Shown here: piece after piece, positions 1-64,000 of the stretch
Layout of the letters: each line of letters opens with the position of its first letter
How positions within the stretch are numbered: position 1 is the first letter of the stretch
DNA from: an uncultured Bacteroidaceae bacterium
Lineage (GTDB): Bacteria; Bacteroidota; Bacteroidia; Bacteroidales; Bacteroidaceae
DNA: 64,000 bases
Reading direction: 5' to 3'
NCBI GenBank assembly: GCA_905233285.1
Contig: CAJODY010000001.1
Coordinates: forward strand, 1 to 64,000
Program-made: the position numbers and the translations under genes
Notes under the pieces: model-generated
Database searches by the model: none
What the model saw: only the letters and a program-made list of their open reading frames with translations
Told to the model about the DNA's origin: nothing

Positions 1-117
1 TTTTTAGGCGTTATTTTATGACTTAAAGTGTTAAAAATCAATAAGTTACAGGGGCTCTTGCTTAGGCATTTGGGGACATCAAATTGGACACCCTATTTCT
101 TTAACTCCTCTAACTCC

Positions 118-1170
118 TTAAATCAGCGCCATTCCCAGTTTCTTGCACTCCTGACGCATATCGTCCGGCCAAATTGAGGCCTGAATCTCGCCTATATGTC
201 CCTTGTGCAACAGCACCATGCATAGTCGGCTCTGACCGATACCACCACCAATGCTCAACGGCAGTTCGTCGTTTAGCAGCTTCTGGTGGAAATAGAGCTG
301 TTCGCGTTCTTCCTTGCCTTCAAGCTTCAACTGACGCAACAGCGACGTCTTGTCCACACGGATACCCATTGACGACAGTTCAAACGAACGTCCCAGTACG
401 GGATACCAAATCAGGATGTCGCCGTTCAGACCTTCCAGACCATTCTCACCCATCGTCGACCAGTCGTCGTAGTCAGGAGCACGGCCGTCGTGCTTCTCGC
501 CGTTCGACAATTTGCCACCAATACCGATGATGAATACGGCACCATAAGCCTCACAGATAGCATCCTCACGCTCCTTCGGAGTCTTGTCGGGATACATCTT
601 CAGCAGTTCCTCGGCATGTATGAAATGAATCTTCTCGGGCAAGAAGGGCTTAATCTGGGTGTAAGTCTCACAGGTCAGATACTCCGTACGACGGATAGCG
701 GCATAGATACGCTCCACCACATTCTTCAGATAGGCCACTGTGCGCTGCTCCTTCGTAATCACAGCCTCCCAGTCCCACTGATCCACGTACAACGAATGCA
801 GGTTGTCCAGTTCCTCGTCAGCGCGAATGGCGTTCATATCGGTATAGATGCCGTAACCCGGCTCTATCTTGTACTCAGCCAACGACAATCGCTTCCACTT
901 CGCCAGGGAGTGAACCACCTCGGCCTTCGCATCGCCCAAGTCCTTGATGGGAAACGACACAGCGCGTTCCACACCGTTCAAATCGTCGTTGATACCCAGT
1001 CCCTTCAATACAAACAAGGGAGCCGTCACACGCCGCAGGCGCAATTCCGTGGAGATATTCTGTTGGAAAAACTCTTTAATCAGTTTAATACCCTGCTCCG
1101 TTTGTTTCATGTCGAGCAGGGATACGTAATCGATGGGTTTTATCAGTTGACTCATAACCTTTGTTTTCAT
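118..1170 (-). CDS. asnA: Aspartate--ammonia ligase (asparagine synthetase A)
   Basis: 350-aa ORF with AsnA-like sequence throughout (LRRVTAPLFV, DMNAIRADE, GGGIGQSRLCMVLLHKGHIGEIQASIW). Confidence 0.95.
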   Translation of the reverse strand: MKTKVMSQLIKPIDYVSLLDMKQTEQGIKLIKEFFQQNISTELRLRRVTAPLFVLKGLGINDDLNGVERAVSFPIKDLGDAKAEVVHSLAKWKRLSLAEYKIEPGYGIYTDMNAIRADEELDNLHSLYVDQWDWEAVITKEQRTVAYLKNVVERIYAAIRRTEYLTCETYTQIKPFLPEKIHFIHAEELLKMYPDKTPKEREDAICEAYGAVFIIGIGGKLSNGEKHDGRAPDYDDWSTMGENGLEGLNGDILIWYPVLGRSFELSSMGIRVDKTSLLRQLKLEGKEEREQLYFHQKLLNDELPLSIGGGIGQSRLCMVLLHKGHIGEIQASIWPDDMRQECKKLGMALI

Positions 1171-1358
1171 TTTAACCGACTATCCGGTCATTTTGGCGGG
1201 CAAAGTTACAAAGAAAATATTAATTTGCAAACAAAACGACCATTTATTTTTGCAAATTGATAGTTTTTCTTGATTTCTGCTAACTTTTTGCACCACCATT
1301 AGCCCGTTAACAAATCATAATTCTCAATTTTCAATTCTCAATTTTCAATTATTTATTG

Positions 1359-1366
1359 TAACTTTG
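1359..1366 (+). promoter_or_regulatory. Bacteroidetes -7 element TAACTTTG upstream of tRNA-Arg
   Basis: TAACTTTG matches TAnnTTTG; lies 19 nt before the tRNA 5' end. Confidence 0.55.
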
Positions 1367-1384
1367 TCCCCGTTTTAGTCAACT

Positions 1385-1456
1385 GCACCCGTAGTTTAAA
1401 GGATAGAATAACGGATTCCGGTTCCGTTGGTCACGGTTCGATTCCGTGCGGGTGTA
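1385..1456 (+). tRNA. tRNA-Arg (anticodon CCG)
   Basis: Cloverleaf: GCACCCG/CGGGTGT acceptor, ACGGA-TTCCGGT-TCCGT anticodon arm, GGTTCGATTCC T arm. Confidence 0.93.
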
Positions 1457-1492
1457 CCTATTTTCAACTCAAAACCAAACACATCACACGTC

Positions 1493-2353
1493 ATGAATAC
1501 CATATTTATTGTATTACCGATACTGACGCTGCTCATGTTCGACCTCGGACTAGCCTTGCGCCCCAAGGATTTTCGCCTTATCGTGGAACAGCCTAAGGCA
1601 GTGTTGGCCGGACTGACGGGACAAATCCTCCTGTTGCCCTTGATAGCCTGGGGAGTAGCAAGCGGATTCCAGTTGGAACCGCTGTTCTTTCTGGGTCTGA
1701 TGCTTATTGCTTGCAGCCCAGGCGGCAGCTCCAGTAATGTGTTTTCCATGTTGGCAGGCGGCAACGTGGCTCTATCAGTATCGCTCACAGCTCTGAGCAG
1801 TGTCATCACGCTGTTTACGGGACCGTTCATCATGGATATCATGACCCGTCAGGTCGGCTCGGCCATGAACGTCCACCTGCCCGTAGGCAACCTGCTCATG
1901 CAGAATCTGGTACTCATGGCCGTCCCCATAGCCATCGGCCTATGGATTGCCGTGCGCAACGAACAGTTGGCCGAGCGCATGCACGCCGTACTGAAGAAAC
2001 TGGCATTCCCGTTACTACTCGTGCTCATAACGGTGTTCTACATACAAAACCGCGAAATCATCATGCACGAATTCCCAGCTTTGGGACTCTGCGTCACCGT
2101 TCTCATCCTTTTGTCCATGCTGGGCGGTGTCATCCTGTCGTGGCTCATGCGACTGACGGGACGCGACCAGCGCACCATCATCATTGAAATAGGCATGCAG
2201 AACGCTGCACAGGCCATCACCGTGGCCAGCAGCCCATTTGTGTTCAACAACGACGTCATGGCCATTCCCGCCATCATTTATTCGCTGATGATGAATGTCG
2301 TTTTGTTGACTTACGTAGGCATCATAAAGCGACAAACTGTCAGTTATAACTGA
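1493..2353 (+). CDS. Bile acid:sodium symporter (BASS) family transporter
   Basis: Multi-TM protein with ACSPGGSSSNVFSMLAGGNVALS. Start moved from 1427 (inside the tRNA) to ATG 1493. Confidence 0.85.
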   Translation: MNTIFIVLPILTLLMFDLGLALRPKDFRLIVEQPKAVLAGLTGQILLLPLIAWGVASGFQLEPLFFLGLMLIACSPGGSSSNVFSMLAGGNVALSVSLTALSSVITLFTGPFIMDIMTRQVGSAMNVHLPVGNLLMQNLVLMAVPIAIGLWIAVRNEQLAERMHAVLKKLAFPLLLVLITVFYIQNREIIMHEFPALGLCVTVLILLSMLGGVILSWLMRLTGRDQRTIIIEIGMQNAAQAITVASSPFVFNNDVMAIPAIIYSLMMNVVLLTYVGIIKRQTVSYN

Positions 2354-2477
2354 CATCTTGACACTTCGCTTCTCGTTGGCATCAATGTTGCATCATGGGT
2401 GGATGAAAGCCGAAAGGCAATCGGAAACGAATTAACATTATGTCTAACATTTAAAAGTATAATTGGAGGTAACGATT

Positions 2478-2867
2478 ATGATGCCAATGAGAAGTAACTA
2501 CAACGACTATATGCCGAAGGCAAACTGCACGGCTCCCGCTATTAATGTGAAAGAATCGGACAAAGCCTACACTGTTGAACTGGCCGCTCCGGGCATGAAG
2601 AAGGAAGATTTCAATGTTCACATCAACGACGACGGCAATCTCGTAGTCAAGATGGAGCACAAGGAAGAACACCACGAGGACGACAAGACCACACGCTATC
2701 TGCGTCGCGAGTTCAGCTACTCGAAGTACGAGCAGACGCTGATACTCCCCGACGACGTCAAGAAGGAGTCCATCTCCGCCAAGGTCGACAACGGCGTGCT
2801 CACTGTAGAACTGCCCAAGATGGTAGAAGAGAAAGTCAAGCTGTCGCGTCAGATAGATATTGCATAA
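2478..2867 (+). CDS. Small heat shock protein, Hsp20/alpha-crystallin family
   Basis: VELAAPGMKKEDFNVHINDDGNLVVK...GVLTVELPK; GGAGGT upstream of ATG 2478. Confidence 0.92.
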   Translation: MMPMRSNYNDYMPKANCTAPAINVKESDKAYTVELAAPGMKKEDFNVHINDDGNLVVKMEHKEEHHEDDKTTRYLRREFSYSKYEQTLILPDDVKKESISAKVDNGVLTVELPKMVEEKVKLSRQIDIA

Positions 2868-2910
2868 AGGAGGTATTAAGGTAAAAAGATTGTAAAGGGA
2901 TTAAAAACAG

Positions 2911-2946
2911 AAATCGGGCTGAATCAACATCAGCCCGATTTTCTTA
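2911..2946 (+). terminator. Intrinsic terminator downstream of Hsp20 gene (possibly bidirectional)
   Basis: AAATCGGGCTGA-N7-TCAGCCCGATTTTCTT hairpin. Confidence 0.8.
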
Positions 2947-2971
2947 TTGCACCTTATTACTTGGCAATTAC

Positions 2972-4333
2972 TTACTGCTTGTCCAACTCAGCAAGGTTCT
3001 GGGCAATCATCTCGTCGGTAACGGTGTAGTTCTGCAGGTCGCCCTTGATGAACGACTCATAGGATGGCATATCGATAAGGCCATGACCAGAGAGATTGAA
3101 GAGGATAACCTTCTCCTCGCCAGACTCTTTGCACTTGTTGGCCTCGCGGATGGTAGCGGCGATGGCGTGACAGCTCTCAGGAGCAGGGATGATGCCCTCG
3201 GTGCGAGCGAAGAGCATGCCAGCCTCGAAGGTCTCGAGCTGTGGGATGTCGACACCGTGCATCAGACCGTCCTTAATGAGCTGGGAGATGATCATGCCTG
3301 CTCCATGATAGCGCAGACCTCCAGCGTGGATGTTGGAGGGTTTGAAGTTGTGGCCCAAGGTAAACATGGGCAGCAGCGGGGTATAGCCTGCCTCGTCGCC
3401 AAAGTCGTAGCGGAACTGACCACGTGTGAGCTTAGGACAGCTGTCGGGCTCGGCGGCAATGAACTCAGTATGACGCTCGCCACTCAGGTTATGGCGCATG
3501 AAGGGGAAGGAGATGCCACCGAAGTTCGAACCTCCGCCAAAGCAACCAATGACGATGTCGGGATACTCACCAGCCATCTGCATCTGCTTCTCGGCCTCAA
3601 GACCGATAATAGTCTGGTGCAAACCTACGTGGTTGAGCACAGAGCCCAGCGTGTATTTACAGTTCGGTGTGGTAGTGGCGAGTTCTACCGCCTCAGAGAT
3701 GGCAGTGCCGAGAGAACCGCTGTGGGTGGGATCCTTGGTCAGGATGTCCTTACCTGCACGGGTTGACATCGAGGGTGAACCCTCAACGACGGCTCCGAAA
3801 GTGCGCATGATGCTGGAGCGGTAGGGCTTCTGCTGCATGGTTATCTTCACCTGATAGACGGCGCAGTCGAGACCGTAGATCTTGGCGGCATAGCTCAGAG
3901 CGGCGCCCCACTGACCTGCACCCGTCTCGGTGGTCACATTCGTTGTGCCTTCCTGCTTGGCGTAGTAGCACTGAGGCAAGGCGGAATTGATCTTGTGTGA
4001 GCCCAGCGGGTTTGTCGACTCGTTCTTGAAATAGATATGTGCAGGGGTACCGAGGGCCTCTTCGAGGGCATAGGCACGTACCAAAGGCGTAGAACGATAA
4101 TATTTGTACTTCTCGAGTACGTCCTCGGGAATATCAATCCAACGATGTTCGGTATCCAGCTCCTGCACACAGCATTCGCGGGGGAAGATATGTGCGAGGT
4201 CGTCGACGCCTAAAGGCTGCTTGGTAGCAGGATGGATAGGCGGCATGGGTTTGTTGGGCATGTCGGCCTGGATGTTGTACCACTGTGTTGGAATCTCACT
4301 TTCCTGAAGGATAAATTTTTTCTGTTTAGACAT
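2972..4333 (-). CDS. trpB: Stand-alone TrpB-like tryptophan synthase beta subunit (TrpB2 type)
   Basis: NPLGSHKINSA, TETGAGQWG, GCFGGGSNFGGISFP motifs; no trpA or other trp genes adjacent. Confidence 0.9.
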   Translation of the reverse strand: MSKQKKFILQESEIPTQWYNIQADMPNKPMPPIHPATKQPLGVDDLAHIFPRECCVQELDTEHRWIDIPEDVLEKYKYYRSTPLVRAYALEEALGTPAHIYFKNESTNPLGSHKINSALPQCYYAKQEGTTNVTTETGAGQWGAALSYAAKIYGLDCAVYQVKITMQQKPYRSSIMRTFGAVVEGSPSMSTRAGKDILTKDPTHSGSLGTAISEAVELATTTPNCKYTLGSVLNHVGLHQTIIGLEAEKQMQMAGEYPDIVIGCFGGGSNFGGISFPFMRHNLSGERHTEFIAAEPDSCPKLTRGQFRYDFGDEAGYTPLLPMFTLGHNFKPSNIHAGGLRYHGAGMIISQLIKDGLMHGVDIPQLETFEAGMLFARTEGIIPAPESCHAIAATIREANKCKESGEEKVILFNLSGHGLIDMPSYESFIKGDLQNYTVTDEMIAQNLAELDKQ

Positions 4334-4438
4334 AATAAAAATGATTAGGATTGGTAATATCCGCGTGCAAAGGTAATAAAATTAAGTGAAAAGCGAAAAG
4401 TGAAAAGTGAAAAATTTGCTGCCACCAATGAAAATTCG

Positions 4439-4446
4439 TACCTTTG
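4439..4446 (+). promoter_or_regulatory. Bacteroidetes promoter TACCTTTG, -33 TTG at 4416-4418
   Basis: TAnnTTTG with 20-nt spacing to TTG; ATG at 4456 is only 9 nt downstream. Confidence 0.65.
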
Positions 4447-4455
4447 CAGGCAATT

Positions 4456-5913
4456 ATGACCATTATAGCAATCGTTTTACTCTATTTTGGCTTGCTCTTT
4501 GCCGTCAGCAAGTGGACAGGCAAAAAGGCCACGAACGAGACTTTCTATCGTGGCGACAGACGTTCGCCTTGGTATCTGGTGGCCTTCGGTATGATTGGCG
4601 CATCCATTTCCGGTGTCACCTTTGTGTCAGTACCAGGTATGGTGAACGTCATCAACATGACATATCTTCAGACGTGCCTAGGCTTTATGGCGGGCTATGC
4701 AGTAATAGCCTTCGTACTGCTGCCACTCTACTATCGCCTGAACCTGACAACGATTTACAGCTACTTGGGACAGCGCATAGGAAAGCGGGCATATAAAACT
4801 GGCGCATCATTTTTCCTGCTGTCGAAGATGACGGGTGCGTCAGTACGCTTCTATGTAGTCTGCTGGATTCTCTTGGCTTGTGGGACAGGGACTCTTGGCA
4901 ACGAGACCAGCAACGGTATAGGCCATGACGACTGGATGTTTGCGGTTGTCGTAGTGGTGATGACGGCACTCATCTGGCTCTACACCCGCCAAGGAGGTAT
5001 CAAGACCGTGGTATGGACTGACACCTTCCAGACAGCTTGTCTGTTTGGAGCCCTTATACTTATTATATATAAGGTGATTGGCGAGTTGGGCATGACGACA
5101 AGTGAGGCAGTGGAAGCCATCAGGCATAGCGAGCTGTCGCAGGTATTCGTTTTCGACGACTGGGTATCGAAGCAGAATTTTTGGAAACAGTTTCTGAGCG
5201 GTGCGTTCATTGCCATTGTAATGACAGGACTTGATCAGGATATGATGCAAAAGAACCTCACATGCCGTTCGCTGCACGACGCTCAGAAGGACATGTGTTC
5301 CTATGGCGTTGCCTTCCTACCGGCAAACCTGCTGTTCCTGTCGCTGGGAGTATTATTGACGATATGGTATCAAGAGCAGGGCGTGGCAATTCCTGCTTCT
5401 GGCGACGACCTGTTGCCACGTTTCATCATGCACTCGTCCCAAGGCTCACCAGTCATCATGATCATTTTCATGCTGGGCATGGTGGCCGCAGCATTCTCCA
5501 GTGCCGATTCAGCACTGACGGCACTGACCACGAGTTATTGCGTGGATCTCTGCGGACGGGCGGACGACGAACGGTTGCGTCACAGGGTACATATCGGTAT
5601 GGCAGGAGTCTTCGTGGTGTTTATCCTTCTGTTCCGACTGCTGAATTCGACAAGTGTCATTGACGCCATTTACATCCTCTGCTCCTACACTTACGGCCCG
5701 CTGTTGGGACTTTTTGCCTTTGGACTGTTGACAAAGCGGCAAGCCAACGACCGCTACGTGCCTTACATCTGCGTGCTGTCACCAGTGCTTTGCTTTGCTA
5801 TCGACACATTGACAAACATGTTGACGGACTACCGTTTCGGTTATGAACTGCTGATGTTGAACGGACTATTAACCTTTGTCGGACTATGGCTAACAGGACG
5901 GAACAACAACTGA
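4456..5913 (+). CDS. Sodium:solute symporter (SSS family)
   Basis: Multi-TM protein, SSS-like sequence (GGIKTVVWTDTFQ, AAAFSSADSALTALTTSY). ORF track start 4444 is a TTG; first ATG is 4456. Confidence 0.88.
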   Translation: MTIIAIVLLYFGLLFAVSKWTGKKATNETFYRGDRRSPWYLVAFGMIGASISGVTFVSVPGMVNVINMTYLQTCLGFMAGYAVIAFVLLPLYYRLNLTTIYSYLGQRIGKRAYKTGASFFLLSKMTGASVRFYVVCWILLACGTGTLGNETSNGIGHDDWMFAVVVVVMTALIWLYTRQGGIKTVVWTDTFQTACLFGALILIIYKVIGELGMTTSEAVEAIRHSELSQVFVFDDWVSKQNFWKQFLSGAFIAIVMTGLDQDMMQKNLTCRSLHDAQKDMCSYGVAFLPANLLFLSLGVLLTIWYQEQGVAIPASGDDLLPRFIMHSSQGSPVIMIIFMLGMVAAAFSSADSALTALTTSYCVDLCGRADDERLRHRVHIGMAGVFVVFILLFRLLNSTSVIDAIYILCSYTYGPLLGLFAFGLLTKRQANDRYVPYICVLSPVLCFAIDTLTNMLTDYRFGYELLMLNGLLTFVGLWLTGRNNN

Positions 5914-5930
5914 CAAGAAACTGAGACCGA

Positions 5931-6968
5931 TTAACCACCTTGTCGCAGGCGTTCGAAATAATCACGAGGTTGCACGCCCATCACCTTCTTAAACGTAGTA
6001 GCGAAATACTTGGGATCCTTGAAACCCACCTGATAAGCAATGTCGCTAACACGCAGCTCAGGATTCTCCTTGGCCATTTTGCAAGCTGTCTGGATACGAA
6101 TGTCGCGAATGAAAGCTGTCACATTCTTACCTGTCAACGCACGCAACTTATTATATAGTGTACTGGCACTTGCACCCATGTCAGCAGCAAAGCTCTCTCG
6201 ATCATAGTCACTGTCGTCGATATGTTCGTTGACGCACTTGATGGCACGCTGCAGAAATTTCTGGTCGGGCGAATTATAGGCCTGCTGAACCAGCGCCCCC
6301 AGCGATTGCGTACCATCAGACACGCCCTCGGGCAGTTCGATAGTAGGAACATGAAGCTGAACATTAGTCGGAATGTGGAATGCGGATGGCACAATGCCCG
6401 GCTTTTGGTCTTCCTGACCTGGTTCAACGATTTCATCCTTCAGATAACGATCCTTCTTAAGAGGTATCTGAGTTATAACCATATTACCTTGCCCTTCATA
6501 AAATTCACTTCGAATAGTACCATGATGCAGATTTACCAGTTGGCGAGCAATGCCGAGACTGAGTCGCAATGGGACGCCACTACTATCATTGATACGGATT
6601 GTCACCGCATCGTATGTGCCGTTAGCAAAGGCTTCCAATGTAATTTTCCCATGCTCCGGTGTATTAGTCACCATATCCGACAAAACAAGAATGGTTCCTT
6701 TTTCTACCGCGTCAATATCTATCCAGCCCATCATACTCTCGGGTGTACACCTATAGTCGAAGGTAATGTCTTTTGCCTCCGTATCGTCCACGAAATGATC
6801 TGCCACCTCACGAATGATATTCATTACATCATAGTTACTAACTTGAAGAGAAACCTCCTTCAGCGACAATACAGGGTCGTTTTTAGGCTTTTCCTGTAAC
6901 TTTAGCTTGCCACAATATGCCACAAGAAGCAAAAGTATGATGAGAATAATGATATTTACGACTACCAT
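5931..6968 (-). CDS. Membrane-anchored protein with degenerate HATPase_c-like region and C-terminal AraC-type HTH
   Basis: N-terminal TM segment, LGIARQLVNLHHGTIRSE (HATPase G2-like), C-terminal VSDIAYQVGFKDPKYFATTFKKVMGVQPRDYFERLR (AraC HTH). Confidence 0.8.
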   Translation of the reverse strand: MVVVNIIILIILLLLVAYCGKLKLQEKPKNDPVLSLKEVSLQVSNYDVMNIIREVADHFVDDTEAKDITFDYRCTPESMMGWIDIDAVEKGTILVLSDMVTNTPEHGKITLEAFANGTYDAVTIRINDSSGVPLRLSLGIARQLVNLHHGTIRSEFYEGQGNMVITQIPLKKDRYLKDEIVEPGQEDQKPGIVPSAFHIPTNVQLHVPTIELPEGVSDGTQSLGALVQQAYNSPDQKFLQRAIKCVNEHIDDSDYDRESFAADMGASASTLYNKLRALTGKNVTAFIRDIRIQTACKMAKENPELRVSDIAYQVGFKDPKYFATTFKKVMGVQPRDYFERLRQGG

Positions 6969-7220
6969 AATTATAACTTTGATGGTGCAAATATAGAACT
7001 TTTATATGAAATTACAACTAAAAGGGGGTGAAAAAGATGTTAAACATGCCGATTTTAGTTTAAAAATCGTGATTTTAGGTAGAAAAATTGCGATAATCAC
7101 GAATTTTAAACCTTTTATAACGTTATCTGAACTCATGTATGGAGAATTTGTTGTACTTTTGCCAGTGAAAAGATTTTTAATGGTTAAGGTTTATGGTTGA
7201 TTAATTTAGTTTTTTGAATG

Positions 7221-7250
7221 GAAAAGCCCCGTTGTGAAACGGGGCTTTTT
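7221..7250 (-). terminator. Intrinsic terminator downstream of trxB
   Basis: AAAAGCCCCGTTTCACAACGGGGCTTTTC hairpin read on the minus strand. Confidence 0.75.
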
Positions 7251-7285
7251 CAATTTTTATAGAGATTTTTATATTTCTAAGACTA

Positions 7286-7330
7286 CCTAGGACAACCTAG
7301 GACCGCCTAGGATCTCCTAGGACAACCTCG
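7286..7330. repeat. 10-bp tandem repeat (CCTAGGACNN x4 plus partial) at the 3' end of trxB
   Basis: CCTAGGACAA CCTAGGACCG CCTAGGATCT CCTAGGACAA CCTCG. Confidence 0.9.
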
Positions 7331-8259
7331 TGTTCCAGCAAGAACCTTTCTGCTTCGATAGCCGCCTGGCAACCAGTGCCTGCTGCGCTAACAGCCTGAC
7401 GATAGACAGGATCAGCACAATCGCCTGCTACAAAGACTCCAGGCAACTTCGTGCGTGGGGTTCCATCCACCTTCTTCAGATAACCTACTTCATCGGTTTC
7501 AAGCCATTCTTTGAAGATAGCCGTGTTGGGTGTATGGCCAATAGCCAGGAAGAAACCATCAATCTGGATGTCTACGAGCTCTTCGTCAGCCTCTCCTTTA
7601 CGCTTGACCAGATGAGCACCCTCAACACCATTCTCGCCAAAGAGACCCAGCGTGTTGTGCTCGAAAAGAATCTCGATGTTCTCGCGCTCCATGACGCGCT
7701 GCTGCATGACTTTTGAGGCACGGAGGTAGTTCTTGCGTACAATGAGGTAGACCTTCTTGGCCAGTCCGCTCAGGTACAGGGCGTCCTCGCACGCCGTATC
7801 GCCGCCGCCCACTACGGCTACTGTCTTTTTGCGATAGAAAAAGCCGTCGCAGGTGGCACAGGCCGATACACCCATGCCGTTGTATTTACGCTCATCGTCG
7901 AGACCAAGATATTTGGCCGAGGCTCCTGTGGCGATAATCACCGTGTCGGCCTCAATCTCTGAGCCGTCGTCGGCCCACAACTTATAGGGACGCTGTGAGA
8001 AGTCGACCTTCGTGATTTCGCCGTCGCGGATGTCGGTACCGAAGCGCGCTGCCTGTTCCCGCAGGTCCATCATCATCTGGTTTCCGTCCACACCCTGTGG
8101 ATAGCCGGGGAAGTTCTCCACTTCGGTCGTCTGTGTCAGTTGGCCTCCGGGCTGTAGTCCGCAGTATTCCACGGGATTCAGGTTGGCGCGGCTGGCATAG
8201 ATGGCGGCGGTGTACCCTGCCGGGCCACTGCCGATAATCAGACATTTTACGTGTTCCAT
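7297..8259 (-). CDS. trxB: Thioredoxin-disulfide reductase
   Basis: [55 protein letters not shown]. Confidence 0.97.
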   Translation of the reverse strand: MEHVKCLIIGSGPAGYTAAIYASRANLNPVEYCGLQPGGQLTQTTEVENFPGYPQGVDGNQMMMDLREQAARFGTDIRDGEITKVDFSQRPYKLWADDGSEIEADTVIIATGASAKYLGLDDERKYNGMGVSACATCDGFFYRKKTVAVVGGGDTACEDALYLSGLAKKVYLIVRKNYLRASKVMQQRVMERENIEILFEHNTLGLFGENGVEGAHLVKRKGEADEELVDIQIDGFFLAIGHTPNTAIFKEWLETDEVGYLKKVDGTPRTKLPGVFVAGDCADPVYRQAVSAAGTGCQAAIEAERFLLEHEVVLGDPRRS

Positions 8260-8354
8260 ATTGCTTTTGTTTCTTTCTTTTAGTTTTTCTTGCCTGCGAA
8301 GGTACGAAAAAAAATCGACCCGACCAAATATTAGCCCGATTTTTGTTTACCAAA

Positions 8355-9341
8355 TCATTTCTTTTTATCCTCCATGAAACGACGCTTCTTTGCACTCATG
8401 GGGTGGGCCTCTTTGGCGGCTTTGGCAGCAGCACGAGCTGCATTCTCCGCTTTACGGATCTTCGCCGCTGCCTGACTGGCACGCCGCTTGCGATTTCTGG
8501 CTTGTGCTATCTTCTTGCGCTTGGCCTTCTTTTCTTCACGAATGGCTTTTTTCTCAGCGTCGTGAGCCTCTATCTCTGCCTTACGTTTAGCAATCTTCTC
8601 CTCTTCACGGGCCAGGACACGGGCCTGATAGTCAGGATTCGACAACATCTCCTTGCGGAAAGGTGTAGCAAGCATGTTCAGTGCCAGTTTTGTCACTTTT
8701 GTCCTTGCGTAGCGCCAGCTTTTGCTCTCAGCCTCGCAGAGCACAGCACCATCCGAGAGCACTGCTTTGGCACGATTCAAGCCTTCGTCTGTCACTTCCA
8801 TCTCTAACGACAAACGTCTGCCATCCGTCCTGCGCACCATTGCATCGGCCTGCGCCAACAGATTGGCATTGCGCTTCTTGTGCAAGAACAGGTGTTCGCT
8901 CTCTTCGTTGAGGATGTACTTGGCGATAAACCACTTACGGATATCCTCGTCGAGGGTGGTCACGTAACCGAACACGGCATAGACAAAAATATGCTTGTGC
9001 GTCTTGATGTCGAACTTCTCGCCAGCACGGACGAACGTCTTCAGTTTCAGTTCATCGAACATCCGCTCCAAACGTTCGTTGCGGAACAGATTCCCCAACA
9101 CGTGCTGTAGCCTCGTACCCTCACCCGTGAAATAGCGGTAAAGCACCTGCGCCACCATACCCTTAAACACAAACATACCTGCAAAGACATAGCGGCTATT
9201 GCCTTTTCCTTCCTTCTCATAGAAAGAACTATGCGTCAGTACCTCGCGTAATTTGGTACGAGAGAAAAGCTTGCGAAGATCGTTGTATAACGGATCTTCC
9301 CAATCCTTAAAGTTGTCCTTCGGACGTGGTTGCTGTTCCAT
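8355..9341 (-). CDS. RNase III-fold protein lacking catalytic residues, possible divergent dsRBD, Lys/Arg/Ala-rich C-terminal tail
   Basis: LREVLTHSSFYE...NSRYVFAGMFVFKGMVAQVLYRYF...RLQHVLGNLFRNERLERMFDELKL aligns by eye with RNase III. Start placed at ATG 9341 because the longer ORF runs through a tRNA. Confidence 0.65.
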   Translation of the reverse strand: MEQQPRPKDNFKDWEDPLYNDLRKLFSRTKLREVLTHSSFYEKEGKGNSRYVFAGMFVFKGMVAQVLYRYFTGEGTRLQHVLGNLFRNERLERMFDELKLKTFVRAGEKFDIKTHKHIFVYAVFGYVTTLDEDIRKWFIAKYILNEESEHLFLHKKRNANLLAQADAMVRRTDGRRLSLEMEVTDEGLNRAKAVLSDGAVLCEAESKSWRYARTKVTKLALNMLATPFRKEMLSNPDYQARVLAREEEKIAKRKAEIEAHDAEKKAIREEKKAKRKKIAQARNRKRRASQAAAKIRKAENAARAAAKAAKEAHPMSAKKRRFMEDKKK

Positions 9342-9343
9342 AG

Positions 9344-9436
9344 AGCGGGTGACGGGAATCGAACCCGCGCCTGCGCACTGGAGGTACGCCGAATCAAGAT
9401 CTGAAGTCTTGCGTGCTGCCATTACACTACACCCGC
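9344..9436 (-). tRNA. Atypical 93-nt tRNA, anticodon UCA (UGA-reading), tRNA-Gly-like with long extra arm
   Basis: GCGGGTG/CACCCGC acceptor (7 bp), GTGT-AATGGCA-GCAC D arm, CAAGA-CTTCAGA-TCTTG anticodon arm, 26-nt variable region with GCGTA-CCTCCAG-TGCGC hairpin, GCGGG-TTCGATT-CCCGT T arm, discriminator U. Confidence 0.85.
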
Positions 9437-9454
9437 AGCCATCTTTACTGTTTG

Positions 9455-9462
9455 CAAAGGTA
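9455..9462 (-). promoter_or_regulatory. Promoter for the UCA tRNA: TACCTTTG, -33 TTTG at 9483-9486
   Basis: TTTG-N20-TACCTTTG on the minus strand; tRNA 5' end 18 nt downstream. Confidence 0.75.
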
Positions 9463-9533
9463 CACAAAATAAAAGAAATCCGCAAACAATTGCGAATATA
9501 AATCTGTGCTATCTGTGGTCCTGAAGAAATAAT

Positions 9534-11150
9534 CTACTTGGTTACATTCTTTCTGCCATTGCTGATGACAATGCCTTTGTAACCCTTGCCAATACGCAGG
9601 CCTCCTAAGTTTATCTGCTCGGTGGCGGAACTGTTGGCATCAAGGACCCTGATGCCCGTATCCTCCTTGGACACGGTGATGTTGAAGTCCTGCGAGAGGC
9701 TGAGGCCATTCCACTGGTCATCTACAGCGATGATGTGACCTGTTATGGTATCGCCCTGCTTGTAGCCGAACTTGCGAAGAAGATTACCGTTGAGCCTCCA
9801 TTCAAGGGTGAAGGGGTTCTGGGCAAGGATGGCCTCTTTGTTCTCGTCGCTGAACGATATCCACTCACCGTTGATATTGACCTCGGCACCAGGGATGTCG
9901 AAGGCGAGACCATGATAATAACCCTTGCTTAATTCAGCGGTCTGGTTCAAGCTGATGTTGGTAGGCAACTCCTTTGGCATGAGGTACTTCAGGAAGAAGC
10001 CCGCAGGATTCATCAGAATGAGGGGTTGAGTTTCAGGCTGTCCATTATATGTATCGTTAGTGTCGTCATCTCCATTTAGGTCAAATCTGATATAATCTTT
10101 AAGCTCTGTAGAGTTTTTAATCATTTCAAGTAATTCATCTACATCTTTTACTTCTGCAAACATCTGGAAACATAAATCAGCTACTGCTACATTTGTATAG
10201 TTTACGTATGATGTTGGGTATTTGTCTGTTTCGGCAACTATCTTTCATGATATTTTATGTCTAGGAAATGTACGTCATGCAAAAAGCACATCATTATTGA
10301 AGCCAACAGGGAATCTGCTACTCTCATAAATTTCCTCTGTTTGATTGATATCGCCATCTGCATTTGTTCCAATAGTGATAATAAGATGTTTGTCAGCCCT
10401 TGGATCATTAATTCAGTTTGCGACTGAGGGAAGTCCATAAACACTGTGTTCGTCTTCAGCGACATCCTCATGATGAATTTTATTCTTCAAAGTCCAGTCC
10501 TCTAATGAAATATTAGAGCCTGCAACAAAAAATAAGAAATTTTTTGATTTGCATAAATCTTTAAGTGAATTCGTATTCCAGTACATATATGCTTCTTTGT
10601 CTACACTAGCGTATGATGAGCATCCAAAAATGTATATATTGTTTGGGTTTTCATTTACTTCCTTTTGCATAACTTCATCCATTCCTCAGTTCATTGCTAA
10701 GGGATTTACAACTTTGAAATTAGCATGTTCTATGAGTGTATTTAAAATGTCCCACTCATCATGAGCATGATTAGATGGATCATCTGCAAACTCTCCACCT
10801 AATTTCTCAAAGTTGTCGTATCCTTTAGGGTTCTCCAAGGTCATACCTGTATTGAGCCTATTCATTAATTGCTGATACTCTTCAGTACTATGATTACCTG
10901 CACCGTATTGCCACATCATGTCTCTGATTCTCGTGGCTTCGGCAACTCTGAGGTGTTCAATGTGGTCGTAGGCTTTTTTATCGCCAGCCTCTATCTGCCC
11001 AATAATAGGCAGGATTTCTACAGGTTTGATATTGTTTATCTTTATGGATTTGTAGTCCTGTGCATAGCTTGCAGGAATGACAACAGCCATTCACGCTATG
11101 AGGAAAAGTTTTAAGAATGTCTTCAATCAATAGTGATACTTTCAGGCCAT
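9534..11150 (-). CDS. Secreted protein gene with seven in-frame TGA codons and a TAG stop; candidate UGA-recoded gene or pseudogene
   Basis: ORFs 10686-11090, 10413-10682 and 9534-10163 are all in one frame. In-frame stops at 11142, 11127, 11091, 10686, 10413, 10275 and 10245 are all TGA; none is TAA or TAG. Signal-peptide-like LKTFLKLFLIA[TGA]MAVVIPASYAQ; C-terminal GYKGIVISNGRKNVTK. Confidence 0.6.
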
Positions 11151-11458
11151 ACCTTATTATATTTATAGGGACTTCTCCTGTCGCATATAGCGCTGGTTGT
11201 GAGGTTCAGGAGCCTGACCATTTGCGGAGCAACGTCTGTTTACCATGTGCCTATCATCGGACGGCAGCCGTGCTAACTTGCCTCCATATCCCTATGCAGC
11301 TTAATATAGCATACTTTCCATTCCCCGTCCTTGCACCATTGCTCCCGGCCGCTCCTCTTCCGCTTGCATGGGCTGTGAACGCCGATAAACGCTACCCCCA
11401 TGAGTGGCCTCCGCCATACGCTCGCGAACCGAATGAATCCAGTTATACATATTCGTTG

Positions 11459-11466
11459 CAAATATA
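11459..11466 (-). promoter_or_regulatory. Possible promoter (TATATTTG) about 300 nt upstream of the TGA-containing ORF
   Basis: CTTATATTTGCAACG on the minus strand. Confidence 0.4.
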
Positions 11467-11636
11467 AGCATTTATTTTGAAACTACAAAGAAAAAAGGAG
11501 AAATGTTTCAAGCTAGTACCTTCTACGGGGTTCACTTCATAGTTGATTGGAATGCTGGTGAAATGTAAATAAGACTTAAATTTAAAGAAATGGGGACAGA
11601 AAAGTTTGGTGTTGCAGATGTTTTTAACTACCATAA

Positions 11637-11855
11637 AATCTCCGCAAAGTTCCCGCATGGAGAATTTACCTTCAGATTCCTGCTGCTTCTGCTTCTGACT
11701 TCCTTGGATTTGATGGTGACGATACCACTTCTATCGGTGAGCTGAATGTGAAGGGTCAGACTGACGGTATATATTATAACCTCGCTGGTCAGCGTGTTGC
11801 TCAGCCCACAAAGGGTCTGTACATCGTGAATGGTAAGAAGGTCGTGATTAAGTAA
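11637..11855 (+). pseudogene. 3' remnant of a secreted-protein gene carrying the YNLAGQRV...KGLYIVNGKKVVIK C-terminal motif
   Basis: Open frame without a start codon: NLRKVPAWRIYLQIPAASASDFLGFDGDDTTSIGELNVKGQTDGIYYNLAGQRVAQPTKGLYIVNGKKVVIK*. Confidence 0.65.
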
Positions 11856-11897
11856 GCGAAGTTCAAGTATATTGTGTAAAATTGGAGAACATAAGTT

Positions 11898-12068
11898 ATG
11901 AAGAAAGAATATATAAAGCTAACAATGGACGTTGTTGAAATTAAAGGTTGCACGTTGCTGGCAGGATCACCATTGCCTGTAGGTGATTCGACGATTACAA
12001 GTGATGATATCCTCGCTCCTTCATTGGAGAATGAACTCGATCCTTTAAATGGACTGCTTCCTTTTTAA
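11898..12068 (+). CDS. 56-aa small protein, function unknown
   Basis: MKKEYIKLTMDVVEIKGCTLLAGSPLPVGDSTITSDDILAPSLENELDPLNGLLPF*; followed by a strong terminator; below the length cutoff of the ORF track. Confidence 0.6.
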   Translation: MKKEYIKLTMDVVEIKGCTLLAGSPLPVGDSTITSDDILAPSLENELDPLNGLLPF

Positions 12069-12093
12069 AAAGAGGCAATAGCTGATAAAAGCG

Positions 12094-12137
12094 AAAGCGC
12101 TGTGATGCCACATCGGTATTCACAGCGCTTTTTTTTG
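12094..12137 (+). terminator. Intrinsic terminator
   Basis: AAAGCGCTGTGA-N14-TCACAGCGCTTTTTTTT. Confidence 0.85.
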
Positions 12138-12174
12138 ATATGATTTGGTATCTGGTTGGGGTGTGTAAGGGTTG

Positions 12175-12350
12175 CCCCTCGTTTGGATAACCTTAGGTGG
12201 TACTTTGGGTTATCCAAAGTGGTACTTTGGGTAAGGCAAACTAGTGGTTTGGGTTAGGGAAACTCGCGTTGGGCGGCCGCCCGACATACGTAGAACGCCC
12301 GCTCCACTTACGTAGGGCGGGCGGCCAATGCACGTCGAGCGAGTGCTCGA
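12175..12350. repeat. 22-bp-periodic degenerate repeat island A (about 8 units)
   Basis: Units from 12197: GTGGTACTTTGGGTTATCCAAA / GTGGTACTTTGGGTAAGGCAAA / CTAGTGGTTTGGGTTAGGGAAA / CTCGCGTTGGGCGGCCGCCCGA / CATACGTAGAACGCCCGCTCCA / CTTACGTAGGGCGGGCGGCCAA / TGCACGTCGAGCGAGTGCTCGA. Confidence 0.75.
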
Positions 12351-12400
12351 CACATAGTCTTAAAAAGTTTCTTCAGCAGAGGTATGCTGATGGTCTTTGT

Positions 12401-12955
12401 TTATTTCTCGAGCTCCTCCTTGATGGCGGCCTCGATGTTCTCAATCTTCTCTGTCGGCTCGAAGCGGGCAACAACCTGACCTTTCTTGTTGATGAGGAAC
12501 TTGGTGAAGTTCCACTTGATGCTGTTCTTCTGCTTGTAGTTGGGGTCGGACTTGGTCAGCATGTCGTCGAGGATATGGGCGATGGGGTGATTCATGTCCC
12601 AGCCGGCGAAGCCTTTCTGCTCTTGCAGGAACTTGAACAGCGGCTCGGCATCGTCGCCAACGACCTTTACCTTCTTGAAACGAGGAAATTCCGTGCCGAA
12701 GTTCAGTTTGCAGAACTCATGGATGCTCTCGTCAGTGCCGGGGGCTTGCTGACCAAACTGGTTGCAGGGAAAATCGAGAATCTCGAAACCCTGGCTGTGA
12801 TAGTCTTTATAGAGCTTTTCCAACTCATCGTACTGGGGTGTGAAACCACACTTGGTAGCCGTGTTGACAATCAACAGCACCTCGTTGGCATACTCCTTCA
12901 ATGACACGTCCTTACCTTTTCTGTCCTTGACAGAGAAATCATAGATTGTTTTCAT
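12401..12955 (-). CDS. Glutathione peroxidase family protein
   Basis: NTATKCGFTPQYDELEKLY, FPCNQFGQQAPG, KWNFTKFLI. Confidence 0.94.
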   Translation of the reverse strand: MKTIYDFSVKDRKGKDVSLKEYANEVLLIVNTATKCGFTPQYDELEKLYKDYHSQGFEILDFPCNQFGQQAPGTDESIHEFCKLNFGTEFPRFKKVKVVGDDAEPLFKFLQEQKGFAGWDMNHPIAHILDDMLTKSDPNYKQKNSIKWNFTKFLINKKGQVVARFEPTEKIENIEAAIKEELEK

Positions 12956-13041
12956 TTTGTCTTTTTATGGTTTGTAATGTATTAAAAATCCTCTGCGAAA
13001 TTACGAAAATTCCTCGTTATCACCAAAGTTTTTAGGATTTT

Positions 13042-14022
13042 TTATTTTAAACCCCAGAAACTATGTACTATTTCCTTTTCCACCTGGTCTTCGACATCGT
13101 CAGGAAGATTACAGAAAAAGTCAATACCGGTCAACTCTTCCAAACGGTCGATGGTAATCGCATAGCCTTTACGGTTGTCATTGCTATGATCCTCGTTATA
13201 CTGTTGCACCCAATAAGCCATACCATTCCATACATTTCCCTTTCTGCACACAATTGCCATATAAAAGAAGCGAGGTACAGGGATATGAAGCTTATTGACA
13301 CGTGTCGGCTGATGGCTGTTGCGGTTGACATATTCAAGAATATATTCCGACTTATCAATGGTTCCTCCCTTGCATACATAGAGCGTATCGCCCAGACGGA
13401 CCCAGTTGCGAACGTCTTCCTCCATCTTTGCCCAAAGGCCTGCATTGAATTTATTATACTGTGGCTGCATATTGGTGATGTAGAACGTCTGGTAATTGCA
13501 TTCCACGGCTCTCAGACGATCGGCAGAAGGGCAGATATGCCCATGGTCATAGCCCGAATACTTATAGGGATCCTCTGCCCACCGGTACTGTACTGGCAAA
13601 TCTGGATCGTTAGGATATTGACACGTTTCCGCCAACGTACCAGTATTCTCAGCATAATAGCGCGCCACGTTGGACGCTGAACTGTAGTTGACGCTGCTAT
13701 ACAACTGATAGCAACTCCAGCGCTGAGAACTCAGATCAGTATCCCACTCCACGCAATAGTTCACGCCTTCTTCCTTGGTTTTACCGTTCAGAACAGCCCG
13801 ATGAACCACAACGACGTTGCTTCCGTCTTTTAACTTGGGAAATTCCAGACGATACTGAGCCTCTGCGGGACCAGTGGTATTCTTGTTGTTGTTGACAGTT
13901 CTCGGAGTGGGTTCTGGATTCGGCTTGGGCTCGTTGCCGCCACCACCGTCATCACCACCATCACTACATGCAGCCAACGTAAAGCAGGCAGCCATGAGCA
14001 TGAAGATCTTTTTTGCTTTCAT
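13042..14022 (-). CDS. DNA/RNA non-specific endonuclease (NUC1-like) lipoprotein
   Basis: Lipoprotein signal MKAKKIFMLMAACFTLAAC; YDHGHICPSADR; ITNMQPQYNKFNAGLWAKME. Start chosen at the lipoprotein signal. Confidence 0.85.
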   Translation of the reverse strand: MKAKKIFMLMAACFTLAACSDGGDDGGGGNEPKPNPEPTPRTVNNNKNTTGPAEAQYRLEFPKLKDGSNVVVVHRAVLNGKTKEEGVNYCVEWDTDLSSQRWSCYQLYSSVNYSSASNVARYYAENTGTLAETCQYPNDPDLPVQYRWAEDPYKYSGYDHGHICPSADRLRAVECNYQTFYITNMQPQYNKFNAGLWAKMEEDVRNWVRLGDTLYVCKGGTIDKSEYILEYVNRNSHQPTRVNKLHIPVPRFFYMAIVCRKGNVWNGMAYWVQQYNEDHSNDNRKGYAITIDRLEELTGIDFFCNLPDDVEDQVEKEIVHSFWGLK

Positions 14023-14150
14023 AGTCTTTAGTTTGTTAGTTTTTGGCTTTTTGTCTAGAATCGTTTCGTTTTTAGCTAATAAAGGCGCGACCACAGGCAT
14101 ATGCAACTACCTTGGACGCGCCTTCAATGTCTTGTGGCTTTGAAATGTAT

Positions 14151-14405
14151 TTATTTCTTCGCAGCCTTACCGTAGCGGCTCATGAACTTGTCGACGCGAC
14201 CAGCGGTGTCGACGAGCTTGCTCTTACCAGTATAGAACGGGTGAGAAGTGCTCGAGATTTCAATCTTTACCACAGGGTAAGTTTCGCCTTCGAACTCTAC
14301 GGTGTCATTCGTCTTTGCGGTAGAGCGCGAGAGGAACATATCGCCGTTGGACATGTCCTTAAACACGACGGGGCGATAGTTTTCTGGATGAATACCTTTT
14401 TTCAT
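14151..14405 (-). CDS. rpmE2: 50S ribosomal protein L31 type B
   Basis: [22 protein letters not shown]...[27 protein letters not shown]. Confidence 0.94.
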
Positions 14406-14503
14406 TTTTACTTGTTCTTATTACGTTATTTAATACAAATTTCGCTTTGAGGGTGCAAAGGTACGAAGATTTTTTGAACCCACCAAATATTCACGCTATT
14501 TTT

Positions 14504-16147
14504 TTATTCAAAGGCGAAATCCTCGAGGATGCAAAGCGATTTTTCTTTCGTTTCCGACTGGAAAGTGAAGAAAATAGCATGTTTCCCTGCCAATTCTTTC
14601 AGTTCTGGCAGTGCCACCTTCAGCTCTGTCGACGTTTGAGGCAGGTCTGCCTTCAGCTCTATGGTTCCCAGCACTTTTCCGCCCTGTGACGTCCAAGGAC
14701 GATCAAGCATCACAGAAATAGTACCATCGACTCCCTCTGGTACGAGGCGCAAGGCCAGCTGCACGTCTTCCCTACCCTGTGTCTTGTCGAAGTTAAAATA
14801 CTTATATCCCACGATACTGCCATCAGTATTGTTCACCACGCGGTTACTGTTGTTCTTCAAATCGTAGGGTGCATCGAAATTCGTCTCAGTACCATAGGAA
14901 GCCTCTACGTACGAGCCGTAGAATGTATTGTTAGGCCATTCGTGTACGGCAGGCTTTGGTCCCGTCAGCCAGCAAGCGATACCAGCTGAGTGGCGCTCGA
15001 AGGGGTTCAGTCCGTTCAGCGCAAAACCTTCCGAGTTGTATTCGCCCTCGCTGATTTCCACCTTGCCGCCAGCACCTTCTTCCACCTTGACGGTGATGGG
15101 AGCCACCATAGCCTGACGGGCATATTCGTTTGTGCCTGTCTGACGGTGGTAGAACACATACCACTGCCCGCCAATCTCACAGATCGAGCCATGCGTGTTA
15201 CCATCGGGCACTGCAGAGGCAATCACGTTGCCCTGTTCGTCCTTCTCGCGGGCACGTCCGTCGATGATGGTACCGCCATAGGTCCAGGGGCCTAACGGCT
15301 TGTCGCTATAGGCATAGGCCAGCGTGTAGTTCGACGTAGGCAGTCCGAACTCACCGTCCTCTGTGAAGCGACTATATATAAATATGTATTTATCCTTCAC
15401 CTTACGAATGCTGGAAGCCTCGAAGAAGCGGAAGATGCCTGGTTCCTCAAAGCCGGATATCATGCCGTCGACAGCTTTCGTGCCAGGCTTGACAGTACAC
15501 ATCGTCGCAGGATCAATCTCTGCTGCCATCGAGTGTCCGAAGCCCCAATAGCCATACACCCGTCCGTCATCATCGACAAATACGGCAGGGTCGAAGCCAT
15601 AGATGCCATCCACCTTGTTGGGGTCGTCAGCATTCCAGTTGCACACCTCGAAAGGTCCGTTAGGACGGTCGCTCTTGGCAATCAGTCCGTTGCGGAATCC
15701 CGTCTGGTCGTTGGGGAACAGATAATAAGTCTTCTTTCCGTCCTTGTCTGTCACCAGCGTCACATCGGGAGCGTAGAGCACATCAGCGGTTCCTGCCGAG
15801 TCGAAGGGTTCGCCCTTGGCATTCTTATCTACTACGAGGATTTCTCCGTCGTAGCGCCACTGGCTCAAATCTTCCACAGGCGCAGACCATACCACCTGGT
15901 CGCGTCCGCAGTACATTGTCTTCAGATTGTCGTGCGAACCATAGATATAGACGCGCTGCTTACCAGGATTGTCAGGGTCTTCAAACACATACGGTTCTCC
16001 ATCGGGAATATGTTCCCACATGGGCAAATAGGGATTACCCTGGGTAATCGGTTCTTGTTTCACTGTTTCCATCTTAGTTGAGCAGGAAGTAGTCGTCATA
16101 GTCAGTACAATAAGGAATGAAACGACGCCAATAGCAGTTTTCTTCAT
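14504..16147 (-). CDS. Glycoside hydrolase family 43-like lipoprotein
   Basis: GH43-type content (VYIYGSHD, DQVVWSAPVEDL, YAPDVTLV, GFDPAVFVDDDGRVYGYWG). Start chosen at MKKTAIGVVSFLIVLTMTTTSC. Confidence 0.82.
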   Translation of the reverse strand: MKKTAIGVVSFLIVLTMTTTSCSTKMETVKQEPITQGNPYLPMWEHIPDGEPYVFEDPDNPGKQRVYIYGSHDNLKTMYCGRDQVVWSAPVEDLSQWRYDGEILVVDKNAKGEPFDSAGTADVLYAPDVTLVTDKDGKKTYYLFPNDQTGFRNGLIAKSDRPNGPFEVCNWNADDPNKVDGIYGFDPAVFVDDDGRVYGYWGFGHSMAAEIDPATMCTVKPGTKAVDGMISGFEEPGIFRFFEASSIRKVKDKYIFIYSRFTEDGEFGLPTSNYTLAYAYSDKPLGPWTYGGTIIDGRAREKDEQGNVIASAVPDGNTHGSICEIGGQWYVFYHRQTGTNEYARQAMVAPITVKVEEGAGGKVEISEGEYNSEGFALNGLNPFERHSAGIACWLTGPKPAVHEWPNNTFYGSYVEASYGTETNFDAPYDLKNNSNRVVNNTDGSIVGYKYFNFDKTQGREDVQLALRLVPEGVDGTISVMLDRPWTSQGGKVLGTIELKADLPQTSTELKVALPELKELAGKHAIFFTFQSETKEKSLCILEDFAFE

Positions 16148-16308
16148 TGTCTTTTGATGTTTAGTTGTTTTTGTAGTTGCAAAGGTACAAAAAATAGTTG
16201 ATATCAACAACCATTTCATTGTTTTTTTTAGCAGAAGTAAACGACAAGCGGCAGGCTAAAACGAATCATAAGCGTGACTCCGTCAAGCAAAACCAGTGTT
16301 TATCATTC

Positions 16309-16326
16309 AAATTCTCGAGAGAATTT
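16309..16326. promoter_or_regulatory. Operator-like inverted repeat, copy 1
   Basis: AAATTCTC-GA-GAGAATTT. Confidence 0.5.
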
Positions 16327-16373
16327 AGCAGCAAACCAGGGACTTATCTGTGAATAAGCGGTACTTATTGACT

Positions 16374-16391
16374 AAATTCTCTAGAGAATTT
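16374..16391. promoter_or_regulatory. Operator-like inverted repeat, copy 2
   Basis: AAATTCTC-TA-GAGAATTT, 65 bp center-to-center from copy 1. Confidence 0.5.
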
Positions 16392-16603
16392 AAAGACAAG
16401 AGGCAACTATATCATTCAACTTATTATTGCAAAGTTCAAACGTGTCACCCTTGTGTCAGCGTGTGCCACCCTTTAAAACGCTGCACGCCCTTTATTTACT
16501 GGGGTTGTGTCAGCGTGTCAGCCTTTATCGCAAAAAAATATGATACAAAAAGTGGCACCTGACAAGTACGCCAAGTGCCACTAAATAGTTTATTCGATAA
16601 TTG

Positions 16604-18766
16604 TTATTTAGCGTAAGTGATAGTCATGCTAACAATACGAAGTTGTTTGGATCCTCCCGTACCTGTCGCATTATTGGAAACGACTAATGTAGAGCTGCTA
16701 AAACCACTAAACGTGAAAGTCGTTTCACTAAGAGTCGGAGTTACAGTCTGGCTGCCTGCCTTTCCTGACACATTGCCTTCTGCAGTATAGCTTGCATTGT
16801 TATCTGCATAGGCATTAATAATCACCTTTGTGATTTTCTTACTTCCCGCATCAATAGTCATTGAGTTGCCAATGTACAAGCGAGCTGCATTTCCGGAATT
16901 GTAATACTTGGGGCCATTTGTGCCTTCCCCTTGAGAAAATGTCAGCTTGGTACCATCACTCAGCGTGAGTGTTGTTAAGTCTGCTGCATTATCCAGTCCA
17001 AAGGAATTCATAGCAACTGTAATTTCGTCACCGCTAGTGGTACCGCCACCACCGCCGCCAGAACCGCCATCGTTTGTCGGTTTGCCATCGATGGTAACTA
17101 TCTGTGCTGCACTCTTACCCGATGTCTCAGGCGTTTTACCGTTATAATTATAGATAGGACCATAAATAATCACTTCAGAACCAACCTTAACCTCATAGCC
17201 ATCTGCCAATTTTTCACCATTAGTACCTGCTACTTGATAAGCCTTGAAGAGATCCTTTGCATCCTTAGTATCACCCATGTCAAACGTAACGTTTCCGTAA
17301 CCGCCACTGGCCTTGCCTCCATTGACAACAATACCCTTGATATAAAACTTCTCAGAAGACACTGTCGATCCTATTTCCTTACACTTGGCAATCGCAGCAG
17401 CAATATTGAACGGGCTACTCTGTGTGCCGTCACCTGAAGGGGCACCAGATTCGTCACCACCGCCGCCACCAGAACTTTCGTTGGTTTTCTTACCATTGAT
17501 GGTAACAATCTGTGCAGCACTCTTGCCAGAAGTTTCTGGAGTATTGCCCTTATAATTCACCAGTGGACCATAAATAACCACTTCAGCACCAGCAGGTACT
17601 TCATAACCATCAGCCAACTTCTCACCGTCAGAACCAGCCACCTGGTAAGCAGTGAACAACTCTGTAGCATCCTTGCTGTCACCCATCTTGAACGTGACGT
17701 TACCAAAACCACCAGAAGCCTTACCGCCTTCAACGACGATACCCTTCACGTAGAACTTTTCCGTAGAAGCAGTCTCGCCGATTTCCTTACACTTGGCAAT
17801 AGCTGCTGCGATGTTGAACGGATCGGTGGCTGTACCGGTACCCTTGGCTTCACCTGTGGTTCCACCACCGCCGCCACCTTTCGTCAGCTTGACGATATAG
17901 TTGCCCTGAGCAACCTCAGGAGTAACATTGCCGTCCTTCACATACTTAGTCAGTTTACCAAATACAACCACCTCGTCGCCTACGTTGATCTGTCCAGCAG
18001 CTGTAAAGTCGGTATTATCCAGATTCTTGCCGCGGAACACGGTCAGTTCACCCTTACCATCAGAGATGACATAATCGATGTTCTTATACTGAGCAATATT
18101 GGCATCAGAAGTCTTAATCTTGGTAATCTTACCAGTAACATAAGCATCTTCCTTCGTGGTACCGTTGTCTTCCAGAGCAGCGATATACTCCAATGCCTTG
18201 GTAACGGTGATAGGAGCATCCTTCGTACCTAAAGTCGTTGTGGTGGTACCACCGCCGCCACCGCCACCAGTGCCGTTGATGGAGTACACATAAGCGCCAT
18301 TGGCTTGTGTCTCAGGCGTGTTACCCTTGTAGTTAACCACCTTACCGCAGATAACCACCTTGTCGCCCTCCTTGATGTTCGTGGCTGACGGATCGCTGTA
18401 CTTCTGGTTGCCCAGATAGAGCACACGATAGCAGAGGAACTTGTTTCCACCCTCTTGTGAATCCGAAATCTCGAAGGTTGCATTACCATACTGAGTACCA
18501 AAGGTCTCAGTAATCGAGGTGATATAACCCACGATATAGACTTCGTTGGGAGATGGAACGTCAGCGCCCAGTCCACCGAGATATTCGATGACACCTGCTA
18601 CGTTGAACGGGTCTGCCTGTGTACCGGTTCCCGAAGGTTCGACGACTACGACGTCATCTGTTTTAGGAGCCACGATTTGTCCGAACGGAGAGGGGACATC
18701 CTCGCAGCTGGTGAATGTGAAGACCGCTAAGGCCAGCACAGTCAGATAATAAGCTATTCTTTTCAT
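16604..18766 (-). CDS. Lipoprotein with repeated OB-fold-like modules (DUF6359-like) and poly-Gly linkers
   Basis: Lipoprotein signal; repeated (G)TGT..DPFN(I/V)A...FYxKGIVxxGGKASGG(F/Y)GNVTFxMGD modules separated by GGGGG. Confidence 0.75.
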   Translation of the reverse strand: MKRIAYYLTVLALAVFTFTSCEDVPSPFGQIVAPKTDDVVVVEPSGTGTQADPFNVAGVIEYLGGLGADVPSPNEVYIVGYITSITETFGTQYGNATFEISDSQEGGNKFLCYRVLYLGNQKYSDPSATNIKEGDKVVICGKVVNYKGNTPETQANGAYVYSINGTGGGGGGGTTTTTLGTKDAPITVTKALEYIAALEDNGTTKEDAYVTGKITKIKTSDANIAQYKNIDYVISDGKGELTVFRGKNLDNTDFTAAGQINVGDEVVVFGKLTKYVKDGNVTPEVAQGNYIVKLTKGGGGGGTTGEAKGTGTATDPFNIAAAIAKCKEIGETASTEKFYVKGIVVEGGKASGGFGNVTFKMGDSKDATELFTAYQVAGSDGEKLADGYEVPAGAEVVIYGPLVNYKGNTPETSGKSAAQIVTINGKKTNESSGGGGGDESGAPSGDGTQSSPFNIAAAIAKCKEIGSTVSSEKFYIKGIVVNGGKASGGYGNVTFDMGDTKDAKDLFKAYQVAGTNGEKLADGYEVKVGSEVIIYGPIYNYNGKTPETSGKSAAQIVTIDGKPTNDGGSGGGGGGTTSGDEITVAMNSFGLDNAADLTTLTLSDGTKLTFSQGEGTNGPKYYNSGNAARLYIGNSMTIDAGSKKITKVIINAYADNNASYTAEGNVSGKAGSQTVTPTLSETTFTFSGFSSSTLVVSNNATGTGGSKQLRIVSMTITYAK

Positions 18767-18797
18767 ATCTTTTATGTTTTAGTTATTTCTTCTGTTC

Positions 18798-20057
18798 TTA
18801 CTTAATGGACACTATCGTACTTCCCTGAGCATACTGCGGGGTATTACCCTTGTAGTTGACCACATTACCCTTGATGACAACCTCGTCACCAGCCTTGATA
18901 ATGGTGGCACCATCCTTGTTGAACTTCTCACCGTTCAGTCCAAAGCCACGATACACCTGGAACGAACCCGTTGCTCCGTCCTTGCGGTCGGAAATCAGAT
19001 AAGTGGCATTGCCATACGATCCGCTGGTATCGATATCACTCACGCTGACGATATATCCCTTGGTGTAGATATTGTTCTTAGTACCATCTGCAGGCAGCGA
19101 CTTGGTAAGTTGTGTCACAGCGGCTACGTTGTATGGATCAGCCAGTGTGCCAGATCCTTCGGGCGTTGCCACGGGAGCGGGCTCCGTCGTCGACTCGACG
19201 ATGTCCTTTTCCGTACGCATCATAATCTGCCACGTGTCGTTGTAGCGGGCAGCCACACCAGTGATGTCGACACGTGTGGTAGGCAGAAGACGCTGTGCGA
19301 AGTCAGCATAAGTACTAGTGCGCACTACGACGTTGCTCAGTCCACTGATGACGCGGTGGGCACAACCGCCGTAAAGCGATACGCTACCATCGCTGGGTGC
19401 AAACACAGCCTTGCCGTCAGCCTCTGCCAGCGTGACACCCTTCAGGGTTACCAGCTTACCGGCATCCTTGGAAATGTCAAGCAGGTTGAAGTTCCACTTC
19501 GCCTCGATGGGCGTCACCATCAGGCCAGGAATGGGCGACAACAGTTTGTAGTGGTCTTTCCAGATGTAACGGCTCATACGACCCACCTGGGGCGTAGCAC
19601 CCTCCTTGTTCGGATTGGTATAGGTCGTACCAATCTGTGGCTGCTTGCCGTATCCTCCAACATAGAGTCCCTGAAGTTCCACGAGCACCGTCTGTCCCAC
19701 GGGGAAGGCGCCGTAGAGTCCGCTCTGCGAGATGCTGAGCACGATGGCTCCCGTATTGTCCTGGAGATAGAGGGCGCTATAGATATTTCCACCCTCGTCG
19801 TTACCCGTAACGATACCCTTGATCTGCATGGGCTGCTTCACTTCCTTCAGCGAGTTGTTGTTAATCTCATTACTATATAGGGCTATTACCTCGGCAATGG
19901 TCTTCACATTGGTTTCCTGCAAATACTTATTGCCATAGGCCTCCATACCCTTCTCCGATGGAGGCGTATCCCAATCCTTGTCTTGGCACGATGTGGCCAG
20001 TCCGAGAACTGCCAGTGCAAAGAGAATATATTTCTTGGTTTTCATAATCGTCTGCAT
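18798..20057 (-). CDS. DUF5689-like lipoprotein with C-terminal OB-fold-like module
   Basis: TSCQDKDWDTPP lipobox; IKGIVTGNDEGGNIYSALYLQDNTGAIVLSI; C-terminal module resembles those in the neighboring gene. Confidence 0.7.
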   Translation of the reverse strand: MQTIMKTKKYILFALAVLGLATSCQDKDWDTPPSEKGMEAYGNKYLQETNVKTIAEVIALYSNEINNNSLKEVKQPMQIKGIVTGNDEGGNIYSALYLQDNTGAIVLSISQSGLYGAFPVGQTVLVELQGLYVGGYGKQPQIGTTYTNPNKEGATPQVGRMSRYIWKDHYKLLSPIPGLMVTPIEAKWNFNLLDISKDAGKLVTLKGVTLAEADGKAVFAPSDGSVSLYGGCAHRVISGLSNVVVRTSTYADFAQRLLPTTRVDITGVAARYNDTWQIMMRTEKDIVESTTEPAPVATPEGSGTLADPYNVAAVTQLTKSLPADGTKNNIYTKGYIVSVSDIDTSGSYGNATYLISDRKDGATGSFQVYRGFGLNGEKFNKDGATIIKAGDEVVIKGNVVNYKGNTPQYAQGSTIVSIK

Positions 20058-20060
20058 TAT

Positions 20061-22697
20061 TTAGAATCTATAACCGATGTTCAGCATACCATTGATTCCG
20101 TACGAGTAGAACTTATACGGGTTGCGGTTGAACTTGTAGACACGTGTGCTGCCTACGTCGCCAGTGGTAGAGTTGACCGAATAGTTGCTTCGGCTCTGTT
20201 CGAAACCGCCAGTCACTATTCTTCTATTGTTCAGCACGTTGGTCACCGAGAAGTTCACTGAGAGCTGTCCCTTCTTCATACGGATGCTCTTACCGATCGA
20301 CAGGTCGAGCATAAATCCGCCCCTGCCCTTAGCCTGTGCTACAGCCTGATCGAGCAGCACCTTTTCGCCAGTGGCAGTGGTCTCGAAGACCTTCTCAGCC
20401 TCGATGCCGCTGTTCTCGTACGACTTCTGGCGGTTCAGCAGTGTCGAACCGTAACGGTACGAGGGCGAGTACGAGAGATAGATGCGGTCGTAGTAGTTAC
20501 CCATGACGTCGATGAACCATCCCTTGGCGTTATAGCTCAGTGTCAGGTTGAGTGCCGTCAGCGGTGTACCAGCTTCGCGCATGTTCTTATTATATACTAT
20601 ATCATTATGATATGTTCCTTCCGTCGACTTCATATAGATGGCCTTGGCGTTGTTCATGTTCAAGGCGTCGCTGACGGTACCCAGCGTCTTGATGCTGATA
20701 GAAGGAGTAATCTTGAATTTCACACCCCATTCCAGTCCGTAGTATTCTTTCTGGATGTCTGTCATTGACACGTAGGTGAACGAGCAGGCATCGTCGTCGA
20801 AGAACTGCTGCCACTCGGTAGCATTGTTGATGCGACTGAAGTAACCGCCGATGTTGGCCTTCATCCAAGTTGTCTCGTACTGCAAGCCAGCCTCGCTCGA
20901 GAATACGCGTTCGTTTCTCAGGTCTCTCACGAAGTCGTTGTTCACCTCGGGCGATACGAAAGCGGTCTTGGGAGTCGGAGCGCGGAACTCATAGCCAATG
21001 CCAAAGTTCCAGGTAATGCCATACTTGCTCAGCGTGTGCGACGTGATGCCCAGCTTGGCACCGCCATCCAGGAATTTACCCGTCTCGCTCTTGCCGTACG
21101 AGGTAACGCCGTTGCCCTGAGCCACTGCGATACCGTTCTCCATCTTACCGTCGCGATACATCATCACACCACCGACGCGTCCTGCCAAGAAGCCCTGGTA
21201 GTTGCCCTTGCCGAACTTCAGCGAGCTCCACAACTGGGCTTTGCGTGTGTGCAGGTCATAATCCATGCTATACTTATCGCCCTCCTTAAGCTCTGCTGTC
21301 GGATTGCGCATGTCGTAGTACACGTGCGGGTCACCCATGGGGTAGTTACCCAGTGCATAGGTATTGATGTTGCTCACATGGGAGGCTCCCAACAAATCGT
21401 CAATCTTCTGATAGTTCTGACTGATGTTGGCTGCCAGTTGCAGACCCACGTTCAGCGCGGTGTTCTTGCCCAGCTTGGTGTTCAGCGTCGATGCCAGCGA
21501 CAGGTTGATGTTGTTGTTATACCTGGCTGTCATGAAGTACATGGCATCGCTTCCGTTGGCATTGCCCTGCTGGTTGGCATAGTACAGGCGGTCCCACTGA
21601 ATCTGGCGAGCTTCCTCACTACCCGACAGGTACGACCAGGCGCGATAGAAGTCATTGTAGCCTGCTGCGGTGCGTCCGGCGACATCGTCCTCATACCACA
21701 CATCGTAGTAGCTCGACGGCAGGTTCTTCCAGTAGTCGGGCTTGGGGTTCTCGCTGTTGTTGTAGTTCAGGCGCGTCGTCTTGTAATAAGAATAGCGACC
21801 CGACAATGCGGTGGTCAGCTTCGTGTCCTGTCCGATCTTCCAGTCCCAGGTCAGCAAGGCTGTGGGAGCAAAATCGGTAACCACGCGGGCACTGCGCTTC
21901 TTGCCGTTCTGGTAACCCCAGTTGGGATTGTAGAAGTAGGTATTGGCAATCCAGAACATTTCGTCCGTCGAGGGACCCTGAGCGGCGCGCTCCGTGGGGT
22001 TACCCCATGTGACGAGCGAAAGGGAGTGCCTGTCGTTCAGCTTCTTCTCGGCACCAAGGTAGTACGAGAGCGAATTGTAGAACGTGCCCGGCACATACGA
22101 CGTTTCCATGTTGGCCCAGCGATAAGTCACTGTGGCCGAGAGTGCCCATCCGTCAGGACGCAGACCGGTATTGTATGCGTACTGCGCACGTACCGTATAA
22201 TTACGGTTAGCGCCAGAAACAGCCGCATACTGTCCTGTGGCCATCTTGCTGGGTCGGAAGTCGAAATTGTTTGAACCACCCATGCCCGGCATAGCAAAGT
22301 TGGTAAACTCGAAGGGCAGTGCATTCTCCTTGCTTCGGTTGGTGATGCGGTTCAAACCACCTACCAGCGAATAACGGAACTGTCCGCTCTCCATGTCGTT
22401 CATGGAAACACCATTGATGTAAATCTCGTTGTACTTTTGGTTAAAAGCACGGTAACGGAAACGTGCGGGACTGAAGAGAAAACCTACCGTTGAAGCGTAG
22501 ATGTTCTGATTCGACGAGATGATGGACACGTTCTGCGACATGTCATCGTCGTCACCCAACTGAGCTTCCGTAAAGGTGAAGGCCTCCTCGCTGACAACGT
22601 CTTCCTGGGCCTCAGTCTGCTTGGGTTGTTCAGTCTGAGCCAGCGCCGTTGCTACGATGAATAGTGCCATCACTGTTAATTTCACCTTTTTCTGCAT
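20061..22697 (-). CDS. TonB-dependent receptor-like outer membrane protein (no SusD partner adjacent)
   Basis: Signal peptide, plug-like NQKYNEIYINGVSMNDMESGQFRYSLVGGLNRI, beta-barrel-like remainder ending GYRF. Confidence 0.78.
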   Translation of the reverse strand: MQKKVKLTVMALFIVATALAQTEQPKQTEAQEDVVSEEAFTFTEAQLGDDDDMSQNVSIISSNQNIYASTVGFLFSPARFRYRAFNQKYNEIYINGVSMNDMESGQFRYSLVGGLNRITNRSKENALPFEFTNFAMPGMGGSNNFDFRPSKMATGQYAAVSGANRNYTVRAQYAYNTGLRPDGWALSATVTYRWANMETSYVPGTFYNSLSYYLGAEKKLNDRHSLSLVTWGNPTERAAQGPSTDEMFWIANTYFYNPNWGYQNGKKRSARVVTDFAPTALLTWDWKIGQDTKLTTALSGRYSYYKTTRLNYNNSENPKPDYWKNLPSSYYDVWYEDDVAGRTAAGYNDFYRAWSYLSGSEEARQIQWDRLYYANQQGNANGSDAMYFMTARYNNNINLSLASTLNTKLGKNTALNVGLQLAANISQNYQKIDDLLGASHVSNINTYALGNYPMGDPHVYYDMRNPTAELKEGDKYSMDYDLHTRKAQLWSSLKFGKGNYQGFLAGRVGGVMMYRDGKMENGIAVAQGNGVTSYGKSETGKFLDGGAKLGITSHTLSKYGITWNFGIGYEFRAPTPKTAFVSPEVNNDFVRDLRNERVFSSEAGLQYETTWMKANIGGYFSRINNATEWQQFFDDDACSFTYVSMTDIQKEYYGLEWGVKFKITPSISIKTLGTVSDALNMNNAKAIYMKSTEGTYHNDIVYNKNMREAGTPLTALNLTLSYNAKGWFIDVMGNYYDRIYLSYSPSYRYGSTLLNRQKSYENSGIEAEKVFETTATGEKVLLDQAVAQAKGRGGFMLDLSIGKSIRMKKGQLSVNFSVTNVLNNRRIVTGGFEQSRSNYSVNSTTGDVGSTRVYKFNRNPYKFYSYGINGMLNIGYRF

Positions 22698-22844
22698 AAG
22701 TCAGTTTTTAGTTAGTTATTTGTAATATTGCTGCAAAGATAATAAATAAAATGTAAAAAACATACATCTTTTGTATTTTTTTTGTGAAAAATTTGATTTT
22801 TCGAAAAAATATCACTATCTTCGCCACAAAAATCTGAAACTATT

Positions 22845-23900
22845 ATGAAAAAACTGTTATCAATTATTGCAATCATGTTCCTGGTGGGAACGATGAATGC
22901 CCAGGCTCAGGAGAGAAAATTCTCAGTTTATGCCATTGGTTTTTATAACCTTGAAAACCTTTTTGACACCTGTCACGATGTAGGTCACAACGACTACGAG
23001 TACCTGCCCGATGGCCGCAACAAGTGGACGGGCATGAAGTATACCCACAAGTTGCGCAACATGGCGCGCGTGCTGGCCGACATGGGAACCGACAAACTGC
23101 CCCTCGTGGGCTGTGCTGCCATCGGTGTCTCCGAAGTCGAGAATGCGAAGTGTCTCACCGACCTTTGCGAGCAGGAGCCCCTGAAGCGTCGTAACTTCCA
23201 GTTCGTACATATTGAAGGTCCCGACCAGCGCGGCGTCGACTGCGGACTGGTCTACAACCCCGCCCTGTTCACCGTTCGCGACGTCAAGCTAGTACCTTAT
23301 ATATATGAGCGCCAGGAAGACATCGAGAAGAACCGTGCCACGCGTGGTTTCCTCGTTGTCAGCGGTACACTGGCCGACGAGCACCTCACCATCATCGTCA
23401 ACCACCTGCCTTCACGTGGTGCCACCTCTTACTATCGCGAGCTGGGTGGCAAGCAGATCCGCGTCGTGAAGGACTCGCTGCTTCGCGACGACCCCAACGT
23501 GAAGATTATCATCATGGGTGATATGAACGACGACCCTGCCGATGCTTCCATGTCCGAAGCACTGGGTGCCCGTCGCGAGATTGCCGATGTCGAGGACGGC
23601 GGACTCTTCAACCCCTTCTGGAACATCCACGCCAGCGGCACAGGCACGCTGACCTATGGCGGCTCGTGGAACCTCTTCGACCAGATCATCCTCTCCAAGT
23701 CATTGCTGAACATGCCTGGCAAGCGCGACTTCTCGACGCTGAAGTACTACCAGCCACAGATCTTCCGTCGCGACTACCTGTTCCAACAGGAGGGCAACTA
23801 CAAGGGCAACACGCTGCGCACACATGCCGGTGGTGTCTGGCTCGACGGATATAGCGACCACCTCCCCACCCTCGTCTATCTCGTCAAGGAGCAGAAATAG
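22845..23900 (+). CDS. Secreted endonuclease/exonuclease/phosphatase family protein
   Basis: Signal peptide; FYNLENLFD, VNHLPSRG, IIMGDMNDDPADASM, YSDHLPTLV. Confidence 0.88.
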   Translation: MKKLLSIIAIMFLVGTMNAQAQERKFSVYAIGFYNLENLFDTCHDVGHNDYEYLPDGRNKWTGMKYTHKLRNMARVLADMGTDKLPLVGCAAIGVSEVENAKCLTDLCEQEPLKRRNFQFVHIEGPDQRGVDCGLVYNPALFTVRDVKLVPYIYERQEDIEKNRATRGFLVVSGTLADEHLTIIVNHLPSRGATSYYRELGGKQIRVVKDSLLRDDPNVKIIIMGDMNDDPADASMSEALGARREIADVEDGGLFNPFWNIHASGTGTLTYGGSWNLFDQIILSKSLLNMPGKRDFSTLKYYQPQIFRRDYLFQQEGNYKGNTLRTHAGGVWLDGYSDHLPTLVYLVKEQK

Positions 23901-23904
23901 TCAA

Positions 23905-23964
23905 TCGGCAAATAGTAAATCGCCAAATAAATCGTAAATAGTAAATCGTCAAATAGTAAATTAA
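23905..23964. repeat. AT-rich 26-bp tandem repeat (AAATAGTAAATCGYCAAATARWAAAT)
   Basis: aaatagtaaatcgccaaataaatcgt / aaatagtaaatcgtcaaatagtaaat. Confidence 0.7.
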
Positions 23965-23965
23965 G

Positions 23966-24580
23966 GTGACTATCATCGGAATCGCTGGCGGAACCGGATC
24001 TGGAAAGACCACCGTCGTCAAGAAAATCGCTCAGGCACTGCCGCCCCATTGCGCTGCCATCGTACCCCTCGACTCGTACTATAACGACACGACGGGCATG
24101 ACCGACGAAGAGCGCCGTGCCATCAATTTCGACCATCCTGATGCCTTCGACTGGAAGCTGCTGACGGAGCATATCAAGATGCTGAAAAATGGGCAGGCCA
24201 TCGAGCAGCCTACCTATTCATACATCATCTCCAACCGTCTGCCTGAGACGATACACGTCGAGCCCAAGCCCGTCATCATTCTTGAGGGTATCATGACGCT
24301 GCACTACAAGAAACTGCGCGACATGATGGATTTGAAGATTTTCGTCGATACCGATTCCGACGTGCGACTCATCCGCAACATCCGTCGCGACGTGGTGGAG
24401 CGCGGACGCACCGTCGACCAGGTCCTCGAGCGCTACGAGCGTGTGCTCAAGCCCATGCACGACCAGTTCATCGAGCCCACCAAGCAGTACGCCGACCTAA
24501 TCATCCCCTCCGGGGGCGACAACAAGACCGGTATCCACATCCTCCGAACTTACATCGAGGGCATCGTCACCAACGTCTGA
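23966..24580 (+). CDS. udk: Uridine kinase family protein, GTG start
   Basis: GIAGGTGSGKTTVVKKI Walker A; PLDSYYNDTTGM; FDHPDAFDW. Confidence 0.88.
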   Translation: MTIIGIAGGTGSGKTTVVKKIAQALPPHCAAIVPLDSYYNDTTGMTDEERRAINFDHPDAFDWKLLTEHIKMLKNGQAIEQPTYSYIISNRLPETIHVEPKPVIILEGIMTLHYKKLRDMMDLKIFVDTDSDVRLIRNIRRDVVERGRTVDQVLERYERVLKPMHDQFIEPTKQYADLIIPSGGDNKTGIHILRTYIEGIVTNV

Positions 24581-25294
24581 TTATTCCGTAACTTCAGTAT
24601 ACTCTGAATATTCAGTATTTCCCGATACTTCCGTAGCCTCTGAGATTTCAGGGGCTACTTCTTTAACTTCTCCAACTTCCCTAACTTCTTTAACTTCGCT
24701 AATTTCTTTAACTTCCCTACCCTCCGACGCTTTACGCACACGGTAAATCTTCAGCGCGTTCACCAGTTCTATCACGCCATACACCATCGAGCACCATCCC
24801 AGCACCATCAGCGACGTGCTGGCCGACTCCGAGGGTTTCAGAATGACATACAGTCCCATCAGCAGAATCACTGACGGCATCACCCAGTAGCCGAAAGGAA
24901 TGCTGCCCAGCCTGCGTGCTGCCACCAGCGCCATCAGCTGCGTCACGCCACCCAGAATCAGCACCGCTGCCAGCATATACATCAGTCCGTTCACGAAGGC
25001 GTTAGGCGACAACGTCAGCACCAGTCCCAATATCACACTGCCTGCCCCCACGATGGGGAACGTAGGCTGTCCGCCCCTGACCACGCGACCCTGCTGGTCG
25101 GTAATGGTATATTCGCCAGCATGCCGCTTGGCCTGCCAATAGGCTATCAGGGCAATGATGCCCGACAACAGGAACAGCGCCCCGATGGCCATCGTCAGCC
25201 ACGTCACACCGTCCTGTGGAAATTTCACCAGCAACACGCCAATCACGATGGCGCACAGCGCCCTGAATACCGAACTTTGGAATATCTTCATCAT
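24581..25294 (-). CDS. HdeD/DUF308-like membrane protein with C-terminal 9-bp-repeat-encoded acidic tail
   Basis: Six-TM-like pattern; tail EVKEISEVKEVREVGEVKEVAPEISEATEVSG... Confidence 0.7.
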   Translation of the reverse strand: MMKIFQSSVFRALCAIVIGVLLVKFPQDGVTWLTMAIGALFLLSGIIALIAYWQAKRHAGEYTITDQQGRVVRGGQPTFPIVGAGSVILGLVLTLSPNAFVNGLMYMLAAVLILGGVTQLMALVAARRLGSIPFGYWVMPSVILLMGLYVILKPSESASTSLMVLGWCSMVYGVIELVNALKIYRVRKASEGREVKEISEVKEVREVGEVKEVAPEISEATEVSGNTEYSEYTEVTE

Positions 25295-25320
25295 TGTTTT
25301 TTACACTAAACTCTTATCTC

Positions 25321-26286
25321 TCACCTAATATCCCCAGTGTTTACGACTGGCTGTGCCGAGTCGTCACCACACAGAACCACGAGCAGGTTCGACACCATTG
25401 CAGCCTTCTTCTCGTCGTCCAGGTTCACCACCTGCTCGTCCTTCAGCTTGTCCAGCGCCATCTTCACCATCGACACCGCACCCTCCACAATCTTCTCGCG
25501 CGCAGTAATGATTGCCGACGCCTGCTGGCGACGCAGCATCACGGCAGCGATTTCCGGAGCATAGGCCAGGTAGTTAATGCGAGCCTCCACGACCTCGATG
25601 CCTGCCAGTGCCAGACGCTCGTTCAGTTTCTGCTCCAGCTGGTCGTTAATCTCCTCGCCACCACCACGCAGGGTCAGCTCATTGGTTTTATTATCTTCAT
25701 CGTCGTAGGCATACTGTCCGGCCACCTGACGCAGGGCAGCATCGCTCTGCACGCGTACGAAACGCTCCAATGCATTCATGATTGAGCGCACGTCGCCACC
25801 AACCTGTCCCTGGGCCGTGGAAGCCATCGTCTGCGAATCCACCTCAAACAGCGCCTTATACGTATCCTTCAGCTTCCACACCAGCACCAGACCAATCATC
25901 ACCGGGTTGCCCGTCTTATCGTTCACTTTGATGGGTTCAGCGTCCAGGTTGCGGGCACGCAGCGACACCTTCTTCATACCATAGAACGGGTTAATCCAGT
26001 AGTATCCCGCCTGCGTGAATGTGCCGGAATATTTTCCGAACCACGTCAGTGCGCGCGCCTCGTTGGGCTCCAGCATCATAAAGCCACACCACATGATGAT
26101 GTTCACCACCAGCAGCACACAGCATCCGGCCAACAGCCAGCCACCCAGTGCCCCATCGCTGTCGTTCAGCAGAATGACGCTCTCTACGATGCCCCAGATG
26201 GCCAATGCCAGCACGACAAAGTTCACGAACAACATCACAAAACCATTCACTACCATGCCCTTAAAGGCAAACTCCTTGTTCTCCAT
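25321..26286 (-). CDS. SPFH/Band 7 domain membrane protein
   Basis: EPNEARALTWFGKYSGTFTQAGYYWINPFY...GIEVVEARINYLAYAPEIAAVMLRRQQASAIITAREKIVEGAV. Confidence 0.9.
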   Translation of the reverse strand: MENKEFAFKGMVVNGFVMLFVNFVVLALAIWGIVESVILLNDSDGALGGWLLAGCCVLLVVNIIMWCGFMMLEPNEARALTWFGKYSGTFTQAGYYWINPFYGMKKVSLRARNLDAEPIKVNDKTGNPVMIGLVLVWKLKDTYKALFEVDSQTMASTAQGQVGGDVRSIMNALERFVRVQSDAALRQVAGQYAYDDEDNKTNELTLRGGGEEINDQLEQKLNERLALAGIEVVEARINYLAYAPEIAAVMLRRQQASAIITAREKIVEGAVSMVKMALDKLKDEQVVNLDDEKKAAMVSNLLVVLCGDDSAQPVVNTGDIR

Positions 26287-26836
26287 TTTTCAGTTTTTTA
26301 GGGTTGATAATCATTTTGATGCGCTCACACGGTGCCTGTCACCCTGTGTACCTTTAAGTTTGCTGCAAAGGTAGACAATATATTCGAGATTTCCAAATTT
26401 TTTTCTGTTATTTAATCAATTCCTCTGGTTGATCAGGTTAACCACCACCTTCACCATCACGTCCTTCTCTTCCGTCTTGCGTCGCGAAGACGGGCCCCAA
26501 TGATTTTCCCTTGAGACAGAGTCCCAGTCCCTGATGTCTTATCGCTAGTCTTTATTTCCAACAGATGATAATTCTTCCTGCTAAACGAATACTTTCTACC
26601 GCTTTCCTTCAGCAATTTTTGCTTTCATATTGCGAAATTACGGAAAATAAATTAAAAAAGAGTTTTTATCAATTTGTATTTGGAAAATGTAGGGAATAAA
26701 AATGAATTATACAAGAAATCGGGCAGGCAAATCATCGCCATCTGTTGAAATCACTGCCTGAGGCGGAAATTCGGCTCGCCTTCCTATGGCATACTTCGGG
26801 GTTAGTGTTTTTATATATATAAGAATAAAAAGAAAA

Positions 26837-26907
26837 AAACATAGCCCCCCGCGCCCCTTTCTCTGGGAACCCCTTTGTATAAAGGCGTTTTTTGGGGGGC
26901 TATGTTT
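26837..26907. repeat. Inverted repeat AAACATAGCCCCCC / GGGGGGCTATGTTT
   Basis: 14-bp perfect arms 26837-26850 and 26894-26907; third partial copy AAACATAGCC at 26913. Confidence 0.8.
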
Positions 26908-26968
26908 GCTAAAAACATAGCCACAACCCCGCCCCAACAGTGCCCCCTGCAAAAATCCGAGAATAGCT

Positions 26969-27034
26969 TTTGCGTATACGCGAACGGTCGTTTGCGTAGG
27001 CGCAAACGGTTGTTTGGGCTAACGCAAACGGTTG
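26969..27034. repeat. 22-bp tandem repeat x3 (island B1)
   Basis: TTTGCGTATACGCGAACGGTCG / TTTGCGTAGGCGCAAACGGTTG / TTTGGGCTAACGCAAACGGTTG. Confidence 0.88.
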
Positions 27035-27148
27035 CGAGAAGGCTTCTCAGTCCCTCCCACAACGGCTTTCGCACCCGACACGGACGGGGTTTGTACCCTG
27101 AAAGGAACTATCTGAACAAAAAGCGGGTGGCAACGTGTAGGCATATAC

Positions 27149-27236
27149 CCGTTCGCAACGCCACACGTCACCGTTTCTCTAATAGCGAGAGGCCGTTTCT
27201 CTGCCAGAGAAAAGCCGTGTTGCTAAAAACGGGGAG
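27149..27236. repeat. 22-bp tandem repeat x4 (island B2)
   Basis: CCGTTCGCAACGCCACACGTCA / CCGTTTCTCTAATAGCGAGAGG / CCGTTTCTCTGCCAGAGAAAAG / CCGTGTTGCTAAAAACGGGGAG. Confidence 0.8.
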
Positions 27237-27379
27237 AAGATTCTTTGACCTAAAGGTTCTCACACCTGAAGGTATGAGTGTGGCTTCGCATTCAAAGTGT
27301 GGCGTTGCAATGGCGGCATCTCAGAAAAACTCAAATTAATTTGGTTTTTCGTTCGATTTAATCAACTTTCTCACGCTCA

Positions 27380-27403
27380 GAAATGAAAATATATTCTCAT
27401 TTC
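27380..27403. repeat. 24-bp near-palindrome upstream of mnmA (element copy B)
   Basis: GAAATGAAAATATATTCTCATTTC; similar to 54559-54582 including flanks. Confidence 0.7.
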
Positions 27404-27427
27404 CTTCGCTTAATCGAAATTTTGCAC

Positions 27428-27435
27428 TATCTTTG
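27428..27435 (+). promoter_or_regulatory. Bacteroidetes promoter TATCTTTG, 4 nt before mnmA ATG
   Basis: TATCTTTG followed by CATC then ATG; TTCG 19 nt upstream. Confidence 0.6.
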
Positions 27436-27439
27436 CATC

Positions 27440-28558
27440 ATGGATTTGAAAGACAAGAAGATTGCCGTATTGCTGAGTGGGGGTGTGGACTCGAGCGTGG
27501 TGCTCTACGAACTGGTGCGCCAGGGGTTGCAGCCCGACTGTTTCTACATTAAGATTGGACCCGAGGAGGAAGAAGAGTGGGACTGCTCGAGCGAGGAGGA
27601 CCTGGAGATGGCCACCGCTGTGAGCCATAAGTACGGCTGCAGGCTGGAAGTCATCGACTGCCACAAGGAATATTGGGACCAAGTGACGAAATACACGATG
27701 GACAAGGTACGCGCGGGACTGACGCCCAACCCCGACGTGATGTGCAACCGCCTGATTAAGTTCGGCGCATTCCACGAGAAGCGCGGCCACGACTACGACC
27801 TCATCGCCACAGGACACTATGCGACGACTGAGGAGGAAGCTATTAGCGATTGGCAGTTAGCTGTTAGCCAAAAGCCAAAAGCCAAAAGCCAAAAGCTGAA
27901 ATGGCTTTGCACCAGTCCGGACCCAGTGAAGGACCAGACGGACTTCCTGGCGCAGATTTACGACTGGCAGTTGGAGAAGGCGCTGTTTCCCATTGGCCAC
28001 ATGATGAAGGAGGAGGTGCGCGAGATTGCCGAGCGCGAACACCTGGCACCCGCCCACCGACGCGACTCGCAGGGCATCTGTTTCTTAGGGAAAATCAACT
28101 ATAACGACTACATCCGTCGCTATCTGGGCGAACTGCCTGGCGACGTTGTTGAGCTGGAGACAGGCAAGAAGATAGGGCAGCACAAAGGCCACTGGTTTCA
28201 CACCATCGGCCAGCGCAAGGGCATGGGACTGGGTGGCGGCCCGTGGTTTGTCGTGAAGAAGGACACGGAGCAGAACATCATCTACGTGTCGCACGGCTAC
28301 GACCCCGAGACGGCCTACAAGCAGGACTTCCCCATCCGCGACTTCCACAGCATCAACGGCGTGTTGCCACCAACGGACATCACATTGAAGATACGTCATA
28401 CACCTGAATACCTGCCAGCGCGACTGGAAACAATGGAGGACGGCAGATACATGGTACATGCCGCAGCACCCATTCATGGCGTGGCACCCGGACAATTCTG
28501 CGCCGTCTACGATGCCCAGCACCACCGCTGCTACGGCTCGGGGGAGATTACCATATAA
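27440..28558 (+). CDS. mnmA: tRNA-specific 2-thiouridylase MnmA
   Basis: VLLSGGVDSSVVLYEL, TPNPDVMCNRLIKFGAF, DSQGICFLGKINYNDYIRRYL, HTIGQRKGMGLGG. Confidence 0.96.
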   Translation: MDLKDKKIAVLLSGGVDSSVVLYELVRQGLQPDCFYIKIGPEEEEEWDCSSEEDLEMATAVSHKYGCRLEVIDCHKEYWDQVTKYTMDKVRAGLTPNPDVMCNRLIKFGAFHEKRGHDYDLIATGHYATTEEEAISDWQLAVSQKPKAKSQKLKWLCTSPDPVKDQTDFLAQIYDWQLEKALFPIGHMMKEEVREIAEREHLAPAHRRDSQGICFLGKINYNDYIRRYLGELPGDVVELETGKKIGQHKGHWFHTIGQRKGMGLGGGPWFVVKKDTEQNIIYVSHGYDPETAYKQDFPIRDFHSINGVLPPTDITLKIRHTPEYLPARLETMEDGRYMVHAAAPIHGVAPGQFCAVYDAQHHRCYGSGEITI

Positions 28559-28561
28559 AGT

Positions 28562-28591
28562 TGAGAGTTTAGAGTTTAGAGTTGAGAGACA
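28562..28591. repeat. Heptamer-like repeat overlapping the 3' end of the CotH-like gene
   Basis: gagagtttagagtttagagttgagag; the stop codon of 28576-31323 lies inside it. Confidence 0.6.
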
Positions 28592-31323
28592 ACTGTCTTC
28601 CGACCTGCGTGGATGTAAAGGCCTCGCTGCTGCGGGCGACCACTCAAGCGGCGCCCATCAAGGGTGTACCATGCATCAGACGACGGGTCGGAAACCTTGA
28701 TGGTATGCACACCTGAAGTTTCCAACAACGCATTCACTGTAAGCAACTTACACGAAGGCATCGTGAAAGTATACTGCTCGCCTTCGACTACGTTCTCCGT
28801 CGTCGAACCGTCGTTGTTCACCTGAACGATCTGCCAGCCTTTCACGGGCTGTTCACCACCTTGTGCGCGCAACACCACGTCACGCCCCGCAAAGAACTTC
28901 CCGTCGAAGAGGGGCTGGCTCAAGGGAATATTGTTGATGCTAACGGTAATGCCAGCCAGCTTGTCAGACGGAATTGACTTGTTGACAGTCAGCGCAGTAG
29001 GCGTGCCGTAGTGGTAGTAGTCAGCCAGTTGCTGATAGAAATGTGCCGTACGCTCGGCCACCCAACGACGGGCGTTCTTCAACTCATTGTCATAGTTGAC
29101 CCAGCCACTGACAGCCTTTTTGTGGTAGGGGAACTCCTGTTTGATCATGTCGACCATCGGATCCCAGACGGAACGGGTGCCGCGCTCGTTCAGGAAGTCG
29201 CCCATATAGACGGCAGCGCGCTCGAGGAACAGCTGACGGAACCCTGCGTCGTCCATCAGATGGCGGAATAGCATGGTCTCATTCTCGCCATTGGCCCAGT
29301 TGGTAGACGGGTCATAATCGTGATTGTTAATCCAGGCAATGGTGTTGTAGCTAGACGAATGGCCATAGAGTCCCAGTCCGAAGTCGGTATCCTTGGCGAT
29401 AAAGCGCCAACGACCACCCTCGGTACGGGGTCGCCAAAGGACGATGTTGTTGCCTGGGAAATCGCGGTTGCTGTAATAGAGGTTCATTATCATGAGGTTG
29501 GCAAACTCCGTACAGTCCATCCATTGTTCGTATTCTGCCAGCGTGTGCCCCGTCTCCTGATAGAAAGCCTTGAAACGATTGAAGTTCTCCCAGTCGCCCT
29601 CTTTCAAGTCATACCAGTTCTCGATCATGTCAAGATCCTCGAGCTTGTCGTAGTGGGTATAGATATTGTCCTCGTTGGAACGCTCGCGGATGTTGAGAAT
29701 GCCCTTATACACGCCATTCTTAAAGACGATGGCCGGGCGCCAGGCCTGCCAGTCGAGGTCAACATGCTGGGCCACCGTGCGCTGGATGACGGCATCGCGC
29801 ATCAGGAGATAGTCGAAATCGTTACCCGCATTACGCAACACGAGCGACTTGAACTCCGTATCGCCAGGACGCTGGTCGGGGAAGAACTCGTAGGACAGGC
29901 GTTTCTCGCCAAAACGCTTGTTGGCATAGACAGCCAGCGACTTCAGTTTGGCACCTCGTGACGCACCTCCCTGCACGCGCGTCTCGCCCAACTGGTTGAG
30001 TTGGCTGTCGCTGTTGGGCGTCTCAAAAAACTCGATATTGACAGGGCGTCGCCAGTCGTTGCGCTTGTCGGAAGTGTTGTTGGGCAGGATGCCAATCTGC
30101 GAATCGTACCAATAGTGGCCGTCCATCACCAGCGAAATGACAGGCAGCGTCATGTCGCGACCCAGGAAGATGTACGACTGCGTGGCACTGCGAGGCGACA
30201 GGTATCCGTCGCAGAAGGTCGTAGCACGCACCGTCATCGTATGATTGATGGTCAGGGGAGCCGTATAAACAGGGCTGTTGGTCGTGGGTTCGCTACCATT
30301 CAGCGTATAGCGAATCACGGCACCTTCGGGTGAGCCATCGGGCAGCGACAGCTGAAGCTGTAGCGTTTCAGCACTGGTCAGTACCCTACCCTTCTGGCTG
30401 AACACGGGTTCACCCAGCAGTTGTTTTTTCGTACATAGCGTACCGCAATTGGCTGCTCCGGGCGTGGGCTGATACTGGTAGCCCCACGACAGGTCGGTTT
30501 CAGTCTTGTAGCCTAACGAAATGTTGGGAGCAGGTTGTTTTTCAATGTTCTCGCGCTTGTCGTCCACTTCGCCATCGAAAAACAGATAGACGGAACCGCC
30601 CTTGCCAGAGTCCAACCGATAGTCGGTGTGCAGTTTGTTGCCCACCTTGTCACAATAGACCACGGCATACTGGCCAGCCTCCAGGACCTGCATAGGCAAC
30701 TGCCAGGCCGTGTTGACATCGTTTGTCAGACCCAACCTGTAACGTCGCAGGTTGACGGGCGTCGGGCCGCTGTTATACAGTTCTACCCACGAGTCGGGGA
30801 AGTCGTTCAGATCGTCCATGATACAATCGATGTTCGACTGCATCAGTTCGTTGATGCGCAGCTGGCCTTTCTGCTCGCCATAGTCCTGCATAGGTGCCTT
30901 GACCAAATAGATGCGCGTGATGACAACTGTTGCAGGCTTGCTGGTCTGAAAGGCCACCTGCGTGACATGCTGCCGTTTGTTCTCCGACAGTTCGACAAAG
31001 GCTTTTGTCGTACCCGTCTCCATGTAATGATGATCATTGTCCACGCCTTCGGGATAGAGCACCAAGGGCTGTACGGCACAAGGTGAAGGCTCAGCCAGTT
31101 CGAACACCAACTGACTATATTCCGACCAGTCCTCGTCGCCAAACCAAGCCACCAGGCCGCCCCATTGTTGTCCGTAAAATGTGATACTACCGTCAGCATT
31201 GCGGGTAAAGCTTTCTGATTTTCCCCAACAATACGTAAATTTCGACGAGATGTCGACAATTTCCTCAGCCTGAACCGAGAGAGTAAAGAAGGTCAAAAAA
31301 AGTAATGCTAGTCTATGTTTCAT
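28576..31323 (-). CDS. CotH kinase family secreted protein with lamin-tail-like and chitobiase C-terminal-like domains
   Basis: LRNAGNDFDYLLMRDAVIQRT, GVYKGILNIRERSNEDNI, KDTDFGLGLYG; INELMQSNIDCIMDDLNDFPDSWVELYN. Confidence 0.8.
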   Translation of the reverse strand: MKHRLALLFLTFFTLSVQAEEIVDISSKFTYCWGKSESFTRNADGSITFYGQQWGGLVAWFGDEDWSEYSQLVFELAEPSPCAVQPLVLYPEGVDNDHHYMETGTTKAFVELSENKRQHVTQVAFQTSKPATVVITRIYLVKAPMQDYGEQKGQLRINELMQSNIDCIMDDLNDFPDSWVELYNSGPTPVNLRRYRLGLTNDVNTAWQLPMQVLEAGQYAVVYCDKVGNKLHTDYRLDSGKGGSVYLFFDGEVDDKRENIEKQPAPNISLGYKTETDLSWGYQYQPTPGAANCGTLCTKKQLLGEPVFSQKGRVLTSAETLQLQLSLPDGSPEGAVIRYTLNGSEPTTNSPVYTAPLTINHTMTVRATTFCDGYLSPRSATQSYIFLGRDMTLPVISLVMDGHYWYDSQIGILPNNTSDKRNDWRRPVNIEFFETPNSDSQLNQLGETRVQGGASRGAKLKSLAVYANKRFGEKRLSYEFFPDQRPGDTEFKSLVLRNAGNDFDYLLMRDAVIQRTVAQHVDLDWQAWRPAIVFKNGVYKGILNIRERSNEDNIYTHYDKLEDLDMIENWYDLKEGDWENFNRFKAFYQETGHTLAEYEQWMDCTEFANLMIMNLYYSNRDFPGNNIVLWRPRTEGGRWRFIAKDTDFGLGLYGHSSSYNTIAWINNHDYDPSTNWANGENETMLFRHLMDDAGFRQLFLERAAVYMGDFLNERGTRSVWDPMVDMIKQEFPYHKKAVSGWVNYDNELKNARRWVAERTAHFYQQLADYYHYGTPTALTVNKSIPSDKLAGITVSINNIPLSQPLFDGKFFAGRDVVLRAQGGEQPVKGWQIVQVNNDGSTTENVVEGEQYTFTMPSCKLLTVNALLETSGVHTIKVSDPSSDAWYTLDGRRLSGRPQQRGLYIHAGRKTVVSQL

Positions 31324-31355
31324 GTTGATAATAAATTGTCTTATTGTTACTCTCC

Positions 31356-32807
31356 CTACTCTCCCATAAGGGAATTCAGATAGACCTCAAGGGCGGTGTA
31401 TCCGGCTTTTGAGATCACCTTGTTGCGGTCGTCTGGAACGTTGGGATTCAGCCCGTGGGCACGCTCCCACTCGTCGGCCATGCCGTCGTGGTCGTTGTCG
31501 GCAACAGGTTGTGCATCAGCATATTGCGGCCAGCCTTCCGCATCGGCTGGCGAATCGATGATGCCTGGTTTATGGGCTGACTGGCCTTGATATCGGGGTT
31601 TTCCGCTGCGCACATCCTCGATGATTCGGCGTTCGACGGCGTCGCGATGAATAGTGCCTGCTTTCGCCAGCACTTTCTTATAGGCCTTCTTGGCGGATTC
31701 TGCCTTGGTGAGATAAGGCTGATAGTCAGCCGTTTGCAGGCGTTGCATGGACTTCTGTTGGTCAATAGTGAAGCCCGTCTGATTGCTGACGAGTGCCCAG
31801 CTGTCGCGCGCCTTCACACCCTCCATCACGTTGCCGTTCATATACCAACGGGAAGGCGACGTAAGCTGTTTGCCCTTGCGGGCATTGCTCAACTCGATGA
31901 ACACATTATCGTCGGGATGGGCAGGACCGGGCTTGTAGTAGTTGCCCACGAAGTTGCACTCGTGCGTGCTACCCTCGCCAGCCTCGTTCTCGCCACCATA
32001 GCAGGAATTGCGACGGCCCCAGTTGAAGTTCACGTTGTTCTGGTATTCCAGGAAGACATTGCGGTCGCCCTTGGGATTCGAGGCACCATTGATGCGTGGC
32101 GAACGACTGTCGTTGTGGGCCAGCAGGTTGTGATGGAACGTAGCAGGCGAGCCGCCCCACTGACAACCATAGCCGCGAACACCCTTCTTGTGGCCTGCGT
32201 CATGGAGTCCCTCGTGAATGATGCACCACTGAAGAGTGGTATAGTGGTTGTCGTACATGGTGACATTCTCCTCGCCACTCCAGCCAAAGCAGCAGTGGTC
32301 GATGATGATGTTGCGGGCATTCTCGATGCCAATGGCGCCACCTTCGATGAAATTTTCTTTCTTTGACTTCGCTGGGTCACCAATGGTACCCAGTCGCGAA
32401 CGGATGTTGCGAATGATGACATTCTCGGAACCGCCCAGGTTCAGCTTTCCACCACGTAGCAGGATGCCCTCGCCAGGGGCTGTCTGACCAGCAATGGTCA
32501 CGTTCTTCAGTTTGGCGCGGATGGAACGTTCGTGCTTACGCTGCGGATCAGGGCCGATGTCGATGATGCCTCTGACGCGGAACACGATGGTGGCATTCTC
32601 GCGACCCGCCTCCGTCAGTGCCCAGCGCAAAGAGCCCTCGCCAGCATCGTTGAGATTCGTCACCTCGACCACTTTGCCCCCGCGTCCGCCCGAGGCATAC
32701 TTGCCAAAGCCCTCAGCCGTTGGGAAGGCCAGCGTCTGTGCCAGACTGTCTAAGGCTATTACCGTCAGGGCAACAAAAAAGGTCACTATCTTCTTCATTT
32801 GCATCAA
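31356..32807 (-). CDS. Pectate lyase-like (PL1-type) secreted protein
   Basis: AFPTAEGFGKYASGGRGGKVVEVTNLNDAGEGSLRWAL; NVTIAGQTAPGEGILLRGG; IIDHCCFGWSGEENVTMYDN. Confidence 0.88.
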   Translation of the reverse strand: MMQMKKIVTFFVALTVIALDSLAQTLAFPTAEGFGKYASGGRGGKVVEVTNLNDAGEGSLRWALTEAGRENATIVFRVRGIIDIGPDPQRKHERSIRAKLKNVTIAGQTAPGEGILLRGGKLNLGGSENVIIRNIRSRLGTIGDPAKSKKENFIEGGAIGIENARNIIIDHCCFGWSGEENVTMYDNHYTTLQWCIIHEGLHDAGHKKGVRGYGCQWGGSPATFHHNLLAHNDSRSPRINGASNPKGDRNVFLEYQNNVNFNWGRRNSCYGGENEAGEGSTHECNFVGNYYKPGPAHPDDNVFIELSNARKGKQLTSPSRWYMNGNVMEGVKARDSWALVSNQTGFTIDQQKSMQRLQTADYQPYLTKAESAKKAYKKVLAKAGTIHRDAVERRIIEDVRSGKPRYQGQSAHKPGIIDSPADAEGWPQYADAQPVADNDHDGMADEWERAHGLNPNVPDDRNKVISKAGYTALEVYLNSLMGE

Positions 32808-32819
32808 TTATCGTATCAA

Positions 32820-35444
32820 TTACTTCACTATTATCTTCTTGCCATTCTGGATGTAGACTCCACCTTTCTTTAGCTCACTCAGCCTACGGCCCTGCAGGTC
32901 ATAGAAGGTGGGATCCTTGTACTGAGGGGTATGATTAATGGTTTGAACTCCTGTAGCAGCACTGCTTACGGCTACGCCAAAGCGCTGTGTCCATTGGGTC
33001 TCACCATCGTCGACAGTTACATTGACATAGCCAAAACCAGCATTCTGACCCGCAACGACATTCAGTTCTGAACCATTGATAGCAGTTGTAAACAAACTGC
33101 TCTCAGCAGTCACTGTATAAGCTGGAGTAACTTTGTCATAATTAGCGTTCTGTCCATAAAAACCGGTAAAGTATGGCTTCACGTCCATTGTGCCTGTGGC
33201 ACCGTGTCCTACTATCACATACGGATGGGCCATGAATTCAAGATAGTCTTCCAACAGCGTCCAGCCATCATGGTCTGGGTCATCGTTTTGGTTTGCCACA
33301 CTAGCATTGCTGCCAACCATCTGTTCCCACCAGTCAGGCATACCGTCTTGGTCAGCATCCCAATTGGCATCACGATGTTCCTCAGGATAGTTCTCCCAGC
33401 CACCAGCATCGTCCTCGTGGTCTATCTCACCCTTGATACCCGAACGACTACCTATATAGGTCCACGTACCCTTCAGCGTCTCCTGGATGTTACGCAGATG
33501 ATGATCGTCACGCATGGGCATCGTGGCACCCGCATCGCTGGTTACAATCTTGAAGGCTTCCTTGGCAGAATGGATGGTAGCATAGGACGTAAAGAACGGA
33601 GCGTCGTACCACGTCAACTCAGGTTCAGGACCCGTAGCCCTATAGGTTTCTCCCTTTTTGTCTTCAGTCAGCGTATGGTTCTTATTTTCACGGATATTAC
33701 CACTGACATAGGCAAACTGTGAGCGATGGTCAAAGTCTTCGTTCTGGGCAGTAAACAGGTACTTGTTTGACGAGGCCTCACCCATTTTATAATAGTTGTT
33801 GACGAACTGCATCAGACGGGCACCACCATCAGTAGTACGCCCGCCCCAGTTGTAGCACACGTTATTGAACATATCCAACTCGCCAGCAGCATTGCCTGCA
33901 CCATCGAGTCCACCACCCATCGACCAGTTGCGTCCCTGACAGTTAACCAACAAATTATGGCTGAATGTGCCCACGCTACCACCGATTGTAGCGGCAAAGC
34001 CGTGATTCTTGCCATCTTCGTAGTTCTTATGCCCCGTAATACCCAGGGCCTCAGTAATCATCGAGTATTGGAAGGTGATATTTTTGGCTCCACGACTGGA
34101 GAATGTCTCGTCACTGCCCCATGCCGCTGTGGTGTGGTCGAGAATCGTATGGTCATTACCTGCACCCAACGCATTGCCAGTATTCTCACCATAGACACCC
34201 AATCCTCGTTTGAAACGCATGTGGCGACAAATTACATCCGAGCCCAGTCCTATGTTCGAAGCTTTGATGCAGACGCCCTTGCCTGGTGCCGTCTGTCCGG
34301 CTATGGTGATGTTAGACTTGGTGAAGTGCGCGTTAAAGTCCAGTTCTATGATACCACTCACGTCGAACACAACATAGTGGGGGGCATCAATATCCATCAG
34401 ACCATAGAGTAGTGTACCAGGCTCCCTTCCACCGCTGAGGCTGGTGACGTGATAGACAATGCCCCCTCGTCCACCATTGGCATAACGTCCATAGCCCTCA
34501 GCACCAGGAAATGCCAGTTGACGGGGCTTGAAACTCCACACATTACCCTTATGTACGGTACCATTGTCGTCCACCTCGTCAACACGCCAGTAGTAGGTCT
34601 GCAGAGAGTACAGCCCTGTCTTGGTGTATTCCGTAGCAGCGCCCTCGTATTCATAATTGGTAGAGGTGGCAACGTCGTTCTCGTCAGTACCCAATACGAG
34701 TTTGTGCTTGGTAATGCCCTCGGGAGCCTTCCATGAGAAATGGACAGTACCATCGTCTGTACCCGCATGAAAGTCCATGTGAGCAGGTTGCGGATCAGTG
34801 GCGGCAATAGCAGCCACGTCAAACTCCAAGCCACAAATCAACATTCGTGTACTGGTATAACTCTCCCCCTCCTTTAGGCGAGTAGTATAGGTAACGACAA
34901 CAGGCTGTCCCTCAGTGGCTGTAAAGCTGACAAACGACTGCCCAGCCTCGTTCACACTCCGTGCCGACGAGGTCATCTTCTGGTCTGTGGCGACTACCTG
35001 TCCGTTTACGCTGACATCAAAGTCGGGCTGTACCTGATTCTTGTCCGAATTGTTATGGTAGGCCCTTAGGGTATGCTCTCCTGGTGTCAGCCCCTCAATG
35101 GTCAGGGTCAGCGAGGTCGACTTGTCATTAATAACGGTCAAGTTGCCATTCTCCAGATTAGTCACCAGCACATGCTCGCCAATCAGCTTTAGCTTATTGG
35201 TTTCCACATCCTGCTTGCTCCAGTTGCTGCCCAACGATGTGGCAGCTCCACCTGGTGTCAGCGTGATGGTAACACCATTGTCAAAGGTCTTGCTGTCTGA
35301 TGCTACTCGCCCTACTTCCCATGAGGTGAACCCCACCTCGGTATGCTTGTCTGGATTCGCCTTACCAGGAAAGTCGAAGTCAATCTTCTGTGCCAACAGC
35401 GTGGTTGAACAGATGAGACCGAATGATATCAGTATCTTTCTCAT
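32820..35444 (-). CDS. Pectate lyase-like secreted protein with fibronectin-type region and C-terminal KKGGVYIQNGKKIIVK motif
   Basis: AFPGAEGYGRYANGGRGGIVYHVTSL; NITIAGQTAPGKGVCIKASN; ILDHTTAAWGSDETFS. Confidence 0.85.
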   Translation of the reverse strand: MRKILISFGLICSTTLLAQKIDFDFPGKANPDKHTEVGFTSWEVGRVASDSKTFDNGVTITLTPGGAATSLGSNWSKQDVETNKLKLIGEHVLVTNLENGNLTVINDKSTSLTLTIEGLTPGEHTLRAYHNNSDKNQVQPDFDVSVNGQVVATDQKMTSSARSVNEAGQSFVSFTATEGQPVVVTYTTRLKEGESYTSTRMLICGLEFDVAAIAATDPQPAHMDFHAGTDDGTVHFSWKAPEGITKHKLVLGTDENDVATSTNYEYEGAATEYTKTGLYSLQTYYWRVDEVDDNGTVHKGNVWSFKPRQLAFPGAEGYGRYANGGRGGIVYHVTSLSGGREPGTLLYGLMDIDAPHYVVFDVSGIIELDFNAHFTKSNITIAGQTAPGKGVCIKASNIGLGSDVICRHMRFKRGLGVYGENTGNALGAGNDHTILDHTTAAWGSDETFSSRGAKNITFQYSMITEALGITGHKNYEDGKNHGFAATIGGSVGTFSHNLLVNCQGRNWSMGGGLDGAGNAAGELDMFNNVCYNWGGRTTDGGARLMQFVNNYYKMGEASSNKYLFTAQNEDFDHRSQFAYVSGNIRENKNHTLTEDKKGETYRATGPEPELTWYDAPFFTSYATIHSAKEAFKIVTSDAGATMPMRDDHHLRNIQETLKGTWTYIGSRSGIKGEIDHEDDAGGWENYPEEHRDANWDADQDGMPDWWEQMVGSNASVANQNDDPDHDGWTLLEDYLEFMAHPYVIVGHGATGTMDVKPYFTGFYGQNANYDKVTPAYTVTAESSLFTTAINGSELNVVAGQNAGFGYVNVTVDDGETQWTQRFGVAVSSAATGVQTINHTPQYKDPTFYDLQGRRLSELKKGGVYIQNGKKIIVK

Positions 35445-35452
35445 CTCTTTCT

Positions 35453-38400
35453 TTATTTGCAGACAACTTTTGTGGTGCGTGTCGTACCATCCGACAGTGT
35501 TTCACGAATCACGTTTATTCCATGCTGCAAACGCGACACTTGGCGTCCGTCGGGCGTGAAGTACTCGCGACGAACGACTGGGGCAGAGGCGGTGGGTAGC
35601 GCAATGCCTGACGGGCTGCCTGAAGATGCCATTTCGCCACAAACGCCATACGCACTGATGGCCTGCACGGTGACATGACTGCCTGTAGCAGAGGTATTGG
35701 TGGTGATGGTAGCCACATCGTCGGCCACAACCAGATACGACTGGGCAAAGCCTGTAGGATCGCTCCACGACACCGTATTACCATTAACGCTGAGCGTGGG
35801 GGCTGGCAGAATGAAGCCCTGCCAGTCGGCATCCCAGCCATCTGATCCACGCAACATATAGTCGAGTTGATAGCTATTCACTTCGACAGGTGTCAACACG
35901 GCCTTGCTGGCCTTGGTGGTTCCTGCTTCATTCTTGAACGAAGTCTTGCGCTGACTCAGGTCAACAACATTGCCACTGGCATCCATCGTGTTATATTCAG
36001 CCATCTGCGAGGGCAGTCCATCCATATCGTTCCAACCCTGAGCGGTGATGCTGACACCGCTAGTCAGCTGGGTGTTGATGAAGGCTACCTTAGGCGTATT
36101 GCCCCAAGGGCGTCCCAATGCAGTAGTAGAGCCCGACTGGGCAGCGGTAATGGTAGCATTGCGGAACACATAGCCATAGTTGGGAGAGATATGGTCTGGA
36201 GCCACTATGACGTTCGAGGTACGCAGAACATGCAGGGTAACATCGTCGAAGAAGGCCTCGCCAGCACCATAAATAAAGTCGGTAGTACCAGTAACCTTGC
36301 TATTACGCACCAGATGGCGATGTCCGTCCTTACCCGTACGATAGGTGTCCTGCCAACCTTCTAGATTACAGTTGGTTATGATGATGCGGTCTGCCTTGGT
36401 ATAGAGTGCCAGTGCCTGACCTTCATTGGTACGTGTGTTGCGGATAGTCAGATTGTCGAACGAAGCATCATTGGCTGTCACATTGATGGTTGAGGTATTA
36501 TCAACGTTACCCTCAGCAGCTATCTTATTCCACGAGATAATGGTATTGTCGCGCGACTGACCCATCAGGTGGACATTCTGGCGATTAATCTGAACATGAC
36601 CTTCGTAAGTACCTTTCTTTATAAATATATAATAAGGTGTAGCGTCGCTGGGAGCAGCATCAATGGCTGCCTGGATAGTCTGATAGGTCTCACCCTCGCC
36701 CACAACGGCATTGAAGGAAGTAAAGGTGCCGCCACCGGGCTGATGCTTGGTGTAGAGTTTGGCGTCAATTTGTCCGTCAGCCACACCATTGAGGAACAGC
36801 TCCAAATTGCTGTATCCGCTGGCAGTCAGCTTCATGCCATCACTGGCATCATTGAGGTTCAAGCCCACAGAGGTTTCGTAAGCGTCGGGCAGTCCGTCGC
36901 CATCGGTATCGACTACAGCGCAGTCGGTGTCGTCCATCTGGAGACGGGGATAGCAGGTGACATCGATTTCCTTATTATCTGAGGCATTGTCGCCTTCGTA
37001 AAGTGCTGCAAAGTCGTCGTGCGACTGAAGCGTAATGTCGTAGGGCGAGTCGATGATGCCCAACTTGGCACCACGGGCACCTCCGAACTGTGGGTCGATG
37101 GTGCCAGCAGCCTCAGCGAGAATGCGTGCGTCGACCTCGTCATAGCGTGGCAGCGAGGCACCAGCCTGACTAGTGACTTTCTTAAAGGCCTCATCAGCTG
37201 TCTCGTAAGTGGTATAAGTGAGTTCTCCTGCAACGGGCTCTGTGAGCAGTGCCTTGTCTGCCAATGCCTGCGAGGGTGAGAGTGACCAGAAGTTCATGGC
37301 TCGTGAGGAATTGTTGCTGACAAAGCCATAGAAGTTGTCATCGTTGACCTTCTGCAACTCCTCGTCCTTCCAGATATTGGCTGATGGAGCCCATTTGCTG
37401 CTCAGTTCAAACTTGTTTCCTTTCAGATACCACTGTCCCACATCATTGATGGTGCCTCCACTGGCAGAACACCAGTAACGACGACTGCCTGTAGCATTCT
37501 TGGTGGCAGGACCTGGACGATAGTAGTTGTTAATCATGTAGATGCGGTCGTAATCTGTTTCGCCACCAGCAGAATTCTCACCACCATAGATAGCATTCAC
37601 GCTACCCCAGTTGTAGATGACATTATTGGTAAACTCATTGACTGCCTGCCTATCATGGTTCTCTGTACGTACACCATTAAAGCGTGGCGAACGGCTGTTG
37701 TTATGGGCAAACAGACAGTGGTGCATCGTGCTGCGTTTTCCACCCCACTGGGCTCCGTAAGAACGATTACCCTTGTTGTTACGTGAGTCATACAATCCCT
37801 CGGAGAATATGCACCACTGGGTAGTGGTATTGTTGTTGTCATAGAGGGTGATGTTCTCCTCCATCGACCAGCTAAAGGAGCAATGGTCAAGGACGATGTT
37901 CTCCACATTTTCCACACCCAAGGGCGACATACTGTTTTTAGGCAGATCGCCAGCACGGAAACGGATGTGGCGGATGATGATGTTAGAGCCCAGCTTCACC
38001 CTATAGCCTGCCAGACAGATACCACCGCCAGGAGCCGTCTGACCAGCAATCGTGGTATTCGACCTGACGTCCACATTCCTGGTCAGGAAAATGGTGCCAG
38101 CGACCTTGAAGAGTACTGTACGAGGGGTGTCGTCGCCAGTTGACACTGCCCAACGGAAGGTACCCTCCTCGCCAGTATCATCGAGACGGGTGACGTAATA
38201 GACCTTCGATCCACGACTGTCAAACATGCGTCCGCCCGTCGTAAAGCGGCCCCAACCCTCACAGCCTGGGAACGCGACGAGGTCGGGATTATAGTTTGGC
38301 AACTTCGAGAAGACAGCATAGACTGTACAATCCTCCTTCAGTGTGAACTGATAGGTAGACGATGTAGACAACGTCGTGCCATTGCCGTCCTCCCAACGGT

Positions 38401-38884
38401 CGAACTGATGCCCTATGGCTGCGGTAGCCTTCAATGTCACGTTGGTGTCATAATTGAATTTATAGCCTCCCTCGACAGGAGTGCCTTCAGGGCTGACACT
38501 CACAGTTCCCATGCCTTCGCAACCCGGCTTAATGAAACCCAATACGGTGTTTGCTGGTTGCTCCTTGAACTGAGCCGTAATGGTGACATCGGCATTCAGC
38601 GTGAACTTGTGAGGATTCTCAGTAGACACTAGTTCGCCATTGATATACCACCCTTCGAAAGAGTAGCCTGCAGAAGCTGTGGCAGTAATATTACCCGTCT
38701 GTGTACCAGTCAACACCTTCGCACTAGTGGGGTTGACGGTTCCTGCCCCCTCAGGAGCAACAACAAACGTGGCCGTTACATACGTGAAAGCCTGTATGCC
38801 CGGGATGACTGTCAGTGCGGAGACGACAGTACACACCAGAAAAAAAGTCAATAAAGTTACAATCTGTTTCTTCATATCACTCAT
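35453..38884 (-). CDS. Multidomain pectinase: InlB-like repeats + PL1-type pectate lyase + CE8 pectin methylesterase
   Basis: AFPGCEGWGRFTTGGRMFDSRGSKVYYVTRLDD (PL1); YQTIQAAIDAAP...GWQDTYRTG...GTTDFIYGAGEAFFDD...GRPWG (CE8). Confidence 0.88.
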   Translation of the reverse strand: MSDMKKQIVTLLTFFLVCTVVSALTVIPGIQAFTYVTATFVVAPEGAGTVNPTSAKVLTGTQTGNITATASAGYSFEGWYINGELVSTENPHKFTLNADVTITAQFKEQPANTVLGFIKPGCEGMGTVSVSPEGTPVEGGYKFNYDTNVTLKATAAIGHQFDRWEDGNGTTLSTSSTYQFTLKEDCTVYAVFSKLPNYNPDLVAFPGCEGWGRFTTGGRMFDSRGSKVYYVTRLDDTGEEGTFRWAVSTGDDTPRTVLFKVAGTIFLTRNVDVRSNTTIAGQTAPGGGICLAGYRVKLGSNIIIRHIRFRAGDLPKNSMSPLGVENVENIVLDHCSFSWSMEENITLYDNNNTTTQWCIFSEGLYDSRNNKGNRSYGAQWGGKRSTMHHCLFAHNNSRSPRFNGVRTENHDRQAVNEFTNNVIYNWGSVNAIYGGENSAGGETDYDRIYMINNYYRPGPATKNATGSRRYWCSASGGTINDVGQWYLKGNKFELSSKWAPSANIWKDEELQKVNDDNFYGFVSNNSSRAMNFWSLSPSQALADKALLTEPVAGELTYTTYETADEAFKKVTSQAGASLPRYDEVDARILAEAAGTIDPQFGGARGAKLGIIDSPYDITLQSHDDFAALYEGDNASDNKEIDVTCYPRLQMDDTDCAVVDTDGDGLPDAYETSVGLNLNDASDGMKLTASGYSNLELFLNGVADGQIDAKLYTKHQPGGGTFTSFNAVVGEGETYQTIQAAIDAAPSDATPYYIFIKKGTYEGHVQINRQNVHLMGQSRDNTIISWNKIAAEGNVDNTSTINVTANDASFDNLTIRNTRTNEGQALALYTKADRIIITNCNLEGWQDTYRTGKDGHRHLVRNSKVTGTTDFIYGAGEAFFDDVTLHVLRTSNVIVAPDHISPNYGYVFRNATITAAQSGSTTALGRPWGNTPKVAFINTQLTSGVSITAQGWNDMDGLPSQMAEYNTMDASGNVVDLSQRKTSFKNEAGTTKASKAVLTPVEVNSYQLDYMLRGSDGWDADWQGFILPAPTLSVNGNTVSWSDPTGFAQSYLVVADDVATITTNTSATGSHVTVQAISAYGVCGEMASSGSPSGIALPTASAPVVRREYFTPDGRQVSRLQHGINVIRETLSDGTTRTTKVVCK

Positions 38885-39001
38885 TACGTTTTGGTAGTTT
38901 TAATATATAGACGCACAAGTATTAGTTTTGTCCCCCATATTCACGACAAAAAAAGGAGCCACCCCAAAAGGCAGCTCCACATGCTTTTTATTGAAAAAAC
39001 A

Positions 39002-40009
39002 TTACTTCTGAATTCTCTTATGACCATTCTGGATAACTACACCCTTGTAGTTCTCAGCAACCTTCTGACCAGCAAGGTTGTAACGAGGAGCATTGCTGTC
39101 AAGTTCAGCCTTCACATTGGCAATACCTGCAGAGCCTGCTGAAAAATAGAAGCCGTAGATACCAATCTGGCTCTTGGGGTTGAACAGCCAATAGGTCTTG
39201 CCTGCCTCCACATCGAAATCGATATAGCCAAGGACAGGACGGTTCTGGGTAACACCATTGGTGTGCTGCAGCACGAAGTCGTCAGCCATCTTACCAACGT
39301 TGAAATACTTCTCAGTGCCAGGAATCACATTGCCCTCCTCATCTTTCTGAGACTCATAAGCAAAACCAGTATTCTGGTAATAGATGCTTACATTAATATT
39401 AGCAGGAGCCATAGGTGTCAGGGTAGCTTCGTCTACGACATAAGTAGGATTGGTATTCTTGTTACCATAGATAGCTACACGAAGAGCACCGCTGGTAGTA
39501 GCAGCAAATTTGTAATATGCGCCCTTAGCAGGCATAGCTGTTGCTCCTGGCTCCCAAAAAGTGTCGTAAGCGCGGAACACCTCGTCACCATCAGAATTCA
39601 GTTCATAGAACTCCCAATGCTGGAAACCAGGATTGCCCTTCGGCATCAGATACTGGGCGAACTGTGGCGTGCAATCGTCAGTAATCAGAGCATCATTGCC
39701 ATCAACAGAGCCTTTCAGTTCCCAATAAACCTGTGTTTTTCCGTCTTCTACATCCTTCTTGCTCAAGCTGTTAGGAGTAGAGACACCTGTCATCGTGATA
39801 CCATCAACAGTGGCAGTAATCGTAGATGTCTTAATAGTCAAAGGAATACTTGTGTCAGGACCTTCGGCAGTACCGCCACCATAAACGCCTTCTGTCAGAT
39901 CCGTCTCGACAGCGGTAGCAAGGTCAAACTCAGCAGCCTTCCAGATAGACTGTGCCTGAACACTCATAGCTGCAACAGCTACGGAAATAAGAGTAAAGAT
40001 TTTCTTCAT
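39002..40009 (-). CDS. Secreted hypothetical protein with C-terminal YNLAGQKV...KGVVIQNGHKRIQK motif
   Basis: Signal peptide MKKIFTLISVAVAAMSVQAQ; C-terminal motif shared with other secreted proteins here. Confidence 0.7.
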   Translation of the reverse strand: MKKIFTLISVAVAAMSVQAQSIWKAAEFDLATAVETDLTEGVYGGGTAEGPDTSIPLTIKTSTITATVDGITMTGVSTPNSLSKKDVEDGKTQVYWELKGSVDGNDALITDDCTPQFAQYLMPKGNPGFQHWEFYELNSDGDEVFRAYDTFWEPGATAMPAKGAYYKFAATTSGALRVAIYGNKNTNPTYVVDEATLTPMAPANINVSIYYQNTGFAYESQKDEEGNVIPGTEKYFNVGKMADDFVLQHTNGVTQNRPVLGYIDFDVEAGKTYWLFNPKSQIGIYGFYFSAGSAGIANVKAELDSNAPRYNLAGQKVAENYKGVVIQNGHKRIQK

Positions 40010-40113
40010 AATCGTTTTGTTTTAATTATTTGTTAGTAAATTTGTTTGTTTCGTAACGTTTTGCATGACAAATGCACGTACTTCGTTGCAAAAACTACCA
40101 AATATTTTTAGGA

Positions 40114-41529
40114 TTATTTTTCCTTTTTCAGTCGGAACGAGTTCTCAATGCTGTTCAACTCAGCCATAAAGGACTTGTCGACCTTCAGACGCTGCTCGAT
40201 GGCGCTACAGCTATGGATGACGGTAGAATGGTCGCGTCCGCCAATAAGTTGTCCGATGCGTCCAGCAGGCATATTGGTGTACTTCTGGGCCAGATACATA
40301 GACACCTGACGCACAATGACAATGTCGCGTTTGCGCGAACGGGTAAAGATGCTCTTCTGTTCGACGCCGTAGTGTCCACAAACCTTCTCCAAAATGTCAT
40401 CAATGGTCAACGGCTTGTTGTCCAACTTCACAGCACGCTGGATGATGCGCTGGGCCAGACGGATGTCGACATTGGAATTGTAAACCACCGAATAAGCCAG
40501 CAACGAATTGATGACACCCTCCAGATCGCGCACAGAGCCATTGGCTGTCTCAGCGATAAACTGAATAACGTCCTCGGGAATCTTCAAGCCATCACGACGA
40601 CACTTGGCATTCAGAATATCGATGCACAACTGCACGTTGGGCTGTTCGAGCTCGGCGATAAGTCCACAAGCGAAACGCGTCAGAAGACGATCCTTGACAC
40701 CCTGCAAGTCAACAGGAGGACGATCGGAAGCCAGAATAATCTGTTTGCCCAAACGGAACAGGTGGTCGAAGATATGGAAGAACGTGTCGAGCGTCTTCGT
40801 TGCTGTTGCCCACTCCTGGATGTCGTCGACTATCAGCACATCGATGCTCTGATAGAAACGAATGAAGTCGTTGACCGTATTCCTGCGGGTAGCATCCGTA
40901 AACTGCACCTGGAAGAGACGGGCAGATACATATAGTACGCGTCTGCGCGGGTACACCTCTTTACAACGTACGCCTATGGCATTGATAAGGTGCGTCTTGC
41001 CACAGCCCGAAGGACCATAGACAAAGAAGGGATTGAAGGTCGACTTGCCCGGATGCTCAGCGATGGAGATACCAACTGTACGCGGCAATTTGTTGGAATC
41101 ACCCTCGATAAAGCTCTGGAATGTCTTATGCAAGTCAAGCTGGGGATCCAGTTCCTGATGGGGCACCGCATCGAGCAATGTTGGCGACTTGTTAATGCCT
41201 TCGCGCTTCACGGGGACATCGATATCGACTGGTTCACTACCCGCCTCATCGATTGTCAACTTATGCTGCTGGTCGACAACAATACGGTAATTCAACTGCA
41301 CACTATTACCAAAACAACGACAGAGCCCTTTACTCAACAAGTTCACGTAGTGCTGCTCCAGATACTCATACACGTACCTGCTCGGCACCTGTACGAGGAG
41401 AGTCCGGCTGTCGTCGTCGTATTTCTCGAAGACGATAGGCGCGAACCAAGTTCTGAATTGCTGCTCCGTGACGTTGTCTTTTATGAATTGAAGGCAGTTG
41501 TCCCAAAGCGCCTTTGGATTATTTCCCAT
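40114..41529 (-). CDS. dnaA: Chromosomal replication initiator protein DnaA
   Basis: NPFFVYGPSGCGKTHLINAIG, VLIVDDIQEW, GRDHSTVIHSCSAIEQRL. Confidence 0.97.
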   Translation of the reverse strand: MGNNPKALWDNCLQFIKDNVTEQQFRTWFAPIVFEKYDDDSRTLLVQVPSRYVYEYLEQHYVNLLSKGLCRCFGNSVQLNYRIVVDQQHKLTIDEAGSEPVDIDVPVKREGINKSPTLLDAVPHQELDPQLDLHKTFQSFIEGDSNKLPRTVGISIAEHPGKSTFNPFFVYGPSGCGKTHLINAIGVRCKEVYPRRRVLYVSARLFQVQFTDATRRNTVNDFIRFYQSIDVLIVDDIQEWATATKTLDTFFHIFDHLFRLGKQIILASDRPPVDLQGVKDRLLTRFACGLIAELEQPNVQLCIDILNAKCRRDGLKIPEDVIQFIAETANGSVRDLEGVINSLLAYSVVYNSNVDIRLAQRIIQRAVKLDNKPLTIDDILEKVCGHYGVEQKSIFTRSRKRDIVIVRQVSMYLAQKYTNMPAGRIGQLIGGRDHSTVIHSCSAIEQRLKVDKSFMAELNSIENSFRLKKEK

Positions 41530-41735
41530 GCGGCGATCGTTGTTCTTTTAATAATTTACACTAATGTGCGGTTAATAATGATTTCGCTTGCAAAGTTCGC
41601 TATTATTTTTGAAATATGCAAATCTGTATTTTTAATCAACAATCTTTCAAAAGTGCGTAACTCGCTTGTTTTTCGTACTTTAGAATGATTAGGAATTTTT
41701 CTTAACAATTCGCCCTCTTGCAAATATTCAAGTTC

Positions 41736-41805
41736 TTAATCCACAACTACTTACACACTATCTGCACACCTCACAATCATTGTGCACAACAATCTTTTAT
41801 ACACG
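41736..41805. promoter_or_regulatory. Candidate DnaA-box cluster upstream of dnaA
   Basis: TTAATCCACA, TTACACACT, TCTGCACAC, TTGTGCACA (41780-41788), TTATACACG (41797-41805). Confidence 0.4.
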
Positions 41806-41901
41806 TCAGAAAGTATGAATTATCAAGCAGTTGCGAGGCATTGAGTTGAAAGTATTTCCAAACGCTCCTTATTTAGACAAAATAAATATAGAGAAGAATT
41901 T

Positions 41902-42804
41902 TTATTTATCTTTCTTACCGAAAATGGAGAAGTGGACGTAGCGTTTCGGATGGGCTTTCAGATCTATGAGCAGAGAATCGGCAGAAGCCATCGTTGCAGT
42001 CATGTTATTGTAAAGCGTTGCATCACGCATCAGCAGCCCCAAAGTACCCTCAGTACTATTTAGCTTACGTGTCATCTCGTTGACATTGGCCAGTGTCTGG
42101 TTAATGCTTGCTGTCATAGTAGCCACGTCGACAGCTGCCAGATTGCTGGTGAGCTGCTGGGTGTTATCGAGCACGCCATTGGCTTTATTCATCATGGTAG
42201 GCATCTCGCGATTGAGCGAAGCAGACAAAGAACGTAAATCGCGACTGGTGGCATTCAGATTGTCTGTCATCCCCTCCACGTTATGCAGGGTCTGACGCAA
42301 AGCAGGGTCTGCCAACAGAAGGTTCAGGCTGGTCATGATGCTGTCCAGCTTAGGCATCATAGCCTCTATGGCAGGAACCATTGCACCCAATTTTTTCATC
42401 ATGCCCTGTTCTTCACCACCCGTGATGGTATCGCCCATAGCAACCATATGGATAGGATCTTCGCCTAACACCAGATTGATTTTGATATTTCCCAACAAAT
42501 CGCTGGCAATTTCCGCATGCGAACCCTGAGGCAAGCGCATCTGTTTGTCAAGTCCCATCTCAGCCACAATCTTTCCCTGAGGATTGTAGTCATACTGAAT
42601 GCCCTTGATAACCCCCACCTTATAGCCATTGGCATAAACAGGGGTAGAAGCTGACACGCCACTGACATCGGTGAACGTCACGTAATAGGAATCGTCGCTG
42701 GAAAACACGGTAAGCCCCTTCAAGAACGTCAGACCGTAATAGAGCACGACAATGCCAAGAATGGCCACCAAGGCTATTTTAACCTCTTTTGAAAAGAACT
42801 TCAT
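41902..42804 (-). CDS. MlaD/MCE domain protein
   Basis: VTFTDVSGVSASTPVYANGYKVGVIKGIQYD; LLGNIKINLVLG. Confidence 0.88.
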   Translation of the reverse strand: MKFFSKEVKIALVAILGIVVLYYGLTFLKGLTVFSSDDSYYVTFTDVSGVSASTPVYANGYKVGVIKGIQYDYNPQGKIVAEMGLDKQMRLPQGSHAEIASDLLGNIKINLVLGEDPIHMVAMGDTITGGEEQGMMKKLGAMVPAIEAMMPKLDSIMTSLNLLLADPALRQTLHNVEGMTDNLNATSRDLRSLSASLNREMPTMMNKANGVLDNTQQLTSNLAAVDVATMTASINQTLANVNEMTRKLNSTEGTLGLLMRDATLYNNMTATMASADSLLIDLKAHPKRYVHFSIFGKKDK

Positions 42805-42825
42805 ATCGAATAATATTTTTGTTTC

Positions 42826-44298
42826 TTACTTCTTACCTCTTTTAAATTCCTGTATAGCCTGCTGGACATCCACCCGCTTGCCATCCTTAAAGGCAATAAT
42901 GAAGCACTGCGGGAAGCTGGCAGCAAGTGTCTTGCGCAGCTGATAAATCTCGTTATAATTCTCAGACGAACCTACTGTATATTTATACAATCCGCCCTCT
43001 TCATAGTACGCAACGTCTTTCTGACCCTTCAAACGAGAATCGGTAGTCTTCAGTTTTGAACTGCTTGTCAGAATCTGCACCTTGAAGACGGGTCTAGAGG
43101 AACTAGTTTGACTAGTTGGACTAGTTGTACCAGGAAGACTAGTAGGACTAGAGGGACTAGAAACGTTGGCGGACTTGGCCGGTTCAGCAGGTTTGACTGG
43201 CTCAGCGGGTTTGACCGGTTCAACAGTTTTGTTCACAACTGGCGATACAGGCTGTGAGGTCTGTGAAGTATTTGCACCCCCGGCAGCAAGGATGGAATCG
43301 GCATTGGGAGCTGCGGGTTTCTCTTCTTTCACCTCTGGCACACGATTCTCACGAGCATTAGCCAGTTCCTCTGCCACCTTGCTCTTCTTTTCCTGCTTCT
43401 TTACTGGCTTTGCCTCCTGCTTTTGCTGGGTATCCTTGGGAACAACAGTAGGAATCTCGACATCCTTCTTTGCTTCTGCCTGAAGGGGAACAGTGATACC
43501 ACCATAGTTCTTCTTCTTGTAATCTAAGAAAGCCTGATAGATGCCTTGTGCCATCTGGCTGACGCCATTCGTCGAATTCAAAAAGCGCTCTTCGTCAGGT
43601 GTTGATATAAAGCCCAGTTCAATCAGGCAGCTAGGCATAGAGGTCTCGCGCAACACCAGGAAACCAGCCTGTTTCACACCTTTATTGATACGCCCGGCAG
43701 AAGCACAGGTGCGTTTCTGGACGTATTTTGCCAAATCAACACTTTGCGCCATGTTGTGGTCCTGAATGAACTCGAACATGATATAGCTCTCCGACGAATT
43801 GGGGTCAAAACCCTGATAACGCTGCTTATAGTCCTTCTCATAAAGAATGACTTCGTTCTCGCGCTTAGCCACCTCCAAATTATCAGCAGCACGGTGCATT
43901 CCCAGCGTATAGGTCTCCATGCCTCGCGAGATGCGCCCCTTGGGCAAGGCATTGGTATGAATGGAAATAAAAAGATCTGCCTTATTCCGATTAGCGATAT
44001 CGGCACGGGTATGCAAGGGAATGAAGACGTCCGTCTTGCGGGTATAAATAACTTTCACATCCGAGCAGTTGCGCTCTACCAGTCGTCCAAAAGCCAACGC
44101 TACATTCAGGTTGATGATTTTCTCCTTCGTAATGGCACCAATAGCACCAGCGTCGTTGCCACCATGTCCGGCATCAATAACCAGTGTAAACTTGTTCGGC
44201 TTGGCTGTCGTAGATAGGGTTACTGTCTTGCCAACGGCAACAATCGTCACCATCAGCAGCAGTATGAATATAGTCAGAAAACGTTTATTATCCTTCAT
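42826..44298 (-). CDS. N-acetylmuramoyl-L-alanine amidase with Pro/Ser/Thr linker and SPOR-like C-terminus
   Basis: VIDAGHGGNDAGAIG, FISIHTNA, CLIELGFISTPDEERFL; C-terminal FKVQILTSSSKL. Confidence 0.92.
   Translation of the reverse strand: MKDNKRFLTIFILLLMVTIVAVGKTVTLSTTAKPNKFTLVIDAGHGGNDAGAIGAITKEKIINLNVALAFGRLVERNCSDVKVIYTRKTDVFIPLHTRADIANRNKADLFISIHTNALPKGRISRGMETYTLGMHRAADNLEVAKRENEVILYEKDYKQRYQGFDPNSSESYIMFEFIQDHNMAQSVDLAKYVQKRTCASAGRINKGVKQAGFLVLRETSMPSCLIELGFISTPDEERFLNSTNGVSQMAQGIYQAFLDYKKKNYGGITVPLQAEAKKDVEIPTVVPKDTQQKQEAKPVKKQEKKSKVAEELANARENRVPEVKEEKPAAPNADSILAAGGANTSQTSQPVSPVVNKTVEPVKPAEPVKPAEPAKSANVSSPSSPTSLPGTTSPTSQTSSSRPVFKVQILTSSSKLKTTDSRLKGQKDVAYYEEGGLYKYTVGSSENYNEIYQLRKTLAASFPQCFIIAFKDGKRVDVQQAIQEFKRGKK
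43094..43165. repeat. 9-bp in-frame tandem repeat (CTAGNNNNA x8) in the amidase linker
   Basis: CTAGAGGAA CTAGTTTGA CTAGTTGGA CTAGTTGTA CCAGGAAGA CTAGTAGGA CTAGAGGGA CTAGAAACG. Confidence 0.8.
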
Positions 44299-44340
44299 TG
44301 TGGTTGCAAAAGTACATATTTTTCTGAAATAATCCCTGAT

Positions 44341-44724
44341 TTACACGCCAGTTTTATCATTTATTAAATGTAATTCCACACCAGCACCTTTACAGTCGCC
44401 TCCCATGGGAGGATTCAGCTTGGTAATGGTGAGGTCCAGGGAGGTAACCATAGGGAACTCGCTAAACACACATTTGGCAATTCTGCCTGCCACGTGTTCT
44501 ATCAATTGGGACGTCTTGGCCATCTCGCGTTCTATCAGCTGATAGAGTGTTCCATAATTCAAAGCCACCTCCAACATGTCGTGCTCCATAGCTGATGAGA
44601 TATCTACTCCACAACGGGCAGACACCAGGAAGTCGTGCCCAACCTCGTTCTCCTGAGGAAATACGCCATGATAGGCATGTATGCGCACCTCGTTCAGAAA
44701 AATATAGCTCGATGTCACTTTCAT
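44341..44724 (-). CDS. folB: Dihydroneopterin aldolase
   Basis: IFLNEVRIHAYHGVFPQENEVGHDFLV; KLNPPMGGDCKGAGVEL. Start chosen at MKVTSSYIF. Confidence 0.88.
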   Translation of the reverse strand: MKVTSSYIFLNEVRIHAYHGVFPQENEVGHDFLVSARCGVDISSAMEHDMLEVALNYGTLYQLIEREMAKTSQLIEHVAGRIAKCVFSEFPMVTSLDLTITKLNPPMGGDCKGAGVELHLINDKTGV

Positions 44725-44743
44725 TTTGCTTTCCCTCACGCTT

Positions 44744-45364
44744 TTATTGATGATTGTCAGGAGTTTCGTTCTCCAGAGGAGCGTCATCCAGATACTTCTT
44801 CAAGGCGCGTTCTACACCCACCTTCCAAGTGTTGATGCTCTCCGACTGTAACTGCAAAGAACTAACCAGTTTGATGACATGTTCAAGAGGCATTCTATAA
44901 CGTAACACACCTGAGATGAGTTTGGCATAGTTCCAGTATTCAGGATTGAACTTCTCCGACAAACCCTCAACCGTAATCTTATAGCCTCGCGTATTCTCGA
45001 ACTGGAAATCGTAACGCTTCGTGCCATCCTGATTGATATGCTTGATGATTTTGCCTTTGGTTACCGATTTGGGCAAGATAATACCTTCCTCGTCGTCCTG
45101 AAGGCCTGTAAAGATCTCATAGGGATAACCATTCAGCAAGCCCACCAACGCCACCCACTTATCCTTATTATTCTGAAAACGGACCACGTCACACTCCAAT
45201 TCCTGAGGACGAACTTCAGTCACCTCAGGTCTAAGCGTTGCCTGATAGCGTTCCAACAATGGAATAATCTCCTCTTCAGTCAGTGGCTTTCCTGACTGTT
45301 GTCCCATCTGGGCCAGTTCACGGGCTATGCGCTGAAGACTCTCTTTTTGCGAATTTGCTTCCAT
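44744..45364 (-). CDS. Stand-alone protein resembling the C-terminal region of class II (B12-dependent) ribonucleotide reductase
   Basis: ECDVVRFQNNKDKWVALVGLLNGYPYEIFTGLQDDEEGIILPKSVTKGKIIK...KFNPEYWNYAKLISGVLRYRMPLEHVIKL. Start chosen at MEANSQKE. Confidence 0.6.
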   Translation of the reverse strand: MEANSQKESLQRIARELAQMGQQSGKPLTEEEIIPLLERYQATLRPEVTEVRPQELECDVVRFQNNKDKWVALVGLLNGYPYEIFTGLQDDEEGIILPKSVTKGKIIKHINQDGTKRYDFQFENTRGYKITVEGLSEKFNPEYWNYAKLISGVLRYRMPLEHVIKLVSSLQLQSESINTWKVGVERALKKYLDDAPLENETPDNHQ

Positions 45365-45437
45365 ATCCTTATTTTTTGTCTGCAAAGATACGAATAAATA
45401 AAGAAAAATACGTATCTTTGTCCCAAAATCTATAAAA

Positions 45438-46196
45438 ATGAAATCAATTCTTACTCGAAAGACCATCCGCAAGTACGCCGACCGCGAAGTCAGCGAAGAA
45501 CTATTGAACCGCCTCATGACAGAGGCCAGTCGTACACAAACCATGGGTAACCTGCAACTCTACAGCGTTGTCGTCACACGCTCTTCAGAGATGAAAGCCA
45601 AGTTGGCTCCTGCCCATTTCAACCAACCCATGGTGACGCAAGCCCCCGTGGTATTGACTATCTGTGCAGACTTCAACCGCACCAGCACATGGGCCCGTTG
45701 TCGCAAGGCAGAACCCGGCTACGACAATTTTCTGTCGTTCATCAATGCTGCTACAGACGCACTACTCTATACGCAGACACTGTGTAACCTTATGGATGAA
45801 GAAGGACTGGGCTATTGCTATCTGGGTACTACCGTCTACCAGCCACAACAGATTATAGACATACTGGAACTGCCTAAGCTGACGTTCCCCGTTGCCACAC
45901 TGACTGTTGGATGGCCTGACGAAGAGCCTCCCCTCTCCGATCGCCTGCCTTTGGAGAGTTTCGTTCACCAAGAAACTTACGCAGACTATCTGGCCATGGA
46001 TATCGACAAGCATTACGAGGCCAAAGAGCACCGCCCAGAGAATCTGGAGTTTGTGCGTATCAACGAAAAAGAGACCCTCGCACAAGTCTTCACCGACATC
46101 CGCTATACGCGAAAGGATAATGAAGCCATGAGCGAGGGGCTCATCAATGCTCTCAAACGCCAAGGTTTCCTGCCTTGGACGGTTAGAGGCTATTAA
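45438..46196 (+). CDS. Nitroreductase family protein
   Basis: KTIRKYADREVSEELLNRLMTEASRTQTMGNLQLYSVVV; GLGYCYLGT. Promoter TATCTTTG upstream. Confidence 0.85.
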   Translation: MKSILTRKTIRKYADREVSEELLNRLMTEASRTQTMGNLQLYSVVVTRSSEMKAKLAPAHFNQPMVTQAPVVLTICADFNRTSTWARCRKAEPGYDNFLSFINAATDALLYTQTLCNLMDEEGLGYCYLGTTVYQPQQIIDILELPKLTFPVATLTVGWPDEEPPLSDRLPLESFVHQETYADYLAMDIDKHYEAKEHRPENLEFVRINEKETLAQVFTDIRYTRKDNEAMSEGLINALKRQGFLPWTVRGY

Positions 46197-47644
46197 TCTT
46201 CCAGTTCAATGGGCTTGTACTTCGGTACGAGGGCCTTCATGATACACCAGCCAATAAGGTAGGCCACTGCACAGATACAGAACACCACCATGTAGGCTGC
46301 GGGCTTGCCGTCGAATCCGAAGAACGAGAAGTTGGCACCCTGCTCAGCTGCCCAGTCGAAGAACATACCTGAGCCCTTATTGATAGACATAGAGCCCAGA
46401 CCACCAGCCATTGTACCCAGACCTACAATAGTACCAATAGTGCTCTTGGGGAACATGTCGCCAATGGTTGAGAACAGGTTAGCAGACCAAGCCTGATGAC
46501 CAGCACCAAGCAAACCAATCAGGATGGCAGGCCACCAAGGACTATATATGCCAAGAGGCTGTGCAAACAGACCTAACAAGGGGAAGCAAGCGAAGATGAA
46601 CATCGCACGCATACGGCCCAGATAGGGGTTCATACCTTTCTTATCTACAAAGTATGTAGGCAGATAGCCACCACCAATCGACAGGATCGTCACGATAGCA
46701 TAAAGTGTAAAGATCAGCAGGATACCCATCGTCGAGTCAGAGGTATAGCCATACTGGTCAGAGAAGTAGGCAGGAGCCCAGAACAGGAAGAACCACCATA
46801 CGCCATCCGTCATGAACTTACCCACGAGGAACGACCAAGTCTGCTTGTAGGTAAAGCACTTCATGAACGGAATGGTCTTCTCCTCCTTCACAGCATCACG
46901 ATCCTGCACCTCAGCCAAGTCGTTGTCCTGCTCGATGTAATTCAACTCAGCCTGATTGACACGCTTGTTCTGACGGGGCTTCTCATAGAGCCACATCCAC
47001 AAGCCCATCCAGATGAATCCCAGGGCACCGATGATGATGAACGCCATCTCCCAACCCATGGCACGAGCCAGCAAGGGAATGGTTGCAGGAGCAGCCAAAG
47101 CACCTACGGAAGCACCGCTATTGAAGATAGAGGTAGAGAAAGCGCGGTCTTTCTTGGGGAAATACTCTGCCGTAGCCTTGATGGCAGCGGGGAAGTTTCC
47201 AGCCTCACCGACAGCGAGAATCAGACGGCACGAGAGGAACAACCATACAGAGATGCTGGCAATAGCCACAGCGGCATCACCCGTCAGCTGACCCAGCTGA
47301 GCCACAGAGTCGTAGCCCTTGACAGTCATAGCCACCCAGCCGCAACCAGCGTGCAGCACGGCGCCCAACGACCAGACGAAGATGGCGATGAGATAACCCT
47401 TCTTGGTGCCCATCCAGTCGATGAACTTACCAGCGAACAGGTTGGCGATAGCATAGAACAGCGAGAACATACCGGTAATCGTACCGTAGTCGCCGTCCGT
47501 CCAATGGAACTCAGGAGCGATAAAGTCTTTCCAGGTGAGCGACAGGACCTGACGGTCCATGTAGTTAATGGTGGTTGCCAGGAACAGCAACGCACAGATG
47601 ACCCAACGGAAGTTGGACATTTTCGATGTTTGAACAGGTGTCAT
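46193..47644 (-). CDS. MFS transporter, hexuronate transporter (ExuT-like)
   Basis: NYMDRQVLSLTWKDFIAPEFHWTDGDYGTITGMFSLFYAIANLFAGKFIDWMGTKKGY; next to kduI. Confidence 0.85.
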   Translation of the reverse strand: MTPVQTSKMSNFRWVICALLFLATTINYMDRQVLSLTWKDFIAPEFHWTDGDYGTITGMFSLFYAIANLFAGKFIDWMGTKKGYLIAIFVWSLGAVLHAGCGWVAMTVKGYDSVAQLGQLTGDAAVAIASISVWLFLSCRLILAVGEAGNFPAAIKATAEYFPKKDRAFSTSIFNSGASVGALAAPATIPLLARAMGWEMAFIIIGALGFIWMGLWMWLYEKPRQNKRVNQAELNYIEQDNDLAEVQDRDAVKEEKTIPFMKCFTYKQTWSFLVGKFMTDGVWWFFLFWAPAYFSDQYGYTSDSTMGILLIFTLYAIVTILSIGGGYLPTYFVDKKGMNPYLGRMRAMFIFACFPLLGLFAQPLGIYSPWWPAILIGLLGAGHQAWSANLFSTIGDMFPKSTIGTIVGLGTMAGGLGSMSINKGSGMFFDWAAEQGANFSFFGFDGKPAAYMVVFCICAVAYLIGWCIMKALVPKYKPIELED

Positions 47645-47693
47645 ATTTTTAGTTATTTCGTTATTACGTTATATCGTTATTACGAGATGTCGA

Positions 47694-48668
47694 CTATTTG
47701 ATATCGATCACAGGAATGTTGTCCTTGTCGTTGTAATACAGGTTCTCACCAGCCATACCCCAAATGAAGGTATAATAGTAGGTGCCTGCTGCTGCGTGCA
47801 TCGACCACTCAGGCGACATAATGGCCTGCTCGTTGTGCAACCAAACAACGCGACTTTCCTGAGGTTCACCCATGATGTGTGCAATGGTCTGCTCCTGAGG
47901 CAGGTTGAAATAGTAGTAAGCCTCGATGCGACGACCATGGGTGTGAGGAGGCATCGTGTTCCAGGCAGCACCAGGGTTCAACTGTGTCAGTCCCAACTGC
48001 AACTGGCAGGGACCTTCCTCCAGCACGTCATTAACGATGAGCTTGTACACAGTGCGGTTGTTGCACTCTTCCAGCGAGCCGACAGGACCCCAAACAGCAG
48101 CCTTCAGCGAACCCTTACGTCCGTCCAGCGTCACCCACTGGGTTTTATAGTGCTGATGGGCAGTTGCGCTGTTCAGATAGAACTTGGCAGGCTTCTGAGC
48201 ATCCTTCGAGCGGAAGATTACCTCCTTGTTAACGTCCTTGTCCTTGCCAATATGACCACGACCGATATAAAGGGCCTCCTTGGGAGAGAGGGCATACTCC
48301 TTGCCATCGACAATCACCCAACCTTCGCCTTCACCACAGTTCACCACACCAAGCTCACGGTTATAAAGGAAATACTTATCCTTGATGCCCGGATCCACAT
48401 CAAGACCCAAATCGCGGAAGTTCTCCAGTTTCAGGTCTTTGTTTACTGGCATAGCACCACCGAAGATAAAACGGTCGTAGTGTGAATAAGTCAGATTGAT
48501 TTCATCAGCTACCATCACCTTTTCCATGACGAAGCGCTCACGAAGGGTCTTCGTGTCGTAGTGCTTGACGTCCTCAGGGTGACAGGCCGTCTGGAAATTC
48601 ACATTTTGCTGGCCAAAGCCACTGGTCATACTACTCATAAGCAATAATGTCAAAATCGTCTTTTTCAT
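47694..48668 (-). CDS. kduI: 5-dehydro-4-deoxy-D-glucuronate isomerase with N-terminal signal peptide
   Basis: [57 protein letters not shown]; leader [21 protein letters not shown]. Confidence 0.92.
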
Positions 48669-48673
48669 ATTAT

Positions 48674-50047
48674 TTATTCGTTATTATTGTTTTTCTCTTC
48701 TTTCACAATACGCATGCGGTTCCACACCACCATACCAACGGTAATAATTGTCAGGATGCCTGCGCCCACATATTCCAGCGAGTTCACACACTTGTAGATA
48801 ACCCATCCGAAAAGCGATGAGGCGAAGTCGAGCGCACCTCCCTCGAAGCCTGCAGGAATATCGGCAGCCTTATCACCAGTCTGTTCGAACACGGTATGGG
48901 CAGCCTGCGTGAAGGCAGGAGCCATATCGGTAACGAAATACAGTCCGATAGCTAAAGCCACGAGACCAATGATAAAAGTCTTGACGACATTACCCTTGGT
49001 AAAAGGCAGCACCATGGGGAACAGGTAGAACATGCCTGCCAGCGAGGCCAGCGGCAGGAACTGGTTGCCAGGCAGCACAACGGCCAGGCCCAATGCCACG
49101 GGTATCAACAGCAAGGAAACAACAAGCGTCGTGGGATGGCCAATAACTACAGCTGGCGACATTCCGATATACACCTTCTTGCCATTGAACTTCTTCTTCA
49201 CCACCTCCTGCGTTTTCTCGGCAATGGGTTTCAAGCCCTCAATAAATAAAGATGTGATGCGGGGAATGAGTTCCATCACAGCGCCCATCGTTACACCCAG
49301 GAACAGGATTTTCTTGATGTCAAGCTGAGCCAGTGCACCAATCAGCGCACCCACAATGACACCCAGAATAAGCGGTTCACCCATCACGCCAAACTTTTTC
49401 TTCATACCCTCTGCATCGATGTTCAACTTCTCGAAACCGGGAATCATATCGAGTGCCTTGCCGATAATCAAGGCGAAGGGTACAAAGCTCTGGCAGAACG
49501 GCTGGGGAATCGAGATGCCCTGCCACTCAGGGTAATACTCCTGGAACTTGTCTGCCGTCAAGTCAGCCATCACCAATGTAATGATATAGCACACGATGGC
49601 AGCAAAATAGCCCCATACCAGACTCTGATCCATTACGAAATAGGCCACAGCACCAATGAAGGCGAAATGCCAGTAGTTCCACAGGTCGATATTAACGGTA
49701 CGAGTACACTTGGTAATCACCAACAGGAAGTTGACACCCAAACAGATGGGGATAATCAAGGCTCCCACTGCCGTATTGTAGGCCACAGCGGCTGCGGCGG
49801 GCCAACCCATATCGAACACCTTCAGCTGCAGGTCGTAAAGCTGGGAAATATCGCTCAGCGGTCCTCCGAAGTTCGTAGTCAGCAGGGCTGTCACAATGCC
49901 CAGTCCCACAAAACCGACGCCTACATAGAGACCACTCTTCAACGAGCGTCCGAATTTCAGTCCGATAGCAAGTCCGATGATGGTAAACAGGATAGGCATC
50001 ATCACCGATGCACCCAAACTGATAATGTAACTAAATACTTGTTCCAT
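48674..50047 (-). CDS. PTS galactitol-type EIIC (GatC/SgcC-like) permease
   Basis: [41 protein letters not shown]; multi-TM. Start chosen at MEQVFSYI. Confidence 0.8.
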
Positions 50048-50171
50048 TTGTTCTATTATCGCATTATTTTTGTTTGTTTTAGTCTTTTCGTGTGCAAAGT
50101 TAATAAAAAAATAGCGAAACGTTGCACATTTCGCCACTTTTTCTTACTAAATCGTTAACGTAAAATCTTTT

Positions 50172-51905
50172 TTACTTGTTCAACACCACTCGACCGTTGC
50201 CAATGACCAATCCACGACGGGTGCCATCAACACGTTGTCCGTGCAGGTTATATAGCTGAGCATTCGTCTTTTCGTCGAAGGTTACAGTCCTTATTCCTGT
50301 ATCCACGACTTTCTCTACGTCGAATGTGACGACTCCATTCTCCATAGCGATGTTTTTCAGTCCCAGCTCTGTTAGTTGGCCACTCCAGCTTTTCAGATGG
50401 GCTGGCGTGGTAAACACGTCTAAAGAGCGAACATTCTTTGAACCAGGGAAGACATCAGCATCCGTCGAAATGTATTTGCCATCCTTATCCTTGTGAGGTC
50501 CATCTGCCCTTATAACCTCATAATAATTGTGGTTGGGATTTATATTGACAGCATTCTTATTGAGACTCCAAACGTCCATATTCGTCTGATCTACACGATG
50601 CACCAGCATACCACTGCCAGGCAGATATTCATCCCACTTGAAGGCGTTCTTCTGGCGATTCTCGAAAAGGAAAAACTCATCGTCAACAGGTGAGTCAATG
50701 CGATAGCCCGTGAAACTGCTATACAAAGGCTCTAACGTATAACGGCCCTCTTCTGTTATCTTCTCTGGAGCATCGCAAAACTGAACCGAATAGCGTTCGT
50801 ATAAGGAAAAACCTACTGGAGTTCGTGCGTCGTTCTCATAACAGCCGTAAGACATCACTGACCAGACACCAGGATGGTTGCTCTCACCCCCACTCATCGC
50901 GTAGTCTGCATCATAGAAATCGGGCAGTCCCAGCACGTGGCTGAACTCATGGCAAATGGTACCAATACCATCCATCTTGATTGATTCGGGTTTCGATTGC
51001 CATCCCAATAGTTCAACACTACTGAAATAGTCCCAAAACGAGACGTCGTCTTTTCTAGCCCACATAACACCACGATGAGGCCACCACAAGTTTTCGTTGT
51101 TACCATTATAGTTAGCACCCATGCCGGCTACCATATAGAACACCAAATCGACAAAGCCGTCATTATCGCCATCGTAATCCTTGAAATCCAAGCCCCCGAC
51201 GACATCAGCAGAGTCAATAGCAGCCTGAAGGACATCACGGAACTTACCCGTTTGTACATTACAGTCATACTGGCTGTAGTCTACTTTGTAAGGGCCAACA
51301 ATATCGAACTGGGGCTTGAACTTACCATCAGAGTTATCAGAGAAATAGTCACGAACACTGCCAGTAAACACCTCATCATCATACCCCTCATAGTTCTCCT
51401 GGTTCACCATGCCGGTAATGATTTCCTTATAGTCTTCACGCGAAAAGCTCTTGTCTTTAAACTCTATGAGGATAATCAGTCCCTTGAAATTGGCATAGTT
51501 GGTGGCACGACGGCCTTGTGCACGATGGTTGGCCAATGTCGCCTGCTGATGCATGGCAGCCGCCTGCTCCGTCATCTCCGGAGCCTGACACTTGCTGACA
51601 CCAGCCAAGAATGCCCATTCCGACGCAGTACGTTCTGCCTCGTCGTGAGCCACTTGGGCAGTCGGTTGCAGTTGACCGCCCTGTTTCTGGGCATAGACAT
51701 AATATCCGCGTGTGTCCTTGATGATGGAATAGCCGTCAAGCGTTGTTTGGAAATGGCACCACTCGTCACCAACCAGTCTGAGTGTCACGTAAGTGCCATC
51801 GGGCTGCTGCACCTTCACTGGCAGAGGATGTGCTGGTACGCCCTTCATGCTACTTACGCCAAGAAGCAATGCCATGAACAACAACAGACAACACTTTCTA
51901 AACAT
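50172..51905 (-). CDS. M6 family secreted metalloprotease
   Basis: TICHEFSHVLGLPDFYDADY; C-terminal YNLHGQRVDGTRRGLVIGNGRVVLNK. Confidence 0.88.
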   Translation of the reverse strand: MFRKCCLLLFMALLLGVSSMKGVPAHPLPVKVQQPDGTYVTLRLVGDEWCHFQTTLDGYSIIKDTRGYYVYAQKQGGQLQPTAQVAHDEAERTASEWAFLAGVSKCQAPEMTEQAAAMHQQATLANHRAQGRRATNYANFKGLIILIEFKDKSFSREDYKEIITGMVNQENYEGYDDEVFTGSVRDYFSDNSDGKFKPQFDIVGPYKVDYSQYDCNVQTGKFRDVLQAAIDSADVVGGLDFKDYDGDNDGFVDLVFYMVAGMGANYNGNNENLWWPHRGVMWARKDDVSFWDYFSSVELLGWQSKPESIKMDGIGTICHEFSHVLGLPDFYDADYAMSGGESNHPGVWSVMSYGCYENDARTPVGFSLYERYSVQFCDAPEKITEEGRYTLEPLYSSFTGYRIDSPVDDEFFLFENRQKNAFKWDEYLPGSGMLVHRVDQTNMDVWSLNKNAVNINPNHNYYEVIRADGPHKDKDGKYISTDADVFPGSKNVRSLDVFTTPAHLKSWSGQLTELGLKNIAMENGVVTFDVEKVVDTGIRTVTFDEKTNAQLYNLHGQRVDGTRRGLVIGNGRVVLNK

Positions 51906-51927
51906 TATCCATCAAAGATGTACGCCT

Positions 51928-54129
51928 TTACTTATTTATATATTTACGACCATTCTTAATGACGAGGCCCTTGAATTTGCCGTTCACACGCTGGCCAGCC
52001 AGATTGTAAACTGCGTCGTTGCCTGAAGGTGTATCACTCATTACGTCAGCAATACCTGTGGGAATCTCGTTATCAAAGAACGTTGCGGCAATATTATCCA
52101 GATAGCAGCTTGCAGAAGCACTGGTGGCTGAAAACAGGAACTGTATCTTGCTGTTGGCTGGAATATTTCTGTACATAATGTAGGCTTCCTCGTCTTTCTT
52201 GATATCCACAGACGTCTTATTATCGATAGTCCTGAAGTTAGTAAAGCTGCCACCATCAGTGCTCACTCTCAGACTGAACTTCGCCTTGACACTACCGTTC
52301 TTTACAGTAAACGCCAGCGAACGGACGCCATTCTCGAAGACGGAGGATGTCAGCGTGCCAGAACGCTGCATATTGACGACATTGCTGCCGTCGACCTGTT
52401 CGATAGAGGCTTTGTCCAAATCCCACCAACAATAGACGCCCTTGACATCTGTGGCGCCCGATTCAGACAATGGCGACTCTTCGAAATCCTCGACCACAGT
52501 CTGGAAGAGGTCCTTGCCAGCCTGGAACGTCACAACGCCGTTTTCCTCTGTAATATCCCACAGATCCATCACTGCTGGTTGGCCTGCCCACGATACCAAC
52601 GCAGGATCGGTGGTGCTGGTGAAATCTACGAGCTTACCACTATTGGGAGCCGTTGCAACCATGACAAAGTAATTATGGTTGGCATCACAGTTCACCTTAT
52701 TGCTCTTCCATACATTGGGGGTCGACGTATCGGCACGCCATACCAAGAGTCCATGACCTGGCAAGAAACGGTCCCAACCCTCTTTCTGACGGTTTTCCAA
52801 ATAGAAGTCATCGTCTTTAGAACCTGTCTTCAGGATAAAGGCCTGGTTCCCAGTGGCAAAGGGCTGAAGCTCGTAGGTGCCTGCCTCTGTCAGGACTGTG
52901 GGTTCAACAAAGCCTAACACATGGCGCTCGAAGGCGTTATAGCCCACAGGCGTCAGACCATAATTCGGGTCTGCCCCGTTTGCCATCACGTCCCATTCAC
53001 CTGGATCATTGCTTTGTCCGTTCTCCTCATAATCTGCATCGTAGTGGTCGGCCAGTCCCAACACGTGGCTAAACTCATGGCACATGGTGCCAATGCCGTC
53101 CAAATACTGATGCTGTTCCTTCTGACTTTCGTAATCTTGTATCTCTACACTACAGGCATAACGGCCAAACTTTTTGCCATCATACTTCAAGTTATAATAA
53201 CTGGCTAAGCCTGAAAAATCATTGGCATGAGGCCACATGTAATGATTGTCATTGCCTTGCACATAACTTCCATAACCGGCAAAGATAAAGTACACCATGT
53301 CGATAGTACCATCGTTATTCAAGTCGTATTGGGTAAAGTCAACGGTGGTATTTACCTCTTTCATCACAGCCTTGATGATATTAATTTGGCGACCGAACCA
53401 ACCTTCAGTCACTTTTCCCTCCTCATCTTTTGGTTCAGGATAGGTACAGGAGTAATCAATGGTGACGGGACCGACCACATCGAACGTAGGATCGAAGATA
53501 CCCATCGAGTTATCACGGAAATAGTCGCGAACACTACCATTGACATCAACTGGATAGTGTTCCCTGGACGTATCGCTGAGATTACTCGTATTGGTCAGTT
53601 GCTGATAGAAAGCCGCAGGGTCAGCCATCGTAAACTTGCAGTCGTTCCATTCAACGAGAATCACCAAGCCCTTGAAATTGTTATAATCAATATGCGACCA
53701 AATAGCCGAGGGCGAACGATGTGTACCCATTGCAGCATCCTTATAAGCAGGAGCACACATTTGGGCAGCCATTTCCTTCATCTTGCGCTGGCTCTCAGTC
53801 ATCTTTGGAGCCACCATTTTCTTACGGGCAGCCAGGAACGACAGGTCTTGAGCTGTGCGGGCCTCAGGATTACGGGCAATTACGCCAGTGGGCACCAATT
53901 GTCCGTCAGCCCCTTTCTCAGCATAATGATAGAATCCGTCAGCGCCCTTGACGACGGTATATCCGTCGATGGTGGTAGAAAAACTCAAAAACTCGTCGCC
54001 ATGCAGGCAAAGTGTAATCACAGTGCCGTCAGGCTGTTTCATGTCGGCAGGCTTGGATAAAGCAGGTCGTGCCCACAACGATGTCGCACCAAGCAACATC
54101 AGCAAACAAATTGAAAACAGTCTATTCAT
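51928..54129 (-). CDS. M6 family secreted metalloprotease (paralog)
   Basis: TMCHEFSHVLGLADHYDADY; C-terminal YNLAGQRVNGKFKGLVIKNGRKYINK. Confidence 0.88.
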   Translation of the reverse strand: MNRLFSICLLMLLGATSLWARPALSKPADMKQPDGTVITLCLHGDEFLSFSTTIDGYTVVKGADGFYHYAEKGADGQLVPTGVIARNPEARTAQDLSFLAARKKMVAPKMTESQRKMKEMAAQMCAPAYKDAAMGTHRSPSAIWSHIDYNNFKGLVILVEWNDCKFTMADPAAFYQQLTNTSNLSDTSREHYPVDVNGSVRDYFRDNSMGIFDPTFDVVGPVTIDYSCTYPEPKDEEGKVTEGWFGRQINIIKAVMKEVNTTVDFTQYDLNNDGTIDMVYFIFAGYGSYVQGNDNHYMWPHANDFSGLASYYNLKYDGKKFGRYACSVEIQDYESQKEQHQYLDGIGTMCHEFSHVLGLADHYDADYEENGQSNDPGEWDVMANGADPNYGLTPVGYNAFERHVLGFVEPTVLTEAGTYELQPFATGNQAFILKTGSKDDDFYLENRQKEGWDRFLPGHGLLVWRADTSTPNVWKSNKVNCDANHNYFVMVATAPNSGKLVDFTSTTDPALVSWAGQPAVMDLWDITEENGVVTFQAGKDLFQTVVEDFEESPLSESGATDVKGVYCWWDLDKASIEQVDGSNVVNMQRSGTLTSSVFENGVRSLAFTVKNGSVKAKFSLRVSTDGGSFTNFRTIDNKTSVDIKKDEEAYIMYRNIPANSKIQFLFSATSASASCYLDNIAATFFDNEIPTGIADVMSDTPSGNDAVYNLAGQRVNGKFKGLVIKNGRKYINK

Positions 54130-54300
54130 ATGTTCTATTCTTTTTTTTGTCGTGAATTAGGTTCATTCTGCAAAGGTAGTGAAAATCGAGCGAAACACAA
54201 AGAAAACCGCCCAAAAACTTGCATTTCTGCAATTTTTTTTGTATCTTTGCATCTAGAAAAGCTACGCTCAAAGTCAAGAAAGCCTTGTCTTTCGGCGGGC

Positions 54301-54366
54301 GCCACAAGACATTCGCACGCCCGCCACAAGATATTGCCCCGCCCGCCGCAACAATTTGCCACGGGC
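54301..54366. repeat. 22-bp tandem repeat x3, GC-rich (island C)
   Basis: GCCACAAGACATTCGCACGCCC / GCCACAAGATATTGCCCCGCCC / GCCGCAACAATTTGCCACGGGC. Confidence 0.82.
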
Positions 54367-54452
54367 GGGGCAAATTAGTAACATGCCGTCTCGCTCCCTG
54401 CAATAGTCTCGCTCCCTGCAAACCCCTAGTATTTCCCCCTGCAACCTCTAGT

Positions 54453-54489
54453 AAAAAAAAATCGGGAGAACTTTGCCAGTTCTCCCGAT
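54453..54489 (-). terminator. Intrinsic terminator downstream of 54585-55946
   Basis: ATCGGGAGAACT-GGCAA-AGTTCTCCCGAT followed by T9 on the minus strand. Confidence 0.85.
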
Positions 54490-54514
54490 AATTATTGTGA
54501 ATGTAAAATAGGTT

Positions 54515-54602
54515 ACTTAACCACAAACTTGACCTATGGTCGAGTTCGTTCACGTTCGGAAATGAGAATGCATTCTCATTTCGCTCACTTAACCACGAAC
54601 TT
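54515..54602. repeat. Direct repeat flanking a palindromic element (copy A)
   Basis: ACTTAACCACAAACTT (54515-54530) and ACTTAACCACGAACTT (54587-54602) flank perfect palindrome GAAATGAGAATGCATTCTCATTTC (54559-54582). Confidence 0.7.
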
Positions 54603-55946
54603 CTTACCGTCGCGGATGAGCAGACCCTTGGCACCAGCGCCAACCTGCTGACCCAGCACGTTGTAAGTCTTGCCAGACTTCTGAGAAGTGGTGCTGATAG
54701 CGTTAATGCCAGTTTCACCAGTCAACCATGTGATATCGACATAGCGGGCCTCGCCCCACCAGTAAGCACCATTTTCGCCCCAAGTAGAGTGTACCATGAA
54801 CCACTTGGTATAGTCTCTAATATAATAGTTGCCTGCCTCGTGCTCACCAGACTCATCAGTCCAGGCCTCTTTATACTCGGTATCATAGAAGCGAATCTGC
54901 TTGGCACCGTTTCCAGCATAAATGGTACCAGTGATTGCACCAGGATTTACGATATTCTCGAAGTTTTCATCCCACTGCCAAATCTGGATATAGTTCGGAT
55001 CTTCACCCTCATCAGCATAGTCATACTCCATCACGCGTACAGGAGTGGCAATGCTGCCCTTGTCGCCAGTAACAGAAATACTGATAGGACACAAGCCAAA
55101 GAAGTTGTGAACAACCAACTCCTCACCATAATCCTCTACATAAGCAGGATGCTCAGTCCAAGCCCAATTACCCCAAGCACCACTTTCAATATGAACTTCG
55201 TTGTCACTAATTACTGCATTAGGAATGAACAACTCGGCATCAGCACCATATGACCAAGCGTATGGACCACCTGTATTTGGATTCAAATAGTCAGGCATGT
55301 AGTTATAGTAGCCACCAAGATAGCAGCCTGCAGGCATTTCGGGATCATCAGAGAAATCGCCAGCGTCAACCTCAACAATACCATCTTCATAGATATTAAG
55401 GAGCAGAGGATATCCATAAGACAGCGGTTCGCCATCCTTGTCGAGAACCAAAGCAGAGAACACGATTCGTCCATAATCTGTTCCATCGGATGCTTTATAA
55501 GTGAAGAGAGTCTGAACAGGAATAAGCAACTGATTGCTTTCTTCGTCATAAGAACCATAGGCAACAGCGCGACTATCTGTGAGACCACTAATCTTCACAT
55601 TGTATTCAAACTCAGGGTTACCATCATATTGGTCAAGGGTAATTGTACCAGTCTCTGATTCAACAGTAAAAGTCGTAGACTCTGTGAATGTTCTGTCAAA
55701 ATCAGCATACTCAAAGATATAGGTACCCAAAATGTCGGCAGTAGCAATTCTGCGTAAGCCATTTTTCTTTGCAACCTTCACTGGTGTAAAATCCTGCACC
55801 TTTGTGGCAAACTTTTGGTTTGCTTTGAGTTGAGAAGACATACTCTTGATGCAATCCGCTTTCTCAACCTTCCTTACCTGCGCATTAGCACCTAATGCCA
55901 CGAAAAACGCAGCAACAGCAATAAGTAAACTTTTTTTCATATTCAT
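54585..55946 (-). CDS. Secreted hypothetical protein with C-terminal YNVLGQQVGAGAKGLLIRDGKKFVVK motif
   Basis: Signal peptide MNMKKSLLIAVAAFFVALGANAQ; shared C-terminal motif. Confidence 0.75.
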   Translation of the reverse strand: MNMKKSLLIAVAAFFVALGANAQVRKVEKADCIKSMSSQLKANQKFATKVQDFTPVKVAKKNGLRRIATADILGTYIFEYADFDRTFTESTTFTVESETGTITLDQYDGNPEFEYNVKISGLTDSRAVAYGSYDEESNQLLIPVQTLFTYKASDGTDYGRIVFSALVLDKDGEPLSYGYPLLLNIYEDGIVEVDAGDFSDDPEMPAGCYLGGYYNYMPDYLNPNTGGPYAWSYGADAELFIPNAVISDNEVHIESGAWGNWAWTEHPAYVEDYGEELVVHNFFGLCPISISVTGDKGSIATPVRVMEYDYADEGEDPNYIQIWQWDENFENIVNPGAITGTIYAGNGAKQIRFYDTEYKEAWTDESGEHEAGNYYIRDYTKWFMVHSTWGENGAYWWGEARYVDITWLTGETGINAISTTSQKSGKTYNVLGQQVGAGAKGLLIRDGKKFVVK

Positions 55947-56022
55947 TGTAGTTTAATAAGTTAATATTGACCCTGCCAGAGTATTGCTCTGCTCCAGCAG
56001 GGCCGTTAGTAAAATCTCTTTC

Positions 56023-57378
56023 TTATTTATCGTTATAATAGTCCTCACCCATGAAATAAGAGGGGGTAGCATAGACTGTAATCACGTTGGTAGGCTCGTT
56101 CACATCCTCCATCTTAATCCACGACGGACGACGCTGGTTGTCGCACGACAGCTTGAAGGTATGACCGTATACCGTACCCAGAACCTTATTCCAACCATAC
56201 TTTTTGTAGTAGTCCTTACCAGCCTTGTTGCTGTCCGTACTCTTCTGGTTGAACTTAATCTGCGTGCCATCTTGGTTACCCTCAAACGAGAAGCCATAAT
56301 AGGGGGCATCGCTCGACGTGCTCAAACTACTGCAAAGCTTATTATCGTTAGACAGTCCAATAGTAGCCGTATAAATCTTAATTTCCTGCTGACCCTTTCC
56401 TGCAGTCTTCAGAATATCCAGCATGGCGTCCCAGGCAGGCTGTGCATAAGCACCCACACTGCTGTAGTGCATATACCAGTTACCCGTGGTAATATTTTCC
56501 ACCAACGTAGGCAGATAGCTGTCGAGCTGGACATCAGGATTGTTGCGGAACTTAAAATACTCCTGCGTGTCGCCCTTCACCAGACCGTCGAGCTCAAAGC
56601 CATTGACCTCAACAGGACTGTAGAAGTAGAAACCATCCTGCTTGACGATATAGGGTGCAGAAGCTGTCACCTTCTGGTCAGTTTCATCCTTATAGGTAAA
56701 GATAAAACAACGATAGCCTCCATTGCTGGTGGCAGTCACCTGAGTCTCGCTCTTATAGCCAGCACCTGCCAGTGTATACGAGCGCGAAGCCATGTAATCC
56801 TCAGTCTCCTTGGCCTCAGTGATAATGCTCTCCCACGACTTGTCTGCGGGGATAGGAGTCATCACAATACGGTTGTTGTGTTTCTTGCCACGCAGTATGA
56901 TGGAGTCGTTGGTAGCTTTCATCACACGGAACTCGAAGTCGCCATACAAGCCCTCGTCCTTATCGTAATTGTAGTCGGGGTTGTTAGGCATCGAGTAGTA
57001 GTGGAAGGTCTCGTTATAATCATCGAACGAGATAACTGTACCCATAGACTGCTCAATCTTGAAATGGCTGGTGGTGGTAACACACTTGCCGTCAGCACCG
57101 ATACCGGCCACATGGCTGGGGCCCCACTTCTCGCTGGCAAAGGTAGCATTGCTGCCATCAAACTTCACCATCACGTTGTAGCCACCAAAGCCAAGAGCAC
57201 CATAATACTCCATCAGCCATCCATTGGGGGCTGTGTAGAGCACCTTCTGCACTTCGGCAATATGTGCCTCAGAACGCTGGGAAGCCTGCTCGTCGAAGGT
57301 ATCATCCTCTTTCAGTGAGCATGCGCTGAAGGCCATAACGACCATACACGCAGCAAAAATATAATATAGCTTTTTCAT
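56023..57378 (-). CDS. DUF4302-like lipoprotein
   Basis: Lipobox MVVMAFSACSLKEDD; NGWLMEYYGALGFGGYNVMVKF. Confidence 0.72.
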   Translation of the reverse strand: MKKLYYIFAACMVVMAFSACSLKEDDTFDEQASQRSEAHIAEVQKVLYTAPNGWLMEYYGALGFGGYNVMVKFDGSNATFASEKWGPSHVAGIGADGKCVTTTSHFKIEQSMGTVISFDDYNETFHYYSMPNNPDYNYDKDEGLYGDFEFRVMKATNDSIILRGKKHNNRIVMTPIPADKSWESIITEAKETEDYMASRSYTLAGAGYKSETQVTATSNGGYRCFIFTYKDETDQKVTASAPYIVKQDGFYFYSPVEVNGFELDGLVKGDTQEYFKFRNNPDVQLDSYLPTLVENITTGNWYMHYSSVGAYAQPAWDAMLDILKTAGKGQQEIKIYTATIGLSNDNKLCSSLSTSSDAPYYGFSFEGNQDGTQIKFNQKSTDSNKAGKDYYKKYGWNKVLGTVYGHTFKLSCDNQRRPSWIKMEDVNEPTNVITVYATPSYFMGEDYYNDK

Positions 57379-57390
57379 ACGTCTCAGTGA

Positions 57391-58314
57391 TTATTTAAGT
57401 GTACGTAAATCGAGCGTTACAGATTCTGCCGAACGACGCAGCACGACGTCGCGCAGGTTATCGAGGCTAATGCCCCAGCTGTTCTGGAAGTAGGTCTTCA
57501 TCAAGTCGAGCTTCTGGTTGAGGATGGCAGTACCTTCCTCGCCTGCAGCCTTCAGAATCAGGTTCCAACCCTCGGGAGTATTCGTGATGTAGGTGGCATA
57601 GATCTCAGCGAAGTCCTCATTATACTCGCTGGAGCCGTAACCAGTGACGAAACCCTCTTTAGCCACATCCTTGTCTTCCTGATTAATCCAGTCAGTGGCA
57701 TGATAGTGCTCTGCACTGATGGTGCGGAACGAGGGATCGTACTCCTTCTTCTGTGTCAGGATATGACAGAACTCATGGTGCATCGTGTGGAAGAACCAAT
57801 AGTTCATGTCGATAGGCTTCACCTGATGGCTCTCATAGGGATTGGTGGTGTTGATACGCGGATTGTCAATATCCAATTCGTTAACACCATAAAGCATCAC
57901 CTTCAGACCGCCCTCAGCAGTACCCAGCACCTGCGAGCCATTGTTGTTCCACTTGTAAGAACCCGTCAGCTGAATGATACGAGGCACATAAGTCTTCATG
58001 AACTCAGCACTGACAGCCTCCACGTACGACTCAATCCAAACGTGCTTCACCAAGATGGCCAGCGCCTTCGACTGCTCGAAATCGGCAGGGATGACGTTAT
58101 AGGCACGGTCAGACTCCTTGTCGCTATAGCGATACTTGAAGTCGATATTGTATGGCTTACGATAGTTCGCCTCGAGCCAGTTATCGAACTCGTTCTTCTG
58201 CTCTTGTGTGACATCCTCGAACACACTGGTGCTCTTCAATTCTTCATTGTCACAGCTGCTGAGCGCAACCAAACCGGCCATCAGCAGCATTAGGCTTATA
58301 TTCTTGAACTTCAT
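57391..58314 (-). CDS. SusCD-associated zinc metallohydrolase-like lipoprotein (HExxH)
   Basis: Lipobox VALSSCDNEEL; TMHHEFCHILTQKKEYDPSF. Confidence 0.82.
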   Translation of the reverse strand: MKFKNISLMLLMAGLVALSSCDNEELKSTSVFEDVTQEQKNEFDNWLEANYRKPYNIDFKYRYSDKESDRAYNVIPADFEQSKALAILVKHVWIESYVEAVSAEFMKTYVPRIIQLTGSYKWNNNGSQVLGTAEGGLKVMLYGVNELDIDNPRINTTNPYESHQVKPIDMNYWFFHTMHHEFCHILTQKKEYDPSFRTISAEHYHATDWINQEDKDVAKEGFVTGYGSSEYNEDFAEIYATYITNTPEGWNLILKAAGEEGTAILNQKLDLMKTYFQNSWGISLDNLRDVVLRRSAESVTLDLRTLK

Positions 58315-58360
58315 AGATAATAATCTCCTATATTTCTATTTGGTTTATTGCTCAACGTTT

Positions 58361-60016
58361 TTACTCTTCATCCTCTGGGTTAATATACTCAGACTCAGTA
58401 GCAGCTACGAAAGCCTTGATTTCCTCTGCCGTCTGACGAGGATTTCCAGGCAGACCAGCAGCCTGCACCGTATTAGGAATCTGGATGGCACCACGCAGGT
58501 CACCACGGATAAAGACAAGGGGATCTTCACCTGCAACGAAGTGGGTGTACTCAATGCCATAGCGCTTGACATCAGCAAAACGCAAGCCATGGAAGACGCT
58601 TTCCAAGCGCTTCATGTGCAGCAGGAACTGCAACATGCACTCCTGGTCGCTGCCTTCAGCATCAATCTTGAAGCCCTGCGGATGCATGTGCTTGCGGAAC
58701 GAGCGGTCACGATTGCCGTCAGGAGTACGTCTGGCATAGTCAACACCATCGACATAAGCCTTAATAGAGGCGATGGTCATGACGGGACGTTTGGTGTTCC
58801 CCTCCTGCTCTTTGCAGTGCGTACGAATCCAGGTGTTGATATCCTGAAGAGCCAAATCCAAATTGCCTTTCAGACAGTAGGCCTCAGCACGCTCCAAAAT
58901 GGTCATGTCGCCCGTAAAGACAGGGTCTACGATATGTGGATAGCCAATACCTGCCACCTTGTCGGTGTACTCGAACTGCTCCTCATAGGTGGGGAAAGCC
59001 ACACATTGGTTAGAGCCGTAGAGCTTGTTGGCATAGATAATGGTATTGTTGCTCGAACCACTACCCCAAGGCATATCGACCCAGAAAGTCTCATAAGCTG
59101 TCATGTCGTAATTATGAGCATAGCGTGAACTGCTTGCCCATGTCATGTTACGTCCTGATGTGCTGTAGGCAGTCATCAGCAAAAGGTTAGCCTGTTCCTC
59201 GGAACGAATCCAACGATTACCAAAGTCATCACGGCCCAAAGAGCGGTAAGGCTCGTAGTCGCGCATCACGGTAGTGGGGTCACTGCCCAATGTGTTACTA
59301 GCATACTGGATGGCCTTGTCGTAGTTCATGTAATAGAGGTTAAAACGGGCGGCAAATGCATACGCAGCCTTCGTATTGAAATGATACTTGGGGACAGAGA
59401 ATTTTCCAGAAGCCTCCTCAATATAGGGCAGAGCCTCTTCAATATCCTTGTTGATAGCCTCATAAAGCTGGCGAAGGGTGCCACGCTCATACTTGGCGTT
59501 GATGTCCTGCTCAGGAACCAGCGGATAAGGAAGACCGAGATACTCGTCAGCCTTCTCAGGATTCCAAGCCATGCAGAAAGTCTGCGCCAGCTGGAACATG
59601 CTATAGGCACGAATGAGCTTTGCCTCAGCGAGGTCGCCACGAAGCGACTCGGGGTTACCCAGTCCCTCGATGCCCTGAATAGCCTCGTTGACTACTGCTA
59701 CAGACTCATAGTAGCCTCCCCATACGGAATAAGGCGAGTCTGTGCCCTCCTCAGGAGTATCCTCCAAACGGTAGATGTCTTCACAGAGTACAGGCGATGA
59801 GTAGGCACGACCATTATCACCGACATTGTCAGAAATCATCTCCATCAGCAGATTGTTAGTCACCGTAGGATAGGCCGACACCAGCAACTGAGTAATTTTC
59901 AGGTTTGTATCCAACTCAGCACGCTCGTCGGGCAGTTTGTCAAGGTAGTCATTGCAGGACGAGAGTGCCAATACTCCCAGTCCCATGACAAACAACTGAT
60001 ATATCTTTTTCTTCAT
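58361..60016 (-). CDS. RagB/SusD family nutrient-binding lipoprotein
   Basis: LALSSCNDYLDKLPDERAELDT; position immediately downstream of SusC. Start chosen at MKKKIYQLF. Confidence 0.9.
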   Translation of the reverse strand: MKKKIYQLFVMGLGVLALSSCNDYLDKLPDERAELDTNLKITQLLVSAYPTVTNNLLMEMISDNVGDNGRAYSSPVLCEDIYRLEDTPEEGTDSPYSVWGGYYESVAVVNEAIQGIEGLGNPESLRGDLAEAKLIRAYSMFQLAQTFCMAWNPEKADEYLGLPYPLVPEQDINAKYERGTLRQLYEAINKDIEEALPYIEEASGKFSVPKYHFNTKAAYAFAARFNLYYMNYDKAIQYASNTLGSDPTTVMRDYEPYRSLGRDDFGNRWIRSEEQANLLLMTAYSTSGRNMTWASSSRYAHNYDMTAYETFWVDMPWGSGSSNNTIIYANKLYGSNQCVAFPTYEEQFEYTDKVAGIGYPHIVDPVFTGDMTILERAEAYCLKGNLDLALQDINTWIRTHCKEQEGNTKRPVMTIASIKAYVDGVDYARRTPDGNRDRSFRKHMHPQGFKIDAEGSDQECMLQFLLHMKRLESVFHGLRFADVKRYGIEYTHFVAGEDPLVFIRGDLRGAIQIPNTVQAAGLPGNPRQTAEEIKAFVAATESEYINPEDEE

Positions 60017-60078
60017 AATCATTTCTTTATTATTGTGCGGTAGCAAATTTTCTCTTTTCACTATTCACTATTACCTTA

Positions 60079-63000
60079 TTAAATGCCCAAACGGAGCGTG
60101 AACGTAAACTGACGAGCCATTGGAACGGCAACACCACCAGAGTTGAAGAACTCAGGATCCTGACCGTTCAGTTTCTTGTCAGCGTAAATCAAGAAGAGGT
60201 TGGTAGCCTGCAACTTCATGCTCATATTGCTCAGACCGATATGACTAATCCACTGCTTGGGGAAGTCGTAAGCCAGCGAGATTTCCTTCATACGGATGAA
60301 GTCACCCTTAGCAATACGGTCTGTAGAGTAGTTGTAAGCATTGTAGGCATAGCCCAAACGTGAATCGTTCTGAATCATACGCAGGTCAGCCATCGCAGGG
60401 ATTGTAGTGTGAGCCTCGTCGCCAGGAACTACCCAACGATTGGCAAACTCACGAGGCATTGCAGTAAGATCAGAATAAGACACAGCGAAAGTAGGATCGA
60501 GACGTACTACATTACCATAGGCATAGGTAATAAAGACGTTCAGATGCCAGTTCTTATAACGGAGCGTGTTACCCAACGAGCCTGTTACAGTAGGATCGGT
60601 CGGGCCCTCATAAATAAGGTGGCTGGTATCATAAGACTGGAAATCGATATCGCTGGTAACCAGGTCTCCGTTCTCGTTGATGAATGTGGGAAGACCATAC
60701 TGGTTCAGCCCCTTGAAGTCCATCGAGAACAGTGAACGGTAGGGATATCCCTTCTCTGTAAAGCCATTACCCGTAATGAGGTCGATGACGCGGTTGCGTG
60801 AATCGAAATCGGTAACTTCACAGTGTGTGTGTGAGTAGATAAAGTCTGTTGTCCAGTCGAAATCCTTACTTACGATATTGCGGGTTGTAAGAGACAGTTC
60901 CTCACCATGCGACTTCATCGATGCCACGTTGGCGTACTTCACAATCTGGCCACCCACACCTGTTGTGCGCTTAGGACCAATCAAGTCGTAGTTGTTACGA
61001 GTGTACCAGTCGAACTGGAAGTTGATGCGGTTGTTCAGGAAGCCAAGGTCAACACCAACATTGAACTCATGCTTCTTTTCGTATGTCAACTCAGGATTTG
61101 CGAAACTGCTAATCTCCAGACCCGACTCCTTGTCGCTGGAATAGGGACGCCAGGGGTTGAAAGCTCTGATGATAACCATCGAGTTAGTCACTGCGGGCTT
61201 ATCACCAGTCAGCGAATAACTGGCCTTCAAGGTGGCATGCGTCAGCGTATTTTTAAAGGTACGGAAGAACCAAGGCTCCTCGTGAGCATTCCATGCTGCC
61301 GACACGTTCCATGTGGGCAACCAACGTGCACTGGTGGCACGTCCCAAACGGTTACTACCCTCGTAACGGATTGTACCATTGACAATGTAGCGACGCTTCC
61401 AAGAATAGGTTCCAGTACCAAAGAACGATACCTCGCGGCTGTAACCGTTATTCAGCGAATAATACATATTATTCTCTTCACTTGCCTGTTTGAAGTAGTT
61501 GTAGTTGAAATTGCCCAACTGGCCCATATCATAGAGTACGCCAACCTTCGTATTCGACGTAGCAACACGGTCAATATTGTTGATTTCCATACCACCATAG
61601 AGGTTCACGATATGGTCTTCGTTATACACATCGTTATAGTTAACAGTAGCGCGGAAGTCCCAGCTATTCATCTTGTAAACTGTCTCACGATGGAAACCTC
61701 CCTCAGGCAATACTGAGATAGGCAGTGCGTTAAGCACATCGGGATCGGTATAGAGCCAGGGGTTTGCGTCACGCATGGTGGCATCATCCATCATACGGAA
61801 AGCCATAGCTTGGTTACTGGTTTCCTTGATAAAGTGCTGCTGGGTCGTCGTTGAATACTTATAGGCTCCGATAGCGCTCAACTCTACTGTGCGCACAGGC
61901 TTGTATTTCAACTCACCCTGGAACTTCAAGTCGACCACATCGAGCTGCATGTAGTTGTTCTCCAACTCGTGATGGATATTGAACGGGGCATAGTTACGAA
62001 CGTAGAACTCGTTGGGATCCAACGTACGTGAGCTGTTGATGGCATACGAATAGGGGTTGATATCGAAATCACGTCCTACGGCACCACTGACTACGTCGAC
62101 GCTCTGGTTCGATGTACCAGGAGCTTCCTGCTTACGATAGCTGGTGTTACCAATCAGGTTCAGCGAAACTCTCTTGTTCAGATTGTAGTTAGCATTGATG
62201 TTGGCGGTATAGCGTTCCACCTTACCACGCTCACTCCAACCTGGGTCGTTCATGATGGAGAACGAGGTATAATACTGTGCCTTGTCAGTACCCGAACTCA
62301 TAGAAATAGAGTGGTTATGCTGAATAGCGTTCGAGAACAACTCCTCAAACCAGTTGGTATTACGCATTTCTGCCAGACGCAGGTAGTCGTACATAGCTTC
62401 CTGAGTGTTGGCCAACTTAAAGTCACCTGTAGAAGCGTCATACTCGTTCATCAAGTGATACATCTTACCAAAGACACCACTGGAGCTGGCACGATAGCTG
62501 CTCATGAACGACAGGAAACCGTTATTCTGCATCTCGCGATAGACAGACATCTGTTCCTGAGAGTTCATAATATTGAATTGTGAGTAGCTGGGGCGCAGAC
62601 GCATCGTATACTCACCGGTATAGCTGATTTTTGACGTACCAGACTTACCACGTTTGGTGGTAACGACAATCACACCAGCCATAGCACGAGCACCGTAAAT
62701 TGATGTTGCACTACCGTCTTTCAGAATCTGGAATGATTCAATATCGTCAGCGTTCAAGCCGGCAATGGCGCTCGAAATCAGCGTTGCAGCATCACCCGAC
62801 GACAACTGATCGGCGTCAACTTCTGTCACATCTTCCATGATAACGCCATCCACCACCCATAGGGGCTTCGAGCTACCATAGATGGACGTAGCACCACGTA
62901 CACGGATCTTCGGTGCAGTACCAAAAGTTCCTGACACATTCTGAACCGACACACCAGCAGCACGGCCTTCCAGTGAGCGGGAGATATCGGCAACACCATC

Positions 63001-63384
63001 AAGCTTGGCTTTCTCAGCATCCACCTTCGTGGTAGCACCGGTAAACAAGCGCTTGTCCTGCTTCATCATACCTACAGCGACAACTTCGCCAAGGGTCTGA
63101 GCATCAGGCTGCAGCGTAATCGTCATGCCATCTTTGGCCTTTACTGTCTGCGTGGTCATACCCACATAGCTTATCACAAGCTTCTTTCCTGCAGGTACGT
63201 TAATGGTGAAATGGCCGTCCAAGTCGGTTTTTGTGCCTTGCTTGGTTCCCTGAATCATCACAGTAGCCCCAATACATGGTTCTCCATTGTCTTCAAAAAC
63301 AGTACCTGTAATCTTGTTCTGTGCAAAAGCCAGTCCCATAGAAAGGACCAGACCGAACAAAATCAGCGTAATCTTTTTTCTCAT
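60079..63384 (-). CDS. SusC/RagA family TonB-linked outer membrane protein
   Basis: ITGTVFEDNGEPCIGATVMIQGTKQGTKTDLDGHF carboxypeptidase-regulatory-like domain; plug ILKDGSATSIYGARAMAGVIVVTTKRGKSG. Confidence 0.95.
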   Translation of the reverse strand: MRKKITLILFGLVLSMGLAFAQNKITGTVFEDNGEPCIGATVMIQGTKQGTKTDLDGHFTINVPAGKKLVISYVGMTTQTVKAKDGMTITLQPDAQTLGEVVAVGMMKQDKRLFTGATTKVDAEKAKLDGVADISRSLEGRAAGVSVQNVSGTFGTAPKIRVRGATSIYGSSKPLWVVDGVIMEDVTEVDADQLSSGDAATLISSAIAGLNADDIESFQILKDGSATSIYGARAMAGVIVVTTKRGKSGTSKISYTGEYTMRLRPSYSQFNIMNSQEQMSVYREMQNNGFLSFMSSYRASSSGVFGKMYHLMNEYDASTGDFKLANTQEAMYDYLRLAEMRNTNWFEELFSNAIQHNHSISMSSGTDKAQYYTSFSIMNDPGWSERGKVERYTANINANYNLNKRVSLNLIGNTSYRKQEAPGTSNQSVDVVSGAVGRDFDINPYSYAINSSRTLDPNEFYVRNYAPFNIHHELENNYMQLDVVDLKFQGELKYKPVRTVELSAIGAYKYSTTTQQHFIKETSNQAMAFRMMDDATMRDANPWLYTDPDVLNALPISVLPEGGFHRETVYKMNSWDFRATVNYNDVYNEDHIVNLYGGMEINNIDRVATSNTKVGVLYDMGQLGNFNYNYFKQASEENNMYYSLNNGYSREVSFFGTGTYSWKRRYIVNGTIRYEGSNRLGRATSARWLPTWNVSAAWNAHEEPWFFRTFKNTLTHATLKASYSLTGDKPAVTNSMVIIRAFNPWRPYSSDKESGLEISSFANPELTYEKKHEFNVGVDLGFLNNRINFQFDWYTRNNYDLIGPKRTTGVGGQIVKYANVASMKSHGEELSLTTRNIVSKDFDWTTDFIYSHTHCEVTDFDSRNRVIDLITGNGFTEKGYPYRSLFSMDFKGLNQYGLPTFINENGDLVTSDIDFQSYDTSHLIYEGPTDPTVTGSLGNTLRYKNWHLNVFITYAYGNVVRLDPTFAVSYSDLTAMPREFANRWVVPGDEAHTTIPAMADLRMIQNDSRLGYAYNAYNYSTDRIAKGDFIRMKEISLAYDFPKQWISHIGLSNMSMKLQATNLFLIYADKKLNGQDPEFFNSGGVAVPMARQFTFTLRLGI

Positions 63385-63463
63385 ATACTAAATCTATTTT
63401 TAATGATTCACCTATTATTATATACGCGCGCATAGACGAGCGGACATACGGCAAAATAACGTG

Positions 63464-63471
63464 CAAATATA
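63464..63471 (-). promoter_or_regulatory. susC promoter: TATATTTG with TTTG about 19 nt upstream
   Basis: Minus strand TTTG-TGTTTTCATAAATATGTAG-TATATTTG. Coordinates approximate. Confidence 0.6.
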
Positions 63472-63492
63472 CTACATATTTATGAAAACACA

Positions 63493-63585
63493 AATAAATT
63501 TAATTAAAAACGTACATTTTTAAGCAAAAATTTAACGCTTTTGTTGTTTTTGCAACAAAAAAGCACGTTTTTAATTAAATTTATT
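63493..63585. repeat. 21-bp perfect inverted repeat with internal hairpin
   Basis: AATAAATTTAATTAAAAACGT (63493-63513) / ACGTTTTTAATTAAATTTATT (63565-63585), 51-nt spacer containing TTTTGTTG...CAACAAAA. Confidence 0.85.
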
Positions 63586-63611
63586 AGCGCTTAGCTAAAA
63601 ACGCTGCGAGT

Positions 63612-63998
63612 TTATTTTACCAAGATAACCAAATACTTGCTGGTCGACCAGAACTTCGAAGGATTCTCAATGCGCAGCACATACTGTTTATTGGCATCCT
63701 GTTCCAGTTTATAGCTTGATGCGGGGTGATCAGTCAACAGTTTAGCTGAACGGGAATACAATTTAATTTCTTTGTCGACGCGGATGTCAATTTTAGTAAA
63801 GTAGTCCTGATTGAAGTTAGAACGGAGTATCTCACCATCCTCGATGATATGCTGCTCCTTCAACTCTTTCTTCGTACCAAACACGAACCATGCTGTATTC
63901 AACTGCTTATCCTGCTGAGAGATGGTCTGCGACTTCTCGTTGCTCTCCTCCTTCAGATTGCTCACGTTAGTGGACAAGTCGGAAACCTGCTCTGTCAA
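63612..63998 (-). CDS. Hypothetical protein with coiled-coil region (5' end likely beyond the window)
   Basis: C-terminal KQLNTAWFVFGTKKELKEQHII...NPSKFWSTSKYLVILVK; open to the window edge. Confidence 0.65.
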   Translation of the reverse strand: MTEQVSDLSTNVSNLKEESNEKSQTISQQDKQLNTAWFVFGTKKELKEQHIIEDGEILRSNFNQDYFTKIDIRVDKEIKLYSRSAKLLTDHPASSYKLEQDANKQYVLRIENPSKFWSTSKYLVILVK

Positions 63999-64000
63999 CT

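What the first reader, a model, noticed from the sequence alone, without database searches (positions are those of the whole stretch)
8355..9462. tRNA as the 5' leader of a protein-coding mRNA: tRNA 3' end lies 2 nt before the ATG
Seen directly: a TTTG-N20-TACCTTTG promoter precedes the UCA tRNA (5' end 9436). The tRNA discriminator base is at 9344, followed by CT and then ATG 9341-9339 of the RNase III-like gene; no separate promoter fits between them. RNase Z/3' processing would leave a nearly leaderless mRNA, while the unprocessed transcript would present a tRNA fold at the start codon. Inference: tRNA maturation and expression of this protein are coupled, and the protein might act on that tRNA or on UGA-containing mRNA.
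Basis: partly seen in the sequence, partly recalled or inferred. Interest (0 to 1): 0.82.

Follow-up and report, generated by a model that had tools for sequence, protein, structure and literature searches.

The report
Second genetic code cassette in Bacteroidales
The tRNA and the gene right behind it belong to a small cassette, found scattered among gut and rumen bacteria, that appears to let a few neighbouring genes be written in a different genetic code (the stop codon UGA meaning glycine, and CGA probably meaning tryptophan) while the rest of the same genome keeps the normal code.

Summary
In detail: a UCA tRNA (9436-9344, -) lies 2 nt before the ATG of a 328-aa RNase III-like ORF, with one promoter, upstream of the tRNA. 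All 13 other loci found have the same layout, often with UCG/CCG tRNAs added, and tRNA and protein are present or absent together in genome scans. It is not a Sec tRNA (7/5 architecture, no selA). The protein has lost the RNase III catalytic acids. The key finding lies next door: the gene directly upstream (11150-9534) is one frame interrupted only by UGA. Relatives beside the module carry 7-33 in-frame UGAs each. Alignment and Pfam score tests read UGA as Gly; CGA reads as an aromatic residue, best Trp, clearly not Arg. In the module's own protein gene CGA is Arg, and UGA ends 22% of long ORFs in this genome. Recoded operons start with a conserved, covarying leader RNA. tRNA set and code match those of Absconditabacteria (UGA=Gly, CGA/CGG=Trp). 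Best reading: a portable, message-specific second genetic code made of tRNAs, a dead RNase III, a leader RNA and recoded cargo. How messages are singled out is inferred.

The parts
9344..9436 (-). tRNA with anticodon UCA: 7/5 acceptor/T arms, long variable arm, U73, G1-C72/C2-G71/G3-C70; proposed glycine tRNA reading UGA
   Evidence: covariation over the whole structure 0/500 shuffles; only in genomes with the protein
9455..9486 (-). Bacteroidetes-type promoter (TTTG - 20 nt - TACCTTTG) of the tRNA-ORF unit
8355..9341 (-). 328-aa catalytically dead RNase III homologue: RNase III fold, dsRBD-like domain, Lys/Arg-rich helical tail; standard code, ends in TGA
9534..11150 (-). recoded cargo gene: secreted 538-residue protein, 7 in-frame TGA, start ATG GCC TGA, stop TAG
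11166..11475 (-). conserved leader RNA region of the cargo operon (profile core 11399-11217)
11459..11466 (-). TATATTTG -7 box before the leader RNA

Best explanation
A portable cassette that adds a second genetic code, limited to a few messages, to a standard-code bacterium. Shown by sequence: (1) one promoter drives one to three unusual long-variable-arm tRNAs (UCA; UCG and/or CCG) and a catalytically dead RNase III protein; (2) beside it lie cargo operons that begin with a conserved structured leader RNA, whose genes contain many in-frame UGA codons and some CGA codons; (3) in those genes UGA stands where relatives have Gly, and CGA where they have Trp or another aromatic residue; (4) elsewhere in the same genomes UGA is still a stop and CGA still Arg. 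Inferred: the UCA tRNA is charged with Gly and reads UGA; the UCG/CCG tRNAs are charged with Trp and read CGA/CGG; the dead RNase III binds the tRNAs and/or the leader RNA and brings the tRNAs to ribosomes on leader-bearing messages, so the alternative reading applies only there. Early UGA codons (codon 3 or 4 of most cargo genes) would keep cargo silent unless the cassette is active. tRNA and protein are made from one transcript, so both arise together.
For: 14 loci with tRNA plus protein; strict co-occurrence; no other copies of these tRNAs in 14 carrier genomes (module tRNAs score 60 bits or more, all others below 50). UGA=Gly: residue-similarity test over 171 UGA sites, Gly 255 against Ser 30, ordinary codons mostly recovered correctly; Pfam scores of the GNAT gene 49 bits with Gly against 41 or less for seven other residues tried; PHP gene best with Gly. 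CGA: best Trp (3.9), then Tyr (3.0), Arg -22; 0 of 20000 random sets of real Arg-codon sites prefer Trp to Arg. In the module gene CGA=Arg, 123.6. UGA is the stop of 110 of 497 long ORFs in 1.0 Mb of this genome. Leader: 23 of 49 pairs with changes on both sides, 0/500 shuffles, also found in the distant carrier G106 between module and cargo. tRNA set and code equal those of Absconditabacteria (PMC8629427).
Against: No expression, charging or proteomic data. When only sites with at least three informative relatives are used, Gly leads Ser less clearly (73.6 against 36.4; 90% of bootstraps), and the Pfam margin of Gly over Ala in the PHP gene is 1.4 bits. CGA=Trp rests on 16-18 sites and Tyr is close; in the PHP gene reading two CGAs as Trp lowers the score by 3.5 bits. 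G000 and L021 have only the UCA tRNA beside the module, yet L021 has one CGA in a Trp column. No leader or clear recoded cargo was found at L025, L029 or L035. Nothing shows that the protein binds leader or tRNA.
Confidence: 0.72

Rival explanations
1. Genome-wide ambiguous decoding: the tRNAs are ordinary suppressor-type tRNAs that compete with release factor and tRNA-Arg on every message; cargo genes merely tolerate it, and leader and protein regulate expression or RNA stability.
For: The tRNAs keep a normal 7/5 body and canonical loops, so nothing in their architecture bars them from all ribosomes; specificity is not shown.
Against: A gene with 33 UGA codons needs near-complete reading at each, while UGA still ends about 22% of long ORFs and CGA is Arg in the module gene itself.
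Confidence: 0.2
2. The cargo genes are foreign or decaying pseudogenes from a UGA=Gly organism such as Absconditabacteria (or their phages), carried or mis-assembled in Bacteroidales, and not expressed.
For: The code is the Absconditabacteria code; cargo in G106 is AT-rich with UGA in signal-peptide positions.
Against: Cargo sits on the same contigs as Bacteroidales genes in several independent genomes; it is preceded by TAnnTTTG boxes; frames are intact with no TAA/TAG over thousands of codons; differences between copies are highest at codon position 3; occurrence is tied to the tRNA module.
Confidence: 0.08
3. Only the tRNA-protein unit is functional, as an RNP or toxin-antitoxin-like element in which the dead RNase III holds the tRNAs; the neighbouring cargo is incidental.
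For: Patchy distribution and strict tRNA-protein co-inheritance; three loci without visible cargo.
Against: Leader and/or UGA-rich cargo next to the module in eleven carriers, and UGA meaning that matches the tRNA acceptor determinants.
Confidence: 0.05
4. Selenocysteine system: the UCA tRNA is tRNA-Sec as annotation software calls it.
For: ARAGORN label SeC.
Against: selA is below cut-off in all 14 carriers while the E. coli control is found; 7/5 not 8/5; U73; UGA columns are Gly.
Confidence: 0.01

Closest known systems
Genetic code of Absconditabacteria (SR1) and Gracilibacteria
   Same: UGA=Gly with a UCA tRNA; in Absconditabacteria also CGA and CGG=Trp with UCG and CCG tRNAs (PMC8629427)
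   Different: There it is the code of the whole genome; here it is confined to a few genes of a standard-code genome, with long-variable-arm tRNAs, a dead RNase III and a leader RNA
Selenocysteine insertion (selC, SelA, SelB, SECIS)
   Same: Works alike in outline: dedicated UCA tRNA, dedicated protein and an RNA element in the message
   Different: No selA; inserts Gly; dozens of sites per gene; element lies in the 5' leader; different protein family; also recodes a sense codon
Allo-tRNAs
   Same: Unusual long-variable-arm bacterial tRNAs with odd anticodons
   Different: Allo-tRNAs have Sec-like extended stems; these have a normal 7/5 body
Alternatively coded phages with suppressor tRNAs
   Same: Own tRNA reads a stop codon in own genes inside a standard-code host
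   Different: Chromosomal cassette, no hit in viral, phage or plasmid collections
RNase III and the dead RNase III of the mitoribosome (mL44)
   Same: Fold and domain order; mitoribosome large-subunit chains (mL44 by my reading of the entries) are among the best fold matches
   Different: Bacterial, linked to tRNAs, long basic tail

Membership tests
Bacterial RNase III | RNase III fold followed by dsRBD | tested here: met
   Foldseek best hit T. maritima RNase III 1o0w, E 1.4e-6; distant members hit TIGR02191 over nearly its whole length at 30 and 27 bits, below the family cut-off
Bacterial RNase III | catalytic acids of NERLEFLGD and of the second cluster | tested here: not met
   NSRYVFAGM, NGRLVFEGM or NSRFVFLGM in the members; E of FEAL replaced by Y; carriers keep a separate canonical rnc
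tRNA-Sec / Sec system | 8/5 acceptor branch | tested here: not met
   7/5 pairing supported by covariation
tRNA-Sec / Sec system | SelA in the genome | tested here: not met
   0 of 14 over cut-off
Allo-tRNA | 8/4 or 9/3 acceptor branch | tested here: not met
   (definition from my own knowledge and PMC7609411)
Absconditabacteria code | UGA=Gly | tested here: met
   for cargo genes only
Absconditabacteria code | CGA and CGG=Trp | tested here: inconclusive
   CGA not Arg and best Trp, Tyr close; no informative CGG sites in cargo
Absconditabacteria code | UGA not used as stop in the genome | tested here: not met
   110 of 497 long ORFs of G000 end in TGA
GlyRS substrate (UCA tRNA) | aminoacylation with Gly | not testable with these tools
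   acceptor letters fit known Gly determinants (own knowledge)

The most novel reading that the evidence does not exclude
A bacterium runs two genetic codes at once: messages carrying a dedicated leader RNA are translated with UGA=Gly and CGA/CGG=Trp, through tRNAs delivered by a dead RNase III, while all other messages in the same cell keep UGA=stop and CGA=Arg. The variable-arm hairpin of these tRNAs, whose loop always holds UCCA, may serve as a second, decoy anticodon (UCC for GlyRS, CCA for TrpRS) or as the handle for the protein.
Probability: 0.5. Interest if true: 1.

Novelty: categorically new. Interest (0 to 1): 0.95.

Why it matters
A genetic code is normally a property of a whole genome, organelle or virus. 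A cassette that gives one codon two meanings in one cell, decided by the message, would be a new kind of translational control. It would make code change testable as a stepwise, transferable trait, and would offer a natural orthogonal translation system with three extra codon meanings. The overlap with the Absconditabacteria code also asks whether that code can move between phyla.

Tried and rejected
Selenocysteine tRNA. Mobile phage or plasmid origin: no match for protein, tRNA pattern or leader in viral contigs, phages or plasmids. Known RNA family for the leader: none in Rfam. Known defence gene: none in PADLOC. Genome-wide UGA reassignment: rejected by stop-codon use. UCCA loop pairing with AUGGA at the ORF start: 4 of 14 ORFs lack it. 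First structure model (11 sequences) was poor at the N-terminus; the model with two distant members added was usable. Phylum scan gave only weak hits (E 5e-4 to 2e-5) with no tRNA found nearby. Literature searches found no description; most subscription papers are not held.

Full report
OBSERVATION. The tRNA is 93 nt: 7-bp acceptor, 4-bp D stem, 5-bp anticodon stem with loop CUUCAGA, long variable arm, 5-bp T stem, U73. No promoter box lies between tRNA and ATG. In 11 of 14 loci a TAnnTTTG box lies within 40 nt before the first tRNA, against 0.25 expected.

HOMOLOGUES. A scan of one genome per species for 85,488 species gave 11 loci with the protein (L019-L029); all have a UCA tRNA upstream and nine also have long-variable-arm tRNAs with UCG or CCG. 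Two distant loci from the order scan (L034 at 45% and L035 at 35% identity) have UCG and UCA tRNAs too. Within the genus, 2 of 45 genomes have the protein and the same two have the UCA tRNA. In 394 Bacteroidales genomes the protein is in three, and the tRNAs of this kind in the same three only (their UCA tRNAs score 86-120 bits, all other genomes' tRNAs below 54). In 14 carrier genomes there are no further tRNAs of this kind. Both tRNA sets show strong covariation, including in the variable arm. The UCA body is closest to Bacteroidales tRNA-Leu(UAG) in its D and anticodon arms and to tRNA-Gly in its acceptor and T arm; the UCG body is closest to tRNA-Gln.

THE PROTEIN. Pfam Ribonucleas_3_3 matches all 13 members scanned and DSRM_2 six. 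The model (mean pLDDT 77) matches RNase III and mitoribosome large-subunit chains (mL44) best. Every member lacks the catalytic acids. Carriers have a separate canonical RNase III (13 of 14 above cut-off). It is therefore most likely an RNA-binding protein; that is inference.

NOT SELENOCYSTEINE. selA is above cut-off in none of 14 carriers, while the E. coli control is found.

THE CARGO. Three short ORFs upstream of the tRNA in the window turned out to be one frame, 11150-9534, interrupted only by TGA. Homologous frames lie beside the module in L020, L021, L023 (two), L026, L027 and L028 (two), with 7-33 TGAs each. L022 and L024 carry another secreted protein family, and L024 further recoded genes: an M16-like peptidase, a GNAT acetyltransferase and a PHP-domain protein. 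Most recoded ORFs begin ATG, one or two codons, TGA. Nine aligned genes hold 165 TGAs in 5108 codons. Codon position 3 varies most between copies (for example 141, 105 and 211 differences at positions 1, 2 and 3 in one pair), as expected for translated sequence.

MEANING OF UGA AND CGA. Over 171 UGA sites Gly is best by far (255, next Ser 30). Of nine ordinary codons run as controls, seven gave their known residue first; CGC gave Lys before Arg and AGG gave Gln before Arg, while CGA gave Trp. With a stricter site filter Gly still leads (73.6 against 36.4, 90% of bootstraps), and CGA gives Trp 3.9, Tyr 3.0 and Arg -22; none of 20000 random sets of real Arg-codon sites favours Trp over Arg. Pfam scores of the GNAT gene drop by at least 8 bits when UGA is read as any of seven other residues tried; the PHP gene also scores best with Gly, by a small margin. 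In the module's own protein gene CGA and CGG are Arg, and in the window, L019 and L025 that gene ends in TGA. In 1.0 Mb of the window's genome 110 of 497 long ORFs end in TGA. So the same codons have different meanings in different genes of one genome, if the cargo is translated.

THE LEADER. Each cargo operon of the Prevotellaceae-type carriers for which enough upstream sequence exists begins with a conserved RNA of about 200-300 nt. Its RNAalifold structure has 49 pairs, 23 with changes on both sides, never matched in 500 shuffles and far above slid controls. Rfam has no such family. A profile search finds it in nine Prevotellaceae-type loci and, weaker but clear (E 6e-13), in the distant L034/L131, between the module gene and a UGA-containing gene. 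In the 1.0 Mb of G000 examined, leader and full-length cargo occur only at this locus.

HOW IT MOST LIKELY WORKS. The tRNAs and protein come from one transcript by anatomy. The UCA tRNA has the acceptor letters known for GlyRS (U73, G1-C72, C2-G71, G3-C70), and the UCG/CCG tRNAs have G73 with R1-U72 as in tRNA-Trp (own knowledge). These letters agree with the residues read from cargo alignments, which were obtained independently. The leader and protein are the obvious candidates for limiting the second code to cargo messages. That step is inferred.

RELATION TO KNOWN SYSTEMS. The code and the tRNA set are those of Absconditabacteria (PMC8629427). Those organisms use them throughout their genomes; phages can also carry their own code (PMC10746230). 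In outline the cassette works like Sec insertion, but it is not a member of that family. No paper found describes it.

LIMITS. Computation only. Most carriers are metagenome assemblies; L019 (Prevotella sp. tf2-5) is not labelled as one, and its cargo gene is partly withheld and was left unread. CGA=Trp is less certain than UGA=Gly. Three loci show no cargo.

Noticed in passing
L034 416-507 (+): A third, degenerate tRNA of the same kind with a damaged T arm lies between the UCG and UCA tRNAs.
   Followed up: partly
L035 about 1620-1660 (-): The protein ORF starts in another frame and would need a -1 shift at A AAA AAG (slippery heptamer) to continue; programmed frameshift or assembly error.
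   Followed up: no
L027 near 1550 (+): The module ORF is broken by what looks like a one-base indel in a C run; pseudogene or assembly error.
   Followed up: no
L006 1501-1541 (-): A genome without the protein (G039) keeps a 41-nt relic (88%) of the 5' half of the UCA tRNA, suggesting loss of the cassette.
   Followed up: partly
L019 about 4500-2213 (-): Prevotella sp. tf2-5 has the leader and a UGA-containing cargo gene whose middle is withheld (N).
   Followed up: no
L022 and L029, directly downstream of the module ORF: The same gene (ArgRS-like by eye) follows in both; shared synteny of two carriers.
   Followed up: no
L130 8808-9461 (+): A further ORF with 3 TGAs (opening MAYIYMDESGDLGFD) lies within the recoded operon of G835.
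   Followed up: no
L114-L117: The canonical RNase III of these Bacteroidales has GGNAFEAL, with N where a catalytic D is usual.
   Followed up: no
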